Assembly (NCBI GenBank): GCA_021797815.1
Contig: JAJZYZ010000009.1
Location: forward strand, 1-64,000
Direction: 5' to 3'
DNA from: Bacillota bacterium
GTDB taxonomy: Bacteria; Bacillota; Sulfobacillia; Sulfobacillales; JAIMBI01
Length of the DNA stretch: 64,000 bases
A program made the translations under genes and the position numbers. The notes beneath the pieces were generated by a model. The model saw nothing but the letters and a program-made list of their open reading frames with translations. It was not told the DNA's origin and did no database searches. This document shows, in pieces, positions 1-64,000 of the stretch. The first letter of the stretch is position 1. Each line of letters begins with the position of its first letter.

Positions 1-58
1 TCCTCCCCGGTCACGGTGTCATGCAGCTGGGCGCCGCTCGCCCTCGGACATGTCCGGG

Positions 59-1408
59 TCACGTGGCCCGGTCAAAGGGTTGCTCCGGCCGCTCGCGCGT
101 CGTCCGCGTGCGCAGGGTGAAACGGATGGGCGTGCCGGTGAACTCCCACTGGCGCCGCATGCGATTCTCGAGGTGCCGCATCCACGAGAAATGGGCAAGC
201 TCCGGGTCGTTCACAAACAGGACGACGTGCGGTGGGCACGTGCCCACCTGGGTGGCATACAGAATTTTCAACTGGCGGTTTCCGCGCGTGGGAGGCGGCG
301 TGAGGGCCACCGTCTCGCGGATAAAGTTGTTGAGTGAGCGTGTCGTGATGCGTTGTGCGAAGTGGTCGTACGCTTCTTCGACCAGTGTCCAGATCTCGTC
401 CGTGCGCCAGCCGGTCAACGCGGAGATCGGCAGGACCCGCGCGAAGTTCAAAAAGTCCAGCTCCTCGCCCAGCTGGTCGAGAAAGGGGCGGTGGCCGCCC
501 CGCATGAGATCGGCTTTGTTCGGCAGTACAACAGCCGCCCGGTGGTGTCGGCGGATCTGACCCCCGATACGGAGATCCTGGTGCGTAAGAGGAGCCGACT
601 CGTCCAGGACCAGAAGCACGACGTCGGCGCGCCGTATCGCTTCCAGCGTGCGCCCCACGGTTCGCTCTTCCAGTTCCTCGTCAATCTTATTGGGGCGTCG
701 GAGTCCGGCCGTGTCCAGCAGGAGATAATGTCTGCCGCCCCGCTCCAAGGGCGCATCCACGACGTCACGGGTGGTCCCGGCGATGGGCGTGACAAGGGCG
801 CGCTCCTCACCCAGCAGGACGTTCAGCAGGGAGGACTTCCCCACATTGGGACGACCCACGATCGCCAGTCGAATAGGAGCTGCCGGCTCGTCCTGCCCGT
901 CTTCGCGCTCCACCGGTTCCTGCCCCAGTGCGACCACCATCGCGTCCAGGAGGTCCCCGGTGCCTTCCCCATGCAGGGCCGAGACGGCAATGGGCTCACC
1001 GAGCCCGAGCCGCATGACCTCTTTCAAGTCCACCCGGCGCGATCCTTCAATTTTGTTGGCCGCGACCAGCACCGGCTTTCGGGCCCTGCGCAGGATGCCT
1101 GCCACCATCACATCGGTGGCCGTCATGGGCTCACTGGCGTCCACGACCAGGCAGAGCACGTCGGCTTCCCGAATCGCGGTTTCCGTCTGCCTGCGCACGT
1201 AGCTGAGAATTTCGTCGGCGTGCGCCTCAAACAGTCCCCCGGTATCCACCAGGGAGAACTCTACCCCGTTCCAGTCTGTCGTTTCGTACAGCCGGTCTCG
1301 CGTCACGCCCGGCTCGTCCTGGACGATAGCGCGGCTGGTCTGCGTGAGACGGTTGAACAGAGCCGATTTCCCTACGTTGGGCCGGCCGACGAGGACGACG
1401 GTCGCCAT
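59..1408 (-). CDS. der: Ribosome-assembly GTPase Der (EngA)
   Basis: This 449-residue protein is a tandem GTPase needed for maturation of the 50S ribosomal subunit in the cytoplasm. The first G domain shows GRPNVGKSALFNR near residue 8 with DTGG and a later NK(I) pair. The second repeats GRPNVGKSSLLN near residue 190 with DTAG and NKAD. A KH-like C-terminal domain follows, so length and architecture are standard for the family. The ATG at 1408 is preceded by AAGGAG. In related bacteria der sits next to gpsA and spoIVA, which would lie beyond the left edge here. No promoter is obvious, and the DNA upstream is a 0.5 kb stretch without a gene. Confidence 0.97.
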   Translation of the reverse strand: MATVVLVGRPNVGKSALFNRLTQTSRAIVQDEPGVTRDRLYETTDWNGVEFSLVDTGGLFEAHADEILSYVRRQTETAIREADVLCLVVDASEPMTATDVMVAGILRRARKPVLVAANKIEGSRRVDLKEVMRLGLGEPIAVSALHGEGTGDLLDAMVVALGQEPVEREDGQDEPAAPIRLAIVGRPNVGKSSLLNVLLGEERALVTPIAGTTRDVVDAPLERGGRHYLLLDTAGLRRPNKIDEELEERTVGRTLEAIRRADVVLLVLDESAPLTHQDLRIGGQIRRHHRAAVVLPNKADLMRGGHRPFLDQLGEELDFLNFARVLPISALTGWRTDEIWTLVEEAYDHFAQRITTRSLNNFIRETVALTPPPTRGNRQLKILYATQVGTCPPHVVLFVNDPELAHFSWMRHLENRMRRQWEFTGTPIRFTLRTRTTRERPEQPFDRAT

Positions 1409-1954
1409 GGTCCCACTCCTTTGTCGTGCACCGGCTATCAGTCTAGCCGATACCGGGCGCCCTCAGCGGGAGAGCGACAAGGGCCGAAGTCCGGCTCGGC
1501 ATCGAACCCTGAAGCCGCGAGCTGCCAGGAAGCCCGGCCGGAGCTCCTCCGCGCAGCCCCGAGACGACCCTCCGAGGGCATCCTTCAACCGGAATCCGTA
1601 GCTCGCCAGATTTGCGGCCAGGCCCGGAGCCTCCCGGCCGGTGGGACGCGCGCCACCGCCGGGCCATCAGGAAGAGGGTATTTGCGGCGCCCGTAAGAAG
1701 AGAGTCGCCGTCAAAAAGGGCCCCGGGACACAGCCACGCCTGCTTACCGGCGCGTGGGGGCCGGATGACGCCGACTGCAGACAACGCGAGCCGGCGACGT
1801 ACATCCTCCTGACGCCCCCGAATGTCGTCAACGCAGCCGCCGAGAAAACGCCCGGGCGCGAACAGAGGCGCGTGCTCCCGAAGGCGAGCCACGGCCGCCT
1901 CCCTGCGAGACACTCTCGCGAGGGTCGGCGGCCGCTCCCTGGCTTACCCGCCGT
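1409..1954. other. Gene-free stretch between der and a serine hydrolase gene
   Basis: About 546 bases hold no convincing gene. The longest open frame (minus strand, about 1443-1913) translates to an Arg/Pro/Gly-rich string with no recognisable motif and no good ribosome binding site, as expected of non-coding GC-rich DNA. The der promoter should lie near the left end of this stretch, but I see no clear -35/-10 pair. The stretch may be decayed coding sequence. I could not match it to a family. Confidence 0.5.
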
Positions 1955-3349
1955 CTATCCGACCCGGCGCGCCAGGCGTCCGGAAAATACGGTACCGGGT
2001 CGCCCATCGGCATCGAAGTCGTCGAAGGTAAAGACCCCTTCGTCGCCGTCGCGGGTGCTGTAATAGAAATGCTCCCGGTCGAGCGGCCGCAGGCGTATGC
2101 GCTCGGCTTCCTCATCGAACGCCGCGAGCGGCCCGGTCGGGATGAGCGTGGCCTGCAGTTCGTCCGCGACGCCTGCATCGTCATGACGAATCTCCACGCG
2201 CTGAGACAGCCTCTCATACGCGCCGGCGTACAGATTAAGGGGTAAGCGGGGTGCCTCACCGGTCGGACGCACCGGTCCCGGCATCTCTACCCCCGCCAGG
2301 GCCTGGAATACGTACTGGCCGAGGTCGCGCCACAGGCGTGCGCCGCTCGGCGCGTTGGTTAGGAGCACGACGGCGAGTCCGTCATCCGGCATCACTTCCA
2401 GAAAGGAGAGCTGCCCGATGGTCCCTCCACCGTGCCCAATCACACGGTGGCCATCCCATTGGTCCGTGCGCCATCCAAGACCCTGCTGACCCCTGCCGCC
2501 TGGACTCCCGGGGCGGGCTACCGTAGGCGACTGCATCAGGGCGACGGATGAGGCCGAGAGGACGGCCGTCCCATCGGGCGCCCGCCCTCCGTTCAGGTGC
2601 ATGCGGACAAAGCCAAGCACGTCCGCCGCAGACGCCGACGTCAGGCTGCCTGCGGGCGCCGCCGAGCGATCCATCATGATCTGCGCCACAACCCGGGCCG
2701 CTCCCGCCTCATCAAAGTAGTGACCGACGGCATACCGATGCCCGATCATCTCTTCGATGAGCACCGTGGTGTGTTTCAGGCCGAGCGGCCGCAGGAGGCG
2801 TTCGGCCAGCACCTCGTGGTACCGCCGCCCCAACACCACCTCCAAGAGCCGCCCCGCTGCGACAAAGGCCGAGTTGCAGTAGGAGAACCTCTCGCCCGGC
2901 TCGTGGATCTGGCCGAGATGAGCCATCGACTCGACGTAGCGGGCCAGAGACTCGTCGCCGGGCCCGAATGCCTCGAAATGGTCGCCTTCGATGCCGCTCG
3001 TGTGATTCAAGAGCTGCCGTACCGTCACGTGCGCGGCCGCCTCCGGGTCTTTCAAACGGAAGTCCGGCAGATACGTGATGACGGGGGAATCGAGTTCCAC
3101 ACGCCCCTCTTCCACCAGCTGCATCACGAGCGAGGTGGTGTAGAGCTTGGTGTTGGAGCCGATCTGAAACAGCGTGTCGGGCGTGACGGTGACACCCGTG
3201 CGAACATTGGCCACACCGGAGGAGAGCTCCACGACGGCGTCGTACTGCTGGATGGCCAGCGAGGCACCGGGCACATGATGGTGCTGACGCAAGGCATGAA
3301 GCGCCTTTTCGAGAGCGGGAACGCGGTCCAGGAGTCGTGTGCTGCTCAC
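1955..3349 (-). CDS. Serine hydrolase of the beta-lactamase / penicillin-binding class C family
   Basis: The 464-residue product has the beta-lactamase class C fold of serine beta-lactamases, DD-peptidases and esterases. The nucleophile motif SxxK appears as SNTK near residue 68, the second motif as YCN near residue 158 (YxN type) and the third as HGGG near residue 312. A C-terminal extension of about 120 residues resembles the lipocalin-like tail of these proteins. No signal peptide or membrane segment is evident, so it may act in the cytoplasm as a peptidase or esterase. The GTG at 3349 has AGGAGG seven bases upstream. It lies between rpsA and der, normally close neighbours, and looks like an insertion into that order. 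The substrate cannot be inferred. Confidence 0.85.
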   Translation of the reverse strand: MSSTRLLDRVPALEKALHALRQHHHVPGASLAIQQYDAVVELSSGVANVRTGVTVTPDTLFQIGSNTKLYTTSLVMQLVEEGRVELDSPVITYLPDFRLKDPEAAAHVTVRQLLNHTSGIEGDHFEAFGPGDESLARYVESMAHLGQIHEPGERFSYCNSAFVAAGRLLEVVLGRRYHEVLAERLLRPLGLKHTTVLIEEMIGHRYAVGHYFDEAGAARVVAQIMMDRSAAPAGSLTSASAADVLGFVRMHLNGGRAPDGTAVLSASSVALMQSPTVARPGSPGGRGQQGLGWRTDQWDGHRVIGHGGGTIGQLSFLEVMPDDGLAVVLLTNAPSGARLWRDLGQYVFQALAGVEMPGPVRPTGEAPRLPLNLYAGAYERLSQRVEIRHDDAGVADELQATLIPTGPLAAFDEEAERIRLRPLDREHFYYSTRDGDEGVFTFDDFDADGRPGTVFSGRLARRVG

Positions 3350-3460
3350 AAAGAGCCTCCTCTTGGGGATGGTGATCGACGGCGCCTGGGGGCGGGCAGA
3401 CTCTGACCACGCCGCGGCCGGATGCCTGTCCCGATCCTAGTCAGGCGGACTCTACACAAA

Positions 3461-3485
3461 ACATCCCGGGCAACGCCCGGGATGT
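3461..3485 (-). terminator. Hairpin terminator downstream of rpsA
   Basis: A perfect inverted repeat, ACATCCCGGGC / GCCCGGGATGT with a three-base loop, lies just past the rpsA stop. On the minus strand it is followed by TTTGTG. The T-tract is short, but position and stem strength fit the end of the DUF2197-aroH-cmk-plsC-rpsA unit. Confidence 0.75.
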
Positions 3486-3498
3486 TCAGGAAACAGGT

Positions 3499-4725
3499 TC
3501 AATGGTCCTCTTCTTCCCAATTTCCGGCGTGATAGGCGGCCAGATGCTCGCCCACCGTAAATCCGTCGCCGCCCCCCGAACTGGCCGAACCTTCGCCCGC
3601 CGCGAGCGCCTCATCCGCCTCCCGCTTGGAGAGGGAAATACGCTTGGCTTCGGCGTCCACGTACAACACCTTGACCTGGATGAGATCACCTACCTGCACG
3701 GCCTCGGCCGGCGTCGCAATGCGATGGTCCGCCAGCTGGGAGACATGCACGAGGCCGTCCACTCCGGGCTCCAATTCCACAAAGGCGCCGAACGCGGCCA
3801 GGCGGACAACCTTGCCGGGGTAAATGTCCCCTTCGAGGTAGCGTTCCGCCACCGTCTCCCAGGGATTCGGCATGACCTGGCGGAGCCCCAGGGAGATCTT
3901 CTCCTTGTCGCGGTCGAGGCGCAGGACCTTGACGTTGACGGCCTGGCCTTCTTGCAGAATCTCAGACGGATGCTGAATCCGTCCCCAGGACATTTCTGAA
4001 ATATGGAGCAGGCCGTCTACGCCGCCGAGGTCGATGAACGCCCCGAAGTCGGTCAGGCTCTTGACGGTTCCGGGCCGCACCTGGCCCTCCTCTATCTCGT
4101 TCCAGAGGGTCTCTCGAAGCGATTTCGACTCCTCTTCGAGCACGACCTTGCGGGAGAGAATCGCGCGCCGCTTCGAGCGGTCGAGTTCAATGACCCGCAG
4201 GCGCAGCGTCTGACCCAAAAACGGCTTCAAATCGTTGATATATCCGCGGGCCACGTGCGACGAGGGCACGAAGCCCCTCAGACCCACATCCACCACCAGC
4301 CCACCGCGGACAACTTCCGTGACCTCCGCCTCGACGACGGTGTCTTGCTGCATCACGTCTTCCAGGCGCTTCCACGCCTCGACTTCGTCCGCACGCCGCT
4401 TAGAGAGGCGGAGCATACCCTCTTCGCCTTCCCAGCCGAGGACATAGACCGAGACCGTGTCGCCAAGCTTCACAATCTCCTCGGCGCTCTCGACACGGCG
4501 ATGACTCAGATCATGCAGGTGAATAATGCCTTCGGACTTGGCGCCCACGTCGACCAGCACGCTGTCTCCCGACACCTGCACCACCGTGCCCGCGACAACC
4601 TGGCCCGGGCGCACATCCTCCACGGCGCCCATGCCCATGGATTGCTCCAGGATGTCCTGTTCACGGGGCTCCTGCTGATCGTTTTCTGAGTCGGGGTTAG
4701 GATGCTTGTCGATTGGCTCTTCCAT
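3499..4725 (-). CDS. rpsA: 30S ribosomal protein S1 (four S1 domains)
   Basis: This 408-residue RNA-binding protein carries four S1 repeats at roughly residues 38-110, 128-195, 212-282 and 297-367. They are recognisable from G-x-V-x-G-x-V segments and DFGAF / AFGAF motifs. Four domains is the usual form in Firmicutes, shorter than the six-domain proteobacterial S1. The chosen ATG at 4725 has GGAGG eight bases upstream; an earlier in-frame start at 4749 lacks one. It follows plsC by 65 bases, as in the conserved cmk-plsC-rpsA cluster. The product should help load mRNAs onto ribosomes. A hairpin terminator lies directly downstream. Confidence 0.95.
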   Translation of the reverse strand: MEEPIDKHPNPDSENDQQEPREQDILEQSMGMGAVEDVRPGQVVAGTVVQVSGDSVLVDVGAKSEGIIHLHDLSHRRVESAEEIVKLGDTVSVYVLGWEGEEGMLRLSKRRADEVEAWKRLEDVMQQDTVVEAEVTEVVRGGLVVDVGLRGFVPSSHVARGYINDLKPFLGQTLRLRVIELDRSKRRAILSRKVVLEEESKSLRETLWNEIEEGQVRPGTVKSLTDFGAFIDLGGVDGLLHISEMSWGRIQHPSEILQEGQAVNVKVLRLDRDKEKISLGLRQVMPNPWETVAERYLEGDIYPGKVVRLAAFGAFVELEPGVDGLVHVSQLADHRIATPAEAVQVGDLIQVKVLYVDAEAKRISLSKREADEALAAGEGSASSGGGDGFTVGEHLAAYHAGNWEEEDH

Positions 4726-4790
4726 CAAAGACCTCCAAAAACCGCTCATAGGGCGGAAGCGGCCCGTCTCTCGACGGTGCTTACCCGATT

Positions 4791-5402
4791 CTATACCTTC
4801 GCGCCGAGAGGGGCCAGACCCCTGCTGGCTCGGATTGCGTTCACCTGGGCCGCAATCTCGCGCATGATCCTCTCGGAGGCCTCATCCGCTTCCTCGTCCG
4901 GTCTTATGTAAAACGGCTCGCCCATGGAGAAGGTCACGGGCTTGCGGAATCCATAGGGACCCACTACCCCCACCGGGACCACCGGCACTCCCGAGGCGCG
5001 CGCCAGCACCGCCACCCCTCTTCGCGGTGCCTGCAATTCGCCGGTCGCGCTCCGATGTCCCTCCGGGAATATGAGGACAATGCCACCCGCCTGCAGGATC
5101 CGCAGCGTAAGCCGGAGGGCCCGGCGGTCCGCCCTGCCCCGGTTCACCGGGTAAGCGTGCAGGGCCCGGTACAGCGCCGCCAGCCCGCGGTACTTAAACA
5201 TCTCCACTTTGGTCATGAACCACACCGGCCGCGGCAGCAATGTCGCCAGCACCGGGGGATCCATGGCCCGAATGTGGTTGCAGACAACGATAGATGGGCC
5301 CGGCGGCAGATGCTCGAACCCCGAATACCGCAGCCGATAGTACGTAAAGAACACGATGCGGGCAACCCAGTATGTAAAGCAGTAAAACCTCCGCGAGCCC
5401 AT
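4791..5402 (-). CDS. plsC: 1-acyl-sn-glycerol-3-phosphate acyltransferase
   Basis: This 203-residue membrane-associated enzyme adds the second acyl chain to lysophosphatidic acid, giving phosphatidic acid. The catalytic block is NHIRAMDPP near residue 44, a variant of NHxxxxD. A glycerophosphate-binding FPEGHRS block follows near residue 114. The N-terminus is hydrophobic (about residues 5-20) and may anchor it in the membrane. The start ATG lies one base after the cmk stop codon, indicating translational coupling, and a start at this point gives the usual family length. Confidence 0.93.
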   Translation of the reverse strand: MGSRRFYCFTYWVARIVFFTYYRLRYSGFEHLPPGPSIVVCNHIRAMDPPVLATLLPRPVWFMTKVEMFKYRGLAALYRALHAYPVNRGRADRRALRLTLRILQAGGIVLIFPEGHRSATGELQAPRRGVAVLARASGVPVVPVGVVGPYGFRKPVTFSMGEPFYIRPDEEADEASERIMREIAAQVNAIRASRGLAPLGAKV

Positions 5403-5403
5403 T

Positions 5404-6096
5404 TCAGGGTGCCTCCGCGCGGGCCACGCGTTCGACTGCCGCCAGGATCTGCTCGACCACCTCCGCCACCGGCAGGCAGGACGTGTCAATGTGCAGCGCA
5501 TCGGGCGCCTCGCGCAGCGGAGCCACCGCTCGCTCCATGTCAAGACGATCTCGCCGACGGATATCCTCCTGCAGACTTTCGAGACTCATGACAAAACCTT
5601 GCGCCGCGAGCTCCGCCTGGCGACGCGCCGCCCGCACAGAGAGGTCCGCCGTCAAGAACACCTTGAGCTCGGCGTCGGGCAGGACGTGTGTCCCGATGTC
5701 GCGGCCGTCCATGACCACCCCGCCCTCTTGCGCCAACTCGCGCTGCCGACGGGTCATGGCGTCCCGCACCGCCGGGTAGCCGGCAACCAGGGAGACACTG
5801 GCGTGCACCGCAGGCGTGCGAATCTGGTCGGCCACATCTTGGCCGTCCACCAGCACGCGGGTGCCGGCATCGTCGCACTCTCCCGCCACCAGCGCGAGCT
5901 CCATGGACTCCAAAACGTCCGCGACGGCCGCCGCATCCCTCAGGTCCACCCCGGCGCGCAGCGCCTTCCAGGTGAGGGCCCGGTACATGGCGCCTGTATC
6001 CACATAGTGATAGTGAAGCCTCTGGGCTACAGCCCGGGCGACCGTGCTCTTGCCCGCTCCCGCGGGCCCGTCAACCGCCACCCGTAAGGCTTTCAC
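5404..6096 (-). CDS. cmk: Cytidylate kinase
   Basis: The 230-residue product phosphorylates CMP and dCMP with ATP in pyrimidine salvage. It has the Walker A motif GPAGAGKST at residues 9-17, DTGAMYRA near residue 32 and the conserved DGRDIGT block in the middle. The GTG start at 6096 overlaps the aroH stop by four bases (GTGA), which fixes the start and shows coupling. Longer in-frame extensions upstream lie inside aroH and are spurious. The aroH-cmk-plsC-rpsA arrangement is typical of spore-lineage Firmicutes. Confidence 0.95.
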   Translation of the reverse strand: MKALRVAVDGPAGAGKSTVARAVAQRLHYHYVDTGAMYRALTWKALRAGVDLRDAAAVADVLESMELALVAGECDDAGTRVLVDGQDVADQIRTPAVHASVSLVAGYPAVRDAMTRRQRELAQEGGVVMDGRDIGTHVLPDAELKVFLTADLSVRAARRQAELAAQGFVMSLESLQEDIRRRDRLDMERAVAPLREAPDALHIDTSCLPVAEVVEQILAAVERVARAEAP

Positions 6097-6470
6097 GAAA
6101 AGAGACTCCGCTCTTGGTCCGCCAGGTCGGCCCGCAGGGCGCGGGCGCCTCCACGGTATACGTGGCAGACAGATCTCTGCGGGACATCTCGATTCCATAA
6201 CATCAAGACCCGTACAACCCGTTCCAAGGCTCCCGCCACCCGAACTTCCTGAAAGCACATCAACGGCACGTCCACCCAGCCGAGCTGTCGGGCCGCCTCG
6301 GCGGGGAAAGCCGCGTCTAGGTCATCCGTCAGGGTGAAGAGCACCGCCGACAGATCGTCAGGCTGAAGGGCGTTGCGGGATTGCATTTCCTGCAGAAGGT
6401 CCCGGGTCGTAGTCAGAATCGATTCTCGCGAATTATCGTCCACGGTAGCAGCCCCGCGGATCCCCCGCAC
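6093..6470 (-). CDS. aroH: Chorismate mutase, AroH type
   Basis: This 125-residue enzyme converts chorismate to prephenate, the first step towards phenylalanine and tyrosine. The monofunctional AroH fold is recognised by the start VRGIRGAATVDDNS, the segment FTLTDDLDAAFPAEAAR near residue 45, and the C-terminal RVLMLWN and VYRGGARALR blocks. The GTG at 6470 places RGIRGA at the N-terminus as in the family and has GGAGGG upstream. It overlaps cmk by four bases. Other shikimate genes lie 40 kb away in a separate operon. Confidence 0.93.
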   Translation of the reverse strand: MRGIRGAATVDDNSRESILTTTRDLLQEMQSRNALQPDDLSAVLFTLTDDLDAAFPAEAARQLGWVDVPLMCFQEVRVAGALERVVRVLMLWNRDVPQRSVCHVYRGGARALRADLADQERSLFS

Positions 6471-6547
6471 CCGGCATCCCTCCGCGTCTTGGCGACAGCA
6501 TAACACAGGCCCGCGACCTCCTGACTCCGAGGCGCGGCCGGCCGGCC

Positions 6548-6715
6548 TCAGCGGGAACGCGTATTGTGCTGAGCCTCTTGCTGGATGCGCGCCTGACACT
6601 TATCACAGATATAAGTTCCGAGATGGGCGTCGCGGGCCTGCCCGTAGTCGTCTTCCCACTTGGGCACTTCGTGCGTACCCCCGCAGATGTTGCAGCGAAT
6701 GATGATGGGAGCCAC
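6548..6715 (-). CDS. Small zinc-ribbon protein, YlaI / DUF2197 type
   Basis: This 55-residue gene reads VAPIIIRCNICGG, with a second CDKC pair near residue 40, so it has two CxxC knuckles typical of a zinc ribbon. Size, the first CxxC close to the N-terminus and the YICDKCQARI ending resemble the YlaI/DUF2197 family of Firmicutes, whose function is unknown. The GTG at 6715 is preceded by GGAAGGAG at good spacing. It lies 77 bases before aroH and probably heads that operon. The assignment rests on motif layout only. Confidence 0.75.
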   Translation of the reverse strand: MAPIIIRCNICGGTHEVPKWEDDYGQARDAHLGTYICDKCQARIQQEAQHNTRSR

Positions 6716-6769
6716 GCTCCTTCCGGGGAAGAATGAAGGGCAGTCGGGATTCAGACGGGAGGCCTACAG

Positions 6770-7798
6770 ATGATGCGTGCGTCCCTTCCCCTTCTCCGTC
6801 TACCCATGCCTCATTATACGCACGCAGATGCCTGGGCCTTGCTGCCTCCTCCCGCCCGGGAGGCCGGCCGGGACTATCTCCGGGCCGAGCGCGTCACACA
6901 CCGCTTCGCCTATGGCGAGGACGGTATCCTCATCTCGCGGATTGACGGCTGGCAGGCGGAGCGGGTCCCGCTGGCCATACCCGACGCCGACGGCATGCGA
7001 ACTACCTGCAGCTGCGGGCGGCGTCAACCCTGCGCCCACGTGGCGGCGCTCCTGCTGGCCTATTCGGAGGCTCCGGACACGTTCCGGCCCTTGATGGTCC
7101 GTCCGGGTGCAGAAGAGCTCCGCCGGGCCATGATCGGCTGGGCCAGCGGCAGTCCCTTTCCATGGACCGAGATGGAGACCGCGGCCTGTCGCAGCCAGCG
7201 TGAGAGCGTCGCCGAGGCGTTGGGCCGAGCGTCCTCGGGCCGGGCGCTCCTCGCCGTCCGGAACTGGGTGGAAACGGCGCCCGCGGAGCGGGTTCAGGCA
7301 GTCAGGCGCCACGAATGGCGGGAGGTCTTGGCACGCGCGGCCACGCCGCCGGTTCCTCTGGCGGAGGCCGGCCGATTTGTCGAACTCCTGAAGCTGCACC
7401 CTCAACTGGACATGGCGGTCGTCCTGCACGCCGTGAGGCCGGAAACCGGGGTGGAACCGATGCTCCTGGCGGCGCTGTACCGGACCGAAGCGGAGTTTAT
7501 GGAGAGTGCCCGGCCCTCGGTACTGCTCCATGCGCGCACCCTGGCGCTACTCTATGCCGACTGGCTCCACGCTGGCGGGCACACGGCAGCTGTCGGGCCG
7601 GCCTTGCAGCCATTCGCTGTCTTGAAACCTGCCGGTATTCGGCTGGGCGACTGGCTCTTCACCCATGGGAGACATCGCGACGCGGAGCGTATGTGGATGG
7701 AGACCACGCCCAGAAGCCCCACGGAGGCCAGACAGCGCGAAGAGCGGCTCAAGCTCCTGGCACGCTCTGCCGCTCTCGCAGATCAGGAGCCGGAGTAA
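6770..7798 (+). CDS. SWIM zinc-finger protein
   Basis: This 342-residue protein contains one clear SWIM finger near residues 79-91: CSCGRRQPCAH, the CxC-x(n)-CxH pattern, followed by the hydrophobic helix VAALLLAY. SWIM domains bind DNA or proteins and occur beside SNF2 helicases in many bacteria, but no helicase is present here. The rest is helical and repeat-like without catalytic motifs. The ATG at 6770 follows GGGAGG. It is one of few plus-strand genes in the left 57 kb. It reads towards pncB and overlaps its 3' end by 50 bases. Function unknown. Confidence 0.8.
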   Translation: MMRASLPLLRLPMPHYTHADAWALLPPPAREAGRDYLRAERVTHRFAYGEDGILISRIDGWQAERVPLAIPDADGMRTTCSCGRRQPCAHVAALLLAYSEAPDTFRPLMVRPGAEELRRAMIGWASGSPFPWTEMETAACRSQRESVAEALGRASSGRALLAVRNWVETAPAERVQAVRRHEWREVLARAATPPVPLAEAGRFVELLKLHPQLDMAVVLHAVRPETGVEPMLLAALYRTEAEFMESARPSVLLHARTLALLYADWLHAGGHTAAVGPALQPFAVLKPAGIRLGDWLFTHGRHRDAERMWMETTPRSPTEARQREERLKLLARSAALADQEPE

Positions 7799-8807
7799 TG
7801 CCGGGGATCCGGCCGCGCTTGGCCACCGGCGCACCCTCTATCTCTTTCACGTCCATGGTCATGTCGAGTGGCGGTGCCGCGGCGATATAGCTTCCCACCC
7901 CGAACCCGGTAGCACCTGCCTCCCGAAGTTTACGTATGCGCTCAGGATTCAGTCCCCCGGACACAAAGATGCCCACATCAGGAAAGCCGGCCTGGCGCAG
8001 CCGTTCGGCGATCTCCCGCACGAGACCAGGACCCACGCCCCCCCGCTCCCGAGGCGTGTCCAGACGGATCGCCTCGAGCCGCGGTCCGAGGGCTCGCGCC
8101 ACCCGGATGGCCTCCTCGGCCTCGTCCCGGAAGGTGTCCACCAGAACGGTGCGCGGCACCGCCGCGGGCATGAGCTCGTCGAACACGCTGGCTACTGACA
8201 CCGTGTCGCCGGCAATCAGCATCAGCGCGTGGGGCATGGTCCCGGCGGGACTCAACCCCGCCTGCCGCGCCCCGAGAATGCTGGACGCGCCTGCCGCGCC
8301 GCCTACCAGCGCGGCGCGATCCATGACCGAGGCGACCGCTGGATGGACATGGCGGGCGCCAAAGGATATGACCGGAGCTCCGCCCGCCGCTTCCACCACG
8401 TCGCGGGTGGCCGTGGCCCATCCGCTGGAGGACGCCAGTATGCCGAGGAGTGCGGTCTCAAAGAGGCCAAAGGCGCCGTACGGACCTTCGATACGCATGA
8501 CTACCTGGTGCTCCTCCACGGAGTAGCCTTCCGGAAGGGCCCAGACCGCCACCGGCAACGGCTTCAAGAGCGACAAGGCCTCTTCTACGCCGGCCAGAAG
8601 TCCCCCGTGATTCGCGAAAATCTCGGCGGTTACGACGGTCTCCCGCCGTCCGATCTTGTCCAACACTTCGAGTGAGCCGACGAAGTAAACGTCAGCGGTG
8701 AGGCCGCGGCGAATCTCCTCCGCGTTTGCGGACCGGATTCCGCGATCGGGAGGCGCCCAGTTCTCGATGTTGGCGAGCGTCAGGCGCTCCGGTTCTTCGT
8801 GAGTCAC
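7749..8807 (-). CDS. pncB: Nicotinate phosphoribosyltransferase
   Basis: This 352-residue enzyme makes nicotinate mononucleotide from nicotinate and PRPP in NAD salvage. Supporting motifs are FSxxxTADVYF-like text near residue 40, SFGARHVHP near residue 150 and the phosphate-binding FVSGGLNPERI near residue 285. The length fits the short Firmicutes/archaeal class. The GTG at 8807 has AAGGAGAAG upstream but lies inside the 3' part of rluB, giving a 116-base overlap in another frame. The 3' end also overlaps the convergent SWIM gene by 50 bases. Confidence 0.85.
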   Translation of the reverse strand: MTHEEPERLTLANIENWAPPDRGIRSANAEEIRRGLTADVYFVGSLEVLDKIGRRETVVTAEIFANHGGLLAGVEEALSLLKPLPVAVWALPEGYSVEEHQVVMRIEGPYGAFGLFETALLGILASSSGWATATRDVVEAAGGAPVISFGARHVHPAVASVMDRAALVGGAAGASSILGARQAGLSPAGTMPHALMLIAGDTVSVASVFDELMPAAVPRTVLVDTFRDEAEEAIRVARALGPRLEAIRLDTPRERGGVGPGLVREIAERLRQAGFPDVGIFVSGGLNPERIRKLREAGATGFGVGSYIAAAPPLDMTMDVKEIEGAPVAKRGRIPGITPAPDLRERQSVPGA

Positions 8808-9612
8808 CGGTGAACTTCTTCTCCTTTACGCCACGTATGGCGGGTGTCGAAGGTCCTGGCCGCGATCCTTCGCCGGCCGGCCGGGTGCGACCTCCCACCA
8901 GGTGATAGAGCGCCTGCACTTCGTCGGGACTGAGCGGTCTCGCCTCTCCCTCGGGCAGGTCTCCCACAGTGAGCGGGCCGTAGCCTGTACGGACAAGGTC
9001 CAGCACCGGGTTCCCGATCGCCTGGAACAGCCGTCGCAACTCCCGCTTGCGGCCTTCGCTGAGCGTGACCACGACCCGGCTCCTATCCCGCGTGCGCTCG
9101 ACGACCCGCGCGCTGTCGGCCCTGAGCCGGCCATCCTCGAATGTCAGGCCCCGCCGGATGCGGGCCAGCCGGTCCGGTCCTGGAAACCCTTCCACCAGCA
9201 GCTCATAGACCTTGGCCACGCCAAAGCTTGGATGCATGAGGCGATGTGCAAGGAACCCGTCATCGGTGAGCAGCAAGAGGCCCCGCGAGGGAGTGTCAAG
9301 GCGTCCCACCGGAAACAGACGCCCCTGGGTGGCCGGCACCAAATCCGTGACCAGGCGCGCGGCATGGCGATCCCGCACGCTGGAGGTATAGCCGGCCGGT
9401 TTGTTGATCATCCAGTAGTGGCGCTCCGGCGCCGCCTTCGGAACCAGACGTCCGCCTACCGTAATCCGGTCTCGCTCGGGGTCAGCCTGATCCCCGATAG
9501 TGGCGACGGCTCCGTTGACCGACACCCGCCCATCCCGAATCCACTCTTCGGCCTGCCGACGCGAGCCGAGGCCCGCCTCGGCCAGAATGCGCTGCAGCCG
9601 GACCTGACTCAT
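8692..9612 (-). CDS. rluB: 23S rRNA pseudouridine synthase, RluB/RsuA family
   Basis: The product has an N-terminal S4 RNA-binding domain (residues 1-60, RLQRILAEAGLGSRRQAEE) and a pseudouridine synthase domain. The catalytic aspartate lies in GRLDTPSRGLLLLTDDG near residue 125, and KRELRRLF marks the C-terminal core. It isomerises a uridine in large-subunit rRNA. At 306 residues it is longer than usual because about 60 low-complexity, Arg/Gly-rich C-terminal residues run on through the start of pncB. The ATG lies two bases after the ridA stop. In Clostridia this gene closes the scpAB-DUF2953-ytfJ-dacB-spmAB cluster. Confidence 0.92.
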   Translation of the reverse strand: MSQVRLQRILAEAGLGSRRQAEEWIRDGRVSVNGAVATIGDQADPERDRITVGGRLVPKAAPERHYWMINKPAGYTSSVRDRHAARLVTDLVPATQGRLFPVGRLDTPSRGLLLLTDDGFLAHRLMHPSFGVAKVYELLVEGFPGPDRLARIRRGLTFEDGRLRADSARVVERTRDRSRVVVTLSEGRKRELRRLFQAIGNPVLDLVRTGYGPLTVGDLPEGEARPLSPDEVQALYHLVGGRTRPAGEGSRPGPSTPAIRGVKEKKFTGDSRRTGAPDARQHRELGASRSRNPVRKRGGDSPRPHR

Positions 9613-9614
9613 CG

Positions 9615-10079
9615 TCAGCCCCGGATCCGGAAGACGACTTCCACCTCGACCGGGGCATTGAGCGGCAGTGCGCTGACGCCCACCGCCGACCGGGCGTGGC
9701 GACCCTCGTCACCAAAAATCTCCTGGAGAATTTCCGAGGCGCCGTTCACAACCTTCGGCTGATCATAGAAGTCGGGCGAAGACTGCACGAATCCCACAAC
9801 TTTGACGACCGCCTCCAGGGCGTCCACGCCCCCGGCCGCGGCTGCCGCGACTGCGACAGCGTTCAGCGCCGACTGCCGCGCGGCCCGGTAGCCTTCTTCC
9901 AAGCTTACCTCGGCACCCAGTTTCCCCGGCGTTGGAATAGCCCCCCCAGAGAAGGGAAGCTGACCCGACGTCCATACCATCCGACCCTCCCGGCGGGCGG
10001 GGACATAAGCCGCCACCGCTCCTGGGGGAGGCGGCAGTTCGATCCCCATTTCCCGCAATCGCTCACTCGGTGCCGGCAT
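9615..10079 (-). CDS. ridA: RidA/YjgF-family enamine/imine deaminase
   Basis: This 154-residue protein belongs to the RidA superfamily, which hydrolyses reactive 2-aminoacrylate and related imines. The core includes TSGQLPFSGG near residue 37, an alanine-rich helix, and the C-terminal ARSAVGVSALPLNAPVEVEV block where the family carries its active-site arginine. The length fits the RidA-like subgroup of about 150 residues (YjgF/YabJ proteins are nearer 125), so the substrate may differ. The ATG at 10079 is preceded by GGAGGTGG. It couples to rluB downstream. Confidence 0.88.
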   Translation of the reverse strand: MPAPSERLREMGIELPPPPGAVAAYVPARREGRMVWTSGQLPFSGGAIPTPGKLGAEVSLEEGYRAARQSALNAVAVAAAAAGGVDALEAVVKVVGFVQSSPDFYDQPKVVNGASEILQEIFGDEGRHARSAVGVSALPLNAPVEVEVVFRIRG

Positions 10080-11111
10080 CTCGCCACCTCCGCACATCTG
10101 CGAAACCCGAATCGAGCCTATCATGGCCGTTTTCGGAGGGTCAACCACGAAGTCCTGTCCCTCCGGCGGCAAGCGGGGGCAGGCACGCGATGTTCGGGCG
10201 ATCCGGTCTGTGGCGGCACCGGGGGGCTGGCCATTCCGGTGCTCCTCGGTGTCGACGTCCTATCCGGACAGAGACAAGGTGTGATTGTCTCCGAGACATT
10301 CCTCGTGCGAGGGGAAGCCGGCTTTCGCGGGCCATCCCCACGCTCCGGCATCATGCAGGGGCTGTCTGCCCGCTCAGAACCATCGAGGGACCGACGGCAT
10401 CCGTGCGCGGTGGTGGGCCGGATCGCGTCCGCTCCCCGGTCGAACGGCGACCCTGCCGTCAATGCCGCCGCGTCCCGCATCTTCGGTCTTGGAGCCGAAC
10501 CTGCAGGCGCCCTTCGGGTCGGCCCCACCGTCGATGAGACCGGTGCGGCTGCAAGCCACCCCCGGCATGCGCATCAGGCGGTCAATCACGCGGGTCGCGC
10601 CCATGGCCGTGGGGCCGCCAACGGGTTCGGTCTGACCATGACGGGGGCCATGCCGATTCCGGCTCCGGGGGAGCGGGGTCGCAGGGACCAGCCCGGGACT
10701 GAAGAGCGCGCTCTGCGTCGTCGGACGCGTACCGATGGCGTCCGGCGCAGAAAATCCGGCTTAGCGCCCGACCGACGGGCATGGTGCTCGTACCGATGAC
10801 GAGAATGTTGGTCAGCACGGCCTACCGACGGGGCCGAACACCGGCTCATCCCCGTACGAGCTCGGGACCCTCCCCGGAAAAACGCGGCCAACAGCCGCGC
10901 GCGGGTGGCCGGACATCCCGCCTTCTCAGCTAAATGGGCCACGTCAAGGTCACGCGTCCGCCGGCGATCACGCGAAACGCTGCCACCACCGCTCTGTTGG
11001 CGGCGTTGATGACCGCGTCCGTGACGGCCACGATGCTGTGACGAGGCCACTCACGATGAACGGCCCCCGACGCGACCCATCCCGGTCAGGTGCACGCCGG
11101 CCGGCGGCCCC
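10080..11111 (-). pseudogene. Decayed DNA at the spmAB/dacB/gerW position
   Basis: No intact gene is visible in this 1.03 kb stretch. Conserved order in Clostridia puts DUF2953, ytfJ/gerW, dacB, spmA and spmB between scpB and rluB. Reading across frames on the minus strand I see a run near 10630-10672 (GAGIGMAPVMV) that resembles the GAGVSxxPVxFLVV core of the GerW/YtfJ sporulation protein. Just upstream is a TMPVGRA fragment like its IPVSRV strand, and just downstream RVIDRLMRM. A fragment VAVRPGSG near 10429-10452 recalls the RPLSGSG motif of SpmB. These are interrupted by stops and frameshifts. They are eye-level resemblances in GC-rich DNA, so the pseudogene call is tentative. Confidence 0.35.
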
Positions 11112-11708
11112 TCAGGACTTGGTCCCGCCTAAAAGTTCGGTCAGCTCCTCCACGGGGCGCACGCCTACGAGTGTCACGGTCGTGTCAAGGCGCGCAATCA
11201 TGGTCAACGGCACCTCGGGGGTGGCCGGCACGGTCGGCCCCTGCATCTGGGTGACGTCCAAGACCGTAAGCGGGCCCCGCTGGCCGGCGTCGGCGAGAGC
11301 CCGGACCAGGTGGCGCAGCTGCACCGGCGAATGGGGGCATGTCGGTGCGGTATAAAGTGTCGCCACGGTACCGCGGCCGCTCATGCGCCGGACCGGACCG
11401 GGCTCCGCCAGGAGATAGGCGGCCTGGATGAGACTCACAAACTCATAGCCGCGCGGCCATCCCTGCATCACCATGAGAGGGCTCGGGGACTGGGGGGAAG
11501 CAATGCGAATCTCGGGCACGGATCCGTCTTCCAACGTATCCTCGACGAGGAACTGAACCGCCGGGGTGAGAGCCGCCCAATCTCGCAGCGTCTTCAGTTC
11601 CGGTGCCTCCATGGCGCCCGGGTCGAGCGACACACCGACCCGGACAGGACCCGGATACAAGGAGGCCATGAGTCGGAGGGTGCGGCGTTGACGCCCGCTA
11701 AACGGCAT
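11112..11708 (-). CDS. Two-domain glutaredoxin-like (PDO-type) protein lacking CxxC motifs
   Basis: This 198-residue protein follows the plan of protein disulfide oxidoreductases (tandem thioredoxin folds). There is an N-terminal RTLRLMASL helix, a first beta-alpha unit, the GYEFVSLIQ segment that closes the first fold, then TLYTAPTCPHSP opening the second, and a cis-proline-like VPLTMI late in the chain. In the family the first fold has CxxC and the second CPYC. Here the first has no cysteine (VSLDPGAMEA) and the second keeps only one (CPHS). It may be a monothiol or non-redox derivative. The ATG at 11708 overlaps the rhodanese stop by 11 bases. Confidence 0.72.
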   Translation of the reverse strand: MPFSGRQRRTLRLMASLYPGPVRVGVSLDPGAMEAPELKTLRDWAALTPAVQFLVEDTLEDGSVPEIRIASPQSPSPLMVMQGWPRGYEFVSLIQAAYLLAEPGPVRRMSGRGTVATLYTAPTCPHSPVQLRHLVRALADAGQRGPLTVLDVTQMQGPTVPATPEVPLTMIARLDTTVTLVGVRPVEELTELLGGTKS

Positions 11709-12093
11709 GGGTTCCGTTGCCCGCTGTCCTAAGCCGGAAACGGGCCCAGGCCACCATGCCCCCCGAAAGACAGTACACGTGCTCAAACCCACGGCGCCGG
11801 AGTTGGTGATAGATGTGAATTTCGCGATATGCGCTCCGGCACACTAGCACGATGCGCTGGTCTGGCGTCCAGACGCGGCTCATCTGCGGGATACGCGCCC
11901 GCGGCACCGAGATGGCCGTTCCGATATGCGCCGCGCGAAATTCTTCGGATGGTCGTATATCGGCCAGCACCATGACTTCCTGGGCCGTGAGCCAGGACTC
12001 GAGACGTTCCGGGCTGACCCACGCCACCCGGATCCAGGGACGCACCTGCCAGATGACCACACCGGCCAGCAGGAGCGCCAAAATCCAGTCCAG
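11698..12093 (-). CDS. Membrane-anchored single-domain rhodanese
   Basis: A hydrophobic N-terminal segment (LALLLAGVVIW) should anchor this protein of about 131 residues in the membrane. A rhodanese domain follows, with ADIRPSEEFRAAHIGTA as substrate-loop lead-in and the active-site loop CRSAYR (CxxxxR). The cysteine is present, so it is probably an active sulfurtransferase of the YibN/YqhL type. The likely start is a CTG at 12093, six bases after GGAGGG; a TTG at 12081 is 18 bases away and less likely. Longer frames upstream lack family similarity. It is coupled to the glutaredoxin-like gene, suggesting a shared thiol or persulfide role. Confidence 0.82.
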   Translation of the reverse strand: MDWILALLLAGVVIWQVRPWIRVAWVSPERLESWLTAQEVMVLADIRPSEEFRAAHIGTAISVPRARIPQMSRVWTPDQRIVLVCRSAYREIHIYHQLRRRGFEHVYCLSGGMVAWARFRLRTAGNGTHAV

Positions 12094-12917
12094 TCGTCTC
12101 CCTCCTACAATCAGTGTAACGAAACTGAGCCTGCGGCGGGGCCGTCTCCCCGTTCGAAGTCGCTGCCCTCCCTCGGCAACTCCGGCGCCGGCGGGCGCGG
12201 GAGACATCGCGCGGGTGCCCCTGTTCGTGCTCCACGACCAAGACCAGACGGCACCCGCGTGACAGCGGCGGCACCCTTTACCCGACGCCGCCAGAATCAC
12301 GCGTTCCTGTCGCCTCTCGAAAGGTGTCCAGGCTGCCTGGCGGAGGTGCAGGACGTGTTCGTTGGTCGTATCGCGCGTCATTCACTCGAAGAGGTGAGCG
12401 AAGCCCTCCCGGCCCATCCGGTGGAGCCGGCCACGTCGCTTCGCCATGCACATGGGAGTCCGGGCACATCTTATCTGCCGACCCGCGGGCGCTATTTTAG
12501 ACTCCATCGCGGACCCTGGCCTTCGATCGGGACGCCAGAGCGGACCCGTCCCGCTCCCGGCCGTTTCGGCCCGGCGGGTCCTGCTATACGCGAGGCTGCG
12601 TGAAACTCTGCGAAACCTGGACAACGGGTTCGGCCGACCCCGCAATGGCGGCACCGCGTGAACCCACGCCTCACGGGCGGGGGTCCGCTCCATCTTCCCT
12701 GCCGGGCGAAGCCATCGAGACATCCTGACCCGGTCCGCGGGCGGCGGCAAGGTCCGGCAGCCGCGAACGCCTTCAACCAGGTATGGCGTCCAAAACCGCG
12801 CCAAAATTTTCCCGGATGCCCGCTCGCGGGTCTAGCGGAGCCCCGATGGTGATGCCGGCTCACGGTCTGAGACGACTCTCCGGCACGCGCGCGGCAGCCC
12901 TTCTTCGAACCCGTGGG
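12094..12917. other. Gene-free stretch between scpB and rhodanese gene
   Basis: About 820 bases contain no credible gene on either strand; the open frames are Arg/Pro-rich and lack ribosome binding sites. In Clostridia the gene after scpB here is DUF2953 (ytfI). On the minus strand near 12510-12600 the text SRTRRAETAGSGTGPLW vaguely recalls the WRTRxGTGDAAxTG-xxxG-xLW core of DUF2953, but I would not call it. A GGAGGG serving the rhodanese gene lies at 12100-12105. Confidence 0.45.
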
Positions 12918-13478
12918 TTATGTAGCCGGTTCACCCTCCGAGGAGCTGCCACCCGGACGGGGGGGCAGGTCCGCGAGGTCATGAAGACCGAAAACCTCCA
13001 AAAACTGCCGGCTGGTACCGTAAAGGATTGGTCGTCCCGGCGCTTCCTTGCGGCCGACCTCCTCGATAAGGCCGCGACGGACCAGGGCTTCCAGCGCATA
13101 GTCAGACTGGACCTGCCGCGCCTGCTCCACTTCGAGGCGCGTGACAGGCTGCTGATAGGCCACCACGGCGAGAGACTCCCACAAGGCCAGCGAGAAGGAC
13201 TCCGGTCCCCGCTCGCCCTGGATTTCGCGGACAAAACCCGTGTTCTCTGCGTCCAGCACCAGGCGCGCTCCGCCGGCCGCCAGCCGGATCCGCCATGGCA
13301 GCCCCTGGAGTCGTATGCCCACAGCGTGAAGGAGCTGGCCGAGCCTTTCTCGGTCCACGCCCAGCCATGTCTCCAGGCGCTCGAAGGGCACGGGCTCGCC
13401 CGCGGTGAACAGGATTGCAAGGAGGCGCTGGCCTGCCGTGACGGCATCGGCGGAGGATGTGTCTTCACGCTCGCTCAC
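12918..13478 (-). CDS. scpB: Segregation and condensation protein ScpB
   Basis: The 186-residue product is the winged-helix ScpB subunit of the SMC-ScpAB condensin that organises the chromosome. Supporting text is the first winged helix (LLAILFTAGEPVPFERL, residues 19-35), SLALWESLAVVAYQQPVTRLEVEQAR in the middle and the second wing ALEALVRRGLIEEVGRKEAPGRPILYGTS, the family's most conserved stretch. Its ATG overlaps the end of scpA by 14 bases. Downstream genes of this cluster are replaced by a gene-free region. Confidence 0.94.
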   Translation of the reverse strand: MSEREDTSSADAVTAGQRLLAILFTAGEPVPFERLETWLGVDRERLGQLLHAVGIRLQGLPWRIRLAAGGARLVLDAENTGFVREIQGERGPESFSLALWESLAVVAYQQPVTRLEVEQARQVQSDYALEALVRRGLIEEVGRKEAPGRPILYGTSRQFLEVFGLHDLADLPPRPGGSSSEGEPAT

Positions 13479-14166
13479 GCCTTCCCCTCCCTTCGCGCAC
13501 CTGGCGCCTGACTGTAAGCGGTCCGAAGGGAACGCTCTGGGTTAGCTCCACCCGCTCCCGCGCCCACAGGGCCAGCAGGATGCTGAAAGCTTCGACCTGG
13601 CCCGACGTCCCTTGCCCCGCCACCAGATCATCCCAGGTTGTGGGCTTCGGACGCGGTCCGATTCTCCGGATGAGCGCGAGACCCCGGCGCCATAGAGCCC
13701 GCGTGGGCACCACCAGTGCCGGCGGCGCCGCCTCTCGTCGCGGTCGTCCGGGGGGCCATGCCATCGCCAGCCGATACGGGGTCGCGTCACGCGGCATCCG
13801 CGGCGCCGGATCTGGCCACCGCGGGGGACCTCCCTCGCCCAGTGGGATCTCTCGGGCAAGGTCCCGCAGGAGGAGGGCCGCCGGCCGCACCCACGGGGCG
13901 GCTTCCAGTTCCGGGGGCGGTTCCGGCTCCGGTTCCGGCATGGCCCCCGGCAGCACGGACTGTCCCTTGCGACGGAGAACCCATGCCGCCTGGGGCAGGT
14001 CCTCCGCCACATCGTCTACGCTCTCGACTTCCCGCCAGCGCGCCCGGCACTGCGTCACCATCAGATATGCATCAATGCTCAAGGGATCAAGCCGTCGCGC
14101 ACGGATGCGCGCGACCAGATCCTCGAGACTGCCCTCGTAATGCGACAGGGTCAGTGTGAGCCCCAT
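13465..14166 (-). CDS. scpA: Segregation and condensation protein ScpA (divergent)
   Basis: Position directly before scpB and the N-terminal text LTLSHYEGSLEDLVARIRARRLDPLSI (matching the kleisin start F-x-GPLDLLLxLI) identify ScpA, which bridges SMC heads. At 233 residues it is a little short. The usual DIPIAEI segment is altered, and a proline/glutamate-rich linker (about residues 75-95) replaces part of the middle. The C-terminal winged helix is recognisable as VEAFSILLALWARERVELTQSVPFGPL. The start ATG at 14166 lies 16 bases after the protease stop; upstream in-frame codons fall inside that gene. Confidence 0.85.
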   Translation of the reverse strand: MGLTLTLSHYEGSLEDLVARIRARRLDPLSIDAYLMVTQCRARWREVESVDDVAEDLPQAAWVLRRKGQSVLPGAMPEPEPEPPPELEAAPWVRPAALLLRDLAREIPLGEGGPPRWPDPAPRMPRDATPYRLAMAWPPGRPRREAAPPALVVPTRALWRRGLALIRRIGPRPKPTTWDDLVAGQGTSGQVEAFSILLALWARERVELTQSVPFGPLTVRRQVREGRGRRERA

Positions 14167-14182
14167 GCACCCTCCACCGCTC

Positions 14183-14833
14183 TCACGGCGCCCCCCACAG
14201 CGCACCGGCGCCGCGCAGGAGCGTGGCCAGCACCCACTGCCGGGCGGGGTCGAGGACATCGGTCAGAAACGGGGTAAACAAGAGCACGATCAGAATGAGC
14301 AGGCCGAAGCGCTCCAGGGAGTAATAACGCCGGAGCCAGGACGGGGGAAGGATCCCGGCGACCACCCGGGACCCGTCCAGCGGAGGGACGGGAATGAGGT
14401 TGAACACGCCGAAGGCGACATTCAAGACGGTGGCGTACTCCAGGATCCGAAAGACGTAATAGCCGATTCCGGGGGAGGTCGGAACCCCGGCGTGCACCTG
14501 CCAGTACGTGACGGCGACGGCGCCCATGAACGCCATGACGAAATTGGCCGCGGGACCCGCGAGCGCCACTAGCATCATGTCCCGCTGAGGCCGCCGGAAA
14601 TAACGGGGATCGATGGGGACCGGCTTGGCCCACCCGAATCCGATCAAGAGCAGGGCGGCCAGTCCGAACCAGTCGATGTGGGCCCACGGCTCCGGTGAAA
14701 GACGCCCGGCTCGGTAGGCCGTCGGATCGCCCAGTCGGAAGGCGACCAGGCCGTGGGCATACTCGTGAAAGGTCATCGCCACCAGCACTCCCGGCAAAGC
14801 CAGGAGAAGCTGTCTCCAGTCTAGGAAGGCCAT
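14183..14833 (-). CDS. Site-2-protease family (M50) membrane metalloprotease, YwhC type
   Basis: This 216-residue integral membrane protein has the zinc-binding HEYAH motif near residue 23 in the first helix and the second metal site NLIPVPPLDGS near residue 165. About five hydrophobic segments are evident. It matches the compact Rv2869/YwhC-like M50 group found beside scpA in many Firmicutes. Its substrates are unknown. The ATG overlaps the lysA 3' end by 13 bases. Confidence 0.9.
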   Translation of the reverse strand: MAFLDWRQLLLALPGVLVAMTFHEYAHGLVAFRLGDPTAYRAGRLSPEPWAHIDWFGLAALLLIGFGWAKPVPIDPRYFRRPQRDMMLVALAGPAANFVMAFMGAVAVTYWQVHAGVPTSPGIGYYVFRILEYATVLNVAFGVFNLIPVPPLDGSRVVAGILPPSWLRRYYSLERFGLLILIVLLFTPFLTDVLDPARQWVLATLLRGAGALWGAP

Positions 14834-16110
14834 GACACGGTTTTATCCCGGGCATGAACCTCATCCCAGCGGGGCCCCTCCACCCAGACCGACGACGTGC
14901 CGTTTTCGACGGCAACCACGGCCGGTACCGGCACCCGATTGTACTGCGATGCCATCGCATACCCATAGGCCCCGGTGTCCAGCACTACCAGCAGGTCATC
15001 AGGCTCCAGCGCCGGCACCGCCACGTCCTCCACCAGCAGGTCACCGCTCTCACAGTAGCGGCCGGCGATGGTGACGATCCCCGGCTCACCGGCCGGAGAT
15101 CGGACGGGCTCCGCCCGATATCGGGCCTCGTACAGGGCCGGACGGATATTGTCGCCCATCCCTCCGTCCACAACCACGTACACGGTCCCGTCACCGGCGC
15201 GCTTGACGACCCCCACCCGGTAAAGAGTCAGGCCCGCCTCCGCCACGACCGAACGGCCGGGCTCCACGGCCCAGACAGGCACCTGCTCGCCGTCCGGGGT
15301 ACCACCTCTTACCAGCGCCGTGAAAGCTTCGGTCAATTCCCGGGGTGTCGGTCCCGTCTGCCCCGCGACCGGGATGCCAAGACCTCCGCCCAGATCGAGG
15401 TAGCGCGGCCAGAAACGATAGCGCTGGTGCATGGCGCGCGCAAACGCCAGCATGTGCTCTGCCGCTTCCACATATGGCTTCGACTCCAGGATCTGGGATC
15501 CGATATGGGCGTGGTAACCGGTAAGACGCACATGGGGCAGCTCGAGAGCCCGGCCGACAGCGGCCTCGGCCGCGCCCCCCTCGAGCGGCCAGCCAAACTT
15601 GCTCTTCACATGACCGGTCGTGATGTACCGGTGGGTGTGGGGGTCCACTCCCGGGGTCAGGCGCAACCAGACTTCCACGGTGCGGCCCGCGTCGGCGGCG
15701 AGGCGATCCCAGCGTGTGAGTTCCTCGTCGCTGTCGGCCACTACCCGCCCCACCCCCGAGGCCAGGGCCAGCCGCATCTCGGACGTGGTTTTGAGGTTGC
15801 CGTGAAACGTAATCCGGGCTGGATCCATGCCGGCCGACAGGGCGGTCAGGAGCTCCCCGCCCGATACCACGTCGAGCCCGACACCCGCCTTCTGAAGGAT
15901 AGGGATGAGAGCGCGGCACAAAAAAGCCTTGCCGGCAAAGTACACCTCGTTCGGTGGCTCTACCGCGTCTGTCCATGCCTGCAGCCGGGCGGTTACCGTC
16001 GCCACGTCCATCAGGTAGAGAGGGGTCCCGTAACGGGCTGCCAGGTCGGGGAGCGAAACGCCCCCGAGGCTCAGCACGCCGTCTTTATCGCGCGTCAGGG
16101 TGTCGGCCAT
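14821..16110 (-). CDS. lysA: Diaminopimelate decarboxylase
   Basis: This 429-residue PLP enzyme converts meso-diaminopimelate to lysine, the last step of the pathway. Evidence includes YFAGKAFLC near residue 58 with the PLP lysine, FHGNLKT near residue 103, HAHIGSQ near residue 200, the phosphate-binding GGGLGIP near residue 242, and CESGDLL and AYGYAMASQYN at the C-terminus. The ATG at 16110 has GGAG ten bases upstream. A strong terminator hairpin with six Ts ends only 14 bases before the start codon, so expression may be controlled by premature termination. Confidence 0.95.
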   Translation of the reverse strand: MADTLTRDKDGVLSLGGVSLPDLAARYGTPLYLMDVATVTARLQAWTDAVEPPNEVYFAGKAFLCRALIPILQKAGVGLDVVSGGELLTALSAGMDPARITFHGNLKTTSEMRLALASGVGRVVADSDEELTRWDRLAADAGRTVEVWLRLTPGVDPHTHRYITTGHVKSKFGWPLEGGAAEAAVGRALELPHVRLTGYHAHIGSQILESKPYVEAAEHMLAFARAMHQRYRFWPRYLDLGGGLGIPVAGQTGPTPRELTEAFTALVRGGTPDGEQVPVWAVEPGRSVVAEAGLTLYRVGVVKRAGDGTVYVVVDGGMGDNIRPALYEARYRAEPVRSPAGEPGIVTIAGRYCESGDLLVEDVAVPALEPDDLLVVLDTGAYGYAMASQYNRVPVPAVVAVENGTSSVWVEGPRWDEVHARDKTVSWPS

Positions 16111-16124
16111 GGGCTCACCACTCC

Positions 16125-16152
16125 AAAAAAGCGCTCCGGCCGCCGCCGGAGC
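16125..16152 (-). terminator. Hairpin with T-run directly upstream of lysA
   Basis: On the minus strand, stem GCTCCGGC / GCCGGAGC with a GGCG loop (16133-16152) is followed by GC and TTTTTT (16125-16130). The lysA ribosome binding site GGAG comes immediately after. This is a good intrinsic terminator, but its place inside the lysA leader suggests attenuation of lysA rather than a simple operon end. No lysine riboswitch or T-box consensus was recognised upstream. Confidence 0.75.
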
Positions 16153-17133
16153 TTATATGATCACGGTCCGAGGCTAGCATGTGTGGTTTCGCCGGTCAAC
16201 CGGAATGTCCCTGCCTTCGGTCCGGGCACCCCCCACCCCTCTGCTTCCATCTCGCCCCTCGACACCCGCCGCCAAGAGCCCCGTCCTGTCAACGACCGCG
16301 TCGACCCACACCGGGACCGCGCACCGGCGAGTCGAGTCTTCCCCCAGAGTCCCAGAGGCGGGCGGCAGCGGCATGCGACACGGCGACGGACAGGCCGACC
16401 CCCGGCAAACCGTCCCGGATGTCGTTCAGCGGCTCCCAGAATCCCCGTCCGCACGGGCCGGTGTACCGGAGTGCGTCAACAGCGCCCGTCAGACCAGACC
16501 CCGGGCCTCCGCCCGTGTCATTGACCACCCTCGGATGGAATAGGAAAACCGTCTTGGACTTGCGCTTCTGGCTGTCCAAAAATCCGGGGTGGTTGAAGCA
16601 GCCCGCCGGGATTCCTCGTTGTGTCGGCACCGGGTGCCTCACGGATGCTTAAATATCCGGATCCGCCGACCGCCCCGGTCCTGGTCGCAGAGGGCAATGC
16701 GGGCGCGGGCTCCACTTTCTCCAGGGGCGCGGTGATCGCGTGGTCTCCTGAGCACGGGAAGCTCGCACGCGCCCGCTCCGCTGCCCCGCCGCAGCAAGCG
16801 GATTCCCGTAAATGGCCCCACCCATGGGCGCGCAGTCGAAGGCCCGGACACAAGTTCCCGCCCGAGACGGTGAAGGGAGTGGACGTCGGTGGCCCCGCCA
16901 AAGTTCCCGTAACATTCCCGTCCTGCCCCGCGTTGCAACGAGCAAGACACGTCGCGCACCAAAATACCGGTGGGGTACTGCGCACTTGTCGCAACGGCTC
17001 GGTTTCAGTTTCTCCGTCGGACGCCGACGCGCGTTGCCGATGGGCTATCCGAACGTGGCGGCCGGATCCGCCGCCGGAAACCTTAACCCGGCGTCGGAAC
17101 AGTATTGGCTGAGACACCGGCAAGGAGGCAGGG
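16153..17133. other. Gene-free stretch upstream of lysA
   Basis: Nearly 1 kb holds no convincing gene. In Bacillus the region upstream of lysA carries spoVAA-AF and, beyond it, spoIIAA-spoIIAB-sigF and dacF. Several minus-strand frames are open over 200-690 bases, but they switch, are Arg/Gly/Pro-rich and lack start sites. I could not match any of them to SigF, SpoIIAB or SpoVA motifs. AAGGAGG at 17121-17127 serves the plus-strand gene at 17134. Confidence 0.5.
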
Positions 17134-17577
17134 ATGGGCGCATGGCCTTCGCGACAGATCTGGGTCGGCGCGGGCGTCGCGGTGCTGGCAGCGCTCGGGC
17201 TCGGCACCCCGGCTTTGGTTCGGGCACCGACCCCTCAAGCCGGCGTCGACGAGTTTCTCCACGCCTTTTTCGCACGGAACTTTCGCGTGGCCAGTGCCGA
17301 CATCGCGTACATGTTCACAAGCACGCCGCCGATGCGGCAGGACTACCGCCGCATCGCCGCCGAATCGCGCATGGCTGGAAGCTCGGTTGATGCTCTTAGG
17401 TGGTCAGTCGTCTGCCGCCCTCTCCGGGAACGGTGCACCGTAACCTTTAGCCAGCGCTGGCTTCCCCCTATGGTGGTGCGCTACGCCACTGTCACCACCG
17501 GTTCGATGCGCCACACGGCCACGCACTACCTGGTTGAAGCGTTTAGCTGGAACGCCTGGATAGACTCCATTCCGTAG
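17134..17577 (+). CDS. Putative exported protein of unknown function
   Basis: This 147-residue gene has a clear ribosome binding site (AAGGAGG, six bases before the ATG). A hydrophobic N-terminal segment (VGAGVAVLAALGLG) resembles a signal peptide or anchor. The remaining domain, VDEFLHAFFARNFRVASADI onwards, with two cysteines near residues 95 and 100 and an aromatic C-terminus, resembles small extracytoplasmic proteins, but I recognise no family. It lies alone on the plus strand inside a long gene-poor region. Amino-acid composition is balanced, unlike the spurious frames around it. Confidence 0.6.
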   Translation: MGAWPSRQIWVGAGVAVLAALGLGTPALVRAPTPQAGVDEFLHAFFARNFRVASADIAYMFTSTPPMRQDYRRIAAESRMAGSSVDALRWSVVCRPLRERCTVTFSQRWLPPMVVRYATVTTGSMRHTATHYLVEAFSWNAWIDSIP

Positions 17578-18110
17578 CGCCGGGCACCCCACTCCCGTGT
17601 CGGCCGGCAAACCGCGGGAACGACCGCGAAACCGGCTCGGGAAACGCGGCGCGCCGACAGACGGTGTCGCATCCACGAAGATTCAGCGGTCGCGAAACAC
17701 ACCGCGCTCGCGCAGGAGCGAGTGGGCTGCAGAAATGAGCGGCCTGCCCGGGCCCATCCCCGTGGCGCGGCGCCATCCTCGACCCACTGCGGATAGACGA
17801 GCACCGCCGGGGAGCGGACGGGTGGCGTGGGCGGCCAGGAGACATCCGAGGCGGTGCTCTGATGCCGAGAGGCCGGGGAACCCGTGCGCGGTAGCAATAG
17901 GGGTGTCATAACGGACGGGAAGGCCGTCAGCATCCGTTTCATCATCGGGCAGCTGGCGGGCCTAACTCCGATCGCCGCCCTGGTCGGTTTGGACTAGGCG
18001 ACCCCTGTCCTGGGACTCCCGCGTCGGGAACCCCTCGCGGCCGCGGCTCCTCCTCAAGTCAGGGGCGCGGGATGCGGGAGGAGACGCCAGCGTTTCGTAC
18101 GGCGACGGCC
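17578..18110. other. Gene-free stretch at the spoIIA/dacF position
   Basis: This stretch of about 530 bases shows no credible gene. Conserved order in Bacillus (drm-punA-dacF-spoIIA-sigF) would put dacF and the spoIIA operon here, downstream of deoB/pdp. On the plus strand at about 17903-17998 a short hydrophobic run (SIRFIIGQLAGLTPIAALVG) ends at a stop and could be the end of a decayed membrane protein. I cannot assign it. Confidence 0.45.
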
Positions 18111-19433
18111 CTATTCCGTGAGATGCTCAAGCACGATGGGTCGCGGGCTGGCACCGGCGCCTATCTTGATTCCCTCCAGAATCAGCTCCCGGGCCTCCTC
18201 GGAATCGTGTGCGGTTTGGGCGTAAATCTCGGCGAGCGGCTCACCGGCGGTCACCGACTGGCCAACCTTCACCAGTACCCGCACACCGACAGCGTGGTCC
18301 ACTGGGTCTTCCTTGCGGCGTCGGCCCGCCCCCAGCCGCAGGGCCGCCTGCGCCGCCGCCAGCGGATCCACCGACTCTACGACCCCGGACGCGGGGGCCG
18401 GAAGTTCGTTCCTCACGGGGGCCAGCGGGAGTGGCCCGCGCGCCATGAGCTCATCGTCACCGCCCTGGGCGCGAATCCAGGCCAAAAACTGTCTGAACGC
18501 CCGCCCGCTCGCCAATTGCTGTCGCACGACCTGCTCGGCGTTGTCCGGGCGGCCGGCAAGCGCCAGCATGCGCGCGGCTACCGCCAGCACCAGGCATTCA
18601 AAGTCCGGGGGACCCTCGCCCATGAGGGTCGCACGCGCTTCGTTGACTTCAATCGCGTTGCCGACCGCATACCCGAGCGGCTGGTCCATGTCCGTTAGGA
18701 GCGCCTCCGCCCTCCGACTCTCCGCATGGGCAATGTGGAGCATGAGACGTGCGAGGGCACGGGCATCGGTCAGATCGGTCATGAAGGCCCCACGCCCCAC
18801 CTTCACGTCCAGCAGGATGGCAGGCGAACCGCCGGCGAGCTTCTTCGCCATGATCGAAGACGCGATGAGAGGACGTGAATCCACCGTCTCGGTCACATCG
18901 CGCAGTGCGTACAGGCGCCCGTCGGCCGGGGCCAGATCCTCGCTCTGCGCCCCGACCGCCACCCCCACCTCCGCCACGACCCGGGCGAGCTCGGCTCGTG
19001 GAAGGTGGACGTTAAAACCCGGAATGCTTTCGAGCTTGTCCAGGGTGCCCCCGGTGTGACCGAGGCCCCGTCCCGACATCTTGGCCACCGGCACACCAAG
19101 ACTGGCCACCAGAGGCGCCACCACCAGTGTGGTCTTGTCGCCGACTCCGCCGGTAGAGTGCTTGTCCACAAGTCCGGGGTGAACCGCAGGCGTGCCCCCC
19201 GAAGCGGCCATGGCGCGGGTGAGTGCGACGGTACAGGCCTCATCCAGTCCTTTTATGGCCACCGCCATCAACCACGCCGAGAGCTGGTAGTCCGGTACGT
19301 CGCCCCCTGCCGCCGCGGCCGCTACCAGGGCCATGTCCTCTGGCCGGCTTAGCCCGAGCCGCGCTCGCCTCAGCACCGGCCCGAAGCCGCTCCCCGGCCG
19401 CTCGGTGAAACCGGGGTCAGAGGAGGCGGCCAT
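18111..19433 (-). CDS. pdp: Pyrimidine-nucleoside phosphorylase
   Basis: This 440-residue enzyme phosphorolyses thymidine, uridine and deoxyuridine to the base and (deoxy)ribose-1-phosphate. The signature block is KMSGRGLGHTGGTLDKLES. KHSTGGVGDKTTL lies upstream of it and SSIMAKKLAGG downstream. The C-terminal domain ends with a biotinyl-like VLVKVGQSVTAGEPLAEI. The ATG at 19433 overlaps the deoB stop by 17 bases and has GGGGAG upstream. Together with deoB it makes a deoxynucleoside catabolic pair. Here it stands where Bacillus has punA. Confidence 0.95.
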   Translation of the reverse strand: MAASSDPGFTERPGSGFGPVLRRARLGLSRPEDMALVAAAAAGGDVPDYQLSAWLMAVAIKGLDEACTVALTRAMAASGGTPAVHPGLVDKHSTGGVGDKTTLVVAPLVASLGVPVAKMSGRGLGHTGGTLDKLESIPGFNVHLPRAELARVVAEVGVAVGAQSEDLAPADGRLYALRDVTETVDSRPLIASSIMAKKLAGGSPAILLDVKVGRGAFMTDLTDARALARLMLHIAHAESRRAEALLTDMDQPLGYAVGNAIEVNEARATLMGEGPPDFECLVLAVAARMLALAGRPDNAEQVVRQQLASGRAFRQFLAWIRAQGGDDELMARGPLPLAPVRNELPAPASGVVESVDPLAAAQAALRLGAGRRRKEDPVDHAVGVRVLVKVGQSVTAGEPLAEIYAQTAHDSEEARELILEGIKIGAGASPRPIVLEHLTE

Positions 19434-20595
19434 CGCCAATCTCCCCCCAAAACGACGCTCCGACGGGAGGAAGCGGCACGGAGAACAGCTCCCCCAGGGT
19501 CGCCCCGATGTCGGCCAGGGTGTTCCGGTCCCCGATTCGCCCGGGCCGGATTCCGGCTCCCGCGGCCAGGAGCGGGACTTGCTCGCGCGTATGGTCAGAG
19601 CCTGCCAGGGTCGGATCGCAGCCGTGGTCGGCCGTAATGTAAAGCTGCCCGTCGGCGCCGAGCGCCTCTTGCAGCGCCGGCAACGCGGCGTCCAGCTCCT
19701 GCAGGGCGCGGGCATAACCGTCAGGGTCGCGCCGGTGGCCGTAATGCGAGTCGAACTCAACCAGATTGGTGAACACCAGCGCGCGCTCGTGCGCCCTCAG
19801 ATCGCGCGCGAGCGCGGCGGTCAATTCGAGGCCCTCCCGATTGGAAGCGGTGGGGCGGGCGGTCTGAAAGCCGCGGCCGGAAAAAATGTCCCAGATCTTT
19901 CCGACGGCTTCCATCTGCACACCCGCGGCCCGGAACCGTTCGGTAAAGATTCCCGCCGGAGGCGCGACGGCGTAGTCGTGGCGGTGGGCCGTGCGCACAA
20001 ACCCGTGGGGGCTCCCGACGAACGGCCGCGCGATGATGCGGCCCACGCGGCGCGGCCCGCTCATGATGGAGCGGGCGGCCCGACACCATGCGTACAGCGT
20101 CTCCAGCGGCACCACCTCCTCGTGGCAGGCGATCTGAAGCACGCTGTCGGCCGAAGTGTACACAATCGGACGCCCGGTCCGCATGTGACACTCGCCAAGC
20201 TCCTCGATGATGGCGGTGCCGGACGCGGCGCGGTTACCGAGAATCGCCCGGTCGAAAGCCGTCTCCAGCTGCTCCACCACATCGGCCGGAAAGCCTTCGG
20301 GATAGGTCCGAAAAGGCTCCTCCAGAACCTCGCCCATCATCTCCCAGTGGCCGGCCAGGGTATCCTTGCCGCGCGCGCGGGGATTGATGGCGGCCGAGGC
20401 GCCGCTGACCGGGACCGGGTCTGTCCCGGTCAGAGGGATGAGGTCCGACAGGCCCATGGCCGCCAGATGGGGCAGCGGCAGCGGGTGGGCGGCCAGCGCG
20501 TGAGCAATGGTCGAGGCACCATGGTCCCCGAATGCGGCGGCATCCGGCGCGTCGCCGATGCCACCCGAGTCAATGACGAGAAGGGCAACGACCAT
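19417..20595 (-). CDS. deoB: Phosphopentomutase
   Basis: This 392-residue metalloenzyme interconverts (deoxy)ribose-1-phosphate and 5-phosphate, feeding nucleoside sugars into central metabolism. Metal-binding motifs of the alkaline phosphatase superfamily are visible: LLVIDSGGIGDAPDA at the N-terminus, DTLAGHWEMMG near residue 78, YTSADSVLQIA near 155, NLVEFDSHYGHRRD near 285 and TADHGCDPT near 325. The ATG follows the xerD stop with no gap. Confidence 0.96.
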   Translation of the reverse strand: MVVALLVIDSGGIGDAPDAAAFGDHGASTIAHALAAHPLPLPHLAAMGLSDLIPLTGTDPVPVSGASAAINPRARGKDTLAGHWEMMGEVLEEPFRTYPEGFPADVVEQLETAFDRAILGNRAASGTAIIEELGECHMRTGRPIVYTSADSVLQIACHEEVVPLETLYAWCRAARSIMSGPRRVGRIIARPFVGSPHGFVRTAHRHDYAVAPPAGIFTERFRAAGVQMEAVGKIWDIFSGRGFQTARPTASNREGLELTAALARDLRAHERALVFTNLVEFDSHYGHRRDPDGYARALQELDAALPALQEALGADGQLYITADHGCDPTLAGSDHTREQVPLLAAGAGIRPGRIGDRNTLADIGATLGELFSVPLPPVGASFWGEIGDGRLL

Positions 20596-21483
20596 TCAGG
20601 ACCGCCGGGCCCGCGGGTGAGCCTGGTCATACACCTGTCTCAGGCGAGTTCGGCTCACGTGAGTATAAATCTGGGTGGTGGAAATATCGGCATGCCCCAG
20701 CATCTCCTGAACGGCCCGCAGGTCGGCGCCGTTGTCAAGCAGGTGCGTGGCAAAGGAGTGACGGATGGTGTGGGGCGTAATGTCCCTCTCGATGCCAACC
20801 AACAGTGCGTACTTCTTGATGAGCTTCCAGAACCCCTGGCGCGTCATCAGCGTGCCGCGGTGGTTCAGGAAGAGAGCCCCGGGGTCTCGGCCCCGGATGA
20901 GTCGGCGCCGGGCGGTGCTCAGGTACACGTTTACACTCTGGACAGCCTGCTTGCCGACCGGTATGATGCGCTCCTTGCCTCCCTTGCCCCGGCAGCGCAG
21001 GCGCGGCGGATCGGTGACCCAGTCGTCTACCCGGAGCGCTATCAACTCACTGACCCGGATCCCGGTGGCATACAGCAGCTCCAGCATCGCCCGATCCCGG
21101 ACGCCCGTAGGAGTGCCGGTATCCGGGGCCTGGACGATCGTCGCCACTTCCGCCACCGACAGCACGGCCGGCAGACGCCGCTCCAGCTTGGGCGACTGCA
21201 GGTGTCGAGTGGGGTCCGGGCTCAGTCCCCGCTCCTGATCGAGATAGGCATAGAAGGCGCGGAGCGCGGCCAATCGCCGGGCCAGAGTCGCGGTCGAGCG
21301 GCCACTTTGGCGAAGGTCGTCCAGATAGTCCATCACGAGCGCCCCGCACTGAAGCGGGTTCTCCGCTCCGGCGTAAGCCGCGAAATGTCGCAAATCCCGT
21401 CCGTACGATTCGAGTGTGTTGACGGACAGGCCCCGCTCTAACGACAGATACTCCAAAAACTCCTCGATGAGCCCGGGCGACAC
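20596..21483 (-). CDS. xerD: Tyrosine recombinase XerD
   Basis: This 295-residue recombinase resolves chromosome dimers at dif sites with a XerC partner. All catalytic residues are present: Arg in ATGIRVSEL near residue 146, Lys in GKGGKERIIP near residue 172, HTIRHSFATHLL near residue 241, and LGHADISTTQIYTHV near residue 265 holding the final His and the nucleophilic Tyr. The N-terminal SAM-like domain begins LIEEFLEYLSLERGLS. The GTG at 21483 follows GGGGAGGGG; in-frame codons further upstream give an unmatched extension. The xerD-deoB junction is conserved in Bacillus (ripX-drm). Confidence 0.95.
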   Translation of the reverse strand: MSPGLIEEFLEYLSLERGLSVNTLESYGRDLRHFAAYAGAENPLQCGALVMDYLDDLRQSGRSTATLARRLAALRAFYAYLDQERGLSPDPTRHLQSPKLERRLPAVLSVAEVATIVQAPDTGTPTGVRDRAMLELLYATGIRVSELIALRVDDWVTDPPRLRCRGKGGKERIIPVGKQAVQSVNVYLSTARRRLIRGRDPGALFLNHRGTLMTRQGFWKLIKKYALLVGIERDITPHTIRHSFATHLLDNGADLRAVQEMLGHADISTTQIYTHVSRTRLRQVYDQAHPRARRS

Positions 21484-21559
21484 GCCGTCCCCTCCCCGGT
21501 ACTCGCTTCGCCAAGCGGCGGGCGATCCCTCCCGGAGAGGGCGTCTCGAGCGGTCAAGG

Positions 21560-22678
21560 TTATGAGAGGACGGCCTCCGCCTCCCGATAGGGCAGGTGGT
21601 GCGCATCGGCTACGGCCCGGTAGGTCACGTCTCCCCGATAGACATTCAACCCCGCGCGCAGGCCCGGGTCCCGGCCCATGGCCGCGGGAGCGCCCATGCT
21701 GGCAACGGCGCGGACATACGGGAGCGTCACGTTGGTGAGGGCCAGCGTCGACGTGCGCGGCACCGCGCCGGGCATATTGGCGACCGCGTAATGAATGACG
21801 CCAAAGCGCGTGTAGGTTGGCTGCGAGTGAGTGGTGATGTGATCGATGGTCTCGACAATCCCGCCCTGGTCGATAGCCACGTCCACAATCACGGACCCTG
21901 CCGGCATGTCGCGCACCATCGCTTCGCTCACGAGGTGCGGCGCTCGCGCCCCCGGGATCAAGACCGCACCGACCACAAGATCGGCCCCTGCCGTGGCCTC
22001 GGCAATGTTGTACGCGTTGGAAATGAGGGTGCGGAGCCGCCCGCCGAACTGGTCATCCAGTGCTCGCAGGCGTTCGGCGTTGATATCGATGAGCGTAACC
22101 TCGGCCCCGAGTCCAATTGCGATACGGGCGGCGTTGGTTCCGACGATCCCGCCTCCCACGATGGTCACCCGCCCGGGCAGAACCCCGGGCACGCCACCCA
22201 GGAGCACGCCACGGCCTCCGTAAGGCTCCTCCAGGAACTGTGCCCCGATCTGTGTCGCCATGCGCCCCGCGACTTCCGACATGGGAGTCAGGAGCGGCAG
22301 CGATCCGTCGCGGGCGGTCACCGTTTCGTAGGCGATGGCGGTGATTCCGCTCTCCAAAAGCGCCACCGTCAAGGCGCGTTCGGGGGCTAGGTGAAGGTAC
22401 GTAAACAAGACCAAATCGTTTCGAAAATATTGATACTCGCCAGCCAACGGCTCCTTCACCTTGACCACCAGTTGAGCGTCCCGCCACACATCGCCGGCCG
22501 CGTCGCAGATCCGCGCCCCGCTGGTCGCGTACTGTTCGTCGGCAAAGCCGCTGCCGGTGCCGGCTCCCCGCTCCACCAGGACCTCGTGTCCGTCAGCCGT
22601 CAGCACCTTGACGCCCCCCGGCGTGAGCGCCACTCGGTTCTCGTCAGCTTTGATTTCCCTGGGTAGTCCAATGCGCAT
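21560..22678 (-). CDS. ald: Alanine dehydrogenase
   Basis: The 372-residue product catalyses reversible NAD-dependent deamination of L-alanine to pyruvate. The family start [20 protein letters not shown] is present, [10 protein letters not shown] gives the conserved catalytic region, and [17 protein letters not shown] near residue 170 is the NAD-binding Rossmann motif. The ATG at 22678 has GGGAGG upstream; an earlier codon at 22708 is less likely. In spore formers Ald is often linked to sporulation nutrition or germination, here only an association. Confidence 0.95.
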
Positions 22679-22927
22679 AAAAAGGCCTCCCTGACAACGT
22701 TTCGCCACGAATGCGGCTCAACTATATCACAGGGTCGGCGCCCGAAAGCCAGATTCCGCACGGGCCATCCCATGGAGAAGAATGGGGGTCGCCAACCCTT
22801 CCAACGGCTTTCCCATATGAGGGCCCGAACCGGGCGATGCGAGCCGAAAGTCTTGGGCGAAATCTTCGGCACCCGCCTCCAGCGGCCCTCCATCGCCACG
22901 CAAAGGGGCGAGGATCTGGCCGCGCCG
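22679..22927. other. Intergenic region at the spoIIM position
   Basis: These 249 bases between ald and nudF hold no gene I can support. In Bacillus spoIIM and fur lie between nudF and xerD; both are absent here. A GGGAGG for ald is at the left end. The remainder has no recognisable motif. Confidence 0.4.
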
Positions 22928-23461
22928 CTATGCGCGAGGGTGCCGCCCGAGCCAGACCGTGGCACCCGTGTGAAAGAGGGCATTCAACGGCTCCGCTCCA
23001 AGAATCATCTGGCACACCTGGGGGGGAGAAAGCAGGACGACTTCCATGCCTGCCGCCTCTTCCCCCGACTCGCGGTGCGGAAGCCCGGCCGCGGGATCGG
23101 CGGTGAAGAAAAAGCTCACAAGCTCATTGGTGTAGCCCGGGCTCGGATAAAGATCAAAAAGGCGGACGAGATGCTCGGCGCGATAGCCCGTCTCTTCGGC
23201 AAGCTCCCGACGGGCCGCCTGCTCTGGGCTTTCACCGGGGTCGACTTTGCCAGCCGGAAGTTCATACAGCACCCGTCGCACTGCCGGCCGCTCCTGGCGG
23301 ATGGCAAGAAGGGCGCCGTCCACGTCGGCAACCACCGCCACCGCCGGAACCCGGTCGACGACCTCGTAGCGGTGCGGACGGCCGTCGGGCCCCGGGCGCT
23401 CCTCCACCCGCACCTGAAACGCACGACCGGAAAACACGGCATCGTTGTCAGGCGGGGCCAT
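22928..23461 (-). CDS. nudF: ADP-ribose pyrophosphatase (Nudix hydrolase)
   Basis: This 177-residue protein carries a full Nudix box, GKVDPGESPEQAARRELAEETGY (residues 71-93). The adjacent LYELPAGK and the later YPSPGYTNE segment mark the ADP-ribose pyrophosphatase subgroup, which cleaves ADP-ribose to AMP and ribose-5-phosphate. The ATG at 23461 overlaps the upstream Hfq-like gene by 14 bases and has GAGGGAA upstream, so the two are probably co-translated. The Nudix gene keeps its place near xerD, though spoIIM and fur are missing between them. Confidence 0.93.
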   Translation of the reverse strand: MAPPDNDAVFSGRAFQVRVEERPGPDGRPHRYEVVDRVPAVAVVADVDGALLAIRQERPAVRRVLYELPAGKVDPGESPEQAARRELAEETGYRAEHLVRLFDLYPSPGYTNELVSFFFTADPAAGLPHRESGEEAAGMEVVLLSPPQVCQMILGAEPLNALFHTGATVWLGRHPRA

Positions 23462-23753
23462 CGATCGCGGTTCCCTCACGCTCCAGGGCTGCTAGATAGC
23501 GAAGACCATGCCGGAATACAATCCGCGCCTGTCCGTCCTCGCCCACCAGGTAGAGGGCGTCCCGGCCCACGCCGATAAGCTGGGCCTCCCACTCGGTGCC
23601 GTCCATAGAACCGACGACCAGGCGGCGCCGCTCGCGGAGCCAGACCCGCAGCACTCGATCCACGTCGTCCGGCGGCGTCGCTGATTCCTCGACTCCGGGG
23701 TCGGTCCACCCCGTCCGCACATAGCGCGGAGCATCGGCACCGTCCTCCATCAC
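23448..23753 (-). CDS. Small Sm/Hfq-like protein
   Basis: This 101-residue product has a central stretch (residues 46-88) that follows the Sm fold of Hfq closely. RRLVVGSMDGTEWEAQLIGV matches the first strands (VTVFLVNGxxLxGxVxxxD), and RIVFRHGLRYL matches the Hfq LVYKHAISTI strand, with the histidine of the KH motif retained. Hfq hexamers bind small RNAs and mRNAs. Length and the acidic N-terminal extension differ from canonical Hfq of about 70-80 residues. The start is GTG 23753 or ATG 23750, overlapping the upstream stop. This is fold-level resemblance; RNA binding is inferred. Confidence 0.6.
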   Translation of the reverse strand: MMEDGADAPRYVRTGWTDPGVEESATPPDDVDRVLRVWLRERRRLVVGSMDGTEWEAQLIGVGRDALYLVGEDGQARIVFRHGLRYLAALEREGTAIDGPA

Positions 23754-24403
23754 TGCGACTGACGGCGGGCCTTGTCACAGGCGTCCACCGTCGCCTCCGC
23801 GGCCGCGCGATGCGGGTCATCCACCACCTGTGCCGTCCCGCAGGCCATCTGCTCGCGCCCTCGTGCGCTGACGAAGGCGACGGCCACCGCGACCCAATGG
23901 GCACCGGCCAGTTCCCAGGTTGCGACATCGCGCAGCGCGAAGGGCCCGGCGGCACTCATCTGCTCCACCGCGTCGAGTGCGGCCTCGGCCACGGTCCACA
24001 CCTGGTGACTCGGCAGGTACCGCGACTCCCGCCTCCCCACCACCGGCGCCGAGCCTTCCTCGGCGCCGATCAGTGACACCTCGGCCACCATGCGTCCGCC
24101 CACGGGGTCAAGCTGCATGCCATAATGCTGCAGGACGGGACGCACCCAGCCGTCCGGCTCCCGCACACCACGGACCTGCGCGACCGAAATGCGTTTGTGG
24201 TCGAGACGGATGCTGTAGCCGGCAGCCAAAGCACTCTCGATATCGCGCACGATCTGCTTGGCCGGTCGGCGGTCAGATGCCAGGACGTGGACCTCTTCAA
24301 TGAGGCCCATGTCGTTGACGGCAATACGGCAGCGCTCGATGCCGGGAAGCTGGCCTATCAGATGCTCGAGCGACTCGACGGGAACCCTCTCGGATGTCGC
24401 CAT
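23750..24403 (-). CDS. Conserved-looking protein of unknown function, with an N-terminal alpha/beta domain
   Basis: I do not recognise this 217-residue protein. Residues 8-65 form a compact alternating segment (IERCRIAVNDMG, IEEVHVLASD, AKQIVRDIESAL, GYSIRLDHKRISVAQV) that reads like a small KH- or ferredoxin-like domain. The C-terminal half, alanine-rich with MVAEVSLIGAEEG, may be a second alpha/beta domain. No signal peptide or membrane segment is seen. The stop overlaps the start of the Hfq-like gene by four bases (GTGA), so both are probably translated together, which suggests an RNA-related role. Confidence 0.6.
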   Translation of the reverse strand: MATSERVPVESLEHLIGQLPGIERCRIAVNDMGLIEEVHVLASDRRPAKQIVRDIESALAAGYSIRLDHKRISVAQVRGVREPDGWVRPVLQHYGMQLDPVGGRMVAEVSLIGAEEGSAPVVGRRESRYLPSHQVWTVAEAALDAVEQMSAAGPFALRDVATWELAGAHWVAVAVAFVSARGREQMACGTAQVVDDPHRAAAEATVDACDKARRQSQ

Positions 24404-24429
24404 ACCGGCATTCAGGCCCCCTTTTCTGC

Positions 24430-25497
24430 CTATTCCGGAATATACGTCCTGCGGACACGGCCTATCAAATCCAAGCGCTGCAATGCGAGATGATTGGCGG
24501 CATCGGAGGTGGAAATGCCTTCGCGGTCGGCGATCTGGAAAACCTCACGCAGCTGATCGCCGATGGCCCGCACACGCGTGATAGCCCGGTCACGATGGTA
24601 CCCATCCGGGTGAAACTCGTCGGCCACATTGACGACCCCGCCTCCGTTTATGACGAAGTCGGGTGCATACAGGATGCCGCGCTGGCGCAGCATGGCGCCG
24701 TGCCGCTCCTCGGCCAACTGGTTGTTGGCCGACCCCGCGACCACCTTGCATTGAAGGCGTGGGATGGTGTCATCGTTTAAAATCGCTCCCAGCGCGCAGG
24801 GCGCAAACACATCGCAGGGGACGTCATAAATGGCCGCGGGCTCGACCCAGCGGGCACCGAGTCGGGCGGCGGCGGCCTGGCCCGCGGCCGCATGGATGTC
24901 CGTGGCGGTGACGGTCGCGCCGGCGTTCACCAAAAGTTCCACGAGGCCGCAGCCAACATGGCCAAGGCCCTGCACCGCCACGTGCCGGCCGTCCACGGCG
25001 GACCGCCCGTCAACGGCTTCGAGAGCCGCGCAGATGCCCTCGAAGACGCCCCGTGCCGTAACCGGGGAGGGGTCGCCGCTGTTTTCCGCCAGGCCGCCGA
25101 CGTAACGCGTCTCCCGGGCCACAATGGCCATGTCCTCGGCGGTGACGCCCACGTCCTCGGCCGTGATGTAGCGTCCCCCCAGGGACTGAACCAGTCGCCC
25201 GAAACTCCGAAAGAGCGCTTCTGTCTTGTCGCTTTCGCTGTCGGCCCACAAGACGGCCTTGCCGCCTCCCATATCAAGACCCATCGCGGAGTTCTTGAAT
25301 GTCATGCCGCGCGAGAGACGCAGGGCATCGGTCACGGCCTCTTCTTCCTCGGCGTACTGCCACATCCGGCATCCACCCAGCGCCGGACCGAGCGAGGTGT
25401 CATGGATGGCGACAATCGCCCGCAGCCCAATTTCCCTGTCGTACCAGAAGACGATCTCCTCGTGCCCGTGCTCTTTCATCGCGTCGAAAATATTCAT
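24430..25497 (-). CDS. Leucine dehydrogenase (Glu/Leu/Phe/Val dehydrogenase family)
   Basis: This 355-residue NAD-dependent enzyme deaminates branched-chain amino acids. The conserved catalytic region is MTFKNSAMGLDMGGGKAVL (residues 66-84) with the active-site lysine, preceded by GPALGGCRMW. The Rossmann motif is VQGLGHVGCGLVELL near residue 175, and APDFVINGGGVVNVADE lies near residue 290. Length and the LGGCRMW text favour leucine over glutamate dehydrogenase. The ATG at 25497 matches the usual family start; longer frames upstream are Arg/Pro-rich. It follows spo0A on the same strand after a hairpin. Confidence 0.92.
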   Translation of the reverse strand: MNIFDAMKEHGHEEIVFWYDREIGLRAIVAIHDTSLGPALGGCRMWQYAEEEEAVTDALRLSRGMTFKNSAMGLDMGGGKAVLWADSESDKTEALFRSFGRLVQSLGGRYITAEDVGVTAEDMAIVARETRYVGGLAENSGDPSPVTARGVFEGICAALEAVDGRSAVDGRHVAVQGLGHVGCGLVELLVNAGATVTATDIHAAAGQAAAARLGARWVEPAAIYDVPCDVFAPCALGAILNDDTIPRLQCKVVAGSANNQLAEERHGAMLRQRGILYAPDFVINGGGVVNVADEFHPDGYHRDRAITRVRAIGDQLREVFQIADREGISTSDAANHLALQRLDLIGRVRRTYIPE

Positions 25498-25675
25498 GGC
25501 TCGCCCCGCAGGGCTCCCTTCCTTTCGGGCCTTTCGGTCCGGGTTCTCCAGGGCGCGAACGAAGGACCTCCACCGCTCCACAAGGCGGCCATATGATGCG
25601 GCGTCGCCGCCAGGGGGTCCCGGGGTACGCAACTCCGACCGGATCATGGCACACCCACTAGACCCTCGCAACCGG

Positions 25676-25700
25676 AAGGGGCGCCTCCACGGCGCCCCTT
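25676..25700 (-). terminator. Strong hairpin after spo0A
   Basis: A ten-base perfect inverted repeat, AAGGGGCGCC / GGCGCCCCTT with a five-base loop, begins one base past the spo0A stop codon. No T-run follows on the minus strand, so it may be an atypical terminator or an mRNA-stabilising stem. Confidence 0.6.
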
Positions 25701-25701
25701 C

Positions 25702-26493
25702 TCAGCTGGCCTTCATCTGGATGCGGAGGCGATCCGCCACCATGGCGATGAACTCGGAGTTGGTAGGCTTGCCCCTCTCCCGACTCACCGTATGACCGAA
25801 GATATCGTTGATGACGTCCACATTGCCCCGGCTCCACGCCACCTCAATGGCATGGCGAATGGCGCGTTCCACGCGGCTTGGCGTCGTGTGGTGCTTCGCG
25901 GCAATCGCCGGGTAGAGCTCCTTCGTGACGCCAGACAGGAGGTCCACGCGGTGGATCACCATCATGATGGCCTCACGGAGGTACAGGTACCCCTTGATGT
26001 GGGCCGGGATGCCGAGCTCGTGGATGACGTTCGTGACTTCCACATCCAGATGGCGGACCGGCATCAGCTGCACCCGAGCGCCATACGCACCGAAACTCTC
26101 CGCCGGCGGCCGCTCGGTTTCGGCCGTCGTCGCCACCTGCCGGATGCGGCTTGCCAGCACGCTCAGATTGAACGGCTTCAAGATGTAATAATCGGCCCCC
26201 AGCTCCAGGGCTTTATGGGTCATGACCTCGCGCCCGAACGGCGTCAGCACGATGACTTTGGGCCGTCGACTCTCCCAGCTGGCGAGGCGCTCCAGCACGC
26301 CGATCCCATCCAGGTGGGGCATGATGATGTCGAGGACCACAACGTCCACCGTGTGCGCCTCCAGAAATTCCAAGAGTTCTACCCCATGATGGACGATGCC
26401 GGCCACGTCCAGGCCTTCCTCTGTTTGCACCGCGTCCCGCAGCAGTTCGCAGAACTCTCGGTTGTCATCCGCAATCAAGACTTTAATGGACAC
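25702..26493 (-). CDS. spo0A: Stage 0 sporulation response regulator Spo0A
   Basis: This 263-residue master regulator is activated by phosphorylation and binds 0A boxes. The receiver domain has the acidic pair in IADDN, the phospho-acceptor Asp in [11 protein letters not shown], Thr in LTPFG and Lys in ILKPF. The DNA-binding domain is nearly that of Bacillus: [19 protein letters not shown]-like text, [21 protein letters not shown] (recognition helix) and [13 protein letters not shown]. The start is GTG 26493 behind GGAGGGGG. No inactivating change is visible. It usually follows spoIVB, but here an MFS gene lies upstream. The window shows none of its usual sporulation targets. Confidence 0.97.
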
Positions 26494-26541
26494 GTGGGGC
26501 CCCCTCCGTCGCGCACGTCGCCGGTGCGGTTTCACGTCCTT

Positions 26542-26564
26542 CGTTCCGTTGTCTCCCATCTCCT
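26542..26564 (-). promoter_or_regulatory. Possible sigma-H-like promoter for spo0A
   Basis: On the minus strand AGGAGAT is followed after 11 bases by GAACG, about 50 bases before the GTG start. This approximates the sigma-H pattern (AGGAWWW, 11-12 bases, GAATW) that drives sporulation-phase spo0A expression in Bacillus. The -10 part deviates, so the match could be chance. Confidence 0.25.
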
Positions 26565-26710
26565 GCCAGGCTTGGGGACGGCCGGCCGTCTTCGGTCGAC
26601 CAGATCCGACACCATTCGACCGAACTCGCGAGGCGGCCGCTCGGAATCGTGGTACCCATGCGGCAGCCCGGCGCCGCCTGCCCGGCGGAGCCGGAAGTGG
26701 TGGCGAAGAG

Positions 26711-28066
26711 TTACCCGTAATTTGGATCGGGAGCGGGTCGGGCCGTCCCTGCTTCCGGCACCATCACGAACAGCAGGGCGCCTATCACCGACGCCAATGC
26801 CACCGATCCGAACATCCCTGTAAAGCCATGAACGCGGGCCGCGGCGGTGAGCAGCACTGGACCCGCGGCGAGCCCCACCGATCGGAATACGGCCATCAGG
26901 GCCAGGGCTTCCCCGGCCTGGTCATCCCGGTAGAGGGCGATGCCGAGCCGATTTAGCGGAGCTCCCATCGTCAGCGCCGTCGCCGCGCCCAACACCACCA
27001 TCGCCACCACGAAACGCGTCCAGGTGAGATGGGGCCAGGCCAAGAGAATTCCGCCGGCCATGGCAGCCACGAGTCCGAAGATGATGAGCCGCCGGCCTCC
27101 CAGGCGGTCTACCATGACGCCTACCACCCCGGACGCCACCGCGCCGGAAAACGCTGCCGGGAGCAGGGCGAGTCCGGACACGAAAACCGAGACGGCCAGG
27201 TCCCTCTGGGCCAGGGTGGGGACGAACACAACCGCCGACATGTCAAGGCCGATGATGGCCGCCCCGGCCATAAGCGCCGCGCCCGAGTGGCGCACAAGCG
27301 GCCGCCAGTCCACAAAAGGCTGGGCGGCCGCCCGTTCACGCACGATGAAGAGCGTCAGACTCGCTGCCGCCAGCAGCGCAAATAGGATCCGCGCGCCGCC
27401 GCCGGCGGCCAGCACCAGCAGGGCCGATGCAATAAAGCCTGAAAATGCGAACCCTCCGACCGCGTCCGGCAACGGCCGCGGCGTGCCCCGCTCCACCGGC
27501 AGCCGCCGGCTCCGCCACAGAATCAGCACGGCAAGCGGGGCGTTCAGCCAGAACACACTGGGCCATCCCAGGTACTGACCAAACGCGCCTCCCAGCACCG
27601 GTCCCACGATGGCCGCCATGCCGAACACCGCCCCGAACAGTCCGAGCGCGGTTCCGCGCCGGTTGGCGGGAAAGAGCCGCATGCCGGCCGCCTGCGCGTT
27701 TGGGTACACGGAGCCCGCCCCGGCACCCTGAATGACGCGCGCCACCACGAAGACCCCGAACGTCGGCGACAGGGCGGCCAGGACCGACGCTACCCCGAAG
27801 GCGACGAGGCCTGCCTCAAAAAGCCGACGGTGCCCCACGCGATCCCCGAGTGCCCCGCCCAGTACCGTCGCCACCGCGTACGACACCGTGTAGGCGGTGA
27901 CCGTCCAGGCCGTCCACCCGAGGGTGATGTGGAAGCCGCGCTCCAGGAGCGGGAAGATGGGGGCGATCACGTTTGTATCCAGAGCCCCCAGAAACACGCC
28001 CAGCAGGTACACCGACAGGGTGGGCCAGTCGAGATGGAGGCGTTCCCGAGCCGGCTTACGGCTCAT
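26711..28066 (-). CDS. Major facilitator superfamily transporter, probable drug exporter
   Basis: This 451-residue membrane protein has about 12-14 hydrophobic helices. The MFS motif A appears as [16 protein letters not shown] after helix 2 (about residues 76-91). [14 protein letters not shown] in helix 1 is the motif D1-like text of the DHA2 exporter group. A second [12 protein letters not shown] lies in the C-terminal half. The substrate is unknown. It overlaps ctaA by four bases and so belongs to the ctaB-DUF420-ctaA transcript. It is the immediate upstream neighbour of spo0A. Confidence 0.88.
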
Positions 28067-29010
28067 GAGGTCTCAACGAGGGCACGTCCACGGGCCGTAA
28101 GCGGCAGCGATTCCACGGCCATATAGGCCGCCGTCGTAAAGAGCATCGTCATGATGGCCACGTGAATAAGATCGGCCGTCGTGCTGAGGTGGGACAAGAC
28201 CAGGTAGGCACCGCTGAAAATCTGCAGCACCACCAGCGCCAGGGCGACGTGCGAGGCCCGGTAGAGTCCCGGGCGCCTGTCACGCAGGGAGCGCACGTTC
28301 AAGAACACCAGCAGCACCAGGACCCCCGCTCCCAGCGCCACCAGACGATGGAAGAATACGAGCCCCCGCAGACCCGCGAATCCCGGCCACACCATCCCGC
28401 TGCACAGGGGCCACCCGACACAGGCCGTACCCGCCCCGGTATGCGCTACCAGGGCGCCCAGATACGCGATTCCCACCAGATATACGACCAGAAGCCAGAT
28501 GAGAAACCGAAGGCGCCCGCCTATGGCCACCGTGCGCTCCCGCCATCCGGTCGCGCGCTCCGGCTCGCGGGCCAGCTGATGAAGAACGGCCGTCATGACC
28601 GCGGTGCCGGCAAATGCAAATAGGGCGAAGCCAAAGTGCGTCGCCAATACCGCCGGCGACTCCGCATGCACCACGGCCAGCGCACCCACGCCTGACTCGA
28701 CCACCACAAATCCGAGGCCGATGGCGGCCAGTACCCGGACTTCAGGCGCCCGGTAGGCCACCCACGCCCACACCGCCGCCACCGCCACCAGTATGCCTGC
28801 GACGCCGGTAATCGCCCGGTGGGTGTACTCAACCAAAGACTGCACGCCCGGTCCCGGCAGCACTCCGCCGTTGCACAAAGGCCACATCGGCCCGCATCCG
28901 AGGGCGGAATGGGTCAGCGTATCCAGAAACCCCACCAACACCACCAGGAACAGGGCCACGGTGGCCACATCGGCCACAATCCGCACCCGGCGCGCGCCGC
29001 GCTTGGGCAA
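28063..29010 (-). CDS. ctaA: Heme A synthase (COX15/CtaA)
   Basis: This 315-residue membrane protein converts heme O to heme A for cytochrome oxidase. Eight hydrophobic helices form two four-helix halves, each with a cysteine pair: CGPMWPLC after helix 1 and CVGWPLC after helix 5. Heme-ligating histidines appear in EYTHR, ATHFG, FFHRL and LIHVA. The start is a TTG at 29010 with GGGAGGA seven bases upstream. It sits between DUF420 and the MFS gene and completes the pathway begun by CtaB. Confidence 0.92.
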   Translation of the reverse strand: MPKRGARRVRIVADVATVALFLVVLVGFLDTLTHSALGCGPMWPLCNGGVLPGPGVQSLVEYTHRAITGVAGILVAVAAVWAWVAYRAPEVRVLAAIGLGFVVVESGVGALAVVHAESPAVLATHFGFALFAFAGTAVMTAVLHQLAREPERATGWRERTVAIGGRLRFLIWLLVVYLVGIAYLGALVAHTGAGTACVGWPLCSGMVWPGFAGLRGLVFFHRLVALGAGVLVLLVFLNVRSLRDRRPGLYRASHVALALVVLQIFSGAYLVLSHLSTTADLIHVAIMTMLFTTAAYMAVESLPLTARGRALVETS

Positions 29011-29014
29011 GATG

Positions 29015-29473
29015 CTATCCTCCCAGAAGCTTTAACAGGTTGCCTGTGGTGGGACCGGACGGAAAAATCACGTACAGCAGCAGGAAGACCGTCAGCCCCG
29101 TCGCCGCCGTCACCATCCAGCCGCCCGCCGTCCAGGGCGCTATCTTCTTGTGCAGCGCGAAGCGGCGCCGGAGAGCGCGACGCCAGGTGATAATCCCCAG
29201 AATCGCAATGAAGGTCGCAAGCGTCGTGTGAATATCCAAAAATGTCGTGTACACGGGCAGGAGCCCACGGGGGCCCCCGAAGCTGGTGTCACCCAGCACG
29301 ACTGTCTTGAACACGTAACTGAGAAAGAATAGGCTCGCCGACAGCGATCCCAAGAACATGAGGCGCCGGTGCCAGCGGACGTGCTTGTGGCGGATCGCCC
29401 ACCAGCCAGCGCCAATCAAAACGGCGCTGGTCAGAATGAATGCCTCGTTCAAGTCAGGCAGAAACCAGTACAT
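29015..29473 (-). CDS. DUF420 membrane protein (CtaM-like)
   Basis: This 152-residue protein has four or five hydrophobic segments and the DUF420 hallmarks: HKHVRWHRRLMFL near residue 30, YVFKTVVLGDTSFGG near 55 and the conserved histidine in LDIHTTLA. Homologues in Firmicutes help mature heme-copper oxidases. The ATG at 29473 is spaced well from GGGGGGAA; the GTG two codons earlier is too close. The place between ctaB and ctaA supports a role in cytochrome oxidase assembly. Confidence 0.88.
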   Translation of the reverse strand: MYWFLPDLNEAFILTSAVLIGAGWWAIRHKHVRWHRRLMFLGSLSASLFFLSYVFKTVVLGDTSFGGPRGLLPVYTTFLDIHTTLATFIAILGIITWRRALRRRFALHKKIAPWTAGGWMVTAATGLTVFLLLYVIFPSGPTTGNLLKLLGG

Positions 29474-29491
29474 GCCCACTTCCCCCCGTCG

Positions 29492-30352
29492 TCAGCGCAC
29501 GTTCGCGACCATGGCCACGAACAGAACCAGCATATACACGAGTGAATATCGGAACGTGCGCCGGGCCCAGCGGTCGGCGGGCGGAGACTCACGCAGCTGC
29601 GCCACGGCATAGGCCACGAACCCCACTCCCAGCACCGCCGCTGCGCCCAGATACCACAATCCGACGACGCCCGTGCGGTAAAGGAGCAGGGAGGCTCCGA
29701 GGAGGAGGATGGTATAGGAGAGAGCCTGGATCTTGGTCTTCCACTCACCCTCGACGACCGGCATCATGGGAATGCCGGCCCGCCGGTAGTCATCCTGCTT
29801 GTAGAGCGCGAGCGCCCAGAAATGGGGCGGGGTCCACAAAAAGATAATGAGAAACATCAGGACGGGTGCCACGGCCACCCCATGGGTGATCGCCGCCCAG
29901 CCCACGAGCGGCGGAAAAGCGCCGGCCGCCCCGCCGATCACAATGTTTTGCGGGGTTCGCCGCTTGAGCCACATCGTATAGACGAGCACGTAAAAGAGAT
30001 AGCCGCCGACGGCAATACCGGCGGCGAGCGCCCCCACCGCCACCCACAATAGGACACCGCCCACGAGACCGCCGCCGATGCCGGCCGCCAGCGCCCCTCG
30101 CGCCGGTACCCGTCCGGCGGCCACCGGCCGTGTCCGGGTACGTTCCATGACGGGGTCGATGTCCCGGTCGTACCACATGTTGACCGCGTTGGCGCCACCG
30201 GCGGACAAGGCCAGGCCAACCAGCGTGAACACGGTCACCGCCAGCCCCGGGACGCCCTGGTTCGCCACGATCATCGCTGAATAGCAGGTGACCAGAAGCA
30301 GGAGAACGATTCGCGGTTTGGACAACGCCACATAGTCTTCGAGCATCGCCAT
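29492..30352 (-). CDS. ctaB: Protoheme IX farnesyltransferase (heme O synthase)
   Basis: This 286-residue polytopic enzyme attaches a farnesyl group to heme B. The two aspartate-rich motifs of the UbiA superfamily are present: NMWYDRDIDPVMERTRTRP near residue 61 (NxxxDxxxD) and YKQDDYRRAGIPMMP near residue 190. About nine hydrophobic segments are seen, with LWTPPHFWALAL between. The ATG at 30352 follows GGAAGGAG; a GTG one codon earlier is equally possible. It begins the ctaB-DUF420-ctaA-MFS unit, which indicates aa3- or caa3-type respiration. The oxidase subunits are not in this window. Confidence 0.93.
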   Translation of the reverse strand: MAMLEDYVALSKPRIVLLLLVTCYSAMIVANQGVPGLAVTVFTLVGLALSAGGANAVNMWYDRDIDPVMERTRTRPVAAGRVPARGALAAGIGGGLVGGVLLWVAVGALAAGIAVGGYLFYVLVYTMWLKRRTPQNIVIGGAAGAFPPLVGWAAITHGVAVAPVLMFLIIFLWTPPHFWALALYKQDDYRRAGIPMMPVVEGEWKTKIQALSYTILLLGASLLLYRTGVVGLWYLGAAAVLGVGFVAYAVAQLRESPPADRWARRTFRYSLVYMLVLFVAMVANVR

Positions 30353-30446
30353 CACACGACTTTCACTCCTTCCGGCGTGCGCCGCCCAAGCGAAAGCCCG
30401 AGCCACAACAGGCCTATTATGCAAACCCGTTTCGTCGGGAAGCAAG

Positions 30447-31199
30447 TCAGCGGTAGAAGGCCGGCGCCAGCCGCCATGCCTCGTGCTCTGCCTGTACCGG
30501 GTCATGGGAGAAAAACGGACGCGCTCCCTCCCGGGCTAAATCCATGAGCCGGAGCACCGAGGCTCGGGCCTGTACCGTATCCACAGCCGCGCCGAGATGC
30601 TCGGGATCGAAGTGCGCCGACGTGTACACGGCATCGCTGGTGAAAAGCATCGAGCCCTCTTCCGCCTCCACCAGGAGGGACTGGTGACCGGGGGTGTGAC
30701 CGGGCGTTGATATGAGGCGAACGCCGGCCGTGACATCCGTGTCACCCCGAAGCTCACGCCGACGGGCCGTCGGCCCCGGATCCCAGCCCGGGTCGGGGTA
30801 GTGCCGCGGGTGGGCGCGGACGGCCGCCCACTCCGTCTGCTGACACCAAAACTCGGCCTTCGGAAAGCAATTATTGGCCCCCGCGTGGTCAAAGTGGAGG
30901 TGCGAGTTCAAGACCAGGTCCACATCCTGCGCCTGGTAGCCGAGAAGCTCGAGCCTCGCCAGAATGTGGTCGGCCTCCCCCATCACCGGGGTCAGACTTT
31001 CCACCTCGTCGCCCAGAAGCGACCGCGGGTCCCGGGCCAGCGCGCTCGAACATCCGGTGTCCATCAACACCAGTCCGGCGGCGCATTCAATCAGGTAGGC
31101 GTAGACCGGCGCCTTGGCTCTCCGTCCGGACACATCACTTGGCGTGAGAGACCCCACGTCCAGGTCGAAATGGCCGAGCGGGATGATAAACACACGCAT
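30447..31199 (-). CDS. Metallo-beta-lactamase-fold hydrolase, AHL-lactonase-like
   Basis: This 250-residue cytoplasmic protein has the metal site SHLHFDHAGAN near residue 101 (HxHxDH), a further His in STPGHTPGHQS near 163 and Asp in FTSDAVY near 185. Overall order and length match the N-acyl-homoserine-lactone lactonase group, though many members act on other lactones or esters. The ATG lies at 31199 and GGAGGCGCC precedes it. It stands between the glycosyltransferase and ctaB, near where spoIVB would be expected. Confidence 0.85.
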   Translation of the reverse strand: MRVFIIPLGHFDLDVGSLTPSDVSGRRAKAPVYAYLIECAAGLVLMDTGCSSALARDPRSLLGDEVESLTPVMGEADHILARLELLGYQAQDVDLVLNSHLHFDHAGANNCFPKAEFWCQQTEWAAVRAHPRHYPDPGWDPGPTARRRELRGDTDVTAGVRLISTPGHTPGHQSLLVEAEEGSMLFTSDAVYTSAHFDPEHLGAAVDTVQARASVLRLMDLAREGARPFFSHDPVQAEHEAWRLAPAFYR

Positions 31200-31864
31200 T
31201 GGGCGCCTCCTGCTCGCGGCCTGATGGTATCGAATGAGACCGATCAGGGCTCTCGCGGTCCGTTTCGACTCGTGCCGACCCCTCTATAGTCCTCTCTTAC
31301 CGCACATCCCGCAATATCCCCTCGGCACAGCGGCCGGCGATGTCGGCGCGGCCGACCCACCGGGGGGGCGGCCCGTGCGGGCCGCCACGGTCGCGCAGAG
31401 CCGCCGCCGGAAAATCACAAGGAGAAGCCTTCTCCGGACAGGACCGGTCTTAGGAACCAGGAGGAGGGACGACTAAAGTGTTGCCACGATTCCCACTCCA
31501 GCCCTCTTCACCGGAGCCAGATCCGCATGGACCTGGTTCACCGTCGCGGGGACCGTGAGCTTCCGGCACATAAGGAGCCATTTCCCCCTCCCCGTCGGAG
31601 GGCTGCCGTACCGGTGGGCCCGCCGGGCGGAGACTTTAAACGCGTGGCCAGCGTGTCACACCGCGTCCGCGTCGTGCCCCGTTCCCTTCGCCGGAGACAG
31701 GGCCAGCTGGTACCGACGTGTCCGCCCGAGAGAGACATGGTGATGAAGCGGCAGTTACTCCATGGAGCAAGCCGCCAGGAGTTCCACGTGGGCGCACGCC
31801 GGCCGGCCGCACCGTCTTCTGTCTCGGGGGTGTTGTTCGAGCCGCTGTCCCCGGTTCTCTCGCG
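31200..31864. other. Gene-free stretch between recN cluster and spo0A region, with a hairpin cluster
   Basis: About 665 bases show no convincing gene. spoIVB normally lies between recN and spo0A, but no SpoIVB (PDZ-serine protease) motif could be read. Three perfect hairpins lie close together: GTCGGC/GCCGAC at 31342-31356, GGCGGCCC/GGGCCGCC at 31367-31386 and GGAGAA/TTCTCC at 31421-31435. AGGAGGAGG at about 31461-31468 on the plus strand precedes only a short frame. The stretch may hold transcription ends or a structured RNA. Confidence 0.45.
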
Positions 31865-32929
31865 CTAAGGAAGGGGCAGGGCTTGCCCTTCGCTCGATTC
31901 GCCCTTGGCGTAAAGGGCGGCAGCCAGCGCGCCGGCCGCGTCGGCGCGGCCGAGATGCCGCTGCCGGTGAACCTGTTCTTCCCAGCGGCTCCTCACCAGC
32001 ATGCCGCGGGCGACATCCAGCACGTCGCCCATTCCGTCCCTGATGACGCCAAGGCGCTGCAGGCGCTTTAGGTTTACGCACTCCTGGCCCGGGAGGTGAT
32101 GGGATACAACCAGGGGAATGCCGCCGGCCGCCGTCTCGGCCACCGTGAGGCCGCCCGGTTTGCTGACGACCAACGCCGCCCCGTCCAATACCGCGGGCAT
32201 GTTTTCCACATAGCCGTACACCGATACGGTTCTTCCTGAAAAGCGGCGCCGGAGGCGGTTGTACAGACGCTCATTCTTGCCGCAGATCACTCGCAGGGGG
32301 CGCGAAAGCGAGCACAAACGGCTCACCGTGTGCTCGATCGGGCCCATGCCAAGGCCACCCCCCATCACCACCACCGGGCCGTCAAAGCGGGGCCGCACGG
32401 TCGCAAATTCGGGCCGGATAGGGATGCCGGTGACCCAGATCCGTTCGTCCGGCACTCCCCAGCGGGCCAGATCCTGGCCCACTGACGGCAGCCACACCGC
32501 ATAGGCATCGGCGTCTGGCTCATACCAGAAGCGATGGACCGACAGATCGGTCACCACACCCACCACGCCAAAGCGACGATCCTGTACGCCGGCCCAGGCG
32601 GCCAGGGCAAACGGGTGGGTGGCGATGACCCAATCTGGCCGGAAACTCTCGGCCGCGGGCCGCAACAGCGGCGACAGCCGCCGCCAGCGGTGCCTGTTCA
32701 CGGCCCACGCCGCCTGCCAGCCATCGTGACTGCGATGAAAGGCAAGATCATAAGGCGTCGGAACAAGCTTCAGCGCCTGATAGTAAGCCGTACGCGCCGT
32801 ACCCGCATACGCTTCGAGCACGTGCGACCCCTGCACCGTCGCCCCCCGACTGACAAGCGCCTGGGATACCGCCCGGGCCGCGCTGTCGTGACCGGTCCCG
32901 ATCGGCAAACTGGCAATCAGCACCCGCAC
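31865..32929 (-). CDS. Glycosyltransferase of the MGDG synthase / UgtP-MurG type
   Basis: The 354-residue product belongs to the GT28-like processive diacylglycerol glucosyltransferases. The N-terminal domain opens VRVLIASLPIGTGHDSAA, where the family has the GxGH glycine loop. The C-terminal domain has GGGLGMG for nucleotide binding and SKPGGLTVAE with HHLPGQE, the UDP-sugar contact block. It should glycosylate a membrane lipid at the cytoplasmic face. GTG 32929 has GAGAGAGGGG upstream; GTG 32953 is an alternative adding eight residues. It lies just after the PAP2-like gene. Confidence 0.85.
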   Translation of the reverse strand: MRVLIASLPIGTGHDSAARAVSQALVSRGATVQGSHVLEAYAGTARTAYYQALKLVPTPYDLAFHRSHDGWQAAWAVNRHRWRRLSPLLRPAAESFRPDWVIATHPFALAAWAGVQDRRFGVVGVVTDLSVHRFWYEPDADAYAVWLPSVGQDLARWGVPDERIWVTGIPIRPEFATVRPRFDGPVVVMGGGLGMGPIEHTVSRLCSLSRPLRVICGKNERLYNRLRRRFSGRTVSVYGYVENMPAVLDGAALVVSKPGGLTVAETAAGGIPLVVSHHLPGQECVNLKRLQRLGVIRDGMGDVLDVARGMLVRSRWEEQVHRQRHLGRADAAGALAAALYAKGESSEGQALPLP

Positions 32930-32959
32930 CGCCTGGAAGTCCCCTCTCTCCACCCTGGA

Positions 32960-33418
32960 TCAATAAAACATGATGGTAAGCAGAATACCCCACACGGCGC
33001 CTGCAAGCACTTCGGCCGGTGTATGACCGACCAGTTCCGGCAGGTGCGCGCGCGGCCATTCGCCCCAGCCTGGTTCGCGCTGCATGCGGTTCAGAAAGCG
33101 TCCCTGGCGCCCCACCGCCTGACGAATACCGACGGCATCGTACAAGACGATCAGCGCAAACACCATGACAATCGCAAACAGAGTGGAGTGCCAGCCCCTG
33201 ACGAAGCCGACAGCCGTGGCCAACGAGGTCACCATGGCCGAATGGGAACTGGGCATGCCGCCGGCCCCGACCGAGCGGCCCCAGTCCCATTCCTTCTTCA
33301 GGAAGTAGTGGGCCGGCACCTTCAAAAGCTGCGCCGACAGCGAGGCGGTGAGGGCCAGGAGCAGCATACGGTTCGATGTCATGAGCGCGTGCGCGATGCT
33401 GTGGTAGAGCGTGTTCAC
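32960..33418 (-). CDS. Divergent PAP2 family membrane protein (YuiD type)
   Basis: This 152-residue membrane protein has four or five hydrophobic helices and the family segment GAGGMPSSHSAMVTSLATAVG near residues 50-70, with LYDAVGIRQAVGRQ and ELVGHTPAEVLAGAVWG downstream. These correspond to the SxxxH and Hx5D-type sites of acid phosphatases in divergent form. The biochemical role is not established. Its GTG overlaps the recN stop by four bases, so it is coupled to recN. Confidence 0.88.
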   Translation of the reverse strand: MNTLYHSIAHALMTSNRMLLLALTASLSAQLLKVPAHYFLKKEWDWGRSVGAGGMPSSHSAMVTSLATAVGFVRGWHSTLFAIVMVFALIVLYDAVGIRQAVGRQGRFLNRMQREPGWGEWPRAHLPELVGHTPAEVLAGAVWGILLTIMFY

Positions 33419-35100
33419 GGGTCGCCTCCGGCCAAAAGCCGTCGGGCGTGCAGGAGCGCCGCCTCGTCACTTGACCCGGATAGCATCCGCGCCAGCTCCC
33501 GTTCCCGCTCGCCGCCCGACACCTCATCCACCCGCGCCTCCATCAGACCCTCAAAAGTTCCGGCTCGAGGCCGTCCCTCTCTTTCTCCCACCAGGCGCTT
33601 GCGGGCGCGAAAATGGTGGTCGGCAACCGCCGCCACCACGGCCTGATGCGAGACAGCCAGGACCATGGTGCCGCTCGCGCTCAATCGCTCCAGCAGATCG
33701 GCCACCCGTCGCGCGGCCCGGCCGCCGAGTCCCGCATCCACCTCGTCAAACACCATGAGACCGTTCTGTGTCTCCGCGACCGTGAGCGCCAGCGTGACAC
33801 GGGCCATCTCACCGCCCGACGCCGCCTCTTCCAGCGGCTTCCAGGGCGCGGCCGGAGCGGGACGGAAAAGAAAGCGGACACGGTCCTCCCCATGCACCGA
33901 TGGTTCGGCCGTTTCCACCTGGACTTCGAGCCCCGCGCCCGGCATGTCAAGTTCCTCCAGGACGGCGGTGACTGTCCGGCTGACTTCCGCGGCCCGTTCC
34001 CGCCGGGCGGCCGAGAGACGAGCGGCGGCGGTTTTGAAGTCAGTCCAGGCTGCCTCCCTTTCGCGGCCGAGGGTCGCCAGGCGGAACACAGATTGTTCGA
34101 GCCGCGACAACTCCTCGCGGCGCGCCTCCAGGACACCGAGGAGTCCCGCCGGATCGGTGCCGTGCCGTCGGGCCAGCCGGGCCATCCGGTCCAAGCGGTC
34201 GCGGATGGCCTCGAGCCGCCTGTCATCCACCTCGACTGTCTCCGCCAGTCGGTAAAGATCCCTTCGGACATCTTCCAGGATGCTCTCCGCCGCGGCGGCG
34301 TTCTCGGCCGCGGCCACCGCCCCCGGTTCGTGATGCCCGGCGTCCGAGAGGAGGCGGGCCACGCGGCTCACGGACCCGATCCCGCCCCCGTCCAGAAGCT
34401 CCGACGCCTCCCGAAACAGTCCGAGCAGGCGTTCGGCGTTCTGGAGCCGCTCAGCTTCCGCACGAAGGGTGGATTCCGCGTCAGTGCCAAGTTCCAGTGC
34501 TTCCAGCTCCGCGACCTGCTGAGACAGCTCGGGCAGCCCTTCTCGCCGCCCGACCGCCGTTTCCAAGTTCTCCCGCTCCCGGTCGGCAGCCGCCACCCGC
34601 CAGAAGGCCTCCGCCACCGGGCCCGTCATGGACTCCCCGACCAGCCCATCAAGCCACTGCCGCGCATAATCGCGACGCAAGAGGCGCTGGTGTTCGTGCT
34701 GGCCGACAAGATCCATCGCCTCTTCAAACAAGGGCCGTACCACCGTCTGCGGAACCGCACGCCCCTGAACCCGGAGTGTGCCGCGGCCCTCGCGGGCCCA
34801 TTCGCGCGTCAGCACCAAAGTCTCGTCCGGCTCGATCCCGAAGGCGGACAGGGCCTCCCACAAGCCCGCGTCCGGGTCTACCCAAAACTCCAGGGTCACC
34901 CGGGCCCGTTCCGCGAACGGGCCCACCCGCTCAGCCTCCGCCCGCCCCCCGACCGCCGCCTGCAGCGCGCGGATCAGAAGGGACTTGCCCGCTCCCGATT
35001 CGCCGCTCAATACGGTCAGACCGTCACCGAGCGACAGCCTTACGTCGCGCAGGACACCCACGTTCTCCACGGCCAGTCCGGTGAGGCGGATGGGGCTCAT
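33415..35100 (-). CDS. recN: DNA repair protein RecN
   Basis: This 561-residue SMC-like ATPase acts early in double-strand break repair. The N-terminal head has Walker A GESGAGKSLLIR near residue 29. The coiled-coil arms run from about residue 160 to 360. The C-terminal head has the ABC signature SGGEMARVTLAL, Walker B VFDEVDAGLGG and the switch histidine in AVSHQAVVA. The ATG at 35100 overlaps the nadK stop by four bases. argR usually lies between nadK and recN but is absent. Confidence 0.95.
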   Translation of the reverse strand: MSPIRLTGLAVENVGVLRDVRLSLGDGLTVLSGESGAGKSLLIRALQAAVGGRAEAERVGPFAERARVTLEFWVDPDAGLWEALSAFGIEPDETLVLTREWAREGRGTLRVQGRAVPQTVVRPLFEEAMDLVGQHEHQRLLRRDYARQWLDGLVGESMTGPVAEAFWRVAAADRERENLETAVGRREGLPELSQQVAELEALELGTDAESTLRAEAERLQNAERLLGLFREASELLDGGGIGSVSRVARLLSDAGHHEPGAVAAAENAAAAESILEDVRRDLYRLAETVEVDDRRLEAIRDRLDRMARLARRHGTDPAGLLGVLEARREELSRLEQSVFRLATLGREREAAWTDFKTAAARLSAARRERAAEVSRTVTAVLEELDMPGAGLEVQVETAEPSVHGEDRVRFLFRPAPAAPWKPLEEAASGGEMARVTLALTVAETQNGLMVFDEVDAGLGGRAARRVADLLERLSASGTMVLAVSHQAVVAAVADHHFRARKRLVGEREGRPRAGTFEGLMEARVDEVSGGERERELARMLSGSSDEAALLHARRLLAGGDP

Positions 35101-35957
35101 ACCTCCCGACCCCGGCGCCACGCCCGCAAGACATGATAGAAATTCCATTCTGGACGCCGCATGAGCCGCACCCGGTCCGTATTCGCCTGCACGTGGATGA
35201 CGTCGCCGTCCTGGAGGCCGAAGCCCTCCTGTCCGTCAACCGTCAGCAGGGTCTCGCGGTGCTCGGCCCGGATGCGCACCCGGACGCGCGACGTCCCGCC
35301 GAGCACGATCGAGCGGTCAAAAAAGCTATGGGGACAGATAGGGGTCAGCACCATGACATCAAGGGAGGGGCTTACCACGGGGCCGCCGGCCGACAGCGAG
35401 TAGGCCGTTGAGCCGGTGGGCGTCGAGAGAATGAGACCATCCGCCGGGTATGTGGTCACATACGCGTCGTCGACGATCGTCTCGAGACTCACGAGGCGCG
35501 CAAACGGACCCTTCGTGATGACCACGTCGTTCAAGGCGTTGACTTCATGGACCGTTTCATCCCCCCGCACGACCTGGGCGCACAGGGTCACCCGCTCGTC
35601 CACGACGAAGCGTCCGGCCAAAAACGCCGAGACCGCGGGATAGAGATCCGGCACCTCCACCTCGGTCAGGAAGCCCAGATGACCGAGGTTCACCCCCAAT
35701 AGCGGCCGATTGTGTGGCAGAAGCGTGCGGGCCGCGCTGAGAAGCGTTCCGTCGCCGCCCAGCACGATCACGAACTCCACGTCGCCCCACACCGCGTTAA
35801 GCGGTTCCGCTCCCGTGCCGGAGAGGCCGACCGCCTCGGCGGCGTCGGGCGGCAGGACAACCTCGATTTCACGCTCCGAAAGCCAGTGGCAGAGCTGCCG
35901 GGTGAGCGCTGCTGCCTGCTGCTTGTTCAGGTTGGGCCAGATGCCGATTCGGCTCAT
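35097..35957 (-). CDS. nadK: NAD kinase
   Basis: This 286-residue enzyme phosphorylates NAD to NADP. The catalytic GGDGTLLSAAR lies near residue 69, followed by NLGHLGFLTE near residue 94, NDVVITKG near 142 and the conserved STPTGSTAYSLSAGGPVVSP near 178. The ATG at 35957 overlaps the tlyA stop by four bases. It is part of the dxs-tlyA-nadK-recN chain, which is typical of Clostridia. Confidence 0.96.
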   Translation of the reverse strand: MSRIGIWPNLNKQQAAALTRQLCHWLSEREIEVVLPPDAAEAVGLSGTGAEPLNAVWGDVEFVIVLGGDGTLLSAARTLLPHNRPLLGVNLGHLGFLTEVEVPDLYPAVSAFLAGRFVVDERVTLCAQVVRGDETVHEVNALNDVVITKGPFARLVSLETIVDDAYVTTYPADGLILSTPTGSTAYSLSAGGPVVSPSLDVMVLTPICPHSFFDRSIVLGGTSRVRVRIRAEHRETLLTVDGQEGFGLQDGDVIHVQANTDRVRLMRRPEWNFYHVLRAWRRGREV

Positions 35958-36790
35958 GGCACGGAGTCCTCCCACGCTTCCTGCACGACGGCCTCAACCG
36001 ACAGGGAGGCGGGGACACCGCCCTTGACGGCGTAGAGCAAAAATTCGCGATTCCCCTTCTGGCCGCGGATGGGCGAAGGCATCAGCCCCACGGCCGCCAG
36101 CCCAAGAGCGGACGCGTCGCCGATGGCCTGTTGCAGAGCCAGCGCATGGTCCTCGGGGGCATTCACAATGCCGCCTTTGCCGACGCGTTCGGGTCCCAGC
36201 ACAAACTGCGGCTTCACGAGCTCAATGAGGAACCAACCAGGCGCCATCATCCGATCGAGCGCCGGCAGGATGAGCCGCGGATCAATGAAGGAGACATCCA
36301 TAGACGCGGCGGAAGGCACCGGACCCGCGAACAGTCCGGGTTCCAGATAGCGGGCATTGACCCGCTCGTGCGCCTCCACCCGGGGATCGTCGCGCAGCCG
36401 CGTCGCGAGCTGGCCGTATCCCACGTCCACCGCGTACACCCGGGATGCGCCATGCTGGAGCCAGCAGTCCGTGAAGCCGCCGGTCGAACTGCCGATATCC
36501 GCTGCCACGATGCCGTCTGCCCGGATGGCAAAGCGCATCAGGGCGGCCTCCAGTTTCACGCCACCCCGACTCACATACCGGCTCTGGCGCGCCGTCACTC
36601 GCACATCGGCATCGCGCGGCACCGCCTGACCGGCCTTGTCCACGCGCGTGCCGTTCACGAACACGGCCCCCTCCATGATGTAGGCCCGGGCGCGGGCCCG
36701 GGTGGGAGCCAGGGCACGCTCGACAAGCAGCGTGTCCAAACGAACCCGAAGAGCCCCGCTCAGGCGCGCTTCTTGGTCGGTTCGACCCAT
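35954..36790 (-). CDS. tlyA: TlyA-family rRNA 2'-O-methyltransferase / hemolysin-like protein
   Basis: An N-terminal S4 RNA-binding domain (RLDTLLVERALAPTRARARAYIMEG) is followed by a FtsJ-like methyltransferase with VAADIGSSTGGFTDCWLQHGA as SAM-binding motif and VKPQFVLGPE near residue 195. Such proteins methylate rRNA in actinobacteria and are of uncertain role in Firmicutes (YqxC). The ATG at 36790 lies 31 bases inside dxs; a TTG about 18 codons on would also give a family-like N-terminus, so the start is uncertain. It overlaps nadK by four bases. Confidence 0.9.
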   Translation of the reverse strand: MGRTDQEARLSGALRVRLDTLLVERALAPTRARARAYIMEGAVFVNGTRVDKAGQAVPRDADVRVTARQSRYVSRGGVKLEAALMRFAIRADGIVAADIGSSTGGFTDCWLQHGASRVYAVDVGYGQLATRLRDDPRVEAHERVNARYLEPGLFAGPVPSAASMDVSFIDPRLILPALDRMMAPGWFLIELVKPQFVLGPERVGKGGIVNAPEDHALALQQAIGDASALGLAAVGLMPSPIRGQKGNREFLLYAVKGGVPASLSVEAVVQEAWEDSVP

Positions 36791-38649
36791 CCTGTCACAC
36801 TCTCCGCGATGCCCTCCGGGGTCAGCCCGTAAAGGGCCAGAAAGTGGGGCAGGGGCCCGTGGTCGATAAATTCGTCAGGCAGCCCCAGCACCCGGATGGG
36901 CGTCCGGATACCATGGGACTCCGCCCACTCCAGCACCGCCGCGCCGAAGCCCCCCATCCGCACGTGTTCTTCTACGGTCACCAGAAGCTGACTCGAGGCG
37001 GCAGCCTCCGCCAAGAGCTCCTCATCGAGCGGCTTTGCGAAACGGGCGTTCAAGACGCCCACGTCGAATCCTGACGCCGCCAGCCGTTCCGCCGCATCGA
37101 GGGCGCTGTTGACGATGGGTCCAAAACCGACCAGAGTCGCATCCTGTCCCCTTCGCAGCCACTCCCCACGACCCCACGGCACTCCTTCCAGCGGCCCGGA
37201 AAGGTCCACGCCCTGCCCCGCACCCCGAGGATAGCGGACGGCCACCGGTCCATCCTGGCGTAGCGCCTGGAACATGAGCTGACGCGTTTCCCCCTCATCC
37301 TTGCCCATCGCGATGGACATGTTGGGAATGGCCCGCATGTACGCGATATCGTAGACACCCTGATGGGTCGCGCCGTCCGCGCCGACAAGCCCGGCCCGGT
37401 CCACCCCAAACACGACCGGCAGGTTTTGATGGCAGACATCGTGCACCAACTGGTCGTAACCGCGCTGCAAGAACGTACTGTAGACCAGAAACACCGGCCG
37501 CATGCCCTCGGCCGCGAGCCCGGCGGCAAACGTCGTGGCGTGCTGCTCGGCGATGCCTACGTCAAATGCCCGGTTCGGAAATTCCTCCTGAAAGCGGTCG
37601 ACGCCGGTTGAATCTGGCATGGCCGCCGTGATGGCCACAATCCGCGGGTCGACCCGCGCCATCTCCCGCAGGGTCGACGCCACCACGGAGCTGTATGAGG
37701 GCGCCCCGCCGCCGCCGCCCTTTATCTGGCCGGTCTTCGGATCAAAAGGCCCGGGCCCGTGGAACTGAGCCGGCGCCGTCTCGGCCGGCTGAAAGCCCTT
37801 GCCTTTTTGTGTAATGACGTGGACCACGACCGGTCCGTCCACCGCCTTAGCCCGTTCCAGGATGGCCAGGACGTCCTGGAGACTGTGCCCGTCGATGGGG
37901 CCAAAATACTCAAAGCCCATCTCTTCGAAGACGTTCTTCGGCATCACCAGCACCCGCAGGCTGTCCTTGAGGCGCTCGCCGGCCCGCTTCAGCCTGCCGC
38001 CGATGACGGGCAGAGACTCCAGCAGCAATTCCACATCCTGCTTGGCGCGCTGGTAGGTGGGGCGGGAGCGCAGGTCTGTCAGATAATGGCTGAAGGCCCC
38101 GACATTGGGGGCGATGGACATGGAATTGTCATTCACCACCACAATCAGACGGCGCTTTAGATGACCGATCTGGTTCAGCGCCTCCCAGGCGATGCCGGCC
38201 GTAAGGGCGCCGTCGCCGATGAGCGCCACGACATGGTGAGACTCCCCCTTCAGATCCCGGGCGACCGCCATTCCCAATGCCGCCGACAGCGACGTCGACG
38301 AATGGCCCGCCTCCCAGACGTCGTAGGGGCTCTCCCGCCGTTTCAAGAATCCGCTCGGCCCTTCCAGCTGGCGGATACGCGCGAATTCGGCCTGCCGGCC
38401 GGTCAATAGTTTATGGGCATACGCCTGGTGTCCGATATCGACGACCAGCCGGTCTCGCGGAGTGTCGAAGGTGCGGTGCAAAGCCACAAATAATTCGACC
38501 GCCCCGAGGCTCGCACCGACATGTCCGCCCGTCTTCGACGTGGCCGTGATGATGGCGAGGCGCAACTCCGAAGCCAGTTCCTCCAGCTCGGTTACCGACC
38601 AGTTTCGAAAATCCTGGGGTTCGCGTACCTGGTTGAGCCGTAGGCTCAA
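36760..38649 (-). CDS. dxs: 1-deoxy-D-xylulose-5-phosphate synthase
   Basis: This 629-residue thiamine diphosphate enzyme joins pyruvate and glyceraldehyde-3-phosphate in the first step of the MEP isoprenoid pathway. Motifs include DIGHQAYAHKLLTGR near residue 70, GHSSTSLSAALGMA near 115, the thiamine diphosphate/Mg site GDGALTAGIAWEALN near 143-157 with VVNDNSMSIAPN, the transketolase pyrimidine domain from about 320 (AAMPDSTGVDRF, EQHATTFAAGLA), and the C-terminal domain ending before EPTKKRA. It follows ispA by 30 bases and overlaps tlyA. Confidence 0.96.
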   Translation of the reverse strand: MSLRLNQVREPQDFRNWSVTELEELASELRLAIITATSKTGGHVGASLGAVELFVALHRTFDTPRDRLVVDIGHQAYAHKLLTGRQAEFARIRQLEGPSGFLKRRESPYDVWEAGHSSTSLSAALGMAVARDLKGESHHVVALIGDGALTAGIAWEALNQIGHLKRRLIVVVNDNSMSIAPNVGAFSHYLTDLRSRPTYQRAKQDVELLLESLPVIGGRLKRAGERLKDSLRVLVMPKNVFEEMGFEYFGPIDGHSLQDVLAILERAKAVDGPVVVHVITQKGKGFQPAETAPAQFHGPGPFDPKTGQIKGGGGGAPSYSSVVASTLREMARVDPRIVAITAAMPDSTGVDRFQEEFPNRAFDVGIAEQHATTFAAGLAAEGMRPVFLVYSTFLQRGYDQLVHDVCHQNLPVVFGVDRAGLVGADGATHQGVYDIAYMRAIPNMSIAMGKDEGETRQLMFQALRQDGPVAVRYPRGAGQGVDLSGPLEGVPWGRGEWLRRGQDATLVGFGPIVNSALDAAERLAASGFDVGVLNARFAKPLDEELLAEAAASSQLLVTVEEHVRMGGFGAAVLEWAESHGIRTPIRVLGLPDEFIDHGPLPHFLALYGLTPEGIAESVTGWVEPTKKRA

Positions 38650-38679
38650 TATCCTGCCCCCTCTCGCCCCGGTTCGACC

Positions 38680-39552
38680 TCAGTGATCGCGTTCGACCAC
38701 GTAGCGGGCCAGGGCCCGAAGCGTCTCACCCTGGGGGCCAGCAACCCGCGTCTCGGCCTGTTCGAGCGTGGTGCGGGCCATCTGGCGGGCCCCCTCGATC
38801 CCAAAGAGCACGGGATAAGTTGTCTTGCCGAGGGCCGCGTCGCGACCCGGCGTCTTGCCGGTTACGGCCCGCTCGCCCACCACGTCTAAAATATCATCGG
38901 CGATCTGAAAAGCCAATCCAACCGCCGCCCCGTAGCCTTGGAGCGTCTCGCGTGCATCCGCGCGGTCCGTCAAGATGGCCGGGACTTCCACCGCCCATCG
39001 AATGAGGGCGCCGGTCTTGGCCCGGTGCAGGCGCTGAAGCTCCTCCAGGGTCAATCCCGGCGTCTGCTCCAGATCCCAGACCTGGCCGCCCACCATGCCA
39101 GTGGGGCCCGCTGCCGCCGACAGAGCCTCCACCGCCGCCAGCACGGCTCCGGGCGCAAAGAATCGTCGCTCCTGACCGAGAATCCGAAACGCGTCGGTCA
39201 TCAGGGCGTCGCCGACCAAGATGGCAAGCGCCTCACCGTAGACGCGGTGCACCGTTGGCCGCCCGCGCCGCCAATCGTCATCGTCCATGGCCGGCAGATC
39301 ATCGTGAACCAGGGAGTAGGTGTGGACCATCTCGATGGCCAGCGCGGCCGGCCCGAGTTCTTCCGGCCCGAGCCCCAGCCACTCCCCGGCCGCCCACAAA
39401 AGCGCGGGCCGGAATCGTTTGCCCGGAGCGTCAAGCGCATAGGCCATGCTGTCGGCCAGGGACTTTGGCGTCTCACCCGCTGCTCGCTGAAGATCAAGAG
39501 CCGCGGTCCGGATGCGGTCGCTGGCGGCCCCGAGGGCCTCCAGCGCGGTCAA
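38680..39552 (-). CDS. ispA: Polyprenyl synthetase, farnesyl diphosphate synthase type
   Basis: The 290-residue enzyme condenses C5 units to C15 (possibly C20) prenyl diphosphates. The first aspartate-rich motif DDLPAMDDDD and the second DDILD are present, with GKRFRPAL near residue 44 and GGQVWDLE marking the bacterial short-chain class. It overlaps xseB by four bases. Together with dxs it supplies prenyl chains, including the farnesyl donor needed by CtaB. Confidence 0.95.
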   Translation of the reverse strand: MTALEALGAASDRIRTAALDLQRAAGETPKSLADSMAYALDAPGKRFRPALLWAAGEWLGLGPEELGPAALAIEMVHTYSLVHDDLPAMDDDDWRRGRPTVHRVYGEALAILVGDALMTDAFRILGQERRFFAPGAVLAAVEALSAAAGPTGMVGGQVWDLEQTPGLTLEELQRLHRAKTGALIRWAVEVPAILTDRADARETLQGYGAAVGLAFQIADDILDVVGERAVTGKTPGRDAALGKTTYPVLFGIEGARQMARTTLEQAETRVAGPQGETLRALARYVVERDH

Positions 39553-39749
39553 CTGTCTCCGCCAGGCAGATTCCGGTTCTGGTTTAGGAGCGCATCAGCC
39601 TGGTCGAGGAGGCTCTCCGCCTGTCGGCACAGACCGTTTCCTTCTGAGAAGAGCGCCATCGCCTCGGCCAATGTCGGCTGCCCTCCCTCAAGCTGGCGGA
39701 CGATTTCCTCGAGCCGTGCCACCATCTCTTCAAACGACGCTGTCGCCAC
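39549..39749 (-). CDS. xseB: Exodeoxyribonuclease VII small subunit
   Basis: This 66-residue coiled-coil protein has the family pattern SFEEMVARLEEIVRQLEGGQPTLAEAMALFSEGNGL, followed by a short helix. It forms the multi-copy small subunit of exonuclease VII with XseA. The GTG at 39749 overlaps the xseA 3' end by 20 bases, and the stop overlaps ispA by four, so stoichiometry may depend on coupling. Confidence 0.93.
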   Translation of the reverse strand: MATASFEEMVARLEEIVRQLEGGQPTLAEAMALFSEGNGLCRQAESLLDQADALLNQNRNLPGGDS

Positions 39750-40977
39750 CGCCGTCGCCTCCTCCTGTCATCGCGTCCGCGTCGGGGAAAAGCTCCTGCT
39801 CGGCCGTGACCGACCAGCCCTGGCGGCGCCAGTGCACGTGGAGCCTGTCTCCCACGACCACAGCCGACGGCACCGCCGGCTTCCCGTCGGGCCGGGTTAC
39901 CCACGCGTACCCGCGCTCCATGATGGCCGTGGGATCCATGCCCAGAAGCCGGCCCCGAAGCTCTGCCAGCACGGTCGCCTTCGCCGCGGTCTGCTGGGCG
40001 AGGCGCCGATGGAGGTCCTCTTCGATCCGGCCGAGGTCTAGCCGACGCTGGCCGAGCCACCGCTCCGGGCGTGCCAGCACCCCATATGCCGAGAGTGCCG
40101 ACACCCGCTGGCGCCCCTGCGTGACGCGCGCCCGCAGCTGCACCTCTAACCGCTCCCGGAAGGCCCCAACCAGCGAGCCCAGCGCCTGCCGCTCAGGCAC
40201 CACCAGCTCCGCCGCCGCCGAGGGTGTGGGCGCCCGCACGTCGGCCGCCAGGTCGCTCAGGCTGTCGTCCACTTCGTGGCCCACCGCCGACACCACGGGA
40301 ACCGGGGCCGCAAACACCGCCCGGACGACAACTTCGGTGTTGAAAGCCGCCAGATCTTCCCGCGAACCGCCGCCGCGCGCCAGGATGATGACGTCGGCCG
40401 CGGAGGCTCCCGCACGCGTCAGGCCCTCCACAATGCTGGCCGGAGCCGTTTCCCCCTGGACCGTTACGGGAAAGACCAGAAGCGGGAGACCGGGAAACCG
40501 GCGTCCTGCCACCGTCTTTATGTCGGCCAGCGCGGCGCTGGCCCCGCCCGTCACCACCGCCACCGCCCGTGGCAGCAGGGGAAGCGCGCGCTTGGGCCGC
40601 GAAAACAGGCCCTCGGCCTGCAGGCGCCGCTTCAACTCCTGAAGCTCGAGCGCCGCCCGGCCGGCTCCGAACGCTTCAAGATGCTGGACGTACAGCTGGG
40701 TCTGGCCCTGGCGTTCGTACACTCCCAGACGTCCATAAGCCAGCACGGTCTCCCCGTCCTCCGGCCGGAACGCATTCCGCAGCGCGTCCCCGCGAAACAT
40801 GACAGCCGGCAGCTGCGCACTGTCTTTCAACGTGAAATACCAATGTCCCGAGGCAGCCGCCTTGAAGTTTGAGACTTCCCCCAGCACCCAGAGGTGCTGA
40901 AGGGACTCGTCGCCTTCGATGTGACGCTTCACCCGGGCCACTACCTGGCCGACCGTCCAGACGTCCTCAGAGTGCAC
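39730..40977 (-). CDS. xseA: Exodeoxyribonuclease VII large subunit
   Basis: This 415-residue nuclease degrades single-stranded DNA to oligonucleotides. An OB-fold domain opens the protein (WVLGEVSNFKAAASGHWYFTLKD, residues 29-51). The catalytic domain has VVTGGASAALADI (in place of the usual TSxxGAA), ARGGGSREDLAAFN and SAVGHEVDDSLSDLAADVRAPTPSAAAEL. A coiled-coil tail follows. It overlaps folD by 11 bases. The TGGASAALAD segment is slightly divergent, but the active-site Asp and His are kept. Confidence 0.95.
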   Translation of the reverse strand: MHSEDVWTVGQVVARVKRHIEGDESLQHLWVLGEVSNFKAAASGHWYFTLKDSAQLPAVMFRGDALRNAFRPEDGETVLAYGRLGVYERQGQTQLYVQHLEAFGAGRAALELQELKRRLQAEGLFSRPKRALPLLPRAVAVVTGGASAALADIKTVAGRRFPGLPLLVFPVTVQGETAPASIVEGLTRAGASAADVIILARGGGSREDLAAFNTEVVVRAVFAAPVPVVSAVGHEVDDSLSDLAADVRAPTPSAAAELVVPERQALGSLVGAFRERLEVQLRARVTQGRQRVSALSAYGVLARPERWLGQRRLDLGRIEEDLHRRLAQQTAAKATVLAELRGRLLGMDPTAIMERGYAWVTRPDGKPAVPSAVVVGDRLHVHWRRQGWSVTAEQELFPDADAMTGGGDGGGDSVV

Positions 40978-41803
40978 GGCTGTAAGCCTCCCAGGTGTTG
41001 TTAAGGAGCATGGCCACGGTCAGCGGCCCCACGCCCCCCGGCACCGGCGAGAGTGCGGCCGCGCGCTCTGCCACGCCGGGATCGACATCGCCACGGAGGC
41101 CTTCTTCGGTCCGCGTGATGCCGACATCCACCACCACCGCCCCCAAAGCCACATGCCGGGCCTCCACCAGTCCGGGATGGCCCGCCGCCGCGACCACGAT
41201 CTCCGCCTCGGCCAGGAGACGGGGAAGGTCCCGGGTCCGGCTGTGCGCAACCGTCACCGTCGCCTGGGCCTGCGTTAAGAGGATGGCAACCGGCCAGCCG
41301 ACCAGGCGGCTCCGGCCGATGACCAGAGCCCGCCGGCCGGCCGTTTCCTGCCCGTAGTGCGCGAGCAGCGCCATGACCCCGGCCGGCGTACACGGCCGCG
41401 GCCCCCGCCCGCCCGCCAGCAGCCGCCCTAGATTGAGCGGATGAAGCCCGTCGGCATCTTTGTCGGCTCGCACCCGCTCCAGCACCAGATCCGGGTCGAG
41501 CCCCGCCGGAAGCGGCATCTGCACGAGGATGGCGTCGACTCCGGGATCCCCGTTCAGACGGTCGATGATGGCCAGGAGATCGCCGATGCCGACTGTCGCC
41601 GGCAGATGCTGCAGGTTGGTTTCGATCCCCACCTTCGCGGCCGCGCGCTGCTTCTGGCGAATGTAGACGGCCGACGCCGGGTCGTCGCCCACGTAGACCA
41701 CCGCCAGGTGCGGCGGACGGCGCCCCCGCGCCGCTGACTGTGCCACCAAGCCCCGTACCCGGCCCAGAATCTCATCCGCGACCGGTTTTCCCAACAGCCA
41801 CAA
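40967..41803 (-). CDS. folD: Methylenetetrahydrofolate dehydrogenase / cyclohydrolase
   Basis: This 278-residue bifunctional enzyme interconverts 5,10-methylene-, methenyl- and 10-formyl-THF. YVGDDPASAVYIRQKQRAA near residue 37 carries the catalytic lysine, ILVQMPLPAGLD lies near 91 and the NADP site is VIGRSRLVGWPVAILL near 160, with PGGVGPLTVAML at the end. The start appears to be a TTG at 41803 without an ideal ribosome binding site. It is coupled to xseA and follows a TsaD-like gene. Confidence 0.94.
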   Translation of the reverse strand: MWLLGKPVADEILGRVRGLVAQSAARGRRPPHLAVVYVGDDPASAVYIRQKQRAAAKVGIETNLQHLPATVGIGDLLAIIDRLNGDPGVDAILVQMPLPAGLDPDLVLERVRADKDADGLHPLNLGRLLAGGRGPRPCTPAGVMALLAHYGQETAGRRALVIGRSRLVGWPVAILLTQAQATVTVAHSRTRDLPRLLAEAEIVVAAAGHPGLVEARHVALGAVVVDVGITRTEEGLRGDVDPGVAERAAALSPVPGGVGPLTVAMLLNNTWEAYSRAL

Positions 41804-41827
41804 TGTCTCTGACAGGAGGACCCCTCC

Positions 41828-42742
41828 CTAACTCACCCGCGCCGCGAGAAGCCGCCGACACACCACCAACGCCGCCGCCGTGGCCCGGGTGCCGGCGCCG
41901 CTCAAGGGGGGACAAACAGTGGAAAACCCGGGACCCAGGGCGTCAGCCAAGTCGAGCCGTATCCGAGAGTCGGGCGTCCGACCGGTTATGAGGACCGGTC
42001 CGCCGTCCGCAACCGCCCGGACGAGGCCGGCCAGCGCCCGGGCCACCCCTTCACGGACGCCGCGCAGAATGGCCTCACGGCCGGCACCCATGTCCCGCGC
42101 CCGCTCCGCCGATTGAACGACCGTGGTGAGGTCGAGGTGCCACACCCCCCGAGCCGTCACCCGTGGCGCGACGGTCGGCAATACCAGTCGATCATGTTGA
42201 TGCGCCCGCAGGTCCTCAGATTCGGTGGGTCGGGCGATGACCCCCTGGACCTCCTCCAGGACGGCGCACGGGTCGGGCTCGACGACGGCCGCTAGATGCC
42301 AGGAGACAGGGGACGGACCCCCTGTGATCACCAGGATCTCCGTGGCGCCGGGGCCAAAATCAAGCGCCGTCAGGCGCTCTTCTCCAAGAGGGCCGGCTCC
42401 AAGATACCCGGCCGCCAACCGAAGTTCGCGCGGGTCCGCCACGAGCACGGGCACACCCCACCCCCGGGCCAGACAGGACGCCATACCAGGCCCGGGGGCG
42501 TACCCGCCCCCATAACCCGGGGCCCGGACCGCATGCAGAGAAGGCACGGCCACTCCATCCGGCCGTGCGCCCCCGACCAGGCGGTGGACAAGACCGGCAT
42601 AGGCGGCGATAAACCCTCCACGGCGCGAGCTGCCCGCCCGTGGCCTTATCGGTACCGCCGCCCGGGTCACAACCCGGCCGTCCTCAACCAGCGCCCCAGC
42701 CGCCTCCGATGCTCCCGCACTGAGGCCCAGAATCCGCGTCAT
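41828..42742 (-). CDS. TsaD/Kae1-like ASKHA-fold protein lacking metal ligands
   Basis: This 304-residue protein parallels TsaD (t6A synthesis) along its length. ILGLSAGASEAAGALVEDG takes the place of the N-terminal phosphate loop. APGYGGGYAPGPGMASCLARGWGVPVL corresponds to the GPGLxGSLxVGxxxAKxLA segment, LDFGPGATEILVIT to LVSGGHTELV, and VLITGRTPDSRIR to LAGGVAANSRLR. The HLEGH iron site is replaced by DPREL, so the t6A activity is probably lost. Clostridia carry a similar 'O-sialoglycoprotein endopeptidase' gene beside nusB. The ATG overlaps the nusB stop by four bases. Confidence 0.7.
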   Translation of the reverse strand: MTRILGLSAGASEAAGALVEDGRVVTRAAVPIRPRAGSSRRGGFIAAYAGLVHRLVGGARPDGVAVPSLHAVRAPGYGGGYAPGPGMASCLARGWGVPVLVADPRELRLAAGYLGAGPLGEERLTALDFGPGATEILVITGGPSPVSWHLAAVVEPDPCAVLEEVQGVIARPTESEDLRAHQHDRLVLPTVAPRVTARGVWHLDLTTVVQSAERARDMGAGREAILRGVREGVARALAGLVRAVADGGPVLITGRTPDSRIRLDLADALGPGFSTVCPPLSGAGTRATAAALVVCRRLLAARVS

Positions 42743-43155
42743 GGGGAGTCGGCCACGGGATCGTGAACCTCGCGGCTGGCCTGACTCAAGACCCCGTTCA
42801 CAAATCGCTTGGCCTGCGGAGTGCTGAACATTCCTGTCAGTTCGACCGCCTCGCTGAGAACGACCGGTGCCGGAACGTCCCGGGCGTAGCGAAGCTCGTA
42901 CAGTCCGAGCCGCAAGACGGCCCGGTCCACCGCCGCCATGCGCTCCACACGCCAGTCGTGAGACAGATGCCCAAGCCACTCGTCAAGTTCCCCGCGGTGA
43001 GCGTCCACACCCCGGATGAGCTCTTTCGCGTAACGCGCGTCCTCGGGACGGATGCCCTGCACGGTCCGCCCTATCAACTCGTCGAGGGCGGTGCCGCCCA
43101 CATCCTGTTCGTAGAGCCACCTGACGGCCTGCTGCCGTGCCTGCCTCCGCGCCAT
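42739..43155 (-). CDS. nusB: Transcription antitermination factor NusB
   Basis: This 138-residue all-helical RNA-binding protein supports rRNA antitermination with NusE/S10. It shows the family start ARRQARQQAVRWLYEQD, the middle LIRGVDAHRGELDEWL and the closing DRAVLRLGLYELRY with PAPVVLSEAVELTGMFSTPQAKRFVNGVL. The ATG at 43155 follows GGGAGG; longer upstream frames run into the asp23 gene. It overlaps the TsaD-like gene by four bases. Confidence 0.95.
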   Translation of the reverse strand: MARRQARQQAVRWLYEQDVGGTALDELIGRTVQGIRPEDARYAKELIRGVDAHRGELDEWLGHLSHDWRVERMAAVDRAVLRLGLYELRYARDVPAPVVLSEAVELTGMFSTPQAKRFVNGVLSQASREVHDPVADSP

Positions 43156-43189
43156 CTCGCCTCCCGCCCGGGGGTTCCCGCCTGCGGAT

Positions 43190-43567
43190 TTAGGCGCGGG
43201 GACCGGGATCGGCGTCCCGCTCGGCCGGGAACGCCACCCCCTGGACATGAATGTTGACCTCGCGCACATGGAGCCCTGTCATGCTTTCAACCGTCTGCCG
43301 CACGCGCTGCTGCACGCTGTAGGCCACATCCGGGATGCGCGAGCCGAACTCGACGGCGACAAAAAGATCCACCACGGCCACCCCGTCTTCGATGTCAACT
43401 TTGACACCCTTGGTCAGGTTCTTGCGTCCCAGTATTTCGGAGATGCCGCCGACAATACCGCCGGCCATCCCCGCCACTCCCGGAACCTCGGTGGCGGCCA
43501 GGCCCGCAATGGTCTGCACCACGTCGGTGGCGATGTGGATCCCGCCCCCGCCCGTCTGCCCTTCCAT
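43190..43567 (-). CDS. Asp23/Gls24 family envelope stress protein (YqhY)
   Basis: This 125-residue protein has the Asp23 core: IATDVVQTIAGLAATEVPGVAGMAGG, a short linker (KGVKVDIEDGVAVVDLFVAVEFG) and VQQRVRQTVESMTGLHVREVNIHVQGV. YqhY homologues lie beside the acetyl-CoA carboxylase genes accB/accC in Firmicutes and are linked to control of fatty acid synthesis. Here it directly follows accC. The ATG at 43567 has GGGGAGG about ten bases upstream. Confidence 0.93.
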   Translation of the reverse strand: MEGQTGGGGIHIATDVVQTIAGLAATEVPGVAGMAGGIVGGISEILGRKNLTKGVKVDIEDGVAVVDLFVAVEFGSRIPDVAYSVQQRVRQTVESMTGLHVREVNIHVQGVAFPAERDADPGPRA

Positions 43568-43596
43568 GATGCCAGCACCTCCCCGCCTGCCCTGGC

Positions 43597-44943
43597 TCAG
43601 GCCCCTGGAATACGCTCCCCGAGGAAGTTCGTGTGGATGTGTCCCGCCCGGAACTCGGGGTCTTGCAGGAGTTGCCCGTGGAGTTCCAGGGTGGTCTTGA
43701 CCCCTTCGATCCGGAACTCCGACAGGGCCCTGGCCATCCGGGCCACCGCCTCATCCCGGTCCCGTCCCCACGTGACGACCTTAGCCAGAAGTGAGTCGTA
43801 AAACGGCTGCACCTCGGTACCCGCGTCGGCGCCGCTGTCGATGCGCACCCAGGGGCCCTGCGGCACGTCGTAACGCGTGATGAGACCGGGAGAAGGGCGG
43901 AACTGCTGCTCCGGATCCTCGGCGTTGATCCGGCACTCGAGCGACCAGCCTACCAGTTCCAGGTGGTCGCCCTCAATCGAAAGGGGCTCGCCCGCCGCGA
44001 CCCGGATCTGCTCCTTCACGATGTCGACGCCGGTCACCATTTCGGTCACGGCGTGCTCGACCTGCACCCGCGTATTCATCTCCATGAAGTAAAAGCGTCC
44101 CTCATCGTCCAGCAGGAACTCCATGGTTCCGGCGGAATGATAGCCAACCGCATGGGCTGCCTCACGGGCCGCCTCGGACATGCGGCGACGCAGTTCGGGG
44201 TCCACCGCCGGCGACGGCGCCTCTTCCAGGATTTTCTGGCGTCGACGCTGGATGCTGGACTCGCGCTCGCCCAGACTGGCCACATGTCCGTATTTGTCCG
44301 CGATGATCTGAATTTCGATGTGGCGCGGGTTCTTCAGGTAGCGCTCCAGGTAGAGGTCCCCGTTTCCAAACGCGGAGGCCGCCTCGCGCCCCGCCCGCTC
44401 CCAGGCCTCCTCCAGCTGGTCCATGGTCTCGACGATGCGGATGCCGCGACCGCCGCCGCCGCCGCTCGCCTTCACCAGGAGCGGCAGCCCTACGGATTCG
44501 GCCACCACCCGCGCCTCGTCTAGAGAGGCCACCGCCCCCTGGGAGCCCGGCACTACTGGAAGCCCTGCGGCGGCCATCGTGGCGCGCGCCTGGTCTTTGA
44601 TCCCCATGAGGCGGATAGCCTCCGCCGGCGGTCCGATAAAGGTGAGGTTCCAAATGCCGCACACCTCGGCGAACCGATGATTTTCAGACAAAAACCCGTA
44701 TCCCGGGTGGATAGCCTCGGCCCCCGTCTGCACGGCGGCGTTAATGATATTGGGGATGTGCAGATAACTGTGCACCGACTGCGCAGGACCGATGGGGAAC
44801 GCCTCGTCCGCGTAACGGACATGCACGGCGTCTCTGTCGGCCTCCGAGTATACCGCCACCGTCTTCACGCCAAGTTCGCGCGCCGCCCGCATGACCCGGA
44901 CAGCGATCTCACCGCGATTGGCGACCAGGATCTTGCTGAACAG
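43597..44943 (-). CDS. accC: Biotin carboxylase subunit of acetyl-CoA carboxylase
   Basis: The 448-residue product carboxylates biotin on the carrier protein AccB. The family start LFSKILVANRGEIAVRVMRAARELG, the ATP-grasp glycine loop KASGGGGGRGIRIV near residue 158, the metal/catalytic segment EFLLDDEGRFYFMEMNTRVQVEH near residue 273 and VEVQPFYDSLLAKV-like text near 380 are present. The likely start is CTG 44943, four bases after GGAGGTGG, which gives normal length. accB, its usual upstream partner, is missing; a 1 kb gene-free region lies there. Confidence 0.93.
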   Translation of the reverse strand: MFSKILVANRGEIAVRVMRAARELGVKTVAVYSEADRDAVHVRYADEAFPIGPAQSVHSYLHIPNIINAAVQTGAEAIHPGYGFLSENHRFAEVCGIWNLTFIGPPAEAIRLMGIKDQARATMAAAGLPVVPGSQGAVASLDEARVVAESVGLPLLVKASGGGGGRGIRIVETMDQLEEAWERAGREAASAFGNGDLYLERYLKNPRHIEIQIIADKYGHVASLGERESSIQRRRQKILEEAPSPAVDPELRRRMSEAAREAAHAVGYHSAGTMEFLLDDEGRFYFMEMNTRVQVEHAVTEMVTGVDIVKEQIRVAAGEPLSIEGDHLELVGWSLECRINAEDPEQQFRPSPGLITRYDVPQGPWVRIDSGADAGTEVQPFYDSLLAKVVTWGRDRDEAVARMARALSEFRIEGVKTTLELHGQLLQDPEFRAGHIHTNFLGERIPGA

Positions 44944-45982
44944 ACTGCCACCTCCACTATTGCCAACCCTATGACACCACAAGCGCAGGAGGAGTGTCCA
45001 GGGTCGAGGTGCTGTCCTCCTGTGAGGACGCCGGAACGGTTTCCGACACACGCACGACGTTCTCGGGCACCACGCGGCCAGGAACCGGAACGGAGCCGCG
45101 GACCAACTCCTCAGCCGCCCCTGCTGCCGGACCCACCGCCCTGTCAACTATCCCTTCAAACGCGGCGCGCCCAGCACACCTGCCGCTGGCCCGCCGCCGC
45201 TCCGACTGTGAGCCAAAGACGCCGCTCGCGCGCGACAGGCCACATCCCCGCAGTCGTCCGCCACCCGTCGCCCGACCCTCCGGCCCCGATCACGAGGGCG
45301 CCGGCCGGGCCATCGACCGAAGAAAAGGTGCGGCCGCCCACCACGGCTCACGACGTCATCGGCGGCCCGAATCCTGAGCCGGTGGCTTTCCGGTTTCCAT
45401 ACGGAAAAAGCCGCAGCCAGCCGGCGGCAACTTTAGTCAACCGGCGTCAGTGAACGGACGAGCCGGGCTCCATGAATATTCGAGTCAGAGGGCCCGGAAG
45501 GCCTCGTGCCCAAACGGGAGTGGGGACCGATACTCCTCGGTGGGAGAACTCGGCGTCTTCGGTGTCGCCGGCGCCGGCGACGAGCGCACCGACGATGGCG
45601 TAATCGAAGGCACAGCGGCCAGGGGGTGAGGAGAATTCCGCGGACTCCCGGGAGCCGACCCGGCCTGGGAGGACGAGCGTTCATAATCGGAGAGGCACGC
45701 CAACGCAAGCCCAGCGTCGCGCGCCGCCTTACCGCGGCCGCCCGGATCCCCGTTCACGCTCCCGTGGTCGGAGCCGCCCATGATCCCCGCCAGGAAGCGT
45801 ACGACGTTCGGGACCTATAGCACCCATTGCGCCGTCTCCGATGTGAACCGGGCCACCGTGTCCCACCCACGCCATGCTCTCGGGCGCTTATCAACCCTTG
45901 GTGCCATGCCCTCGCGCGGCCAGGCGCACCGAGACCGGACGAACGCCTTCGGACGCCGCCCGTCGCATGCGGTCCGGACGAC
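44944..45982. other. Gene-free stretch at the spoIIIA/accB position
   Basis: About 1 kb between efp and accC contains no credible gene. In Bacillus and Clostridia spoIIIAA-AH and accB lie between efp and accC. I found no SpoIIIAA Walker motif and no AccB EAMKLMN biotin motif. On the minus strand around 45150-45340 a run GGRTFSSVDGPAGALVIGAG faintly recalls the AccB GTFYxSPxPGAPPFV segment, and PENVVRVSETVP near 45030 ends a long open frame. Neither is good enough to call. Both strands show scattered open frames of Arg/Pro-rich text. Confidence 0.5.
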
Positions 45983-46540
45983 TCAGGCGCGCCCCAGGTA
46001 CTGTCCGGTGCGGGTGTCAACCAGGATGCGATCGCCGGTATTCAAAAACAGCGGCACGCGTACGACAGCCCCGGTCTCGGTGGTGGCGGGCTTGGTGCCG
46101 CCCGCCGCGGTGTCGCCCTTCAGGCCCGGGTCCGTCTCCACGATGCCGAGCTCCACCGAATTGGGCAGTTCCACCCCGATGGCCTGGGCGTTGTACAGCA
46201 TCACGTAGCAGACCATGTTCTCCTTCAAGTATTTGGTGCCATCGCCCAGTTGGTCGGCCGAGAGCCCCATCTGCTCAAAACTCTCCGTGTCCATGAAGAT
46301 GTACTCGCTGCCGTTCTGGTAGAGATACTGCATCTCGCGCCGTTCCACCCGTGCGGCCGCCACGCGCTCGCCGGCATTGAAGGTCCGCTCGACCGTGCCC
46401 CCGGTCAGGAGGTTCTTCAACTTGGTGCGTACGAAGGCCGACCCCTTGCCGGGCTTGACATGCTGGAAGTCGATGACCTGCCAGACCTGCCCGTCGTACT
46501 CGATGGTGACGCCGTTTCGAAAATCGTTGCTTGAGATCAT
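45983..46540 (-). CDS. efp: Translation elongation factor P
   Basis: This 185-residue factor relieves ribosome stalling at polyproline. The three OB domains are standard. The acceptor loop [17 protein letters not shown] carries the modifiable lysine, and LEMEY-like text, [22 protein letters not shown] and the C-terminal [13 protein letters not shown] match EF-P. The ATG at 46540 overlaps the aroQ stop by four bases and has GGGAGG upstream. It is the last gene of the long aro/gcv operon before the gap at the spoIIIA position. Confidence 0.96.
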
Positions 46541-47013
46541 GGTGTCTCGCCTCCCTGGTTTGAAGTAGCCGCGCTCTGGTCTCGCGCGGCGAGGGCCAGG
46601 AGCGCTTCGATGGCGAGCAGATAGCCCATGGCACCGAAGCCCACGATCTGTCCGGCGCACACGGCACTTAGGACAGAACGCCGCCGGAAAGGTTCGCGCC
46701 GGTGCACGTTGGTCAGATGCACCTCCACCACCGGACACAAAAGCGCCGCCACGGCGTCACGAAGCGCAAGCCCGTAGTGCGTAAGCGCTCCGGCATTCAG
46801 CACCACCCCATCCAGGCATGGTCCCCGCTCTTCCAGAAAGTCGATGAGCGCGCCCTCATGGTTGCTCTGAAAATCTTCCAGCTCGACACCCCTCGCGGCC
46901 GCGAGGGTTCGCGCGCGCTCTACGATGTCCGTCAGGGTCTCCGTCCCGTACAGCGCCGGTTCGCGGCGGCCCAGCTGACCGAGATTCGGCCCGTTTACGA
47001 TCGCCAGCCGCAC
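46537..47013 (-). CDS. aroQ: 3-dehydroquinate dehydratase, type II
   Basis: The 158-residue enzyme removes water from 3-dehydroquinate, the third shikimate step. The family opening [18 protein letters not shown] contains the catalytic Asn and Tyr, [14 protein letters not shown] lies near residue 47, [15 protein letters not shown] near 74 and [18 protein letters not shown] with the catalytic His follows. The GTG start overlaps the glyA stop by one base. It is separated from aroB by the glycine cleavage genes. Confidence 0.95.
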
Positions 47014-48254
47014 TACTGCACCCCCGGCAGCGGAAAGTGATGCGCAAGGTCCGTCACCCGGTCGCGGATACGCTCCTGTTCCCGAGCGTCGTGCGTGCCG
47101 AGCGCCTCCAGGATGAGTCCCCCGAGGAGGTCCATCTCCCCTTCCCGAAATCCGCGGGTTGTGACCTGGGGCGTCCCGATGCGGATGCCCGATGCGATAG
47201 CCGGCTTCTCCGGGTCGTAAGGAATGGTGTTCTTGTTGACCGTGATATGAACGGCCGCGAGACGGCTTTGGGCCTGGCGTCCGGTCACCCCAAGGGGGCG
47301 CACGTCCACCAGCATGAGGTGATTATCGGTGCCGCCTGAGACCAGTCGAAGCCCCCCTGCCTGCAGGACCGCAGAGAGTCGGCGGGCGTTCTTCACCACC
47401 TGCTCCTGGTACTGGCGGAAGATCGGCGTGGATGCCTCCTTGAAGGCAACTGCCTTGGCGGCCACCATATTCATCAAGGGGCCGCCCTGCAGCCCTGGAA
47501 ACACCGCCCGGTCAATCTTTCGCGCCAGCTCCTCCTCGCCGCACAGGATGAACCCGCCCCGCGGCCCCCGCAGCGTCTTGTGGGTGGTGGAGGTGACGAT
47601 ATCGGCCGCGCCGACGGGACTCGGGTGGACGCCTGCGGCCACCAGGCCGGCGATGTGAGCCATGTCTACCATTAGTAGCGCGCCGACCCGATCGGCCACC
47701 TGTCGGAATCCCGCAAAGTCAATCACGCGCGGATAGGCGGTCGCGCCAGCGACGATGAGGCGCGGGCGATGCTCCTCCGCCATCGCCGCCACCTGCTCCA
47801 GATCAATAAGCTCGGTGGTGCGGTCTACGCCATATCCGACCACGTTGAAGTACTTGCCGGAGAAGTTGACCGGCGACCCGTGCGTGAGATGTCCGCCCTG
47901 GTCGAGGGTCATGCCCATGATGGTGTCCCCAGGGTTCAGCACAGCCATGTATGCGGCCGTGTTGGCCGGGGCGCCGGCATGCGGCTGCACGTTGGCATAG
48001 GCCGCGCCGTATAGGACTTTCACACGTTCTTGGGCCAGCTGCTCGGCCACATCGACCCACTCGCAGCCCCCGTAGTAGCGACGGCCGGGATACCCTTCGG
48101 CATACTTGTCGGTCATGATCGAGCCCATGGCCTCGCGCACCGCGGGCGAAGTCCAGTTCTCGGAGGCAATCAGTTCGATGTTCTCCTCCTGACGCCCGAG
48201 CTCGCCCCGAATGGCCGCGTAGATTTCCGGATCGGTGGTCGCAAGGGTGCTCAC
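47013..48254 (-). CDS. glyA: Serine hydroxymethyltransferase
   Basis: This 413-residue PLP enzyme interconverts serine and glycine with one-carbon transfer to THF. The text [20 protein letters not shown] near residue 25, [32 protein letters not shown] near 200 and the PLP-lysine segment [17 protein letters not shown] near 223 are conserved. GTG 48254 has GGGGG six bases upstream; GTG 48275 is an alternative. It follows the glycine cleavage genes, forming a serine-glycine-C1 module together with folD elsewhere. Confidence 0.96.
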
Positions 48255-48271
48255 TGTCGTCCCCCTTTTTG

Positions 48272-49723
48272 TCACTCCGGCCGCCAGCGGAGCCGGGGCC
48301 GCCGGGCGGCCTCCGCCTCGTCGAGCCGCCGCACCGGCGTGCTGTGCGGAGCGTCATGAAGGAGCTCCGCGCTCTCATCTATCTCCTCATTGATCTGCAG
48401 CATGGCGTCTGCAAACGCATCCAGGGTCTCCTTCGACTCCGTTTCGGTGGGCTCGACCATCATCGCTTCCGGGACCACCAGCGGGAAATACACGGTGGGG
48501 GGGTAAACCCCGTAATCGATGAGGCGTTTAGCCACGTCGAGCGCGCTGGACCCCCGAGCTTTCTGTCCCGCCAGCGACAGGACAAACTCGTGCATCACCG
48601 TGCGGTCGTACGCGGTCTGATAGCCCGGCCGCAACTTCCACTTCAGGTAGTTGGCGTTCAGGACCGCCATGTCCGCGACCTGCAGGAGACCTTCCGGACC
48701 GTGACTCTCGATATAGGCCAGCGCCCGGAGGAGGATGCCCGCATTCCCGTAGTACGACCGCACCTTGCCAATCGACTGCGGGCGGTCGTGATCCCACGCG
48801 AGCAGGCCGTCGTCGCGGCGGACAAGCCGGGGCCCCGGCAGGTACGGCTCCAGGTGGCGCTTCACGCCAACCGGTCCGGCACCCGGCCCTCCTCCACCAT
48901 GGGGGGTGGAGAACGTTTTGTGGAGATTCAGATGGACGACGTCAAAGCCCATATCCCCGGGACGGGTGCGTCCCAGCACCGCATTGGCATTGGCGCCGTC
49001 GTAATACACGAGGCCCCCGGCCTGGTGCACGACGTGAGCAATCTCCAGAATGTCCTCTTCGAAGAGGCCCAGGGTATTCGGATTGGTCAGCATGATGGCG
49101 GCCGTGTCCGGCCCTACGAGCTGGCGGAGGGCCGCGACGTCCACGCCCCCGCGCGCGCTCGAGGGCACGACGCCCACTTTGAAGCCCGCCATGGATGCCG
49201 TGGCGGGATTGGTGCCATGGGCGGAGTCAGGCACCAGCACGGTCCGCCGTTCCTCCCCGCGTTCTTCGAGGTAGCGGCGGATGATGAGGATACCGGTCAG
49301 CTCGCCGTGCGCCCCGGCCGCCGGCTGCAGCGTAACCGCGTCCATGCCCGCAATCTCCGCCAGCACCTGCTCCAGCGTCCACAGGACATCCAGCATCCCC
49401 TGCACCGTCTCCTCCGGCTGGAGGGGGTGGATGTCCGCAAAGCCCGGGAGCGCCGCCACCCATTCGTTGACCTTGGGGTTGTATTTCATCGTGCAGGAGC
49501 CGAGGGGATAGAACCCCTTGTCAATGGCATAATTGAGCTGCGAGAGGCCGGTGTAATGGCGCACCACGTCGTTCTCCGCCACCTCCGGCAGCCCCAGGGG
49601 AGACGTACGCAGAAGTTCCGGCGGAAGGACCGCCGCCTCATCGAAGGCCGGTACATCCGGAGCCGGATAGCGAACCCCACGGCGCCCCGGCTGTGAGCGC
49701 TCAAAGATCAGCGGGATGTCCAA
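48272..49723 (-). CDS. gcvPB: Glycine dehydrogenase (decarboxylating) subunit 2
   Basis: This 483-residue PLP-binding subunit of the split P-protein decarboxylates glycine and passes the aminomethyl group to GcvH. Evidence includes [11 protein letters not shown] near residue 76, [23 protein letters not shown] near 158 and the PLP lysine in [18 protein letters not shown] near 262. The TTG at 49723 follows GAGGAGG and overlaps gcvPA by 16 bases. Two-subunit GcvP is typical of Firmicutes. Confidence 0.95.
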
Positions 49724-51030
49724 CCGCGCACCTCCTCGATGATGGCGTCCAGCTCCGCGCGGGTACGCCGCTCGGTGACGGCCACCTGCCACAGGCCGTC
49801 CCACTCGTCCCGCCAGCGACCCATGTCGTATCCGCCCACGATGCCTGCCGCAAGCAGGCGCCGGTTCAGATGGGACACGGGACCCGGAAGCCTGAGGGCC
49901 ACTTCGAACAGGTACGGACCGGGATGCGCCGGCAGGATGCCAAACGGTTCGAGCCCCTGAACCAGATACCGGGCCTTGGCCGCGGAGAGGCGGGCCACTT
50001 CCCGGAGCCCGTCCGGTCCCAGCAATGCCAGATAGATCGTGGCCTGCAGGGCGTTCAGCGAGTGATTGGAGCAGATGTTGGAGGTCGCCCGTTCACGCCG
50101 GATGTGCTGCTCACGGGCCTGGAGCGTCAGCACGAATCCGCGCTGGCCGTCCACGTCGTGGCTCATGCCCACGAGCCGTCCCGGCATCCGTCGGATGAGC
50201 GCCTCGCTTACGGCAAAGAAGCCAAAGCTCGGGCCTCCGTACTGGAGATGATTGCCAAGCGGCTGTCCCTCGCCGGCCGCCACGTCAAATCCCATCTCCC
50301 CCGGCGGCTTTACGAGGGCGAGGCTGACCGGCTCCACCAAGGCCACCGACAGGATGCCTGCCGCCTTCGCAAGAGCCGTCACCGGGGTCCAGTCGTGCAC
50401 GACGCCGAATACATCGGGGTTCGGCAGGATGACGGCCGCCACCTCATCGTCAAGCACGGTCTCCCAAGGCTCGGACGTCCGGCGCCGAACCGTTCCGCCG
50501 CGCGCCGTGACATAGGTGCGCACCACCGCCTCCACGTCCGGGAACACCCCGTCGTCCACGACCACCGTCCCACGTCGCTGAGCCGACAGCGCCAGCAAGG
50601 CCGCTTCTCCCACCGCCGAGGCCCCGTCATACATGGACGCCTGGGCGGCATGCATCCCAGTGAGCCCCGCTATCATCGTCTGGAACTCGAAGATGGACGC
50701 CAGCGTGCCCTGTGAGAGTTCGGGCTGGTAGGGGGTGTACGCGGTCGCGAACTCGCCCCGGAAAGCCAGGGCGGCAACCGCTTTGGGAACAAACCGGTCG
50801 TAGAACTGCCCGCCCAGCAGAGACGGAGCGGCAGACGTGCTGAGATTTTGAGCCGCCGTGTGTTCGAAAGCGCTTTCTATCTCCATCTCGGTCAGTGGTC
50901 CGGGAATGTCAAGCGGACGGCCCAGGCGGGCGGCCTCGGGGATGTCTTGGAAGAGGGCATCCACGGAGTCCAGGTGAAGCGTCTCCAGCATCTGGGCCAC
51001 GTCAGTTCGGGTGTGCGGAATGTAGCGCAT
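49708..51030 (-). CDS. gcvPA: Glycine dehydrogenase (decarboxylating) subunit 1
   Basis: The 440-residue N-terminal half of the split P-protein opens [28 protein letters not shown]-like text appears as [13 protein letters not shown], and [36 protein letters not shown] and [14 protein letters not shown] are conserved. It contains no PLP lysine and works with GcvPB. ATG 51030 lies one base after the gcvH stop, where GGAGGAG inside gcvH serves as ribosome binding site. Confidence 0.95.
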
Positions 51031-51031
51031 G

Positions 51032-51397
51032 TTACTCCTCCATGAATCCTCGATAGTCGTCGGCAGACAGAAGCCCCTCCGGCTCGCCCTCCACGCGGAG
51101 CTGCACCAGCCACCCCTCCCCGAAGGGATCCTGGTTGACCAGCTCCGGCCGGTCGGTGAGTCCCTCATTCACCGCCACCACGGTCCCCGTGGCGGGACAG
51201 TACAGATCCGACACCGACTTGACCGACTCCACAACGCCGAGACTCTCACCCTGTCGGACTTCCTGGCCCACGGCAGGAAGCTCCACGAACACCACATCTC
51301 CCAGCTGGTCCTGCGCGTAATCGGTGACGCCCACGCGTCCCTCGCCATCAATCCATTCGTGCTCCCGCGTATAGCGGAGGCCGTCTTTCACCTGCAC
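51032..51397 (-). CDS. gcvH: Glycine cleavage system H protein
   Basis: This 121-residue lipoyl carrier shuttles the aminomethyl group between P and T proteins. It begins with the family text YTREHEWI and has the lipoylation site [15 protein letters not shown] near residue 59, followed by [21 protein letters not shown]. The GTG at 51397 is separated from the gcvT stop by three bases. It lies between gcvT and gcvPA in the order common in Firmicutes. Confidence 0.96.
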
Positions 51398-51400
51398 CGT

Positions 51401-52543
51401 CTACACCGCCTCTCGCCGATAAAAGGGAAGCCGCACGACACGCGCCGGCACGGTCCGCGCTCGGATCGAGACCGCCAGCTCGGTTCCTACCTTGGCCCAG
51501 GCTGCCGGCACCAGCGCCAGCGCGATGGGGACGCCGAGGGTCGGCGAATGGCTGCCGGAGGTGACCGTCCCCAGCGCCTGTCCACCGTCGGCGGGGTTCC
51601 GCACCCGGTAGCCGGCACGCGCGATGCCGCCCTCCACTCTCAGTCCCACAAGGCGCCGGCCGGGCCCGGCCTCCTTCTGACGCGCCAGCGCCTCCCGCCC
51701 CAAGAAGTCGTCCGGTTTCTCCCACTTGACGAACGGACCCAGGCCGGCCTCGAGCGGGGTGATTTCGGAGGACAACTCGTGCCCGTACAGCGGCAGCCGG
51801 GCTTCGAGACGAAGGGTGTCCCGGGCGCCAAGCCCGATCGGGACCGCTCCCGCCCCCACGAGCGCCTTCCAAATGGTCTCCGTCTCGCGGCCATGCTCGG
51901 GAATGTAAATCTCAAATCCATCTTCGCCCGTATAGCCGGTGCGCGACACGATGGTCTCCACACCGGCCACCTCCACGGGCTCGCGCAACCCGAACCCCGG
52001 CAGGTCGGCGACCGGCCGGTCGGCCAACGAAGACACCATGCGCACCGCCTCGGGGCCCTGGACGGCGATGAGTCCCATGTTCCTGGAAACATCCTCGATG
52101 GTGACGCGCGCCGGCCAAAGGTTATTGGCCCGAAGCCACGCCGCGTCGTCATCGTGGTTGGCCGCGTTGGTCACGAGTAAAAACCGATCCGCGCCGAGAC
52201 GCAGGACCAGAAGGTCGTCGACGGTGCCTCCGTCCGGGTAACACATGGGGGTGTAGAGGGCATGGCCAGCTTCAAGCCGCGACGGCCAGTTGGTCACCAG
52301 ACGGTCAAGATACGGCGCCGCTCCGTCCCCCGTCACCCAGAACTCTGCCATGTGCGAAACATCAAAAATACCCGCGGCCGTTCGGACGCTTTGATGTTCG
52401 CGCAAGATGCCCCCGTACTCCATGGGCATGGTGTAACCGCCAAATTCGGCCATTTTAGCCCCGTGCGCCTCGTGCCACCCGTAAAGCGGCGTGCGCAGCG
52501 GCACCCCGCCTGCTCGCCCCGACTCCCGGCTCTTCTCCTCCAC
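51401..52543 (-). CDS. gcvT: Glycine cleavage system T protein (aminomethyltransferase)
   Basis: This 380-residue folate enzyme transfers the C1 unit to THF and releases ammonia. The segment FDVSHMAEFWVTG near residue 60, GGTVDDLLVLRL near 105 with the folate-binding Asp, SRTGYTGEDGFEIY near 199 and GLGARDTLRLEARLPLYGHEL near 236 are conserved. The start is a GTG at 52543. Only 32 bases separate it from aroB, too little for a glycine riboswitch of the usual size. Confidence 0.95.
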   Translation of the reverse strand: MEEKSRESGRAGGVPLRTPLYGWHEAHGAKMAEFGGYTMPMEYGGILREHQSVRTAAGIFDVSHMAEFWVTGDGAAPYLDRLVTNWPSRLEAGHALYTPMCYPDGGTVDDLLVLRLGADRFLLVTNAANHDDDAAWLRANNLWPARVTIEDVSRNMGLIAVQGPEAVRMVSSLADRPVADLPGFGLREPVEVAGVETIVSRTGYTGEDGFEIYIPEHGRETETIWKALVGAGAVPIGLGARDTLRLEARLPLYGHELSSEITPLEAGLGPFVKWEKPDDFLGREALARQKEAGPGRRLVGLRVEGGIARAGYRVRNPADGGQALGTVTSGSHSPTLGVPIALALVPAAWAKVGTELAVSIRARTVPARVVRLPFYRREAV

Positions 52544-52575
52544 GATGCTGGCCCCTTCTTCCGCCGTGGTGCTGT

Positions 52576-53631
52576 CTACGCCTCAAGCCCGATGAGGGCG
52601 TCTTCCACGATGTCCATGGACACCGGCATGGCCACCGGGTCTCCGGGCGCGCGCAAGAGCACCCACCGGAGCGCACCGGCCCGCAGCTTCTTGTCCCGGG
52701 CCAGGGCCCGAAGAATTCCGTCATGGGAGTCGCGTGGCAGCCGGGTCGGCATTCCCCAGCGCCCCAGCGCCTGATGCACGGCCGCGCGCACCGCCGGATC
52801 CAGGTGGACCACCTGCTCCGACATGCGCAGGGCTGCCAGGAGCCCGACCCCCACCGCCTCCCCATGGCGAGGGCCGGCATAGCCGGACACCTGCTCCCAG
52901 GCATGGCCGACGGTATGCCCCAGGTTGAGACTTATCCGCTCGCCCGCTTCGTACGGATCCTGAGCGACGACCCGGCATTTATGGCGCGCCGATGCCTCGG
53001 CCAGCTCAACCATCTCCGCCGGCGCCTCCCAGCCCGGGGGGATCTCCTGCACCCGCTCCCACGTCCGGCCGCCCATGAGAAGGCCGCACTTCAACACCTC
53101 GCCGAAACCCGACCGCCATTCCCGGCGAGGGAGCGACTCCAGCACCTGCGGGTCCAGGGCAACCCAGGCCGGAAGGTGAAACGCTCCCACCAGATTTTTC
53201 CCCTGCGGCAGGTCAATGGCCGTCTTCCCCCCGATCGCCGCATCCACCTGGGCCAGAAGGGTCGTCGGCATCGCCGCCCAGGCAATTCCGCGTAGGAAAG
53301 TCGCGGCGGCAAAGCCCGCCGCGTCCAACACCGCCCCCCCACCGATGGCCAGAAACCATCCGTCCCGAGCCACGCCCGCGCCGAGGGCGGCATCATAAAT
53401 CGAGAATATCACAGGCCACGATTTGGCAGCCTCACCGCCGGCAACCGTGGCTTCCTGGACATCAACCGTCCCGCCGGCAAGTATGGCTCTTACCCCGGCC
53501 ATCACCGCTTCCGGCACGCCGGCGTCCCGGACGATGAGGCCCGCCGGCCCCAGATCGCCCCCGGCCAGCTTCGCGAGCTGGGCTTCCAGCGCGCCCGGGC
53601 CCCCCACAACCTGTCCCATCCTGGCGCCCAT
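52576..53631 (-). CDS. aroB: 3-dehydroquinate synthase
   Basis: This 351-residue NAD/metal enzyme cyclises DAHP in the second shikimate step. GGGAVLDAAGFAAATFLRGI near residue 92, PTTLLAQVDAAIGGKTAIDLPQGKNLVGAF near 118, RSGFGEVLKCGLLMGG near 167 and the metal-binding LNLGHTVGHAWE near 233 are recognisable. The Gly-Asp pair in GGGxxGD is altered to VLDAAG but Asp remains. The start is ATG 53631 or 53619. It follows aroK by ten bases. Confidence 0.93.
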   Translation of the reverse strand: MGARMGQVVGGPGALEAQLAKLAGGDLGPAGLIVRDAGVPEAVMAGVRAILAGGTVDVQEATVAGGEAAKSWPVIFSIYDAALGAGVARDGWFLAIGGGAVLDAAGFAAATFLRGIAWAAMPTTLLAQVDAAIGGKTAIDLPQGKNLVGAFHLPAWVALDPQVLESLPRREWRSGFGEVLKCGLLMGGRTWERVQEIPPGWEAPAEMVELAEASARHKCRVVAQDPYEAGERISLNLGHTVGHAWEQVSGYAGPRHGEAVGVGLLAALRMSEQVVHLDPAVRAAVHQALGRWGMPTRLPRDSHDGILRALARDKKLRAGALRWVLLRAPGDPVAMPVSMDIVEDALIGLEA

Positions 53632-53641
53632 CCTAAGATCT

Positions 53642-54139
53642 TCAGACCACACCGTGCGCCTCCAGATTCCCCACCGCCTCTGCCGCCACCGTGCGCGCGT
53701 CAGGACGGGCGTCAACCCGCACCTCGGCCAGTGAGGCGTACAGTGCCTGGCGGCCATCGAACAGAAGCCGGCGCTCCCAATCGCTCCCCTGCCAGAGGGG
53801 ACGGGTGGACCCCCGAAGCCGCCGTGCCACGGTCGCCCAGTCAACATCGAGCCACACGAGACACCCGCCATGGGCACGGATCACCGACCGGCTTCGCGCA
53901 TCCGTCACGGTGCCCCCGCCGAGGGCCAGCACCAGCCTTCGACCCTGCAGCACCTCCTCCAGCACAATGGCCTCACGCCGTCGAAACTCGCTCTCCCCCA
54001 CCTCGGTCAGCTGCCGGTTGGCCGGGATCGCGAAGTGCAGGGACAGGGCCTGGTCGAGGTCGACAAACGTGTAGCCCACGCGTTTGGCTAGAAGCGGACC
54101 CACCGTCGACTTGCCCGCCCCCATGAACCCCATCAGCAT
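53642..54139 (-). CDS. aroK: Shikimate kinase
   Basis: This 165-residue P-loop kinase phosphorylates shikimate. GFMGAGKSTVG near residue 5 is the Walker A, DLDQAL carries the Mg-binding Asp, FRRREA near 46 holds the shikimate-binding Arg and LALGGGTVTD near 67 is the second substrate loop. The ATG at 54139 puts the P loop at the family position; an in-frame GTG at 54190 would overlap aroC by 44 bases and is less likely. Confidence 0.93.
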   Translation of the reverse strand: MLMGFMGAGKSTVGPLLAKRVGYTFVDLDQALSLHFAIPANRQLTEVGESEFRRREAIVLEEVLQGRRLVLALGGGTVTDARSRSVIRAHGGCLVWLDVDWATVARRLRGSTRPLWQGSDWERRLLFDGRQALYASLAEVRVDARPDARTVAAEAVGNLEAHGVV

Positions 54140-54146
54140 GATCGGC

Positions 54147-55301
54147 CTAGAAGCGGCGCGTCGTCTCGCGCCAGCGCTCGACCCGCTCACAAATTTCCTC
54201 CAGGCTGTCCCCGCCGAATTTCTCCAGCATCGCGGCCGCCAGCACGTGCATCATCATGGCCTCGGCTACCACAACGGCCGGGGGCACGGCGGTAACATCC
54301 GAGCGCTCCACCTGCGCCAGATACGCCTCCTTGCTGTCGATATCAACGCTCCGGAGAGGCTTCATGAGAGTGGACAGAGGCTTCATGGCCGCGCGCACCA
54401 CGAGCGGCATGCCCGTGGTCATCCCGCCTTCGAGTCCGCCGGCGTAGTTGCTTTCGCGGTAGAATCCGCGCCCTTCCTCCCAGAAGATCTCGTCGTGCAC
54501 GGCAGACCCCGGTTGGGCGCTGTGCCGGAAACCGGCGCCCACCTCCACGCCTTTGATGGCCTGGATCGACAGCATGGCGGAAGCCAGGTCGGCCTCGAGC
54601 CGGCGGTCCCACTGCGCATAACTGCCGAGTCCCGCAGGCAGCCCGAAGGCGCACACCTCCACCTGCCCGCCGAGCGTATCCCCGGCGTCCCGCGCGCGGT
54701 CAATGGCCTCCAGCATCGCGGGCTCGCTGGCTTCGTCAATCACGCGAACCGGCGAGTCCTCCGCCCGCCGAAACTCCTCTTCTATATAGTCACGCTCGGG
54801 TACGGTCACCTCGCCGATGCGGATGACGTGCCCGACCACCCGGACGTCGAGAGCCGCCAGAAAGGTTCGCGCCACGGCCCCAAGGGCCACGCGCATGGTC
54901 GTTTCACGCGCCGACGCACGTTCCAGCACGTCGCGCAGATCGCGATGCCCATATTTGAGACCACCGACAAGGTCGGCGTGTCCGGGCCGTGGCCGCGTGA
55001 CAACCCGAGCCGTCGGAGCGGGGTCGGCCGACATCGCCTCGGTCCAGTGGGAGAAATCCCGATTCCCGACCAGAAACGCGACCGGCGATCCCAGGGTGTA
55101 CCCATGGCGGATGCCGCCATAGATCTCGACCCGATCCTGCTCGATGACCATCCGCTTGCCGCGGCCATAGCCCTTCTGACGCCGCGTCAGATCGCGGTCG
55201 ATGTTGTCTCGCGTGAGCGGCATCCGTGCGGGCACGCCCTCGACGATGCCCAGAAGACCGGGCCCGTGCGATTCACCCGCCGTGAGCCAGCGCCATCCCA
55301 T
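54147..55301 (-). CDS. aroC: Chorismate synthase
   Basis: This 384-residue FMN enzyme removes phosphate from EPSP to give chorismate. The three family signatures are visible: TAGESHGPGLLGIVEG near residue 8, RPRPGHADLVGGLKYGHRDLRDVLERASARETT near 104 and GGLEGGMTTGMPLVVRAAMKP near 287. The ATG at 55301 begins MGWRWLTAGESHG, as in the family. It precedes aroK by seven bases. aroA and aroF/G are not in the window. Confidence 0.96.
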   Translation of the reverse strand: MGWRWLTAGESHGPGLLGIVEGVPARMPLTRDNIDRDLTRRQKGYGRGKRMVIEQDRVEIYGGIRHGYTLGSPVAFLVGNRDFSHWTEAMSADPAPTARVVTRPRPGHADLVGGLKYGHRDLRDVLERASARETTMRVALGAVARTFLAALDVRVVGHVIRIGEVTVPERDYIEEEFRRAEDSPVRVIDEASEPAMLEAIDRARDAGDTLGGQVEVCAFGLPAGLGSYAQWDRRLEADLASAMLSIQAIKGVEVGAGFRHSAQPGSAVHDEIFWEEGRGFYRESNYAGGLEGGMTTGMPLVVRAAMKPLSTLMKPLRSVDIDSKEAYLAQVERSDVTAVPPAVVVAEAMMMHVLAAAMLEKFGGDSLEEICERVERWRETTRRF

Positions 55302-55383
55302 CGTCGACTCCTCCCACCGCCTCCGGGCTCTCCGCCCTGTCGGCTCTGTTGCCTTCTTGACCTCTTGGGACAGCTCCTCCTGC

Positions 55384-55980
55384 CTAGCCCGGGCGAACCA
55401 GCAGGGCGATCAGCACGCCAAGGGCCAAGAACGGGCCCAGTGCCATGCTGTCGCGGGCTCGCGCCCGCCGGAGAACCAGGAGCAAGGCCCCGAAGACTCC
55501 GCCGGCCAGGAGGCCGTACACTACCGCATCCAGGCCCAACGGCCACCCCAGCCCGAGTCCCATCGCCGTCCCCAGCTTCACGTCCCCAAACCCGATCCCA
55601 CCCCGCAGCAGCATGTAGACCACCAGGAAGAAGGTGCCCACGGCGGCTGCCAGCAGGATGGTCGGCAGCCAGCCGAGAGACCCCGTGGCCATCCGGAACA
55701 CACCACCGAGCGCGAGCAGCAGCACCCAGCGATGCGGGATCACGCGGTCCACGATGTCGGCCATGGCCGCCATCACGGCCGCCCACGCCTCCACCGCCGC
55801 CACCGGCCCGCCCACCAGAATATAGAGTCCCCCCGCCAGGAGGGCCAGGGCGGTGCCCGCCCGCCGGATTCGGGTGGGTATCGGAGGTTCCACCCCGAGC
55901 GCCCTTGGATTCCCGAGGACCACAAACCCGAGGCCGCCGGCCACAAGAGCCCCCAACACAGCTTCTGCCCAGAGCATCAT
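55384..55980 (-). CDS. A24-family prepilin peptidase
   Basis: This 198-residue membrane protein has six or seven hydrophobic segments and the two catalytic aspartates of the type IV prepilin peptidases: ADIVDRVIP near residue 76 and GIGFGDVKLGTAMGLG near 132 (GxGD). The N-terminal cysteine-rich methyltransferase domain is absent, as in short archaeal/Firmicutes versions. It cleaves type IV pilin or competence pseudopilin leaders. The ATG overlaps the aroE stop by four bases. No pilin, ATPase or platform gene is nearby. Confidence 0.9.
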   Translation of the reverse strand: MMLWAEAVLGALVAGGLGFVVLGNPRALGVEPPIPTRIRRAGTALALLAGGLYILVGGPVAAVEAWAAVMAAMADIVDRVIPHRWVLLLALGGVFRMATGSLGWLPTILLAAAVGTFFLVVYMLLRGGIGFGDVKLGTAMGLGLGWPLGLDAVVYGLLAGGVFGALLLVLRRARARDSMALGPFLALGVLIALLVRPG

Positions 55981-56783
55981 GGAGGGTCCCACCCCACGGC
56001 CTGACCCATGGCGAGAAGCGGCCCGGCCTCGCCAAACCAGTGCACCCAGGCCAGTGCCGCCTGCCGCACGAGAAGTTCAAGTCCGCCGATGCACCGTGCG
56101 CCCGCGCGGCCCGCGGTCAGAAGAAACGGAGTGGCGGCTGGGGCATAAACCCAGTCCACCACCGTCTGCCCGGCTTCAAAAACTGGAAGGCGCGGCCACC
56201 CGGCCTCGGCATCCTGTCCGAGGGGGGTGGCGTTTACCACCAGATCTGCGTCCTTGGCCGCGTCCAGTCCCTCTTCGAACGGCACCCAGCGGGCGGCGGC
56301 ACGTAAACGGCGGCGGGAGGCCATCGTAACGGTGGAGCCGGCCGATTCGAGGGCGGCCAGGCTCGCCCGGGCAGCGCCGCCCGATCCGAAAACCAGCGCG
56401 CGGCGAGAAACGAGGCACCGCACCTCCAGACTCTGCAAAAGCGCCGGCGCATCGGTATTGGCGCCGAACCAGCTGTTCGCGTCAGTCCCGTTCACCAAAA
56501 GCGTGTTGACGGCACCGGTGGCCGCCGCCCAGCGGTCACGCCGACCGAGGCGCGATGAGGCCGCGGCCAGCTCTTTCAGCGGACGGGTCAGGTTGAAACC
56601 GGTAAAGCCCTGCTGCCAGAGGGTCTCCACCACCTCAGGCCAGCTTTCCGGCCGCGGCACGTCCACGGCTAGATACCGACAGTCTTCAAGCCCCCGGGAA
56701 CGAAACCCCGCCGTATGCAGGCGCGGCGACAGACTGTGCCCGATGGGGTGTCCCAGCACGGCAAAGCCGCGCACGTCACTCAC
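55977..56783 (-). CDS. aroE: Shikimate dehydrogenase (NADP)
   Basis: This 268-residue enzyme reduces 3-dehydroshikimate to shikimate. GHPIGHSLSPRLHTAGF binds substrate near residue 11, FNLTRPLKE near 62 carries the catalytic lysine (normally NVTIPHK), GANTDAPAL near 107 the catalytic Asp, and FGSGGAARASLAAL near 131 the NADP loop. It overlaps yqeG by eight bases. The aroE-peptidase-aroC-aroK-aroB order agrees with other Clostridia. Confidence 0.93.
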   Translation of the reverse strand: MSDVRGFAVLGHPIGHSLSPRLHTAGFRSRGLEDCRYLAVDVPRPESWPEVVETLWQQGFTGFNLTRPLKELAAASSRLGRRDRWAAATGAVNTLLVNGTDANSWFGANTDAPALLQSLEVRCLVSRRALVFGSGGAARASLAALESAGSTVTMASRRRLRAAARWVPFEEGLDAAKDADLVVNATPLGQDAEAGWPRLPVFEAGQTVVDWVYAPAATPFLLTAGRAGARCIGGLELLVRQAALAWVHWFGEAGPLLAMGQAVGWDPP

Positions 56784-57276
56784 GCTCGGCCTTCCGGCCC
56801 GGCATAACGAGGCGCTCCGCCCGCCGCAGCATTCGCGTCGTCCAAAATTCCAGCGGGCTTAGCGGCGTCACCAGCACCGTGAACAGGTGGAGGCGGTTTC
56901 CGCCCAGCACGTCGGTAAAAATCTGGTCACCAATCACGGCCGTGTGCTCGGCCGTGGTGCCCATAATCTCCATGGCCTGCCTGAACGGGCGGCGCCGCGG
57001 CTTGGCCGCACGGGCGATGGCCGGAATATCAAGCTCGACCGAGAAGCGCGCGACCCGCGGACCGAGGCTGTTGGACACCAGGCACATGCGAAAGGCATCC
57101 TCCTTGGCCCGTTCGATCCACGCGGCGAATTCGGGTGCTGTCGCATCCCGGTCCCAGTGCACCACCGTGTTGTCGAGGTCGAGGATGAGCCCCTCGATGC
57201 CCCGGCGGCGCAGTCTATCAAGGTCCACGGCAAGCAGCGACGGCACGAACAGCCGGGGTCTGAGCGCATCAATCAC
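56776..57276 (-). CDS. YqeG-family HAD phosphatase
   Basis: This 166-residue protein belongs to the HAD superfamily IIIA. The nucleophile motif is LILDLDNTVVHWD near residue 31, motif II is CLVSNS, the lysine is in AAKPRRRPF and motif IV is VIGDQIFTDVLGG near 116. The physiological substrate in Firmicutes is not settled; the related mitochondrial protein acts on phosphatidylglycerophosphate. The GTG at 57276 follows GGGAGGAG. It heads the long aro/gcv operon. Confidence 0.92.
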   Translation of the reverse strand: MIDALRPRLFVPSLLAVDLDRLRRRGIEGLILDLDNTVVHWDRDATAPEFAAWIERAKEDAFRMCLVSNSLGPRVARFSVELDIPAIARAAKPRRRPFRQAMEIMGTTAEHTAVIGDQIFTDVLGGNRLHLFTVLVTPLSPLEFWTTRMLRRAERLVMPGRKAERE

Positions 57277-57332
57277 GGCGCCATGCTCCTCCCGCCGGAT
57301 AGTGAGCGCGCTCGCGGCATGCTAATGGCCGC

Positions 57333-57338
57333 ATTATA
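57333..57338 (-). promoter_or_regulatory. Perfect TATAAT -10 element for the yqeG-aro-gcv operon
   Basis: TATAAT reads on the minus strand about 57 bases before the yqeG start. No convincing -35 hexamer lies 16-18 bases upstream, so transcription may need an activator or an extended contact. It is divergent from the suf promoter 30 bases away. Confidence 0.55.
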
Positions 57339-57367
57339 GCGGATGGGCGCGGGCGATGGACGTGACG

Positions 57368-57395
57368 TTGACTTTTCGGCCCACGGGCGTAGACT
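57368..57395 (+). promoter_or_regulatory. Sigma-A type promoter for the suf operon
   Basis: TTGACT and TAGACT are separated by 16 bases, close to the TTGACA/TATAAT consensus. The start of transcription would be near 57402, some 40 bases before sufC. The spacing to the dyad at 57410-57434 would allow control by a repressor. Confidence 0.65.
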
Positions 57396-57409
57396 AGGCA
57401 ACGGGAAAC

Positions 57410-57434
57410 CCTATTAAACTAGTCGGATATTAGG
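57410..57434 (+). promoter_or_regulatory. Dyad in the sufC leader, possible operator
   Basis: The 25-base imperfect palindrome has arms CCTATTA / TATTAGG (six of seven positions pair) around ACTAGT and lies between the suf promoter and the ribosome binding site AGGAGG, which it partly overlaps. Such a site suits an iron-sulfur or iron sensing repressor, but the regulator cannot be named from sequence. Confidence 0.4.
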
Positions 57435-57442
57435 AGGCAGGC

Positions 57443-58195
57443 ATGGCGGCACCGGAACTGGTCATCGACAATCTCCACGTCAGCGTGGACGGCACCCCGG
57501 TCCTGAAGGGGCTGTCGCTCACGGTGAGGGGCGGTGAGGTCCACGCCGTGATGGGACCGAACGGTACCGGCAAGAGCACGCTCGCGCAGACGTTGATGGG
57601 CCATCCTCGCTATGTCGTGACCGGCGGCCGGGTGACCCTGGACGGGCAGGACGTGCTGGCGCTCAAAACCCACCAGCGCTCGCGTCTTGGACTGTTCCTG
57701 GCCATGCAGTATCCGTACGAGGTATCGGGCGTGACCACCGCCAACTTCCTGCGCACGGCCCTCAACAGCCGTCGTCCGGAGACCGAGCCCATCCGCCTCA
57801 AGGACTTTCGGGATGAGCTAGACCGGGCTATGGACGTGCTGCACATCGATCACAGCTTTGCCAATCGCTATTTGAACGAGGGCTTCTCCGGCGGCGAGAA
57901 GAAGCGCAACGAGATCTTGCAGATGATGCTGCTGCAGCCGCGCATCGCGATCCTGGACGAAATCGACTCCGGTCTTGACATCGATGCCGTGCGCATCGTG
58001 TCCGAGGGGGTCGAGGCCATGCGTGCGCCCGAGCTGGGGATGTTGCTCATCACCCACTACCAGCGCATCTTGAACTACGTGACGCCCGATATTGTCCACA
58101 TCATGTTTGACGGCCGGGTCGTCCGTTCCGGCGGTCCGGAGCTTGCGGCCGAGCTGGAACAGCGCGGCTACGAGTGGATCCGGGAGGAGGTCTAG
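57443..58195 (+). CDS. sufC: Fe-S cluster assembly ATPase SufC
   Basis: This 250-residue ABC-type ATPase powers the SufBCD scaffold. Walker A is GPNGTGKSTL near residue 38, the ABC signature is NEGFSGGEKKRNEIL near 145 and Walker B is IAILDEIDSGLD near 170, with the switch His in LLITHYQR. The ATG at 57443 follows AGGAGG. It heads a six-gene operon in the usual Firmicutes order sufC-D-S-U-B. Confidence 0.97.
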   Translation: MAAPELVIDNLHVSVDGTPVLKGLSLTVRGGEVHAVMGPNGTGKSTLAQTLMGHPRYVVTGGRVTLDGQDVLALKTHQRSRLGLFLAMQYPYEVSGVTTANFLRTALNSRRPETEPIRLKDFRDELDRAMDVLHIDHSFANRYLNEGFSGGEKKRNEILQMMLLQPRIAILDEIDSGLDIDAVRIVSEGVEAMRAPELGMLLITHYQRILNYVTPDIVHIMFDGRVVRSGGPELAAELEQRGYEWIREEV

Positions 58196-58196
58196 G

Positions 58197-59513
58197 GTGG
58201 AGGCACCGGCGGTAACTGGGGTTTCCTCCGAGCTTCGCGCCCGGCAGGCGGAGTGGTTTGCGGCCGAACCCGCGTGGCACAAGGCAGAACGCCTCCAAGC
58301 GCTGGCCCTCTATGAGGCGCTGCCGGTCCCGGACCGGGCGCGGACACCTCTGTCGAGCCGACGGCTGGAGACGATTCCCTACCTGGAGCGCCGCCCGGGG
58401 CCCATCCCGCCAGACGCCCGCGTCGCGGCAACGGTCCTCTTGACCGCGGCCGGAATCAAGGACGCGGCGCTCACTCCGGCCCAGAGCGCCGCGGGCGTGG
58501 TCGTGATGGATCTGTCCGTCGCCCTCACCCGGCACGAGAGCCTGGTGCGCGGAAGTCTGGGCCAGATTGAGAATGACGGCGGCGACCGGTACACGGCACT
58601 CAATCGCGCCTTCTGGCAGCCGGGTCTCTTCTGCTACGTCCCGCGGGGCGTGGAGCTGGCCGACCCCATCACGGTAGTCCACTGGCTGGACGGCGAGAGC
58701 CCCGGATACCTGCCGCGGATTGTCATCGTGGCCGATGAGGCGTCCCGGGTGACTGTGGTGGAGACGCTGCTGGGCGATCCCGCCGATGGGCACCGGGTGC
58801 TGGTGTCGGAGGTCATGGAGGTGGACGCCCGTGCGGGAAGCCACGTCACGGTGGCCGGTATTCAGCAGCTGCCCCCCGGCGCGGAGGCTTTCTTACGGCG
58901 GCGGGCACGGGTCGGGAAGGATGCCCGCGTGGACTGGAACACGGGCGAATTTGGGGCGGCGCTCTCGGTCGCCGGCCTTGGCACCCATCTGCAGGGCAGC
59001 GGCTCTTCGATGTCCAGCGTAACGGTTTTTTACGGGACCGGCGCCCAGCATCAGGACTATACCGCGGCCGTTGTACACGGGGCGCCTCACACGCGGAGTG
59101 ACATCCTGGCCCGCGGGGTCATGGCAGACCGTTCCCGGAGCGTCTTTACCGGGCAGAGTGTGATTGAGAAAGGGGCTGTGGGTTCCGACGCCCGCCAGAA
59201 GGAGCAGACCCTGATGCTCTCCGATCAGGCGCGGGCCGACGCGATCCCATCCTTACAGATTGATGACAACGATGTGTTCGCCGCCCACTCCGCAAGCGCG
59301 GGCCCCATCGACGCGACCATGCTCTACTACTTGGAGAGCCGCGGCCTCGACCCCGAACAAGCGCGGCGCGTGGTCATCCGGGGATTTCTGGAGCCGATTC
59401 TGGCGGGCCTCGCGCCCCCGTCCGTGCAGGAGCGGGTGCGGGAGCTGGTTGAAGCCAAGCTGGGAGGTGGGTCGTGGCCACCAAGACAATCCGGGAACAG
59501 TATCCGGTGCTGA
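58197..59513 (+). CDS. sufD: Fe-S cluster scaffold protein SufD
   Basis: This 438-residue beta-helix protein pairs with SufB and SufC. The core includes FCYVPRGVEL near residue 149, the repeat-rich region with DYTAAVVHGAPHTRSDILARGVM near 284 and the C-terminal FAAHSASAGPIDATMLYYLESRG, where SufD/SufB conserve HGA(S/T) and helix LxSRGL. The GTG at 58197 comes one base after the sufC stop and has GGAGG within the sufC end. Its 3' end overlaps sufS by 40 bases in another frame. Confidence 0.94.
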   Translation: MEAPAVTGVSSELRARQAEWFAAEPAWHKAERLQALALYEALPVPDRARTPLSSRRLETIPYLERRPGPIPPDARVAATVLLTAAGIKDAALTPAQSAAGVVVMDLSVALTRHESLVRGSLGQIENDGGDRYTALNRAFWQPGLFCYVPRGVELADPITVVHWLDGESPGYLPRIVIVADEASRVTVVETLLGDPADGHRVLVSEVMEVDARAGSHVTVAGIQQLPPGAEAFLRRRARVGKDARVDWNTGEFGAALSVAGLGTHLQGSGSSMSSVTVFYGTGAQHQDYTAAVVHGAPHTRSDILARGVMADRSRSVFTGQSVIEKGAVGSDARQKEQTLMLSDQARADAIPSLQIDDNDVFAAHSASAGPIDATMLYYLESRGLDPEQARRVVIRGFLEPILAGLAPPSVQERVRELVEAKLGGGSWPPRQSGNSIRC

Positions 59514-60694
59514 GCCGGCAGGTCAACGGCCACCGGCTCGTTTACCTCGACTCGGCCGCCACGGCGCTGAAGCCGCAGTCGGTCATCGACGCTGAACGCG
59601 CTTACTACGAGCACTACACCGCCAACGTTCACCGGAGTGTGCACACGCTGGGCGAGGAGGCGACCGGCGCCTACGAGGCGGCCCGCGGCCGCGTGCGGAG
59701 TTTCTTGAACGCCGGCGCGGACGACGAGATTGTCTTTACCCACGGCGCGACCGAGGGTCTCAATCTGGTGGCGCACGGGTACGGCGGCACCCACCTCCAG
59801 CCCGGGGATGAGATTGTGATGACGCCGGCCGAGCACCATTCGAACCTGGTCCCCTGGCAGCAGGTGGCGGCCCGCACCGGCGCGCGGCTCCGGTTTGTGG
59901 AACTGGGCGCGGACGGCACCGTCAGTCTGGACGCGGTGCGGGCGGTGCTGTCGCCGCGGACGCGGGTTGTGTCCATGTTCCATTCGTCGAACGTCCTCGG
60001 AACTGTAAACCCCATCGCGGACATCGCCCGCGAAGCGCACCGGGTGGGAGCGGTCATGGTGGTGGACGGGGCCCAGTCCGTACCCCACATGCCGGTGGAC
60101 GTCGCCGCTCTCGACGCCGACTTCCTGGCCTTTTCGGCCCATAAGCTTGGAGGACCCACAGGCGTGGGTGCCCTATACGGGAAGCGGGCGCTCCTGGCCG
60201 AGACAGCCCCGCTCTACTTTGGCGGCGAGATGATCGAGCAGGTGGAACGCGAGCACTCCACGTTCAAGGCGCCGCCGGAACGATTTGAAGGAGGAACGCC
60301 GCATATCGCCGGCGTAATCGGTCTCGGTGCCGCCCTCACCTTCCTCTCCGAGGTGGGTATGGAGCGCATCTACCAACACGACCGGGAGCTGGCCGCGCTG
60401 GCCTACGACCGTCTCGCGCAGGTGGACGGCATCGAAATCTATGGTCCGGACCATGACCGGCAGAGCCTGGTCGCCTTCAATGTGAAGGGTGTTCACCCCC
60501 ACGACGTTGCGCAGGTCCTGGACGCGCGCGGCATCGCGGTGCGCGCCGGCCACCACTGTTGCCAGCCGCTTATGAGCTGGCTCGACGTCGGATCCACCGT
60601 CCGCGCTAGCTTCTATCTGTATAATGAGCCCGACGACATCGAGGCCCTGGTGGAAGGGCTTCAGCACACGGTGAGGTTCTTTCATGGAGCTTGA
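59474..60694 (+). CDS. sufS: Cysteine desulfurase SufS
   Basis: This 406-residue PLP enzyme (class II desulfurase) takes sulfur from cysteine and passes persulfide to SufU. It begins IREQYPVLSRQVNGHRLVYLDSAATALKP and has HSNLVPWQQ near residue 119, the PLP lysine in SAHKLGGPTG near 226 and the catalytic cysteine in RAGHHCCQPLM near 362. The GTG at 59474 follows GGGAGGTGGG. It overlaps sufU by 11 bases. Confidence 0.96.
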   Translation: MATKTIREQYPVLSRQVNGHRLVYLDSAATALKPQSVIDAERAYYEHYTANVHRSVHTLGEEATGAYEAARGRVRSFLNAGADDEIVFTHGATEGLNLVAHGYGGTHLQPGDEIVMTPAEHHSNLVPWQQVAARTGARLRFVELGADGTVSLDAVRAVLSPRTRVVSMFHSSNVLGTVNPIADIAREAHRVGAVMVVDGAQSVPHMPVDVAALDADFLAFSAHKLGGPTGVGALYGKRALLAETAPLYFGGEMIEQVEREHSTFKAPPERFEGGTPHIAGVIGLGAALTFLSEVGMERIYQHDRELAALAYDRLAQVDGIEIYGPDHDRQSLVAFNVKGVHPHDVAQVLDARGIAVRAGHHCCQPLMSWLDVGSTVRASFYLYNEPDDIEALVEGLQHTVRFFHGA

Positions 60695-61142
60695 CGAGCT
60701 TTATCGCGAGGTCATCCTGGACCACAACCAGAACCCCCGCCGACACGGGCGCCTGACAGACCCGAGCGCCAGCCAGGGTCTTTACAATCCCACCTGCGGG
60801 GATCGCATCACAGTTGATGTCCAGGTGCGAGACGAGAAGGTGGCGGACGCCGCCTTCGACGGGCACGGGTGCTCCATCAGCACCGCCTCGGCGTCCATGC
60901 TGATGGACAGCATCGTCGGCCAGCCCCTGGATGAGGCGCGCCGGACCGCCCGCGGATTCATTGACTTTATCACCGGCAGGCGCGAGGAGCCGCCGCCCGG
61001 CGAATGGGACTCGCTTGCGGGCGTGAGGCGATTCGCCAGTCGGGTAAAATGCGCCACTCTCGCCCATAACGCACTCTTGCAGGCACTGGACGAGCTGCAG
61101 GCAGATCCGGCGCATCCTGAGTCCCCGCCCAAGGACGACTAG
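60684..61142 (+). CDS. sufU: Sulfur-relay / zinc scaffold protein SufU
   Basis: This 152-residue IscU-like protein accepts persulfide from SufS in Firmicutes. The three conserved cysteines lie in NPTCGD near residue 38, GHGCSIS near 63 and RVKCATLA near 125; the 18-21 residue insertion between the second and third, typical of SufU rather than IscU, is present ([11 protein letters not shown]). The ATG at 60684 overlaps sufS. A 35-base gap precedes sufB. Confidence 0.95.
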
Positions 61143-61177
61143 AGCTTTCGACGAGATTCGAAGAAGGAGGCGCAACC

Positions 61178-62584
61178 ATGGCCACGACCCCGAAAAAGTT
61201 TGAGTTTCACGACGAGTACGAGTACGGGTTCAACGACGGTGACGTCGGGGTTCTGAAGTTCCAGCGGGGACTTACGCGCGAGGTGGTCGAAGAAATCTCG
61301 CGCATCAAGCAGGAACCGGCCTGGATGCGGGATTTCCGCCTGCACGCCCTCGATGTGTTTCTGAAGAAGCCCATGCCCGCCTGGGGGGGCGACCTTTCCC
61401 ATCTCGACTTTGACGACATCTTCTACTACGTGCGGCCGTCCGAACGACAAGGCCGCACCTGGGATGAAGTGCCGGCATCCATCAAGGACACGTTTGAGCG
61501 GCTCGGCATCCCCGAGGCCGAACGCAAGTTCCTGGCAGGAGTCTCGGCTCAGTACGACTCCGAGGTGGTGTACCACAACATTCACCGGGAGCTGGCGGAC
61601 CAGGGCGTCCTTTTCTGCGACACCGACACGGCGCTGCGCGAATACCCGGACCTGGTGCGCGAGTACTTCGGCACCATTATTCCCCCGGAGGACAACAAGT
61701 TCGCGGCCCTCAACTCGGCCGTCTGGAGCGGCGGGTCGTTTGTGTACATTCCGAAGGGGGTTCACTGCCGGATTCCGCTGCAGGCGTACTTCCGCATCAA
61801 CACCGAGAAGATGGGGCAGTTCGAGCGCACCCTCATCATCGCGGAAGAAGATTCGTTCGGTCATTACGTGGAGGGCTGCACGGCGCCTGTCTACAACTCG
61901 GAGTCCCTCCACTCGGCGGTGGTTGAGATTCTGGTCAAGGACTCGGCCCGCATGCGCTACACGACCGTCCAGAACTGGGCGCCGAACGTCTACAACCTGG
62001 TGACCAAGCGCGCCGTGGCGCAAAAGAATGCCACCATGGAGTGGGTCGACGGCAACATCGGGTCGAAGCTCACCATGAAGTACCCCTCGGTCTACCTGGT
62101 CGGTGAGGGCGCGCGCGGCATGGTGCTGTCCATCGCGGTGGCGGGAAAGGACCAGCATCAGGACACCGGCTCCAAGATGTATCACTACGCGCCCAACACC
62201 ACGTCTACCATCCTGTCGAAGTCCATCTCCAAGCATGGCGGCAAGACCACCTACCGGGGTCTGGTGCACATGGCCAAGGGCGTCGAGAATGCCAAGTCCA
62301 ACGTCAAGTGCGACACCCTGATTCTGGACGAAACGTCGACCTCCGACACCATTCCCTACACGGAGGTGCTGGACAGCCGGGTGCAGATGGAGCACGAAGC
62401 CACCGTGACCAAAGTCTCCGAAGAGCAGCTGTTCTACCTCATGAGCCGCGGGCTGTCGGAAGAAGAGGCCACGCGCATGGTCGTGATGGGGTTCATCGAA
62501 CCCTTCACGCGCGAGCTGCCGATGGAGTTTGCGGTTGAGATGAACCGCCTCATCAAGTTCGAGATGGAGGGCGCCATTGGCTAA
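61178..62584 (+). CDS. sufB: Fe-S cluster assembly scaffold SufB
   Basis: This 468-residue protein is the main scaffold of the SUF complex. The N-terminal [15 protein letters not shown], the middle [39 protein letters not shown], the SuccessiveEGCTAP block and the C-terminal ALTDTIPYTE-like segment [38 protein letters not shown] match SufB across its length. The ATG at 61178 follows AAGGAGG. It overlaps the downstream Rieske gene by eight bases. Confidence 0.97.
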
Positions 62585-62897
62585 GATGACGTCCTGGCAG
62601 TCGGTCGCCCGGGTCGACGAGGTGCAGGAGGGGTTGCCCATCGAGGTCACGGTCAGCGGAATCGGAATCTGTCTGCTGAGAGCCGGCGACGAGTTCTTTG
62701 CGATCGACAACCTCTGCACACACGCGGAAGCGTCGCTGTGCGAGGGCGCGCAGGAGGGCCGCATCCTGGAATGTCCCCGTCACGGGGGCCGCTTCAATAT
62801 CGAAACCGGCGCCGCCGTGCATTATCCCGCCTTCGCCCCCGTACGGACCTACCCGGTCCGGCGTGAAGAGGACACGCTCTGGGTGCAGGTGGACTGA
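62577..62897 (+). CDS. Rieske-type [2Fe-2S] ferredoxin
   Basis: This protein of about 106 residues has both Rieske half-sites, [11 protein letters not shown] near residue 46 and CPRHGGRF near 64 (CxH and CxxH). It matches the small soluble ferredoxins associated with ring-hydroxylating oxygenases or SUF loci. The start is TTG 62577, close behind GGAGGG inside sufB, or ATG 62586. In several Firmicutes a Rieske or SufT gene closes the suf operon, suggesting a role in cluster delivery or electron supply. A terminator follows directly. Confidence 0.9.
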
Positions 62898-62908
62898 CCA
62901 CCGATCCG

Positions 62909-62943
62909 GCGGCTTCGAGGCTCGGCCTCGGAGCCGCTTTTTT
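62909..62943 (+). terminator. Intrinsic terminator of the suf operon
   Basis: Stem GCGGCTTCGAGGC / GCCTCGGAGCCGC (one mismatch pair) with a three-base loop is followed by TTTTTT. It begins 12 bases past the Rieske stop codon. This is a textbook intrinsic terminator. Confidence 0.93.
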
Positions 62944-62980
62944 ACGTAGGTCATCAAATCGGGCCCCGACCGCCCGGGGG

Positions 62981-63010
62981 TTACGGTGCGCGCCGGGGTT
63001 CGGATAGAAT
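62981..63010 (+). promoter_or_regulatory. Possible promoter for the aldehyde dehydrogenase gene
   Basis: TTACGG and TAGAAT are separated by 18 bases. AGGAGGAG lies close downstream and the gene start is at 63063. The -35 is weak, so confidence is moderate. Confidence 0.45.
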
Positions 63011-63062
63011 AGGAGGAGAAATCCGGCGTCAAGGCCCGCGGGGCCGCCAAGGAGGGTGTCTG

Positions 63063-64000
63063 TTGGAGCTGAAGAACCTGATTGACGGAAAGCCTGTCGC
63101 CCCGTCTTCGGGGCGGTACACCGAAAAGTTTAATCCCGCCACGGGCGAGAAATTGGCCGATGTTCCCCTGTCCGACGCCTCTGACGTCGACCGTGCCGTA
63201 GAAACCGCCCGCAGAGCGTTTAAGAGCTGGCGGCTTACGCCCGCGCCGAAGCGCGGCGAGATTCTCTACCGCGTGGGCCGCATCCTGGAGGAGCGCAAGG
63301 ACGCCATCGCGCGTCTCATGACGCAGGAGATGGGCAAGGTGCTGACCGAGGCCCGCGGCGACGTGCAGGAAGCCATCGACATGGCCTACTACATGGGCGG
63401 CGAGGGGCGGCGCAGCTTCGGCTACACCACCCCGTCAGAGCTTCCGGACAAGTTCGCCTTTGCCATGCGGGACCCCATCGGCGTAGCCGCCATCATCACA
63501 CCCTGGAACTTCCCGGCTGCCATTCCCTCGTGGAAGATGTTTCCCGCGCTGGTGCTGGGCAACACGGTTGTGTTCAAGCCGGCCAGCGACACGCCGCTGG
63601 TTGCGGGAGAGATGGTCAAGATCCTGCATGAGGCCGGCGTGCCAGGCGGTGTGGTCAATCTTGTGTACGGATCCGGGGGCGTGGTGGGCGATGCGCTCCT
63701 TGGCCACCCGGATGTGAAGCTGGTGTCGTTTACAGGTTCGGTGGAGACTGGGCGCCACGTGGCGGAAAAAGCGGGCCACGGTCTGAAGCGGGTGTCCCTG
63801 GAACTCGGGGGCAAGAACGCCGTCCTGGTCATGGATGACGCCAACCTGGATCTCGCCGTGGAGGGCATCCTCTGGAGCGCCTTCGGCACCACGGGCCAGC
63901 GCTGCACCGCCTGTTCGCGCCTTATCGTGCAGCGAGGCATCTACCCCAAGTTGGAAGCGCGCCTTACCGAGCGCATCCAAAAGCTCCGGCTCGGCGACGG
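63063..64000 (+). CDS. Aldehyde dehydrogenase family protein (cut by window edge)
   Basis: Only the first 312 residues are in the window; the frame stays open to the end. The start is a TTG behind AAGGAGGG. Family hallmarks are ITPWNFPAAIPSWKMFPALVLGNTVVFKPAS near residue 140, the cofactor loop SFTGSVETGRHV near 223, the general base in LELGGKNAVLVMDD near 247 and the catalytic cysteine in GTTGQRCTACSR near 282. It oxidises an aldehyde with NAD(P); ALDHs of this text often act on semialdehydes. Substrate unknown. Confidence 0.93.
   Translation, partial: MELKNLIDGKPVAPSSGRYTEKFNPATGEKLADVPLSDASDVDRAVETARRAFKSWRLTPAPKRGEILYRVGRILEERKDAIARLMTQEMGKVLTEARGDVQEAIDMAYYMGGEGRRSFGYTTPSELPDKFAFAMRDPIGVAAIITPWNFPAAIPSWKMFPALVLGNTVVFKPASDTPLVAGEMVKILHEAGVPGGVVNLVYGSGGVVGDALLGHPDVKLVSFTGSVETGRHVAEKAGHGLKRVSLELGGKNAVLVMDDANLDLAVEGILWSAFGTTGQRCTACSRLIVQRGIYPKLEARLTERIQKLRLGD

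Follow-up and report, generated by a model that had tools for sequence, protein, structure and literature searches.

HfqL, a probable diverged Hfq of a distinct lineage linked to the up217 gene family in the order Sulfobacillales

Between a gene of an uncharacterised family, here named up217, and a nudF-like gene, the window (the whole 64,000-nucleotide stretch analysed) carries a short reverse-strand reading frame, whose product an earlier note had taken for an Hfq-like Sm-fold protein. Is this frame a gene, and does it encode an Hfq? The frame is present where it had been reported, at 23448-23753, and translation more likely begins at the ATG at 23750 than at the GTG at 23753 (sequence at the start, CAGTGATGGAGG). 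As this ATG shares bases with the TGA stop codon of the gene upstream (TGATG), the protein, which we named HfqL, probably has 100 amino acid residues. Coordinates are listed in Table 1.

The HfqL gene is real and not a chance frame, because a copy in the congener G001 evolves with a dN/dS of 0.16 relative to the window, a value indicating purifying selection, and positional orthologs are present across the order. The congener copy is 65% identical and occupies the same location; for the same pair of genomes (G000 of the window and G001), dN/dS was 0.06 for up217 and 0.16 for nudF. HfqL evolves faster than its neighbours (up217 is 92% identical between window and congener), and it was not found in G002 and several genomes of family f3, as might be expected of a decaying gene whose constraint is relaxed and which is heading for loss. 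Such decay is most improbable given the low dN/dS, the predicted fold, which is kept, and the reading frame, which is intact in all six members of the window's family (f1) that have the gene. HfqL is dispensable in some members of the order, since in G018 and G030 up217 is followed directly by nudF and HfqL is absent.

Table 1. Features of the HfqL locus in the window.
Feature	Position	Strand	Basis
HfqL, diverged Hfq/Sm-fold protein, 100 aa	23448..23750	-	ORF, orthologs, predicted fold, dN/dS
Sm domain of HfqL, residues 27-88, helix and five strands	23487..23672	-	AlphaFold2 pLDDT blocks, Foldseek
N-terminal extension of HfqL, residues 1-26, predicted disordered	23673..23750	-	pLDDT 40-59, alignment
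up217, gene of uncharacterised protein family, 217 aa, directly upstream of HfqL	23750..24403	-	stop overlaps HfqL start (TGATG)
nudF-like NUDIX hydrolase, ADP-ribose pyrophosphatase type	22928..23461	-	Pfam NUDIX 4e-20, NCBIfam
Leucine/Glu-type dehydrogenase gene, conserved neighbour	24430..25497	-	translation, synteny
spo0A, conserved neighbour	25702..26559	-	translation, synteny
Alanine dehydrogenase gene (ald), conserved neighbour	21560..22678	-	translation, synteny
Promoter-like site TTGATA-18-TATATT upstream of up217	24439..24468	-	consensus scan only

Searched alone, the HfqL protein had no Hfq match in Pfam, NCBIfam or PDB, and a single-protein search of the genome contigs returned nothing usable. 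The window protein does not pass the cut-off of the Pfam Hfq family PF17209, but many of its order orthologs do, positional orthologs across the order matching PF17209 with E-values down to 2.2e-12 and the NCBIfam Hfq model down to 3.5e-13. With a threshold of E up to 0.1, 15 of the 20 aligned members matched Pfam Hfq and 15 matched NCBIfam Hfq. When the profile of these 20 members was compared with PDB, the best matches were all Hfq (2e-10), with Sm/LSm proteins ranking behind. In HHalign, the order family aligned both with the window's family (probability 97%, E 1e-10) and with classic Hfq (probability 97%, E 3e-11), while the direct comparison of f1 with classic Hfq was weak (probability 42%, E 2.6e-4). 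HfqL is therefore identified as an Hfq through intermediates, its homology to recognised Hfqs resting on profiles and synteny; the HMM searches reach Hfq from the orthologs and the family profile, although the window protein alone matches none. One family alignment, A6, proved too varied for scanning the collection. A scan of viral contigs found no HfqL relatives, and thus there is no evidence of phage carriage.

AlphaFold2, run as a monomer prediction with five sequences only as input, gave HfqL a helix (residues 27-39) followed by strands at 43-48, 53-61, 65-70, 75-79 and 83-88, with pLDDT of 81-90 in 10-residue blocks over residues 31-90. This predicted N-terminal helix and five-stranded bent sheet is the Hfq architecture, and the strand pattern that had been noted in residues 46-88 is thereby borne out over a wider stretch. 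All of the 50 best Foldseek matches to the model were Hfq, many of them with an rmsd of about 0.9-1.5 Å across 57-61 residues; the TM-scores by target length were 0.90 for 1kq2 (rmsd 0.9 Å) and 0.91 for 3hfo. No fold other than an Sm beta-barrel was obtained, so the Sm-fold assignment of the earlier note stands, backed by the predicted fold, by the profile searches and by a locus shared with recognisable Hfqs. Its proposal of extensions at both ends holds for the N-terminus, whereas the C-terminal tail comprises only about 12 residues. In the alignment, an RYVR motif within the N-terminal extension is the counterpart of W-V-E-V-P near the start of relatives. The sole Pfam trace for HfqL alone was PUA_4 (E 0.04, below the cut-off), which we dismissed as chance. 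It would suit a small beta-barrel of another kind, SH3- or PUA-like, with a superficial likeness to Hfq, an idea we consider next to impossible with the Foldseek result above and with orthologs that are recognisable Hfqs joined to the window's family by HHalign profile links.

Does the bacterium have another Hfq? Its genome is 97.75% complete, and a PF17209 search of it gave no match; PF21979 gave a chance-level trace elsewhere (E 0.86) and none at the HfqL gene. No Hfq lies within about 1.5 kb of miaA in G000, G007, G012 or G017, and a canonical miaA-linked hfq was not found in the order genomes examined. A separate canonical hfq, which the earlier note had left to be looked for, was thus found neither in the genome nor beside miaA, and HfqL appears to be the only Hfq of the window's bacterium. 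Its position in a spo0A-up217-nudF locus is not the miaA/mutL neighbourhood of the classic clade (PMC11607428); in G098 and G129, the classic hfq adjoins miaA.

The related genome G098 holds both types: L063 is a classic hfq linked to miaA, and L062 is an HfqL that is linked to up217 and has a long N-terminal extension. The two contigs have GC contents of 0.578 and 0.587 and a tetranucleotide correlation of 0.955, compared with 0.38-0.73 for contigs of other genomes, and G098 has one spo0A-locus-type up217 only. Contamination was judged unlikely from this matching composition and the single up217. Because G098 carries both genes, we favour reading HfqL as a paralog. In the simplest history, hfq was duplicated, one copy entered the up217 locus and the classic copy was later lost; relocation of hfq with a subsequent regain in G098 is a possible alternative. 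In a tree of 65 rows, all 26 classic Hfqs grouped on one side (support 100/99) and every HfqL fell outside. The tree was built on 72 columns and has long branches, so its finer branching is unreliable; a single clade of up217-linked HfqL was neither established nor rejected (p-AU 0.43).

HfqL might instead be no paralog but the ordinary Hfq ortholog, transferred from beside miaA into the spo0A-nudF locus, diverged, and still performing the Hfq job. Hardly any genome has more than one detected Hfq, classic or HfqL, and most of the order retains the proximal uridine pocket (see below), both of which suit such a move. The pair of genes in G098 on contigs of matching composition, the classic clade that excludes HfqL, and the lost distal and rim sites of HfqL speak against it, and we regard it as possible though somewhat doubtful.

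Diverged, N-terminally extended Hfqs were also seen in families f26, f34 and f35 of the class (L064, L066, L067, L068, L069, L070, L074, L181); they have no detected up217 neighbour, and classic Hfq was not found in their genomes.

The genes around HfqL are arranged across the order, with variations, as spo0A (the sporulation master gene), leucine/Glu-type dehydrogenase, up217, HfqL, nudF, ald, xerD and deoB. up217 lies directly upstream of HfqL on the same strand in 34 of 34 order genomes examined (the window included), and its stop often overlaps the HfqL start; at classic hfq loci, it is directly upstream in none of four. On the other side, the nudF start at ATG 23461, preceded by GAGGGA, gives an overlap of 14 nt with the 3' end of HfqL, and an alternative start at GTG 23479 would give 32 nt. 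The translational coupling to NudF that had been proposed has this overlap in its favour, but the tight arrangement is confined to G000 and G001, the two genomes of the window's genus; in most other order genomes a gap of about 20-355 nt separates HfqL from nudF, and the sister genus g3 showed no NUDIX gene downstream of HfqL. Since the nudF overlap is limited to the genus and the up217 adjacency is order-wide, coupling of HfqL with up217 is the better supported of the two and is the conserved one. The promoter-like site upstream of up217 is a possible operon promoter, judged from its match to the consensus. In the sister genus g3 (L043, L044, L045, L046), a SpoIIM-like frame follows HfqL in place of nudF.

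In E. coli Hfq, the proximal uridine pocket comprises Q8, F/Y42, K56 and H57 and the arginine patch R16, R17 and R19 (PMC5379935, PMC10628458). Classic Hfq relatives kept Q8, F42, K56 and H57 in 24 of 24 cases. The order families f2 and f3 kept Q8, Y42 and K56 (23/23 each), with H57 replaced by S or Q in 21 of 23, and lost the rim arginines and the distal aromatic positions. In the window's family, Q8 is changed to V/E, D40 to G, F42 to D/H, K56 to R and H57 to H/Q/W, so that the window protein has V30, D64, R80 and H81 at the pocket positions. Loss of binding sites is therefore graded by family, affecting the distal and rim sites in most and the proximal pocket too in f1. The 'KH histidine' of the earlier note is actually R80-H81, aligned to K56-H57. 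The H81 position is H or Q between two species of the genus and W in the sister genus, and as it is unconserved even within the genus, it is weak evidence for Hfq on its own. The earlier suggestion of an undescribed RNA-binding factor also has to be narrowed, because existing Hfq models already recognise the wider family and the uridine-pocket residues are replaced in the window protein.

With these residues replaced in the window's family, RNA binding may be lost. It could be that the Sm ring of f1 became a protein-interaction or scaffold subunit working with up217 and binding no RNA; that the known pocket residues are all replaced or unconserved in f1, and that up217 adjacency is conserved with frequent start/stop overlap, would fit this. 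R42 and R43 at the basic helix end (RERRR) are invariant in the six f1 members, as would suit contact with nucleic acid, and we think a scaffold role rather unlikely.

HfqL thus represents a diverged Hfq from a separate lineage tied to up217, and its RNA binding is putative. It shares with classic Hfq (PF17209; B. subtilis YmaH, E. coli Hfq) the helix and five-strand Sm fold and the residues G29 and L12, and its order orthologs pass the Pfam cut-off. It differs in its locus (up217-nudF, not miaA/mutL), in its added N-terminal extension and, in the window protein, in the replacement of Q8, D40, F42 and K56 and the changed rim and distal residues. Mobile/cyanobacterial Hfqs (PF21979, Hfq_1; Synechocystis Ssr3341, PDB 3hfo) have the fold of HfqL and also lack the classic RNA-site residues. 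However, the best matches of HfqL family members were stronger to PF17209 than to PF21979 (1.1e-12 and 1e-5, respectively), and the HfqL locus is fixed by synteny across the order rather than carried by mobile elements. The Bacillus cereus group has second Hfq paralogs, Hfq1/Hfq2, one of them plasmid-borne (PMC5348863, PMC9037596), which set a precedent for more than one Hfq per Firmicutes genome; they come from other Bacilli. The role of Hfq in Gram-positive bacteria has been termed elusive (PMC4410918). The order offers a natural experiment on the functions of Hfq that matter, since the canonical hfq is apparently gone, a relocated paralog persists, and its binding sites have been lost to differing degrees in different families.

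We consider it probable that HfqL is an Hfq that has diverged strongly, that its Sm-fold subunits should form a ring, and that it belongs to an up217-linked paralog lineage. This lineage would have settled downstream of up217 in the spo0A-nudF-xerD locus, and with the miaA-linked hfq gone, HfqL is apparently the sole Hfq left in the order. HfqL would be translated together with up217, would assemble into a hexamer-like ring, and may handle single-stranded RNA. In most of the order, where Q8, Y42 and K56 of the uridine pocket are kept, the proximal pore would be its main site of action, the distal A-site and the arginine rim used in sRNA-mRNA annealing being absent; the ring of these relatives may thus bind uridine at the pore and have no annealing activity. 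In f1, HfqL may bind RNA differently or have become a protein-interaction subunit; any RNA contact that persists would involve the arginine-rich helix end (RERRR), its specificity would be altered, and up217 might take part.

HfqL ties an Sm protein to the uncharacterised up217 family, and we found no description of an up217-linked Hfq in the open-licence literature. More speculatively, HfqL and up217 could form a dedicated, previously undescribed complex of the spo0A region, a separate bacterial Sm branch beside the classic and mobile Hfq clades, in which the Sm ring of other families would read uridine at the pore only and f1 would have swapped the Hfq pocket for new chemistry.

up217 was detected in 156 of the 398 phylum genomes searched (about 39%), sometimes in two copies per genome. 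It has no Pfam family and no PDB relative by sequence. In its predicted structure (mean pLDDT 80), an alpha-beta-beta-alpha-beta domain precedes one of the beta3-alpha-beta3-alpha type, and the predicted C-terminal half weakly resembles the regulatory domains of LeuA/citramalate synthase (3f6h, TM 0.59 by target), a likeness to be taken as a lead only. The gene with this LeuA-like half adjoins the leucine/Glu-type dehydrogenase gene. In other classes of Bacillota, some up217 homologs (L128, L133, L136) adjoin hpf-like (ribosome-hibernation-factor) and cspA-like genes, which may point to a connection with translation or RNA.
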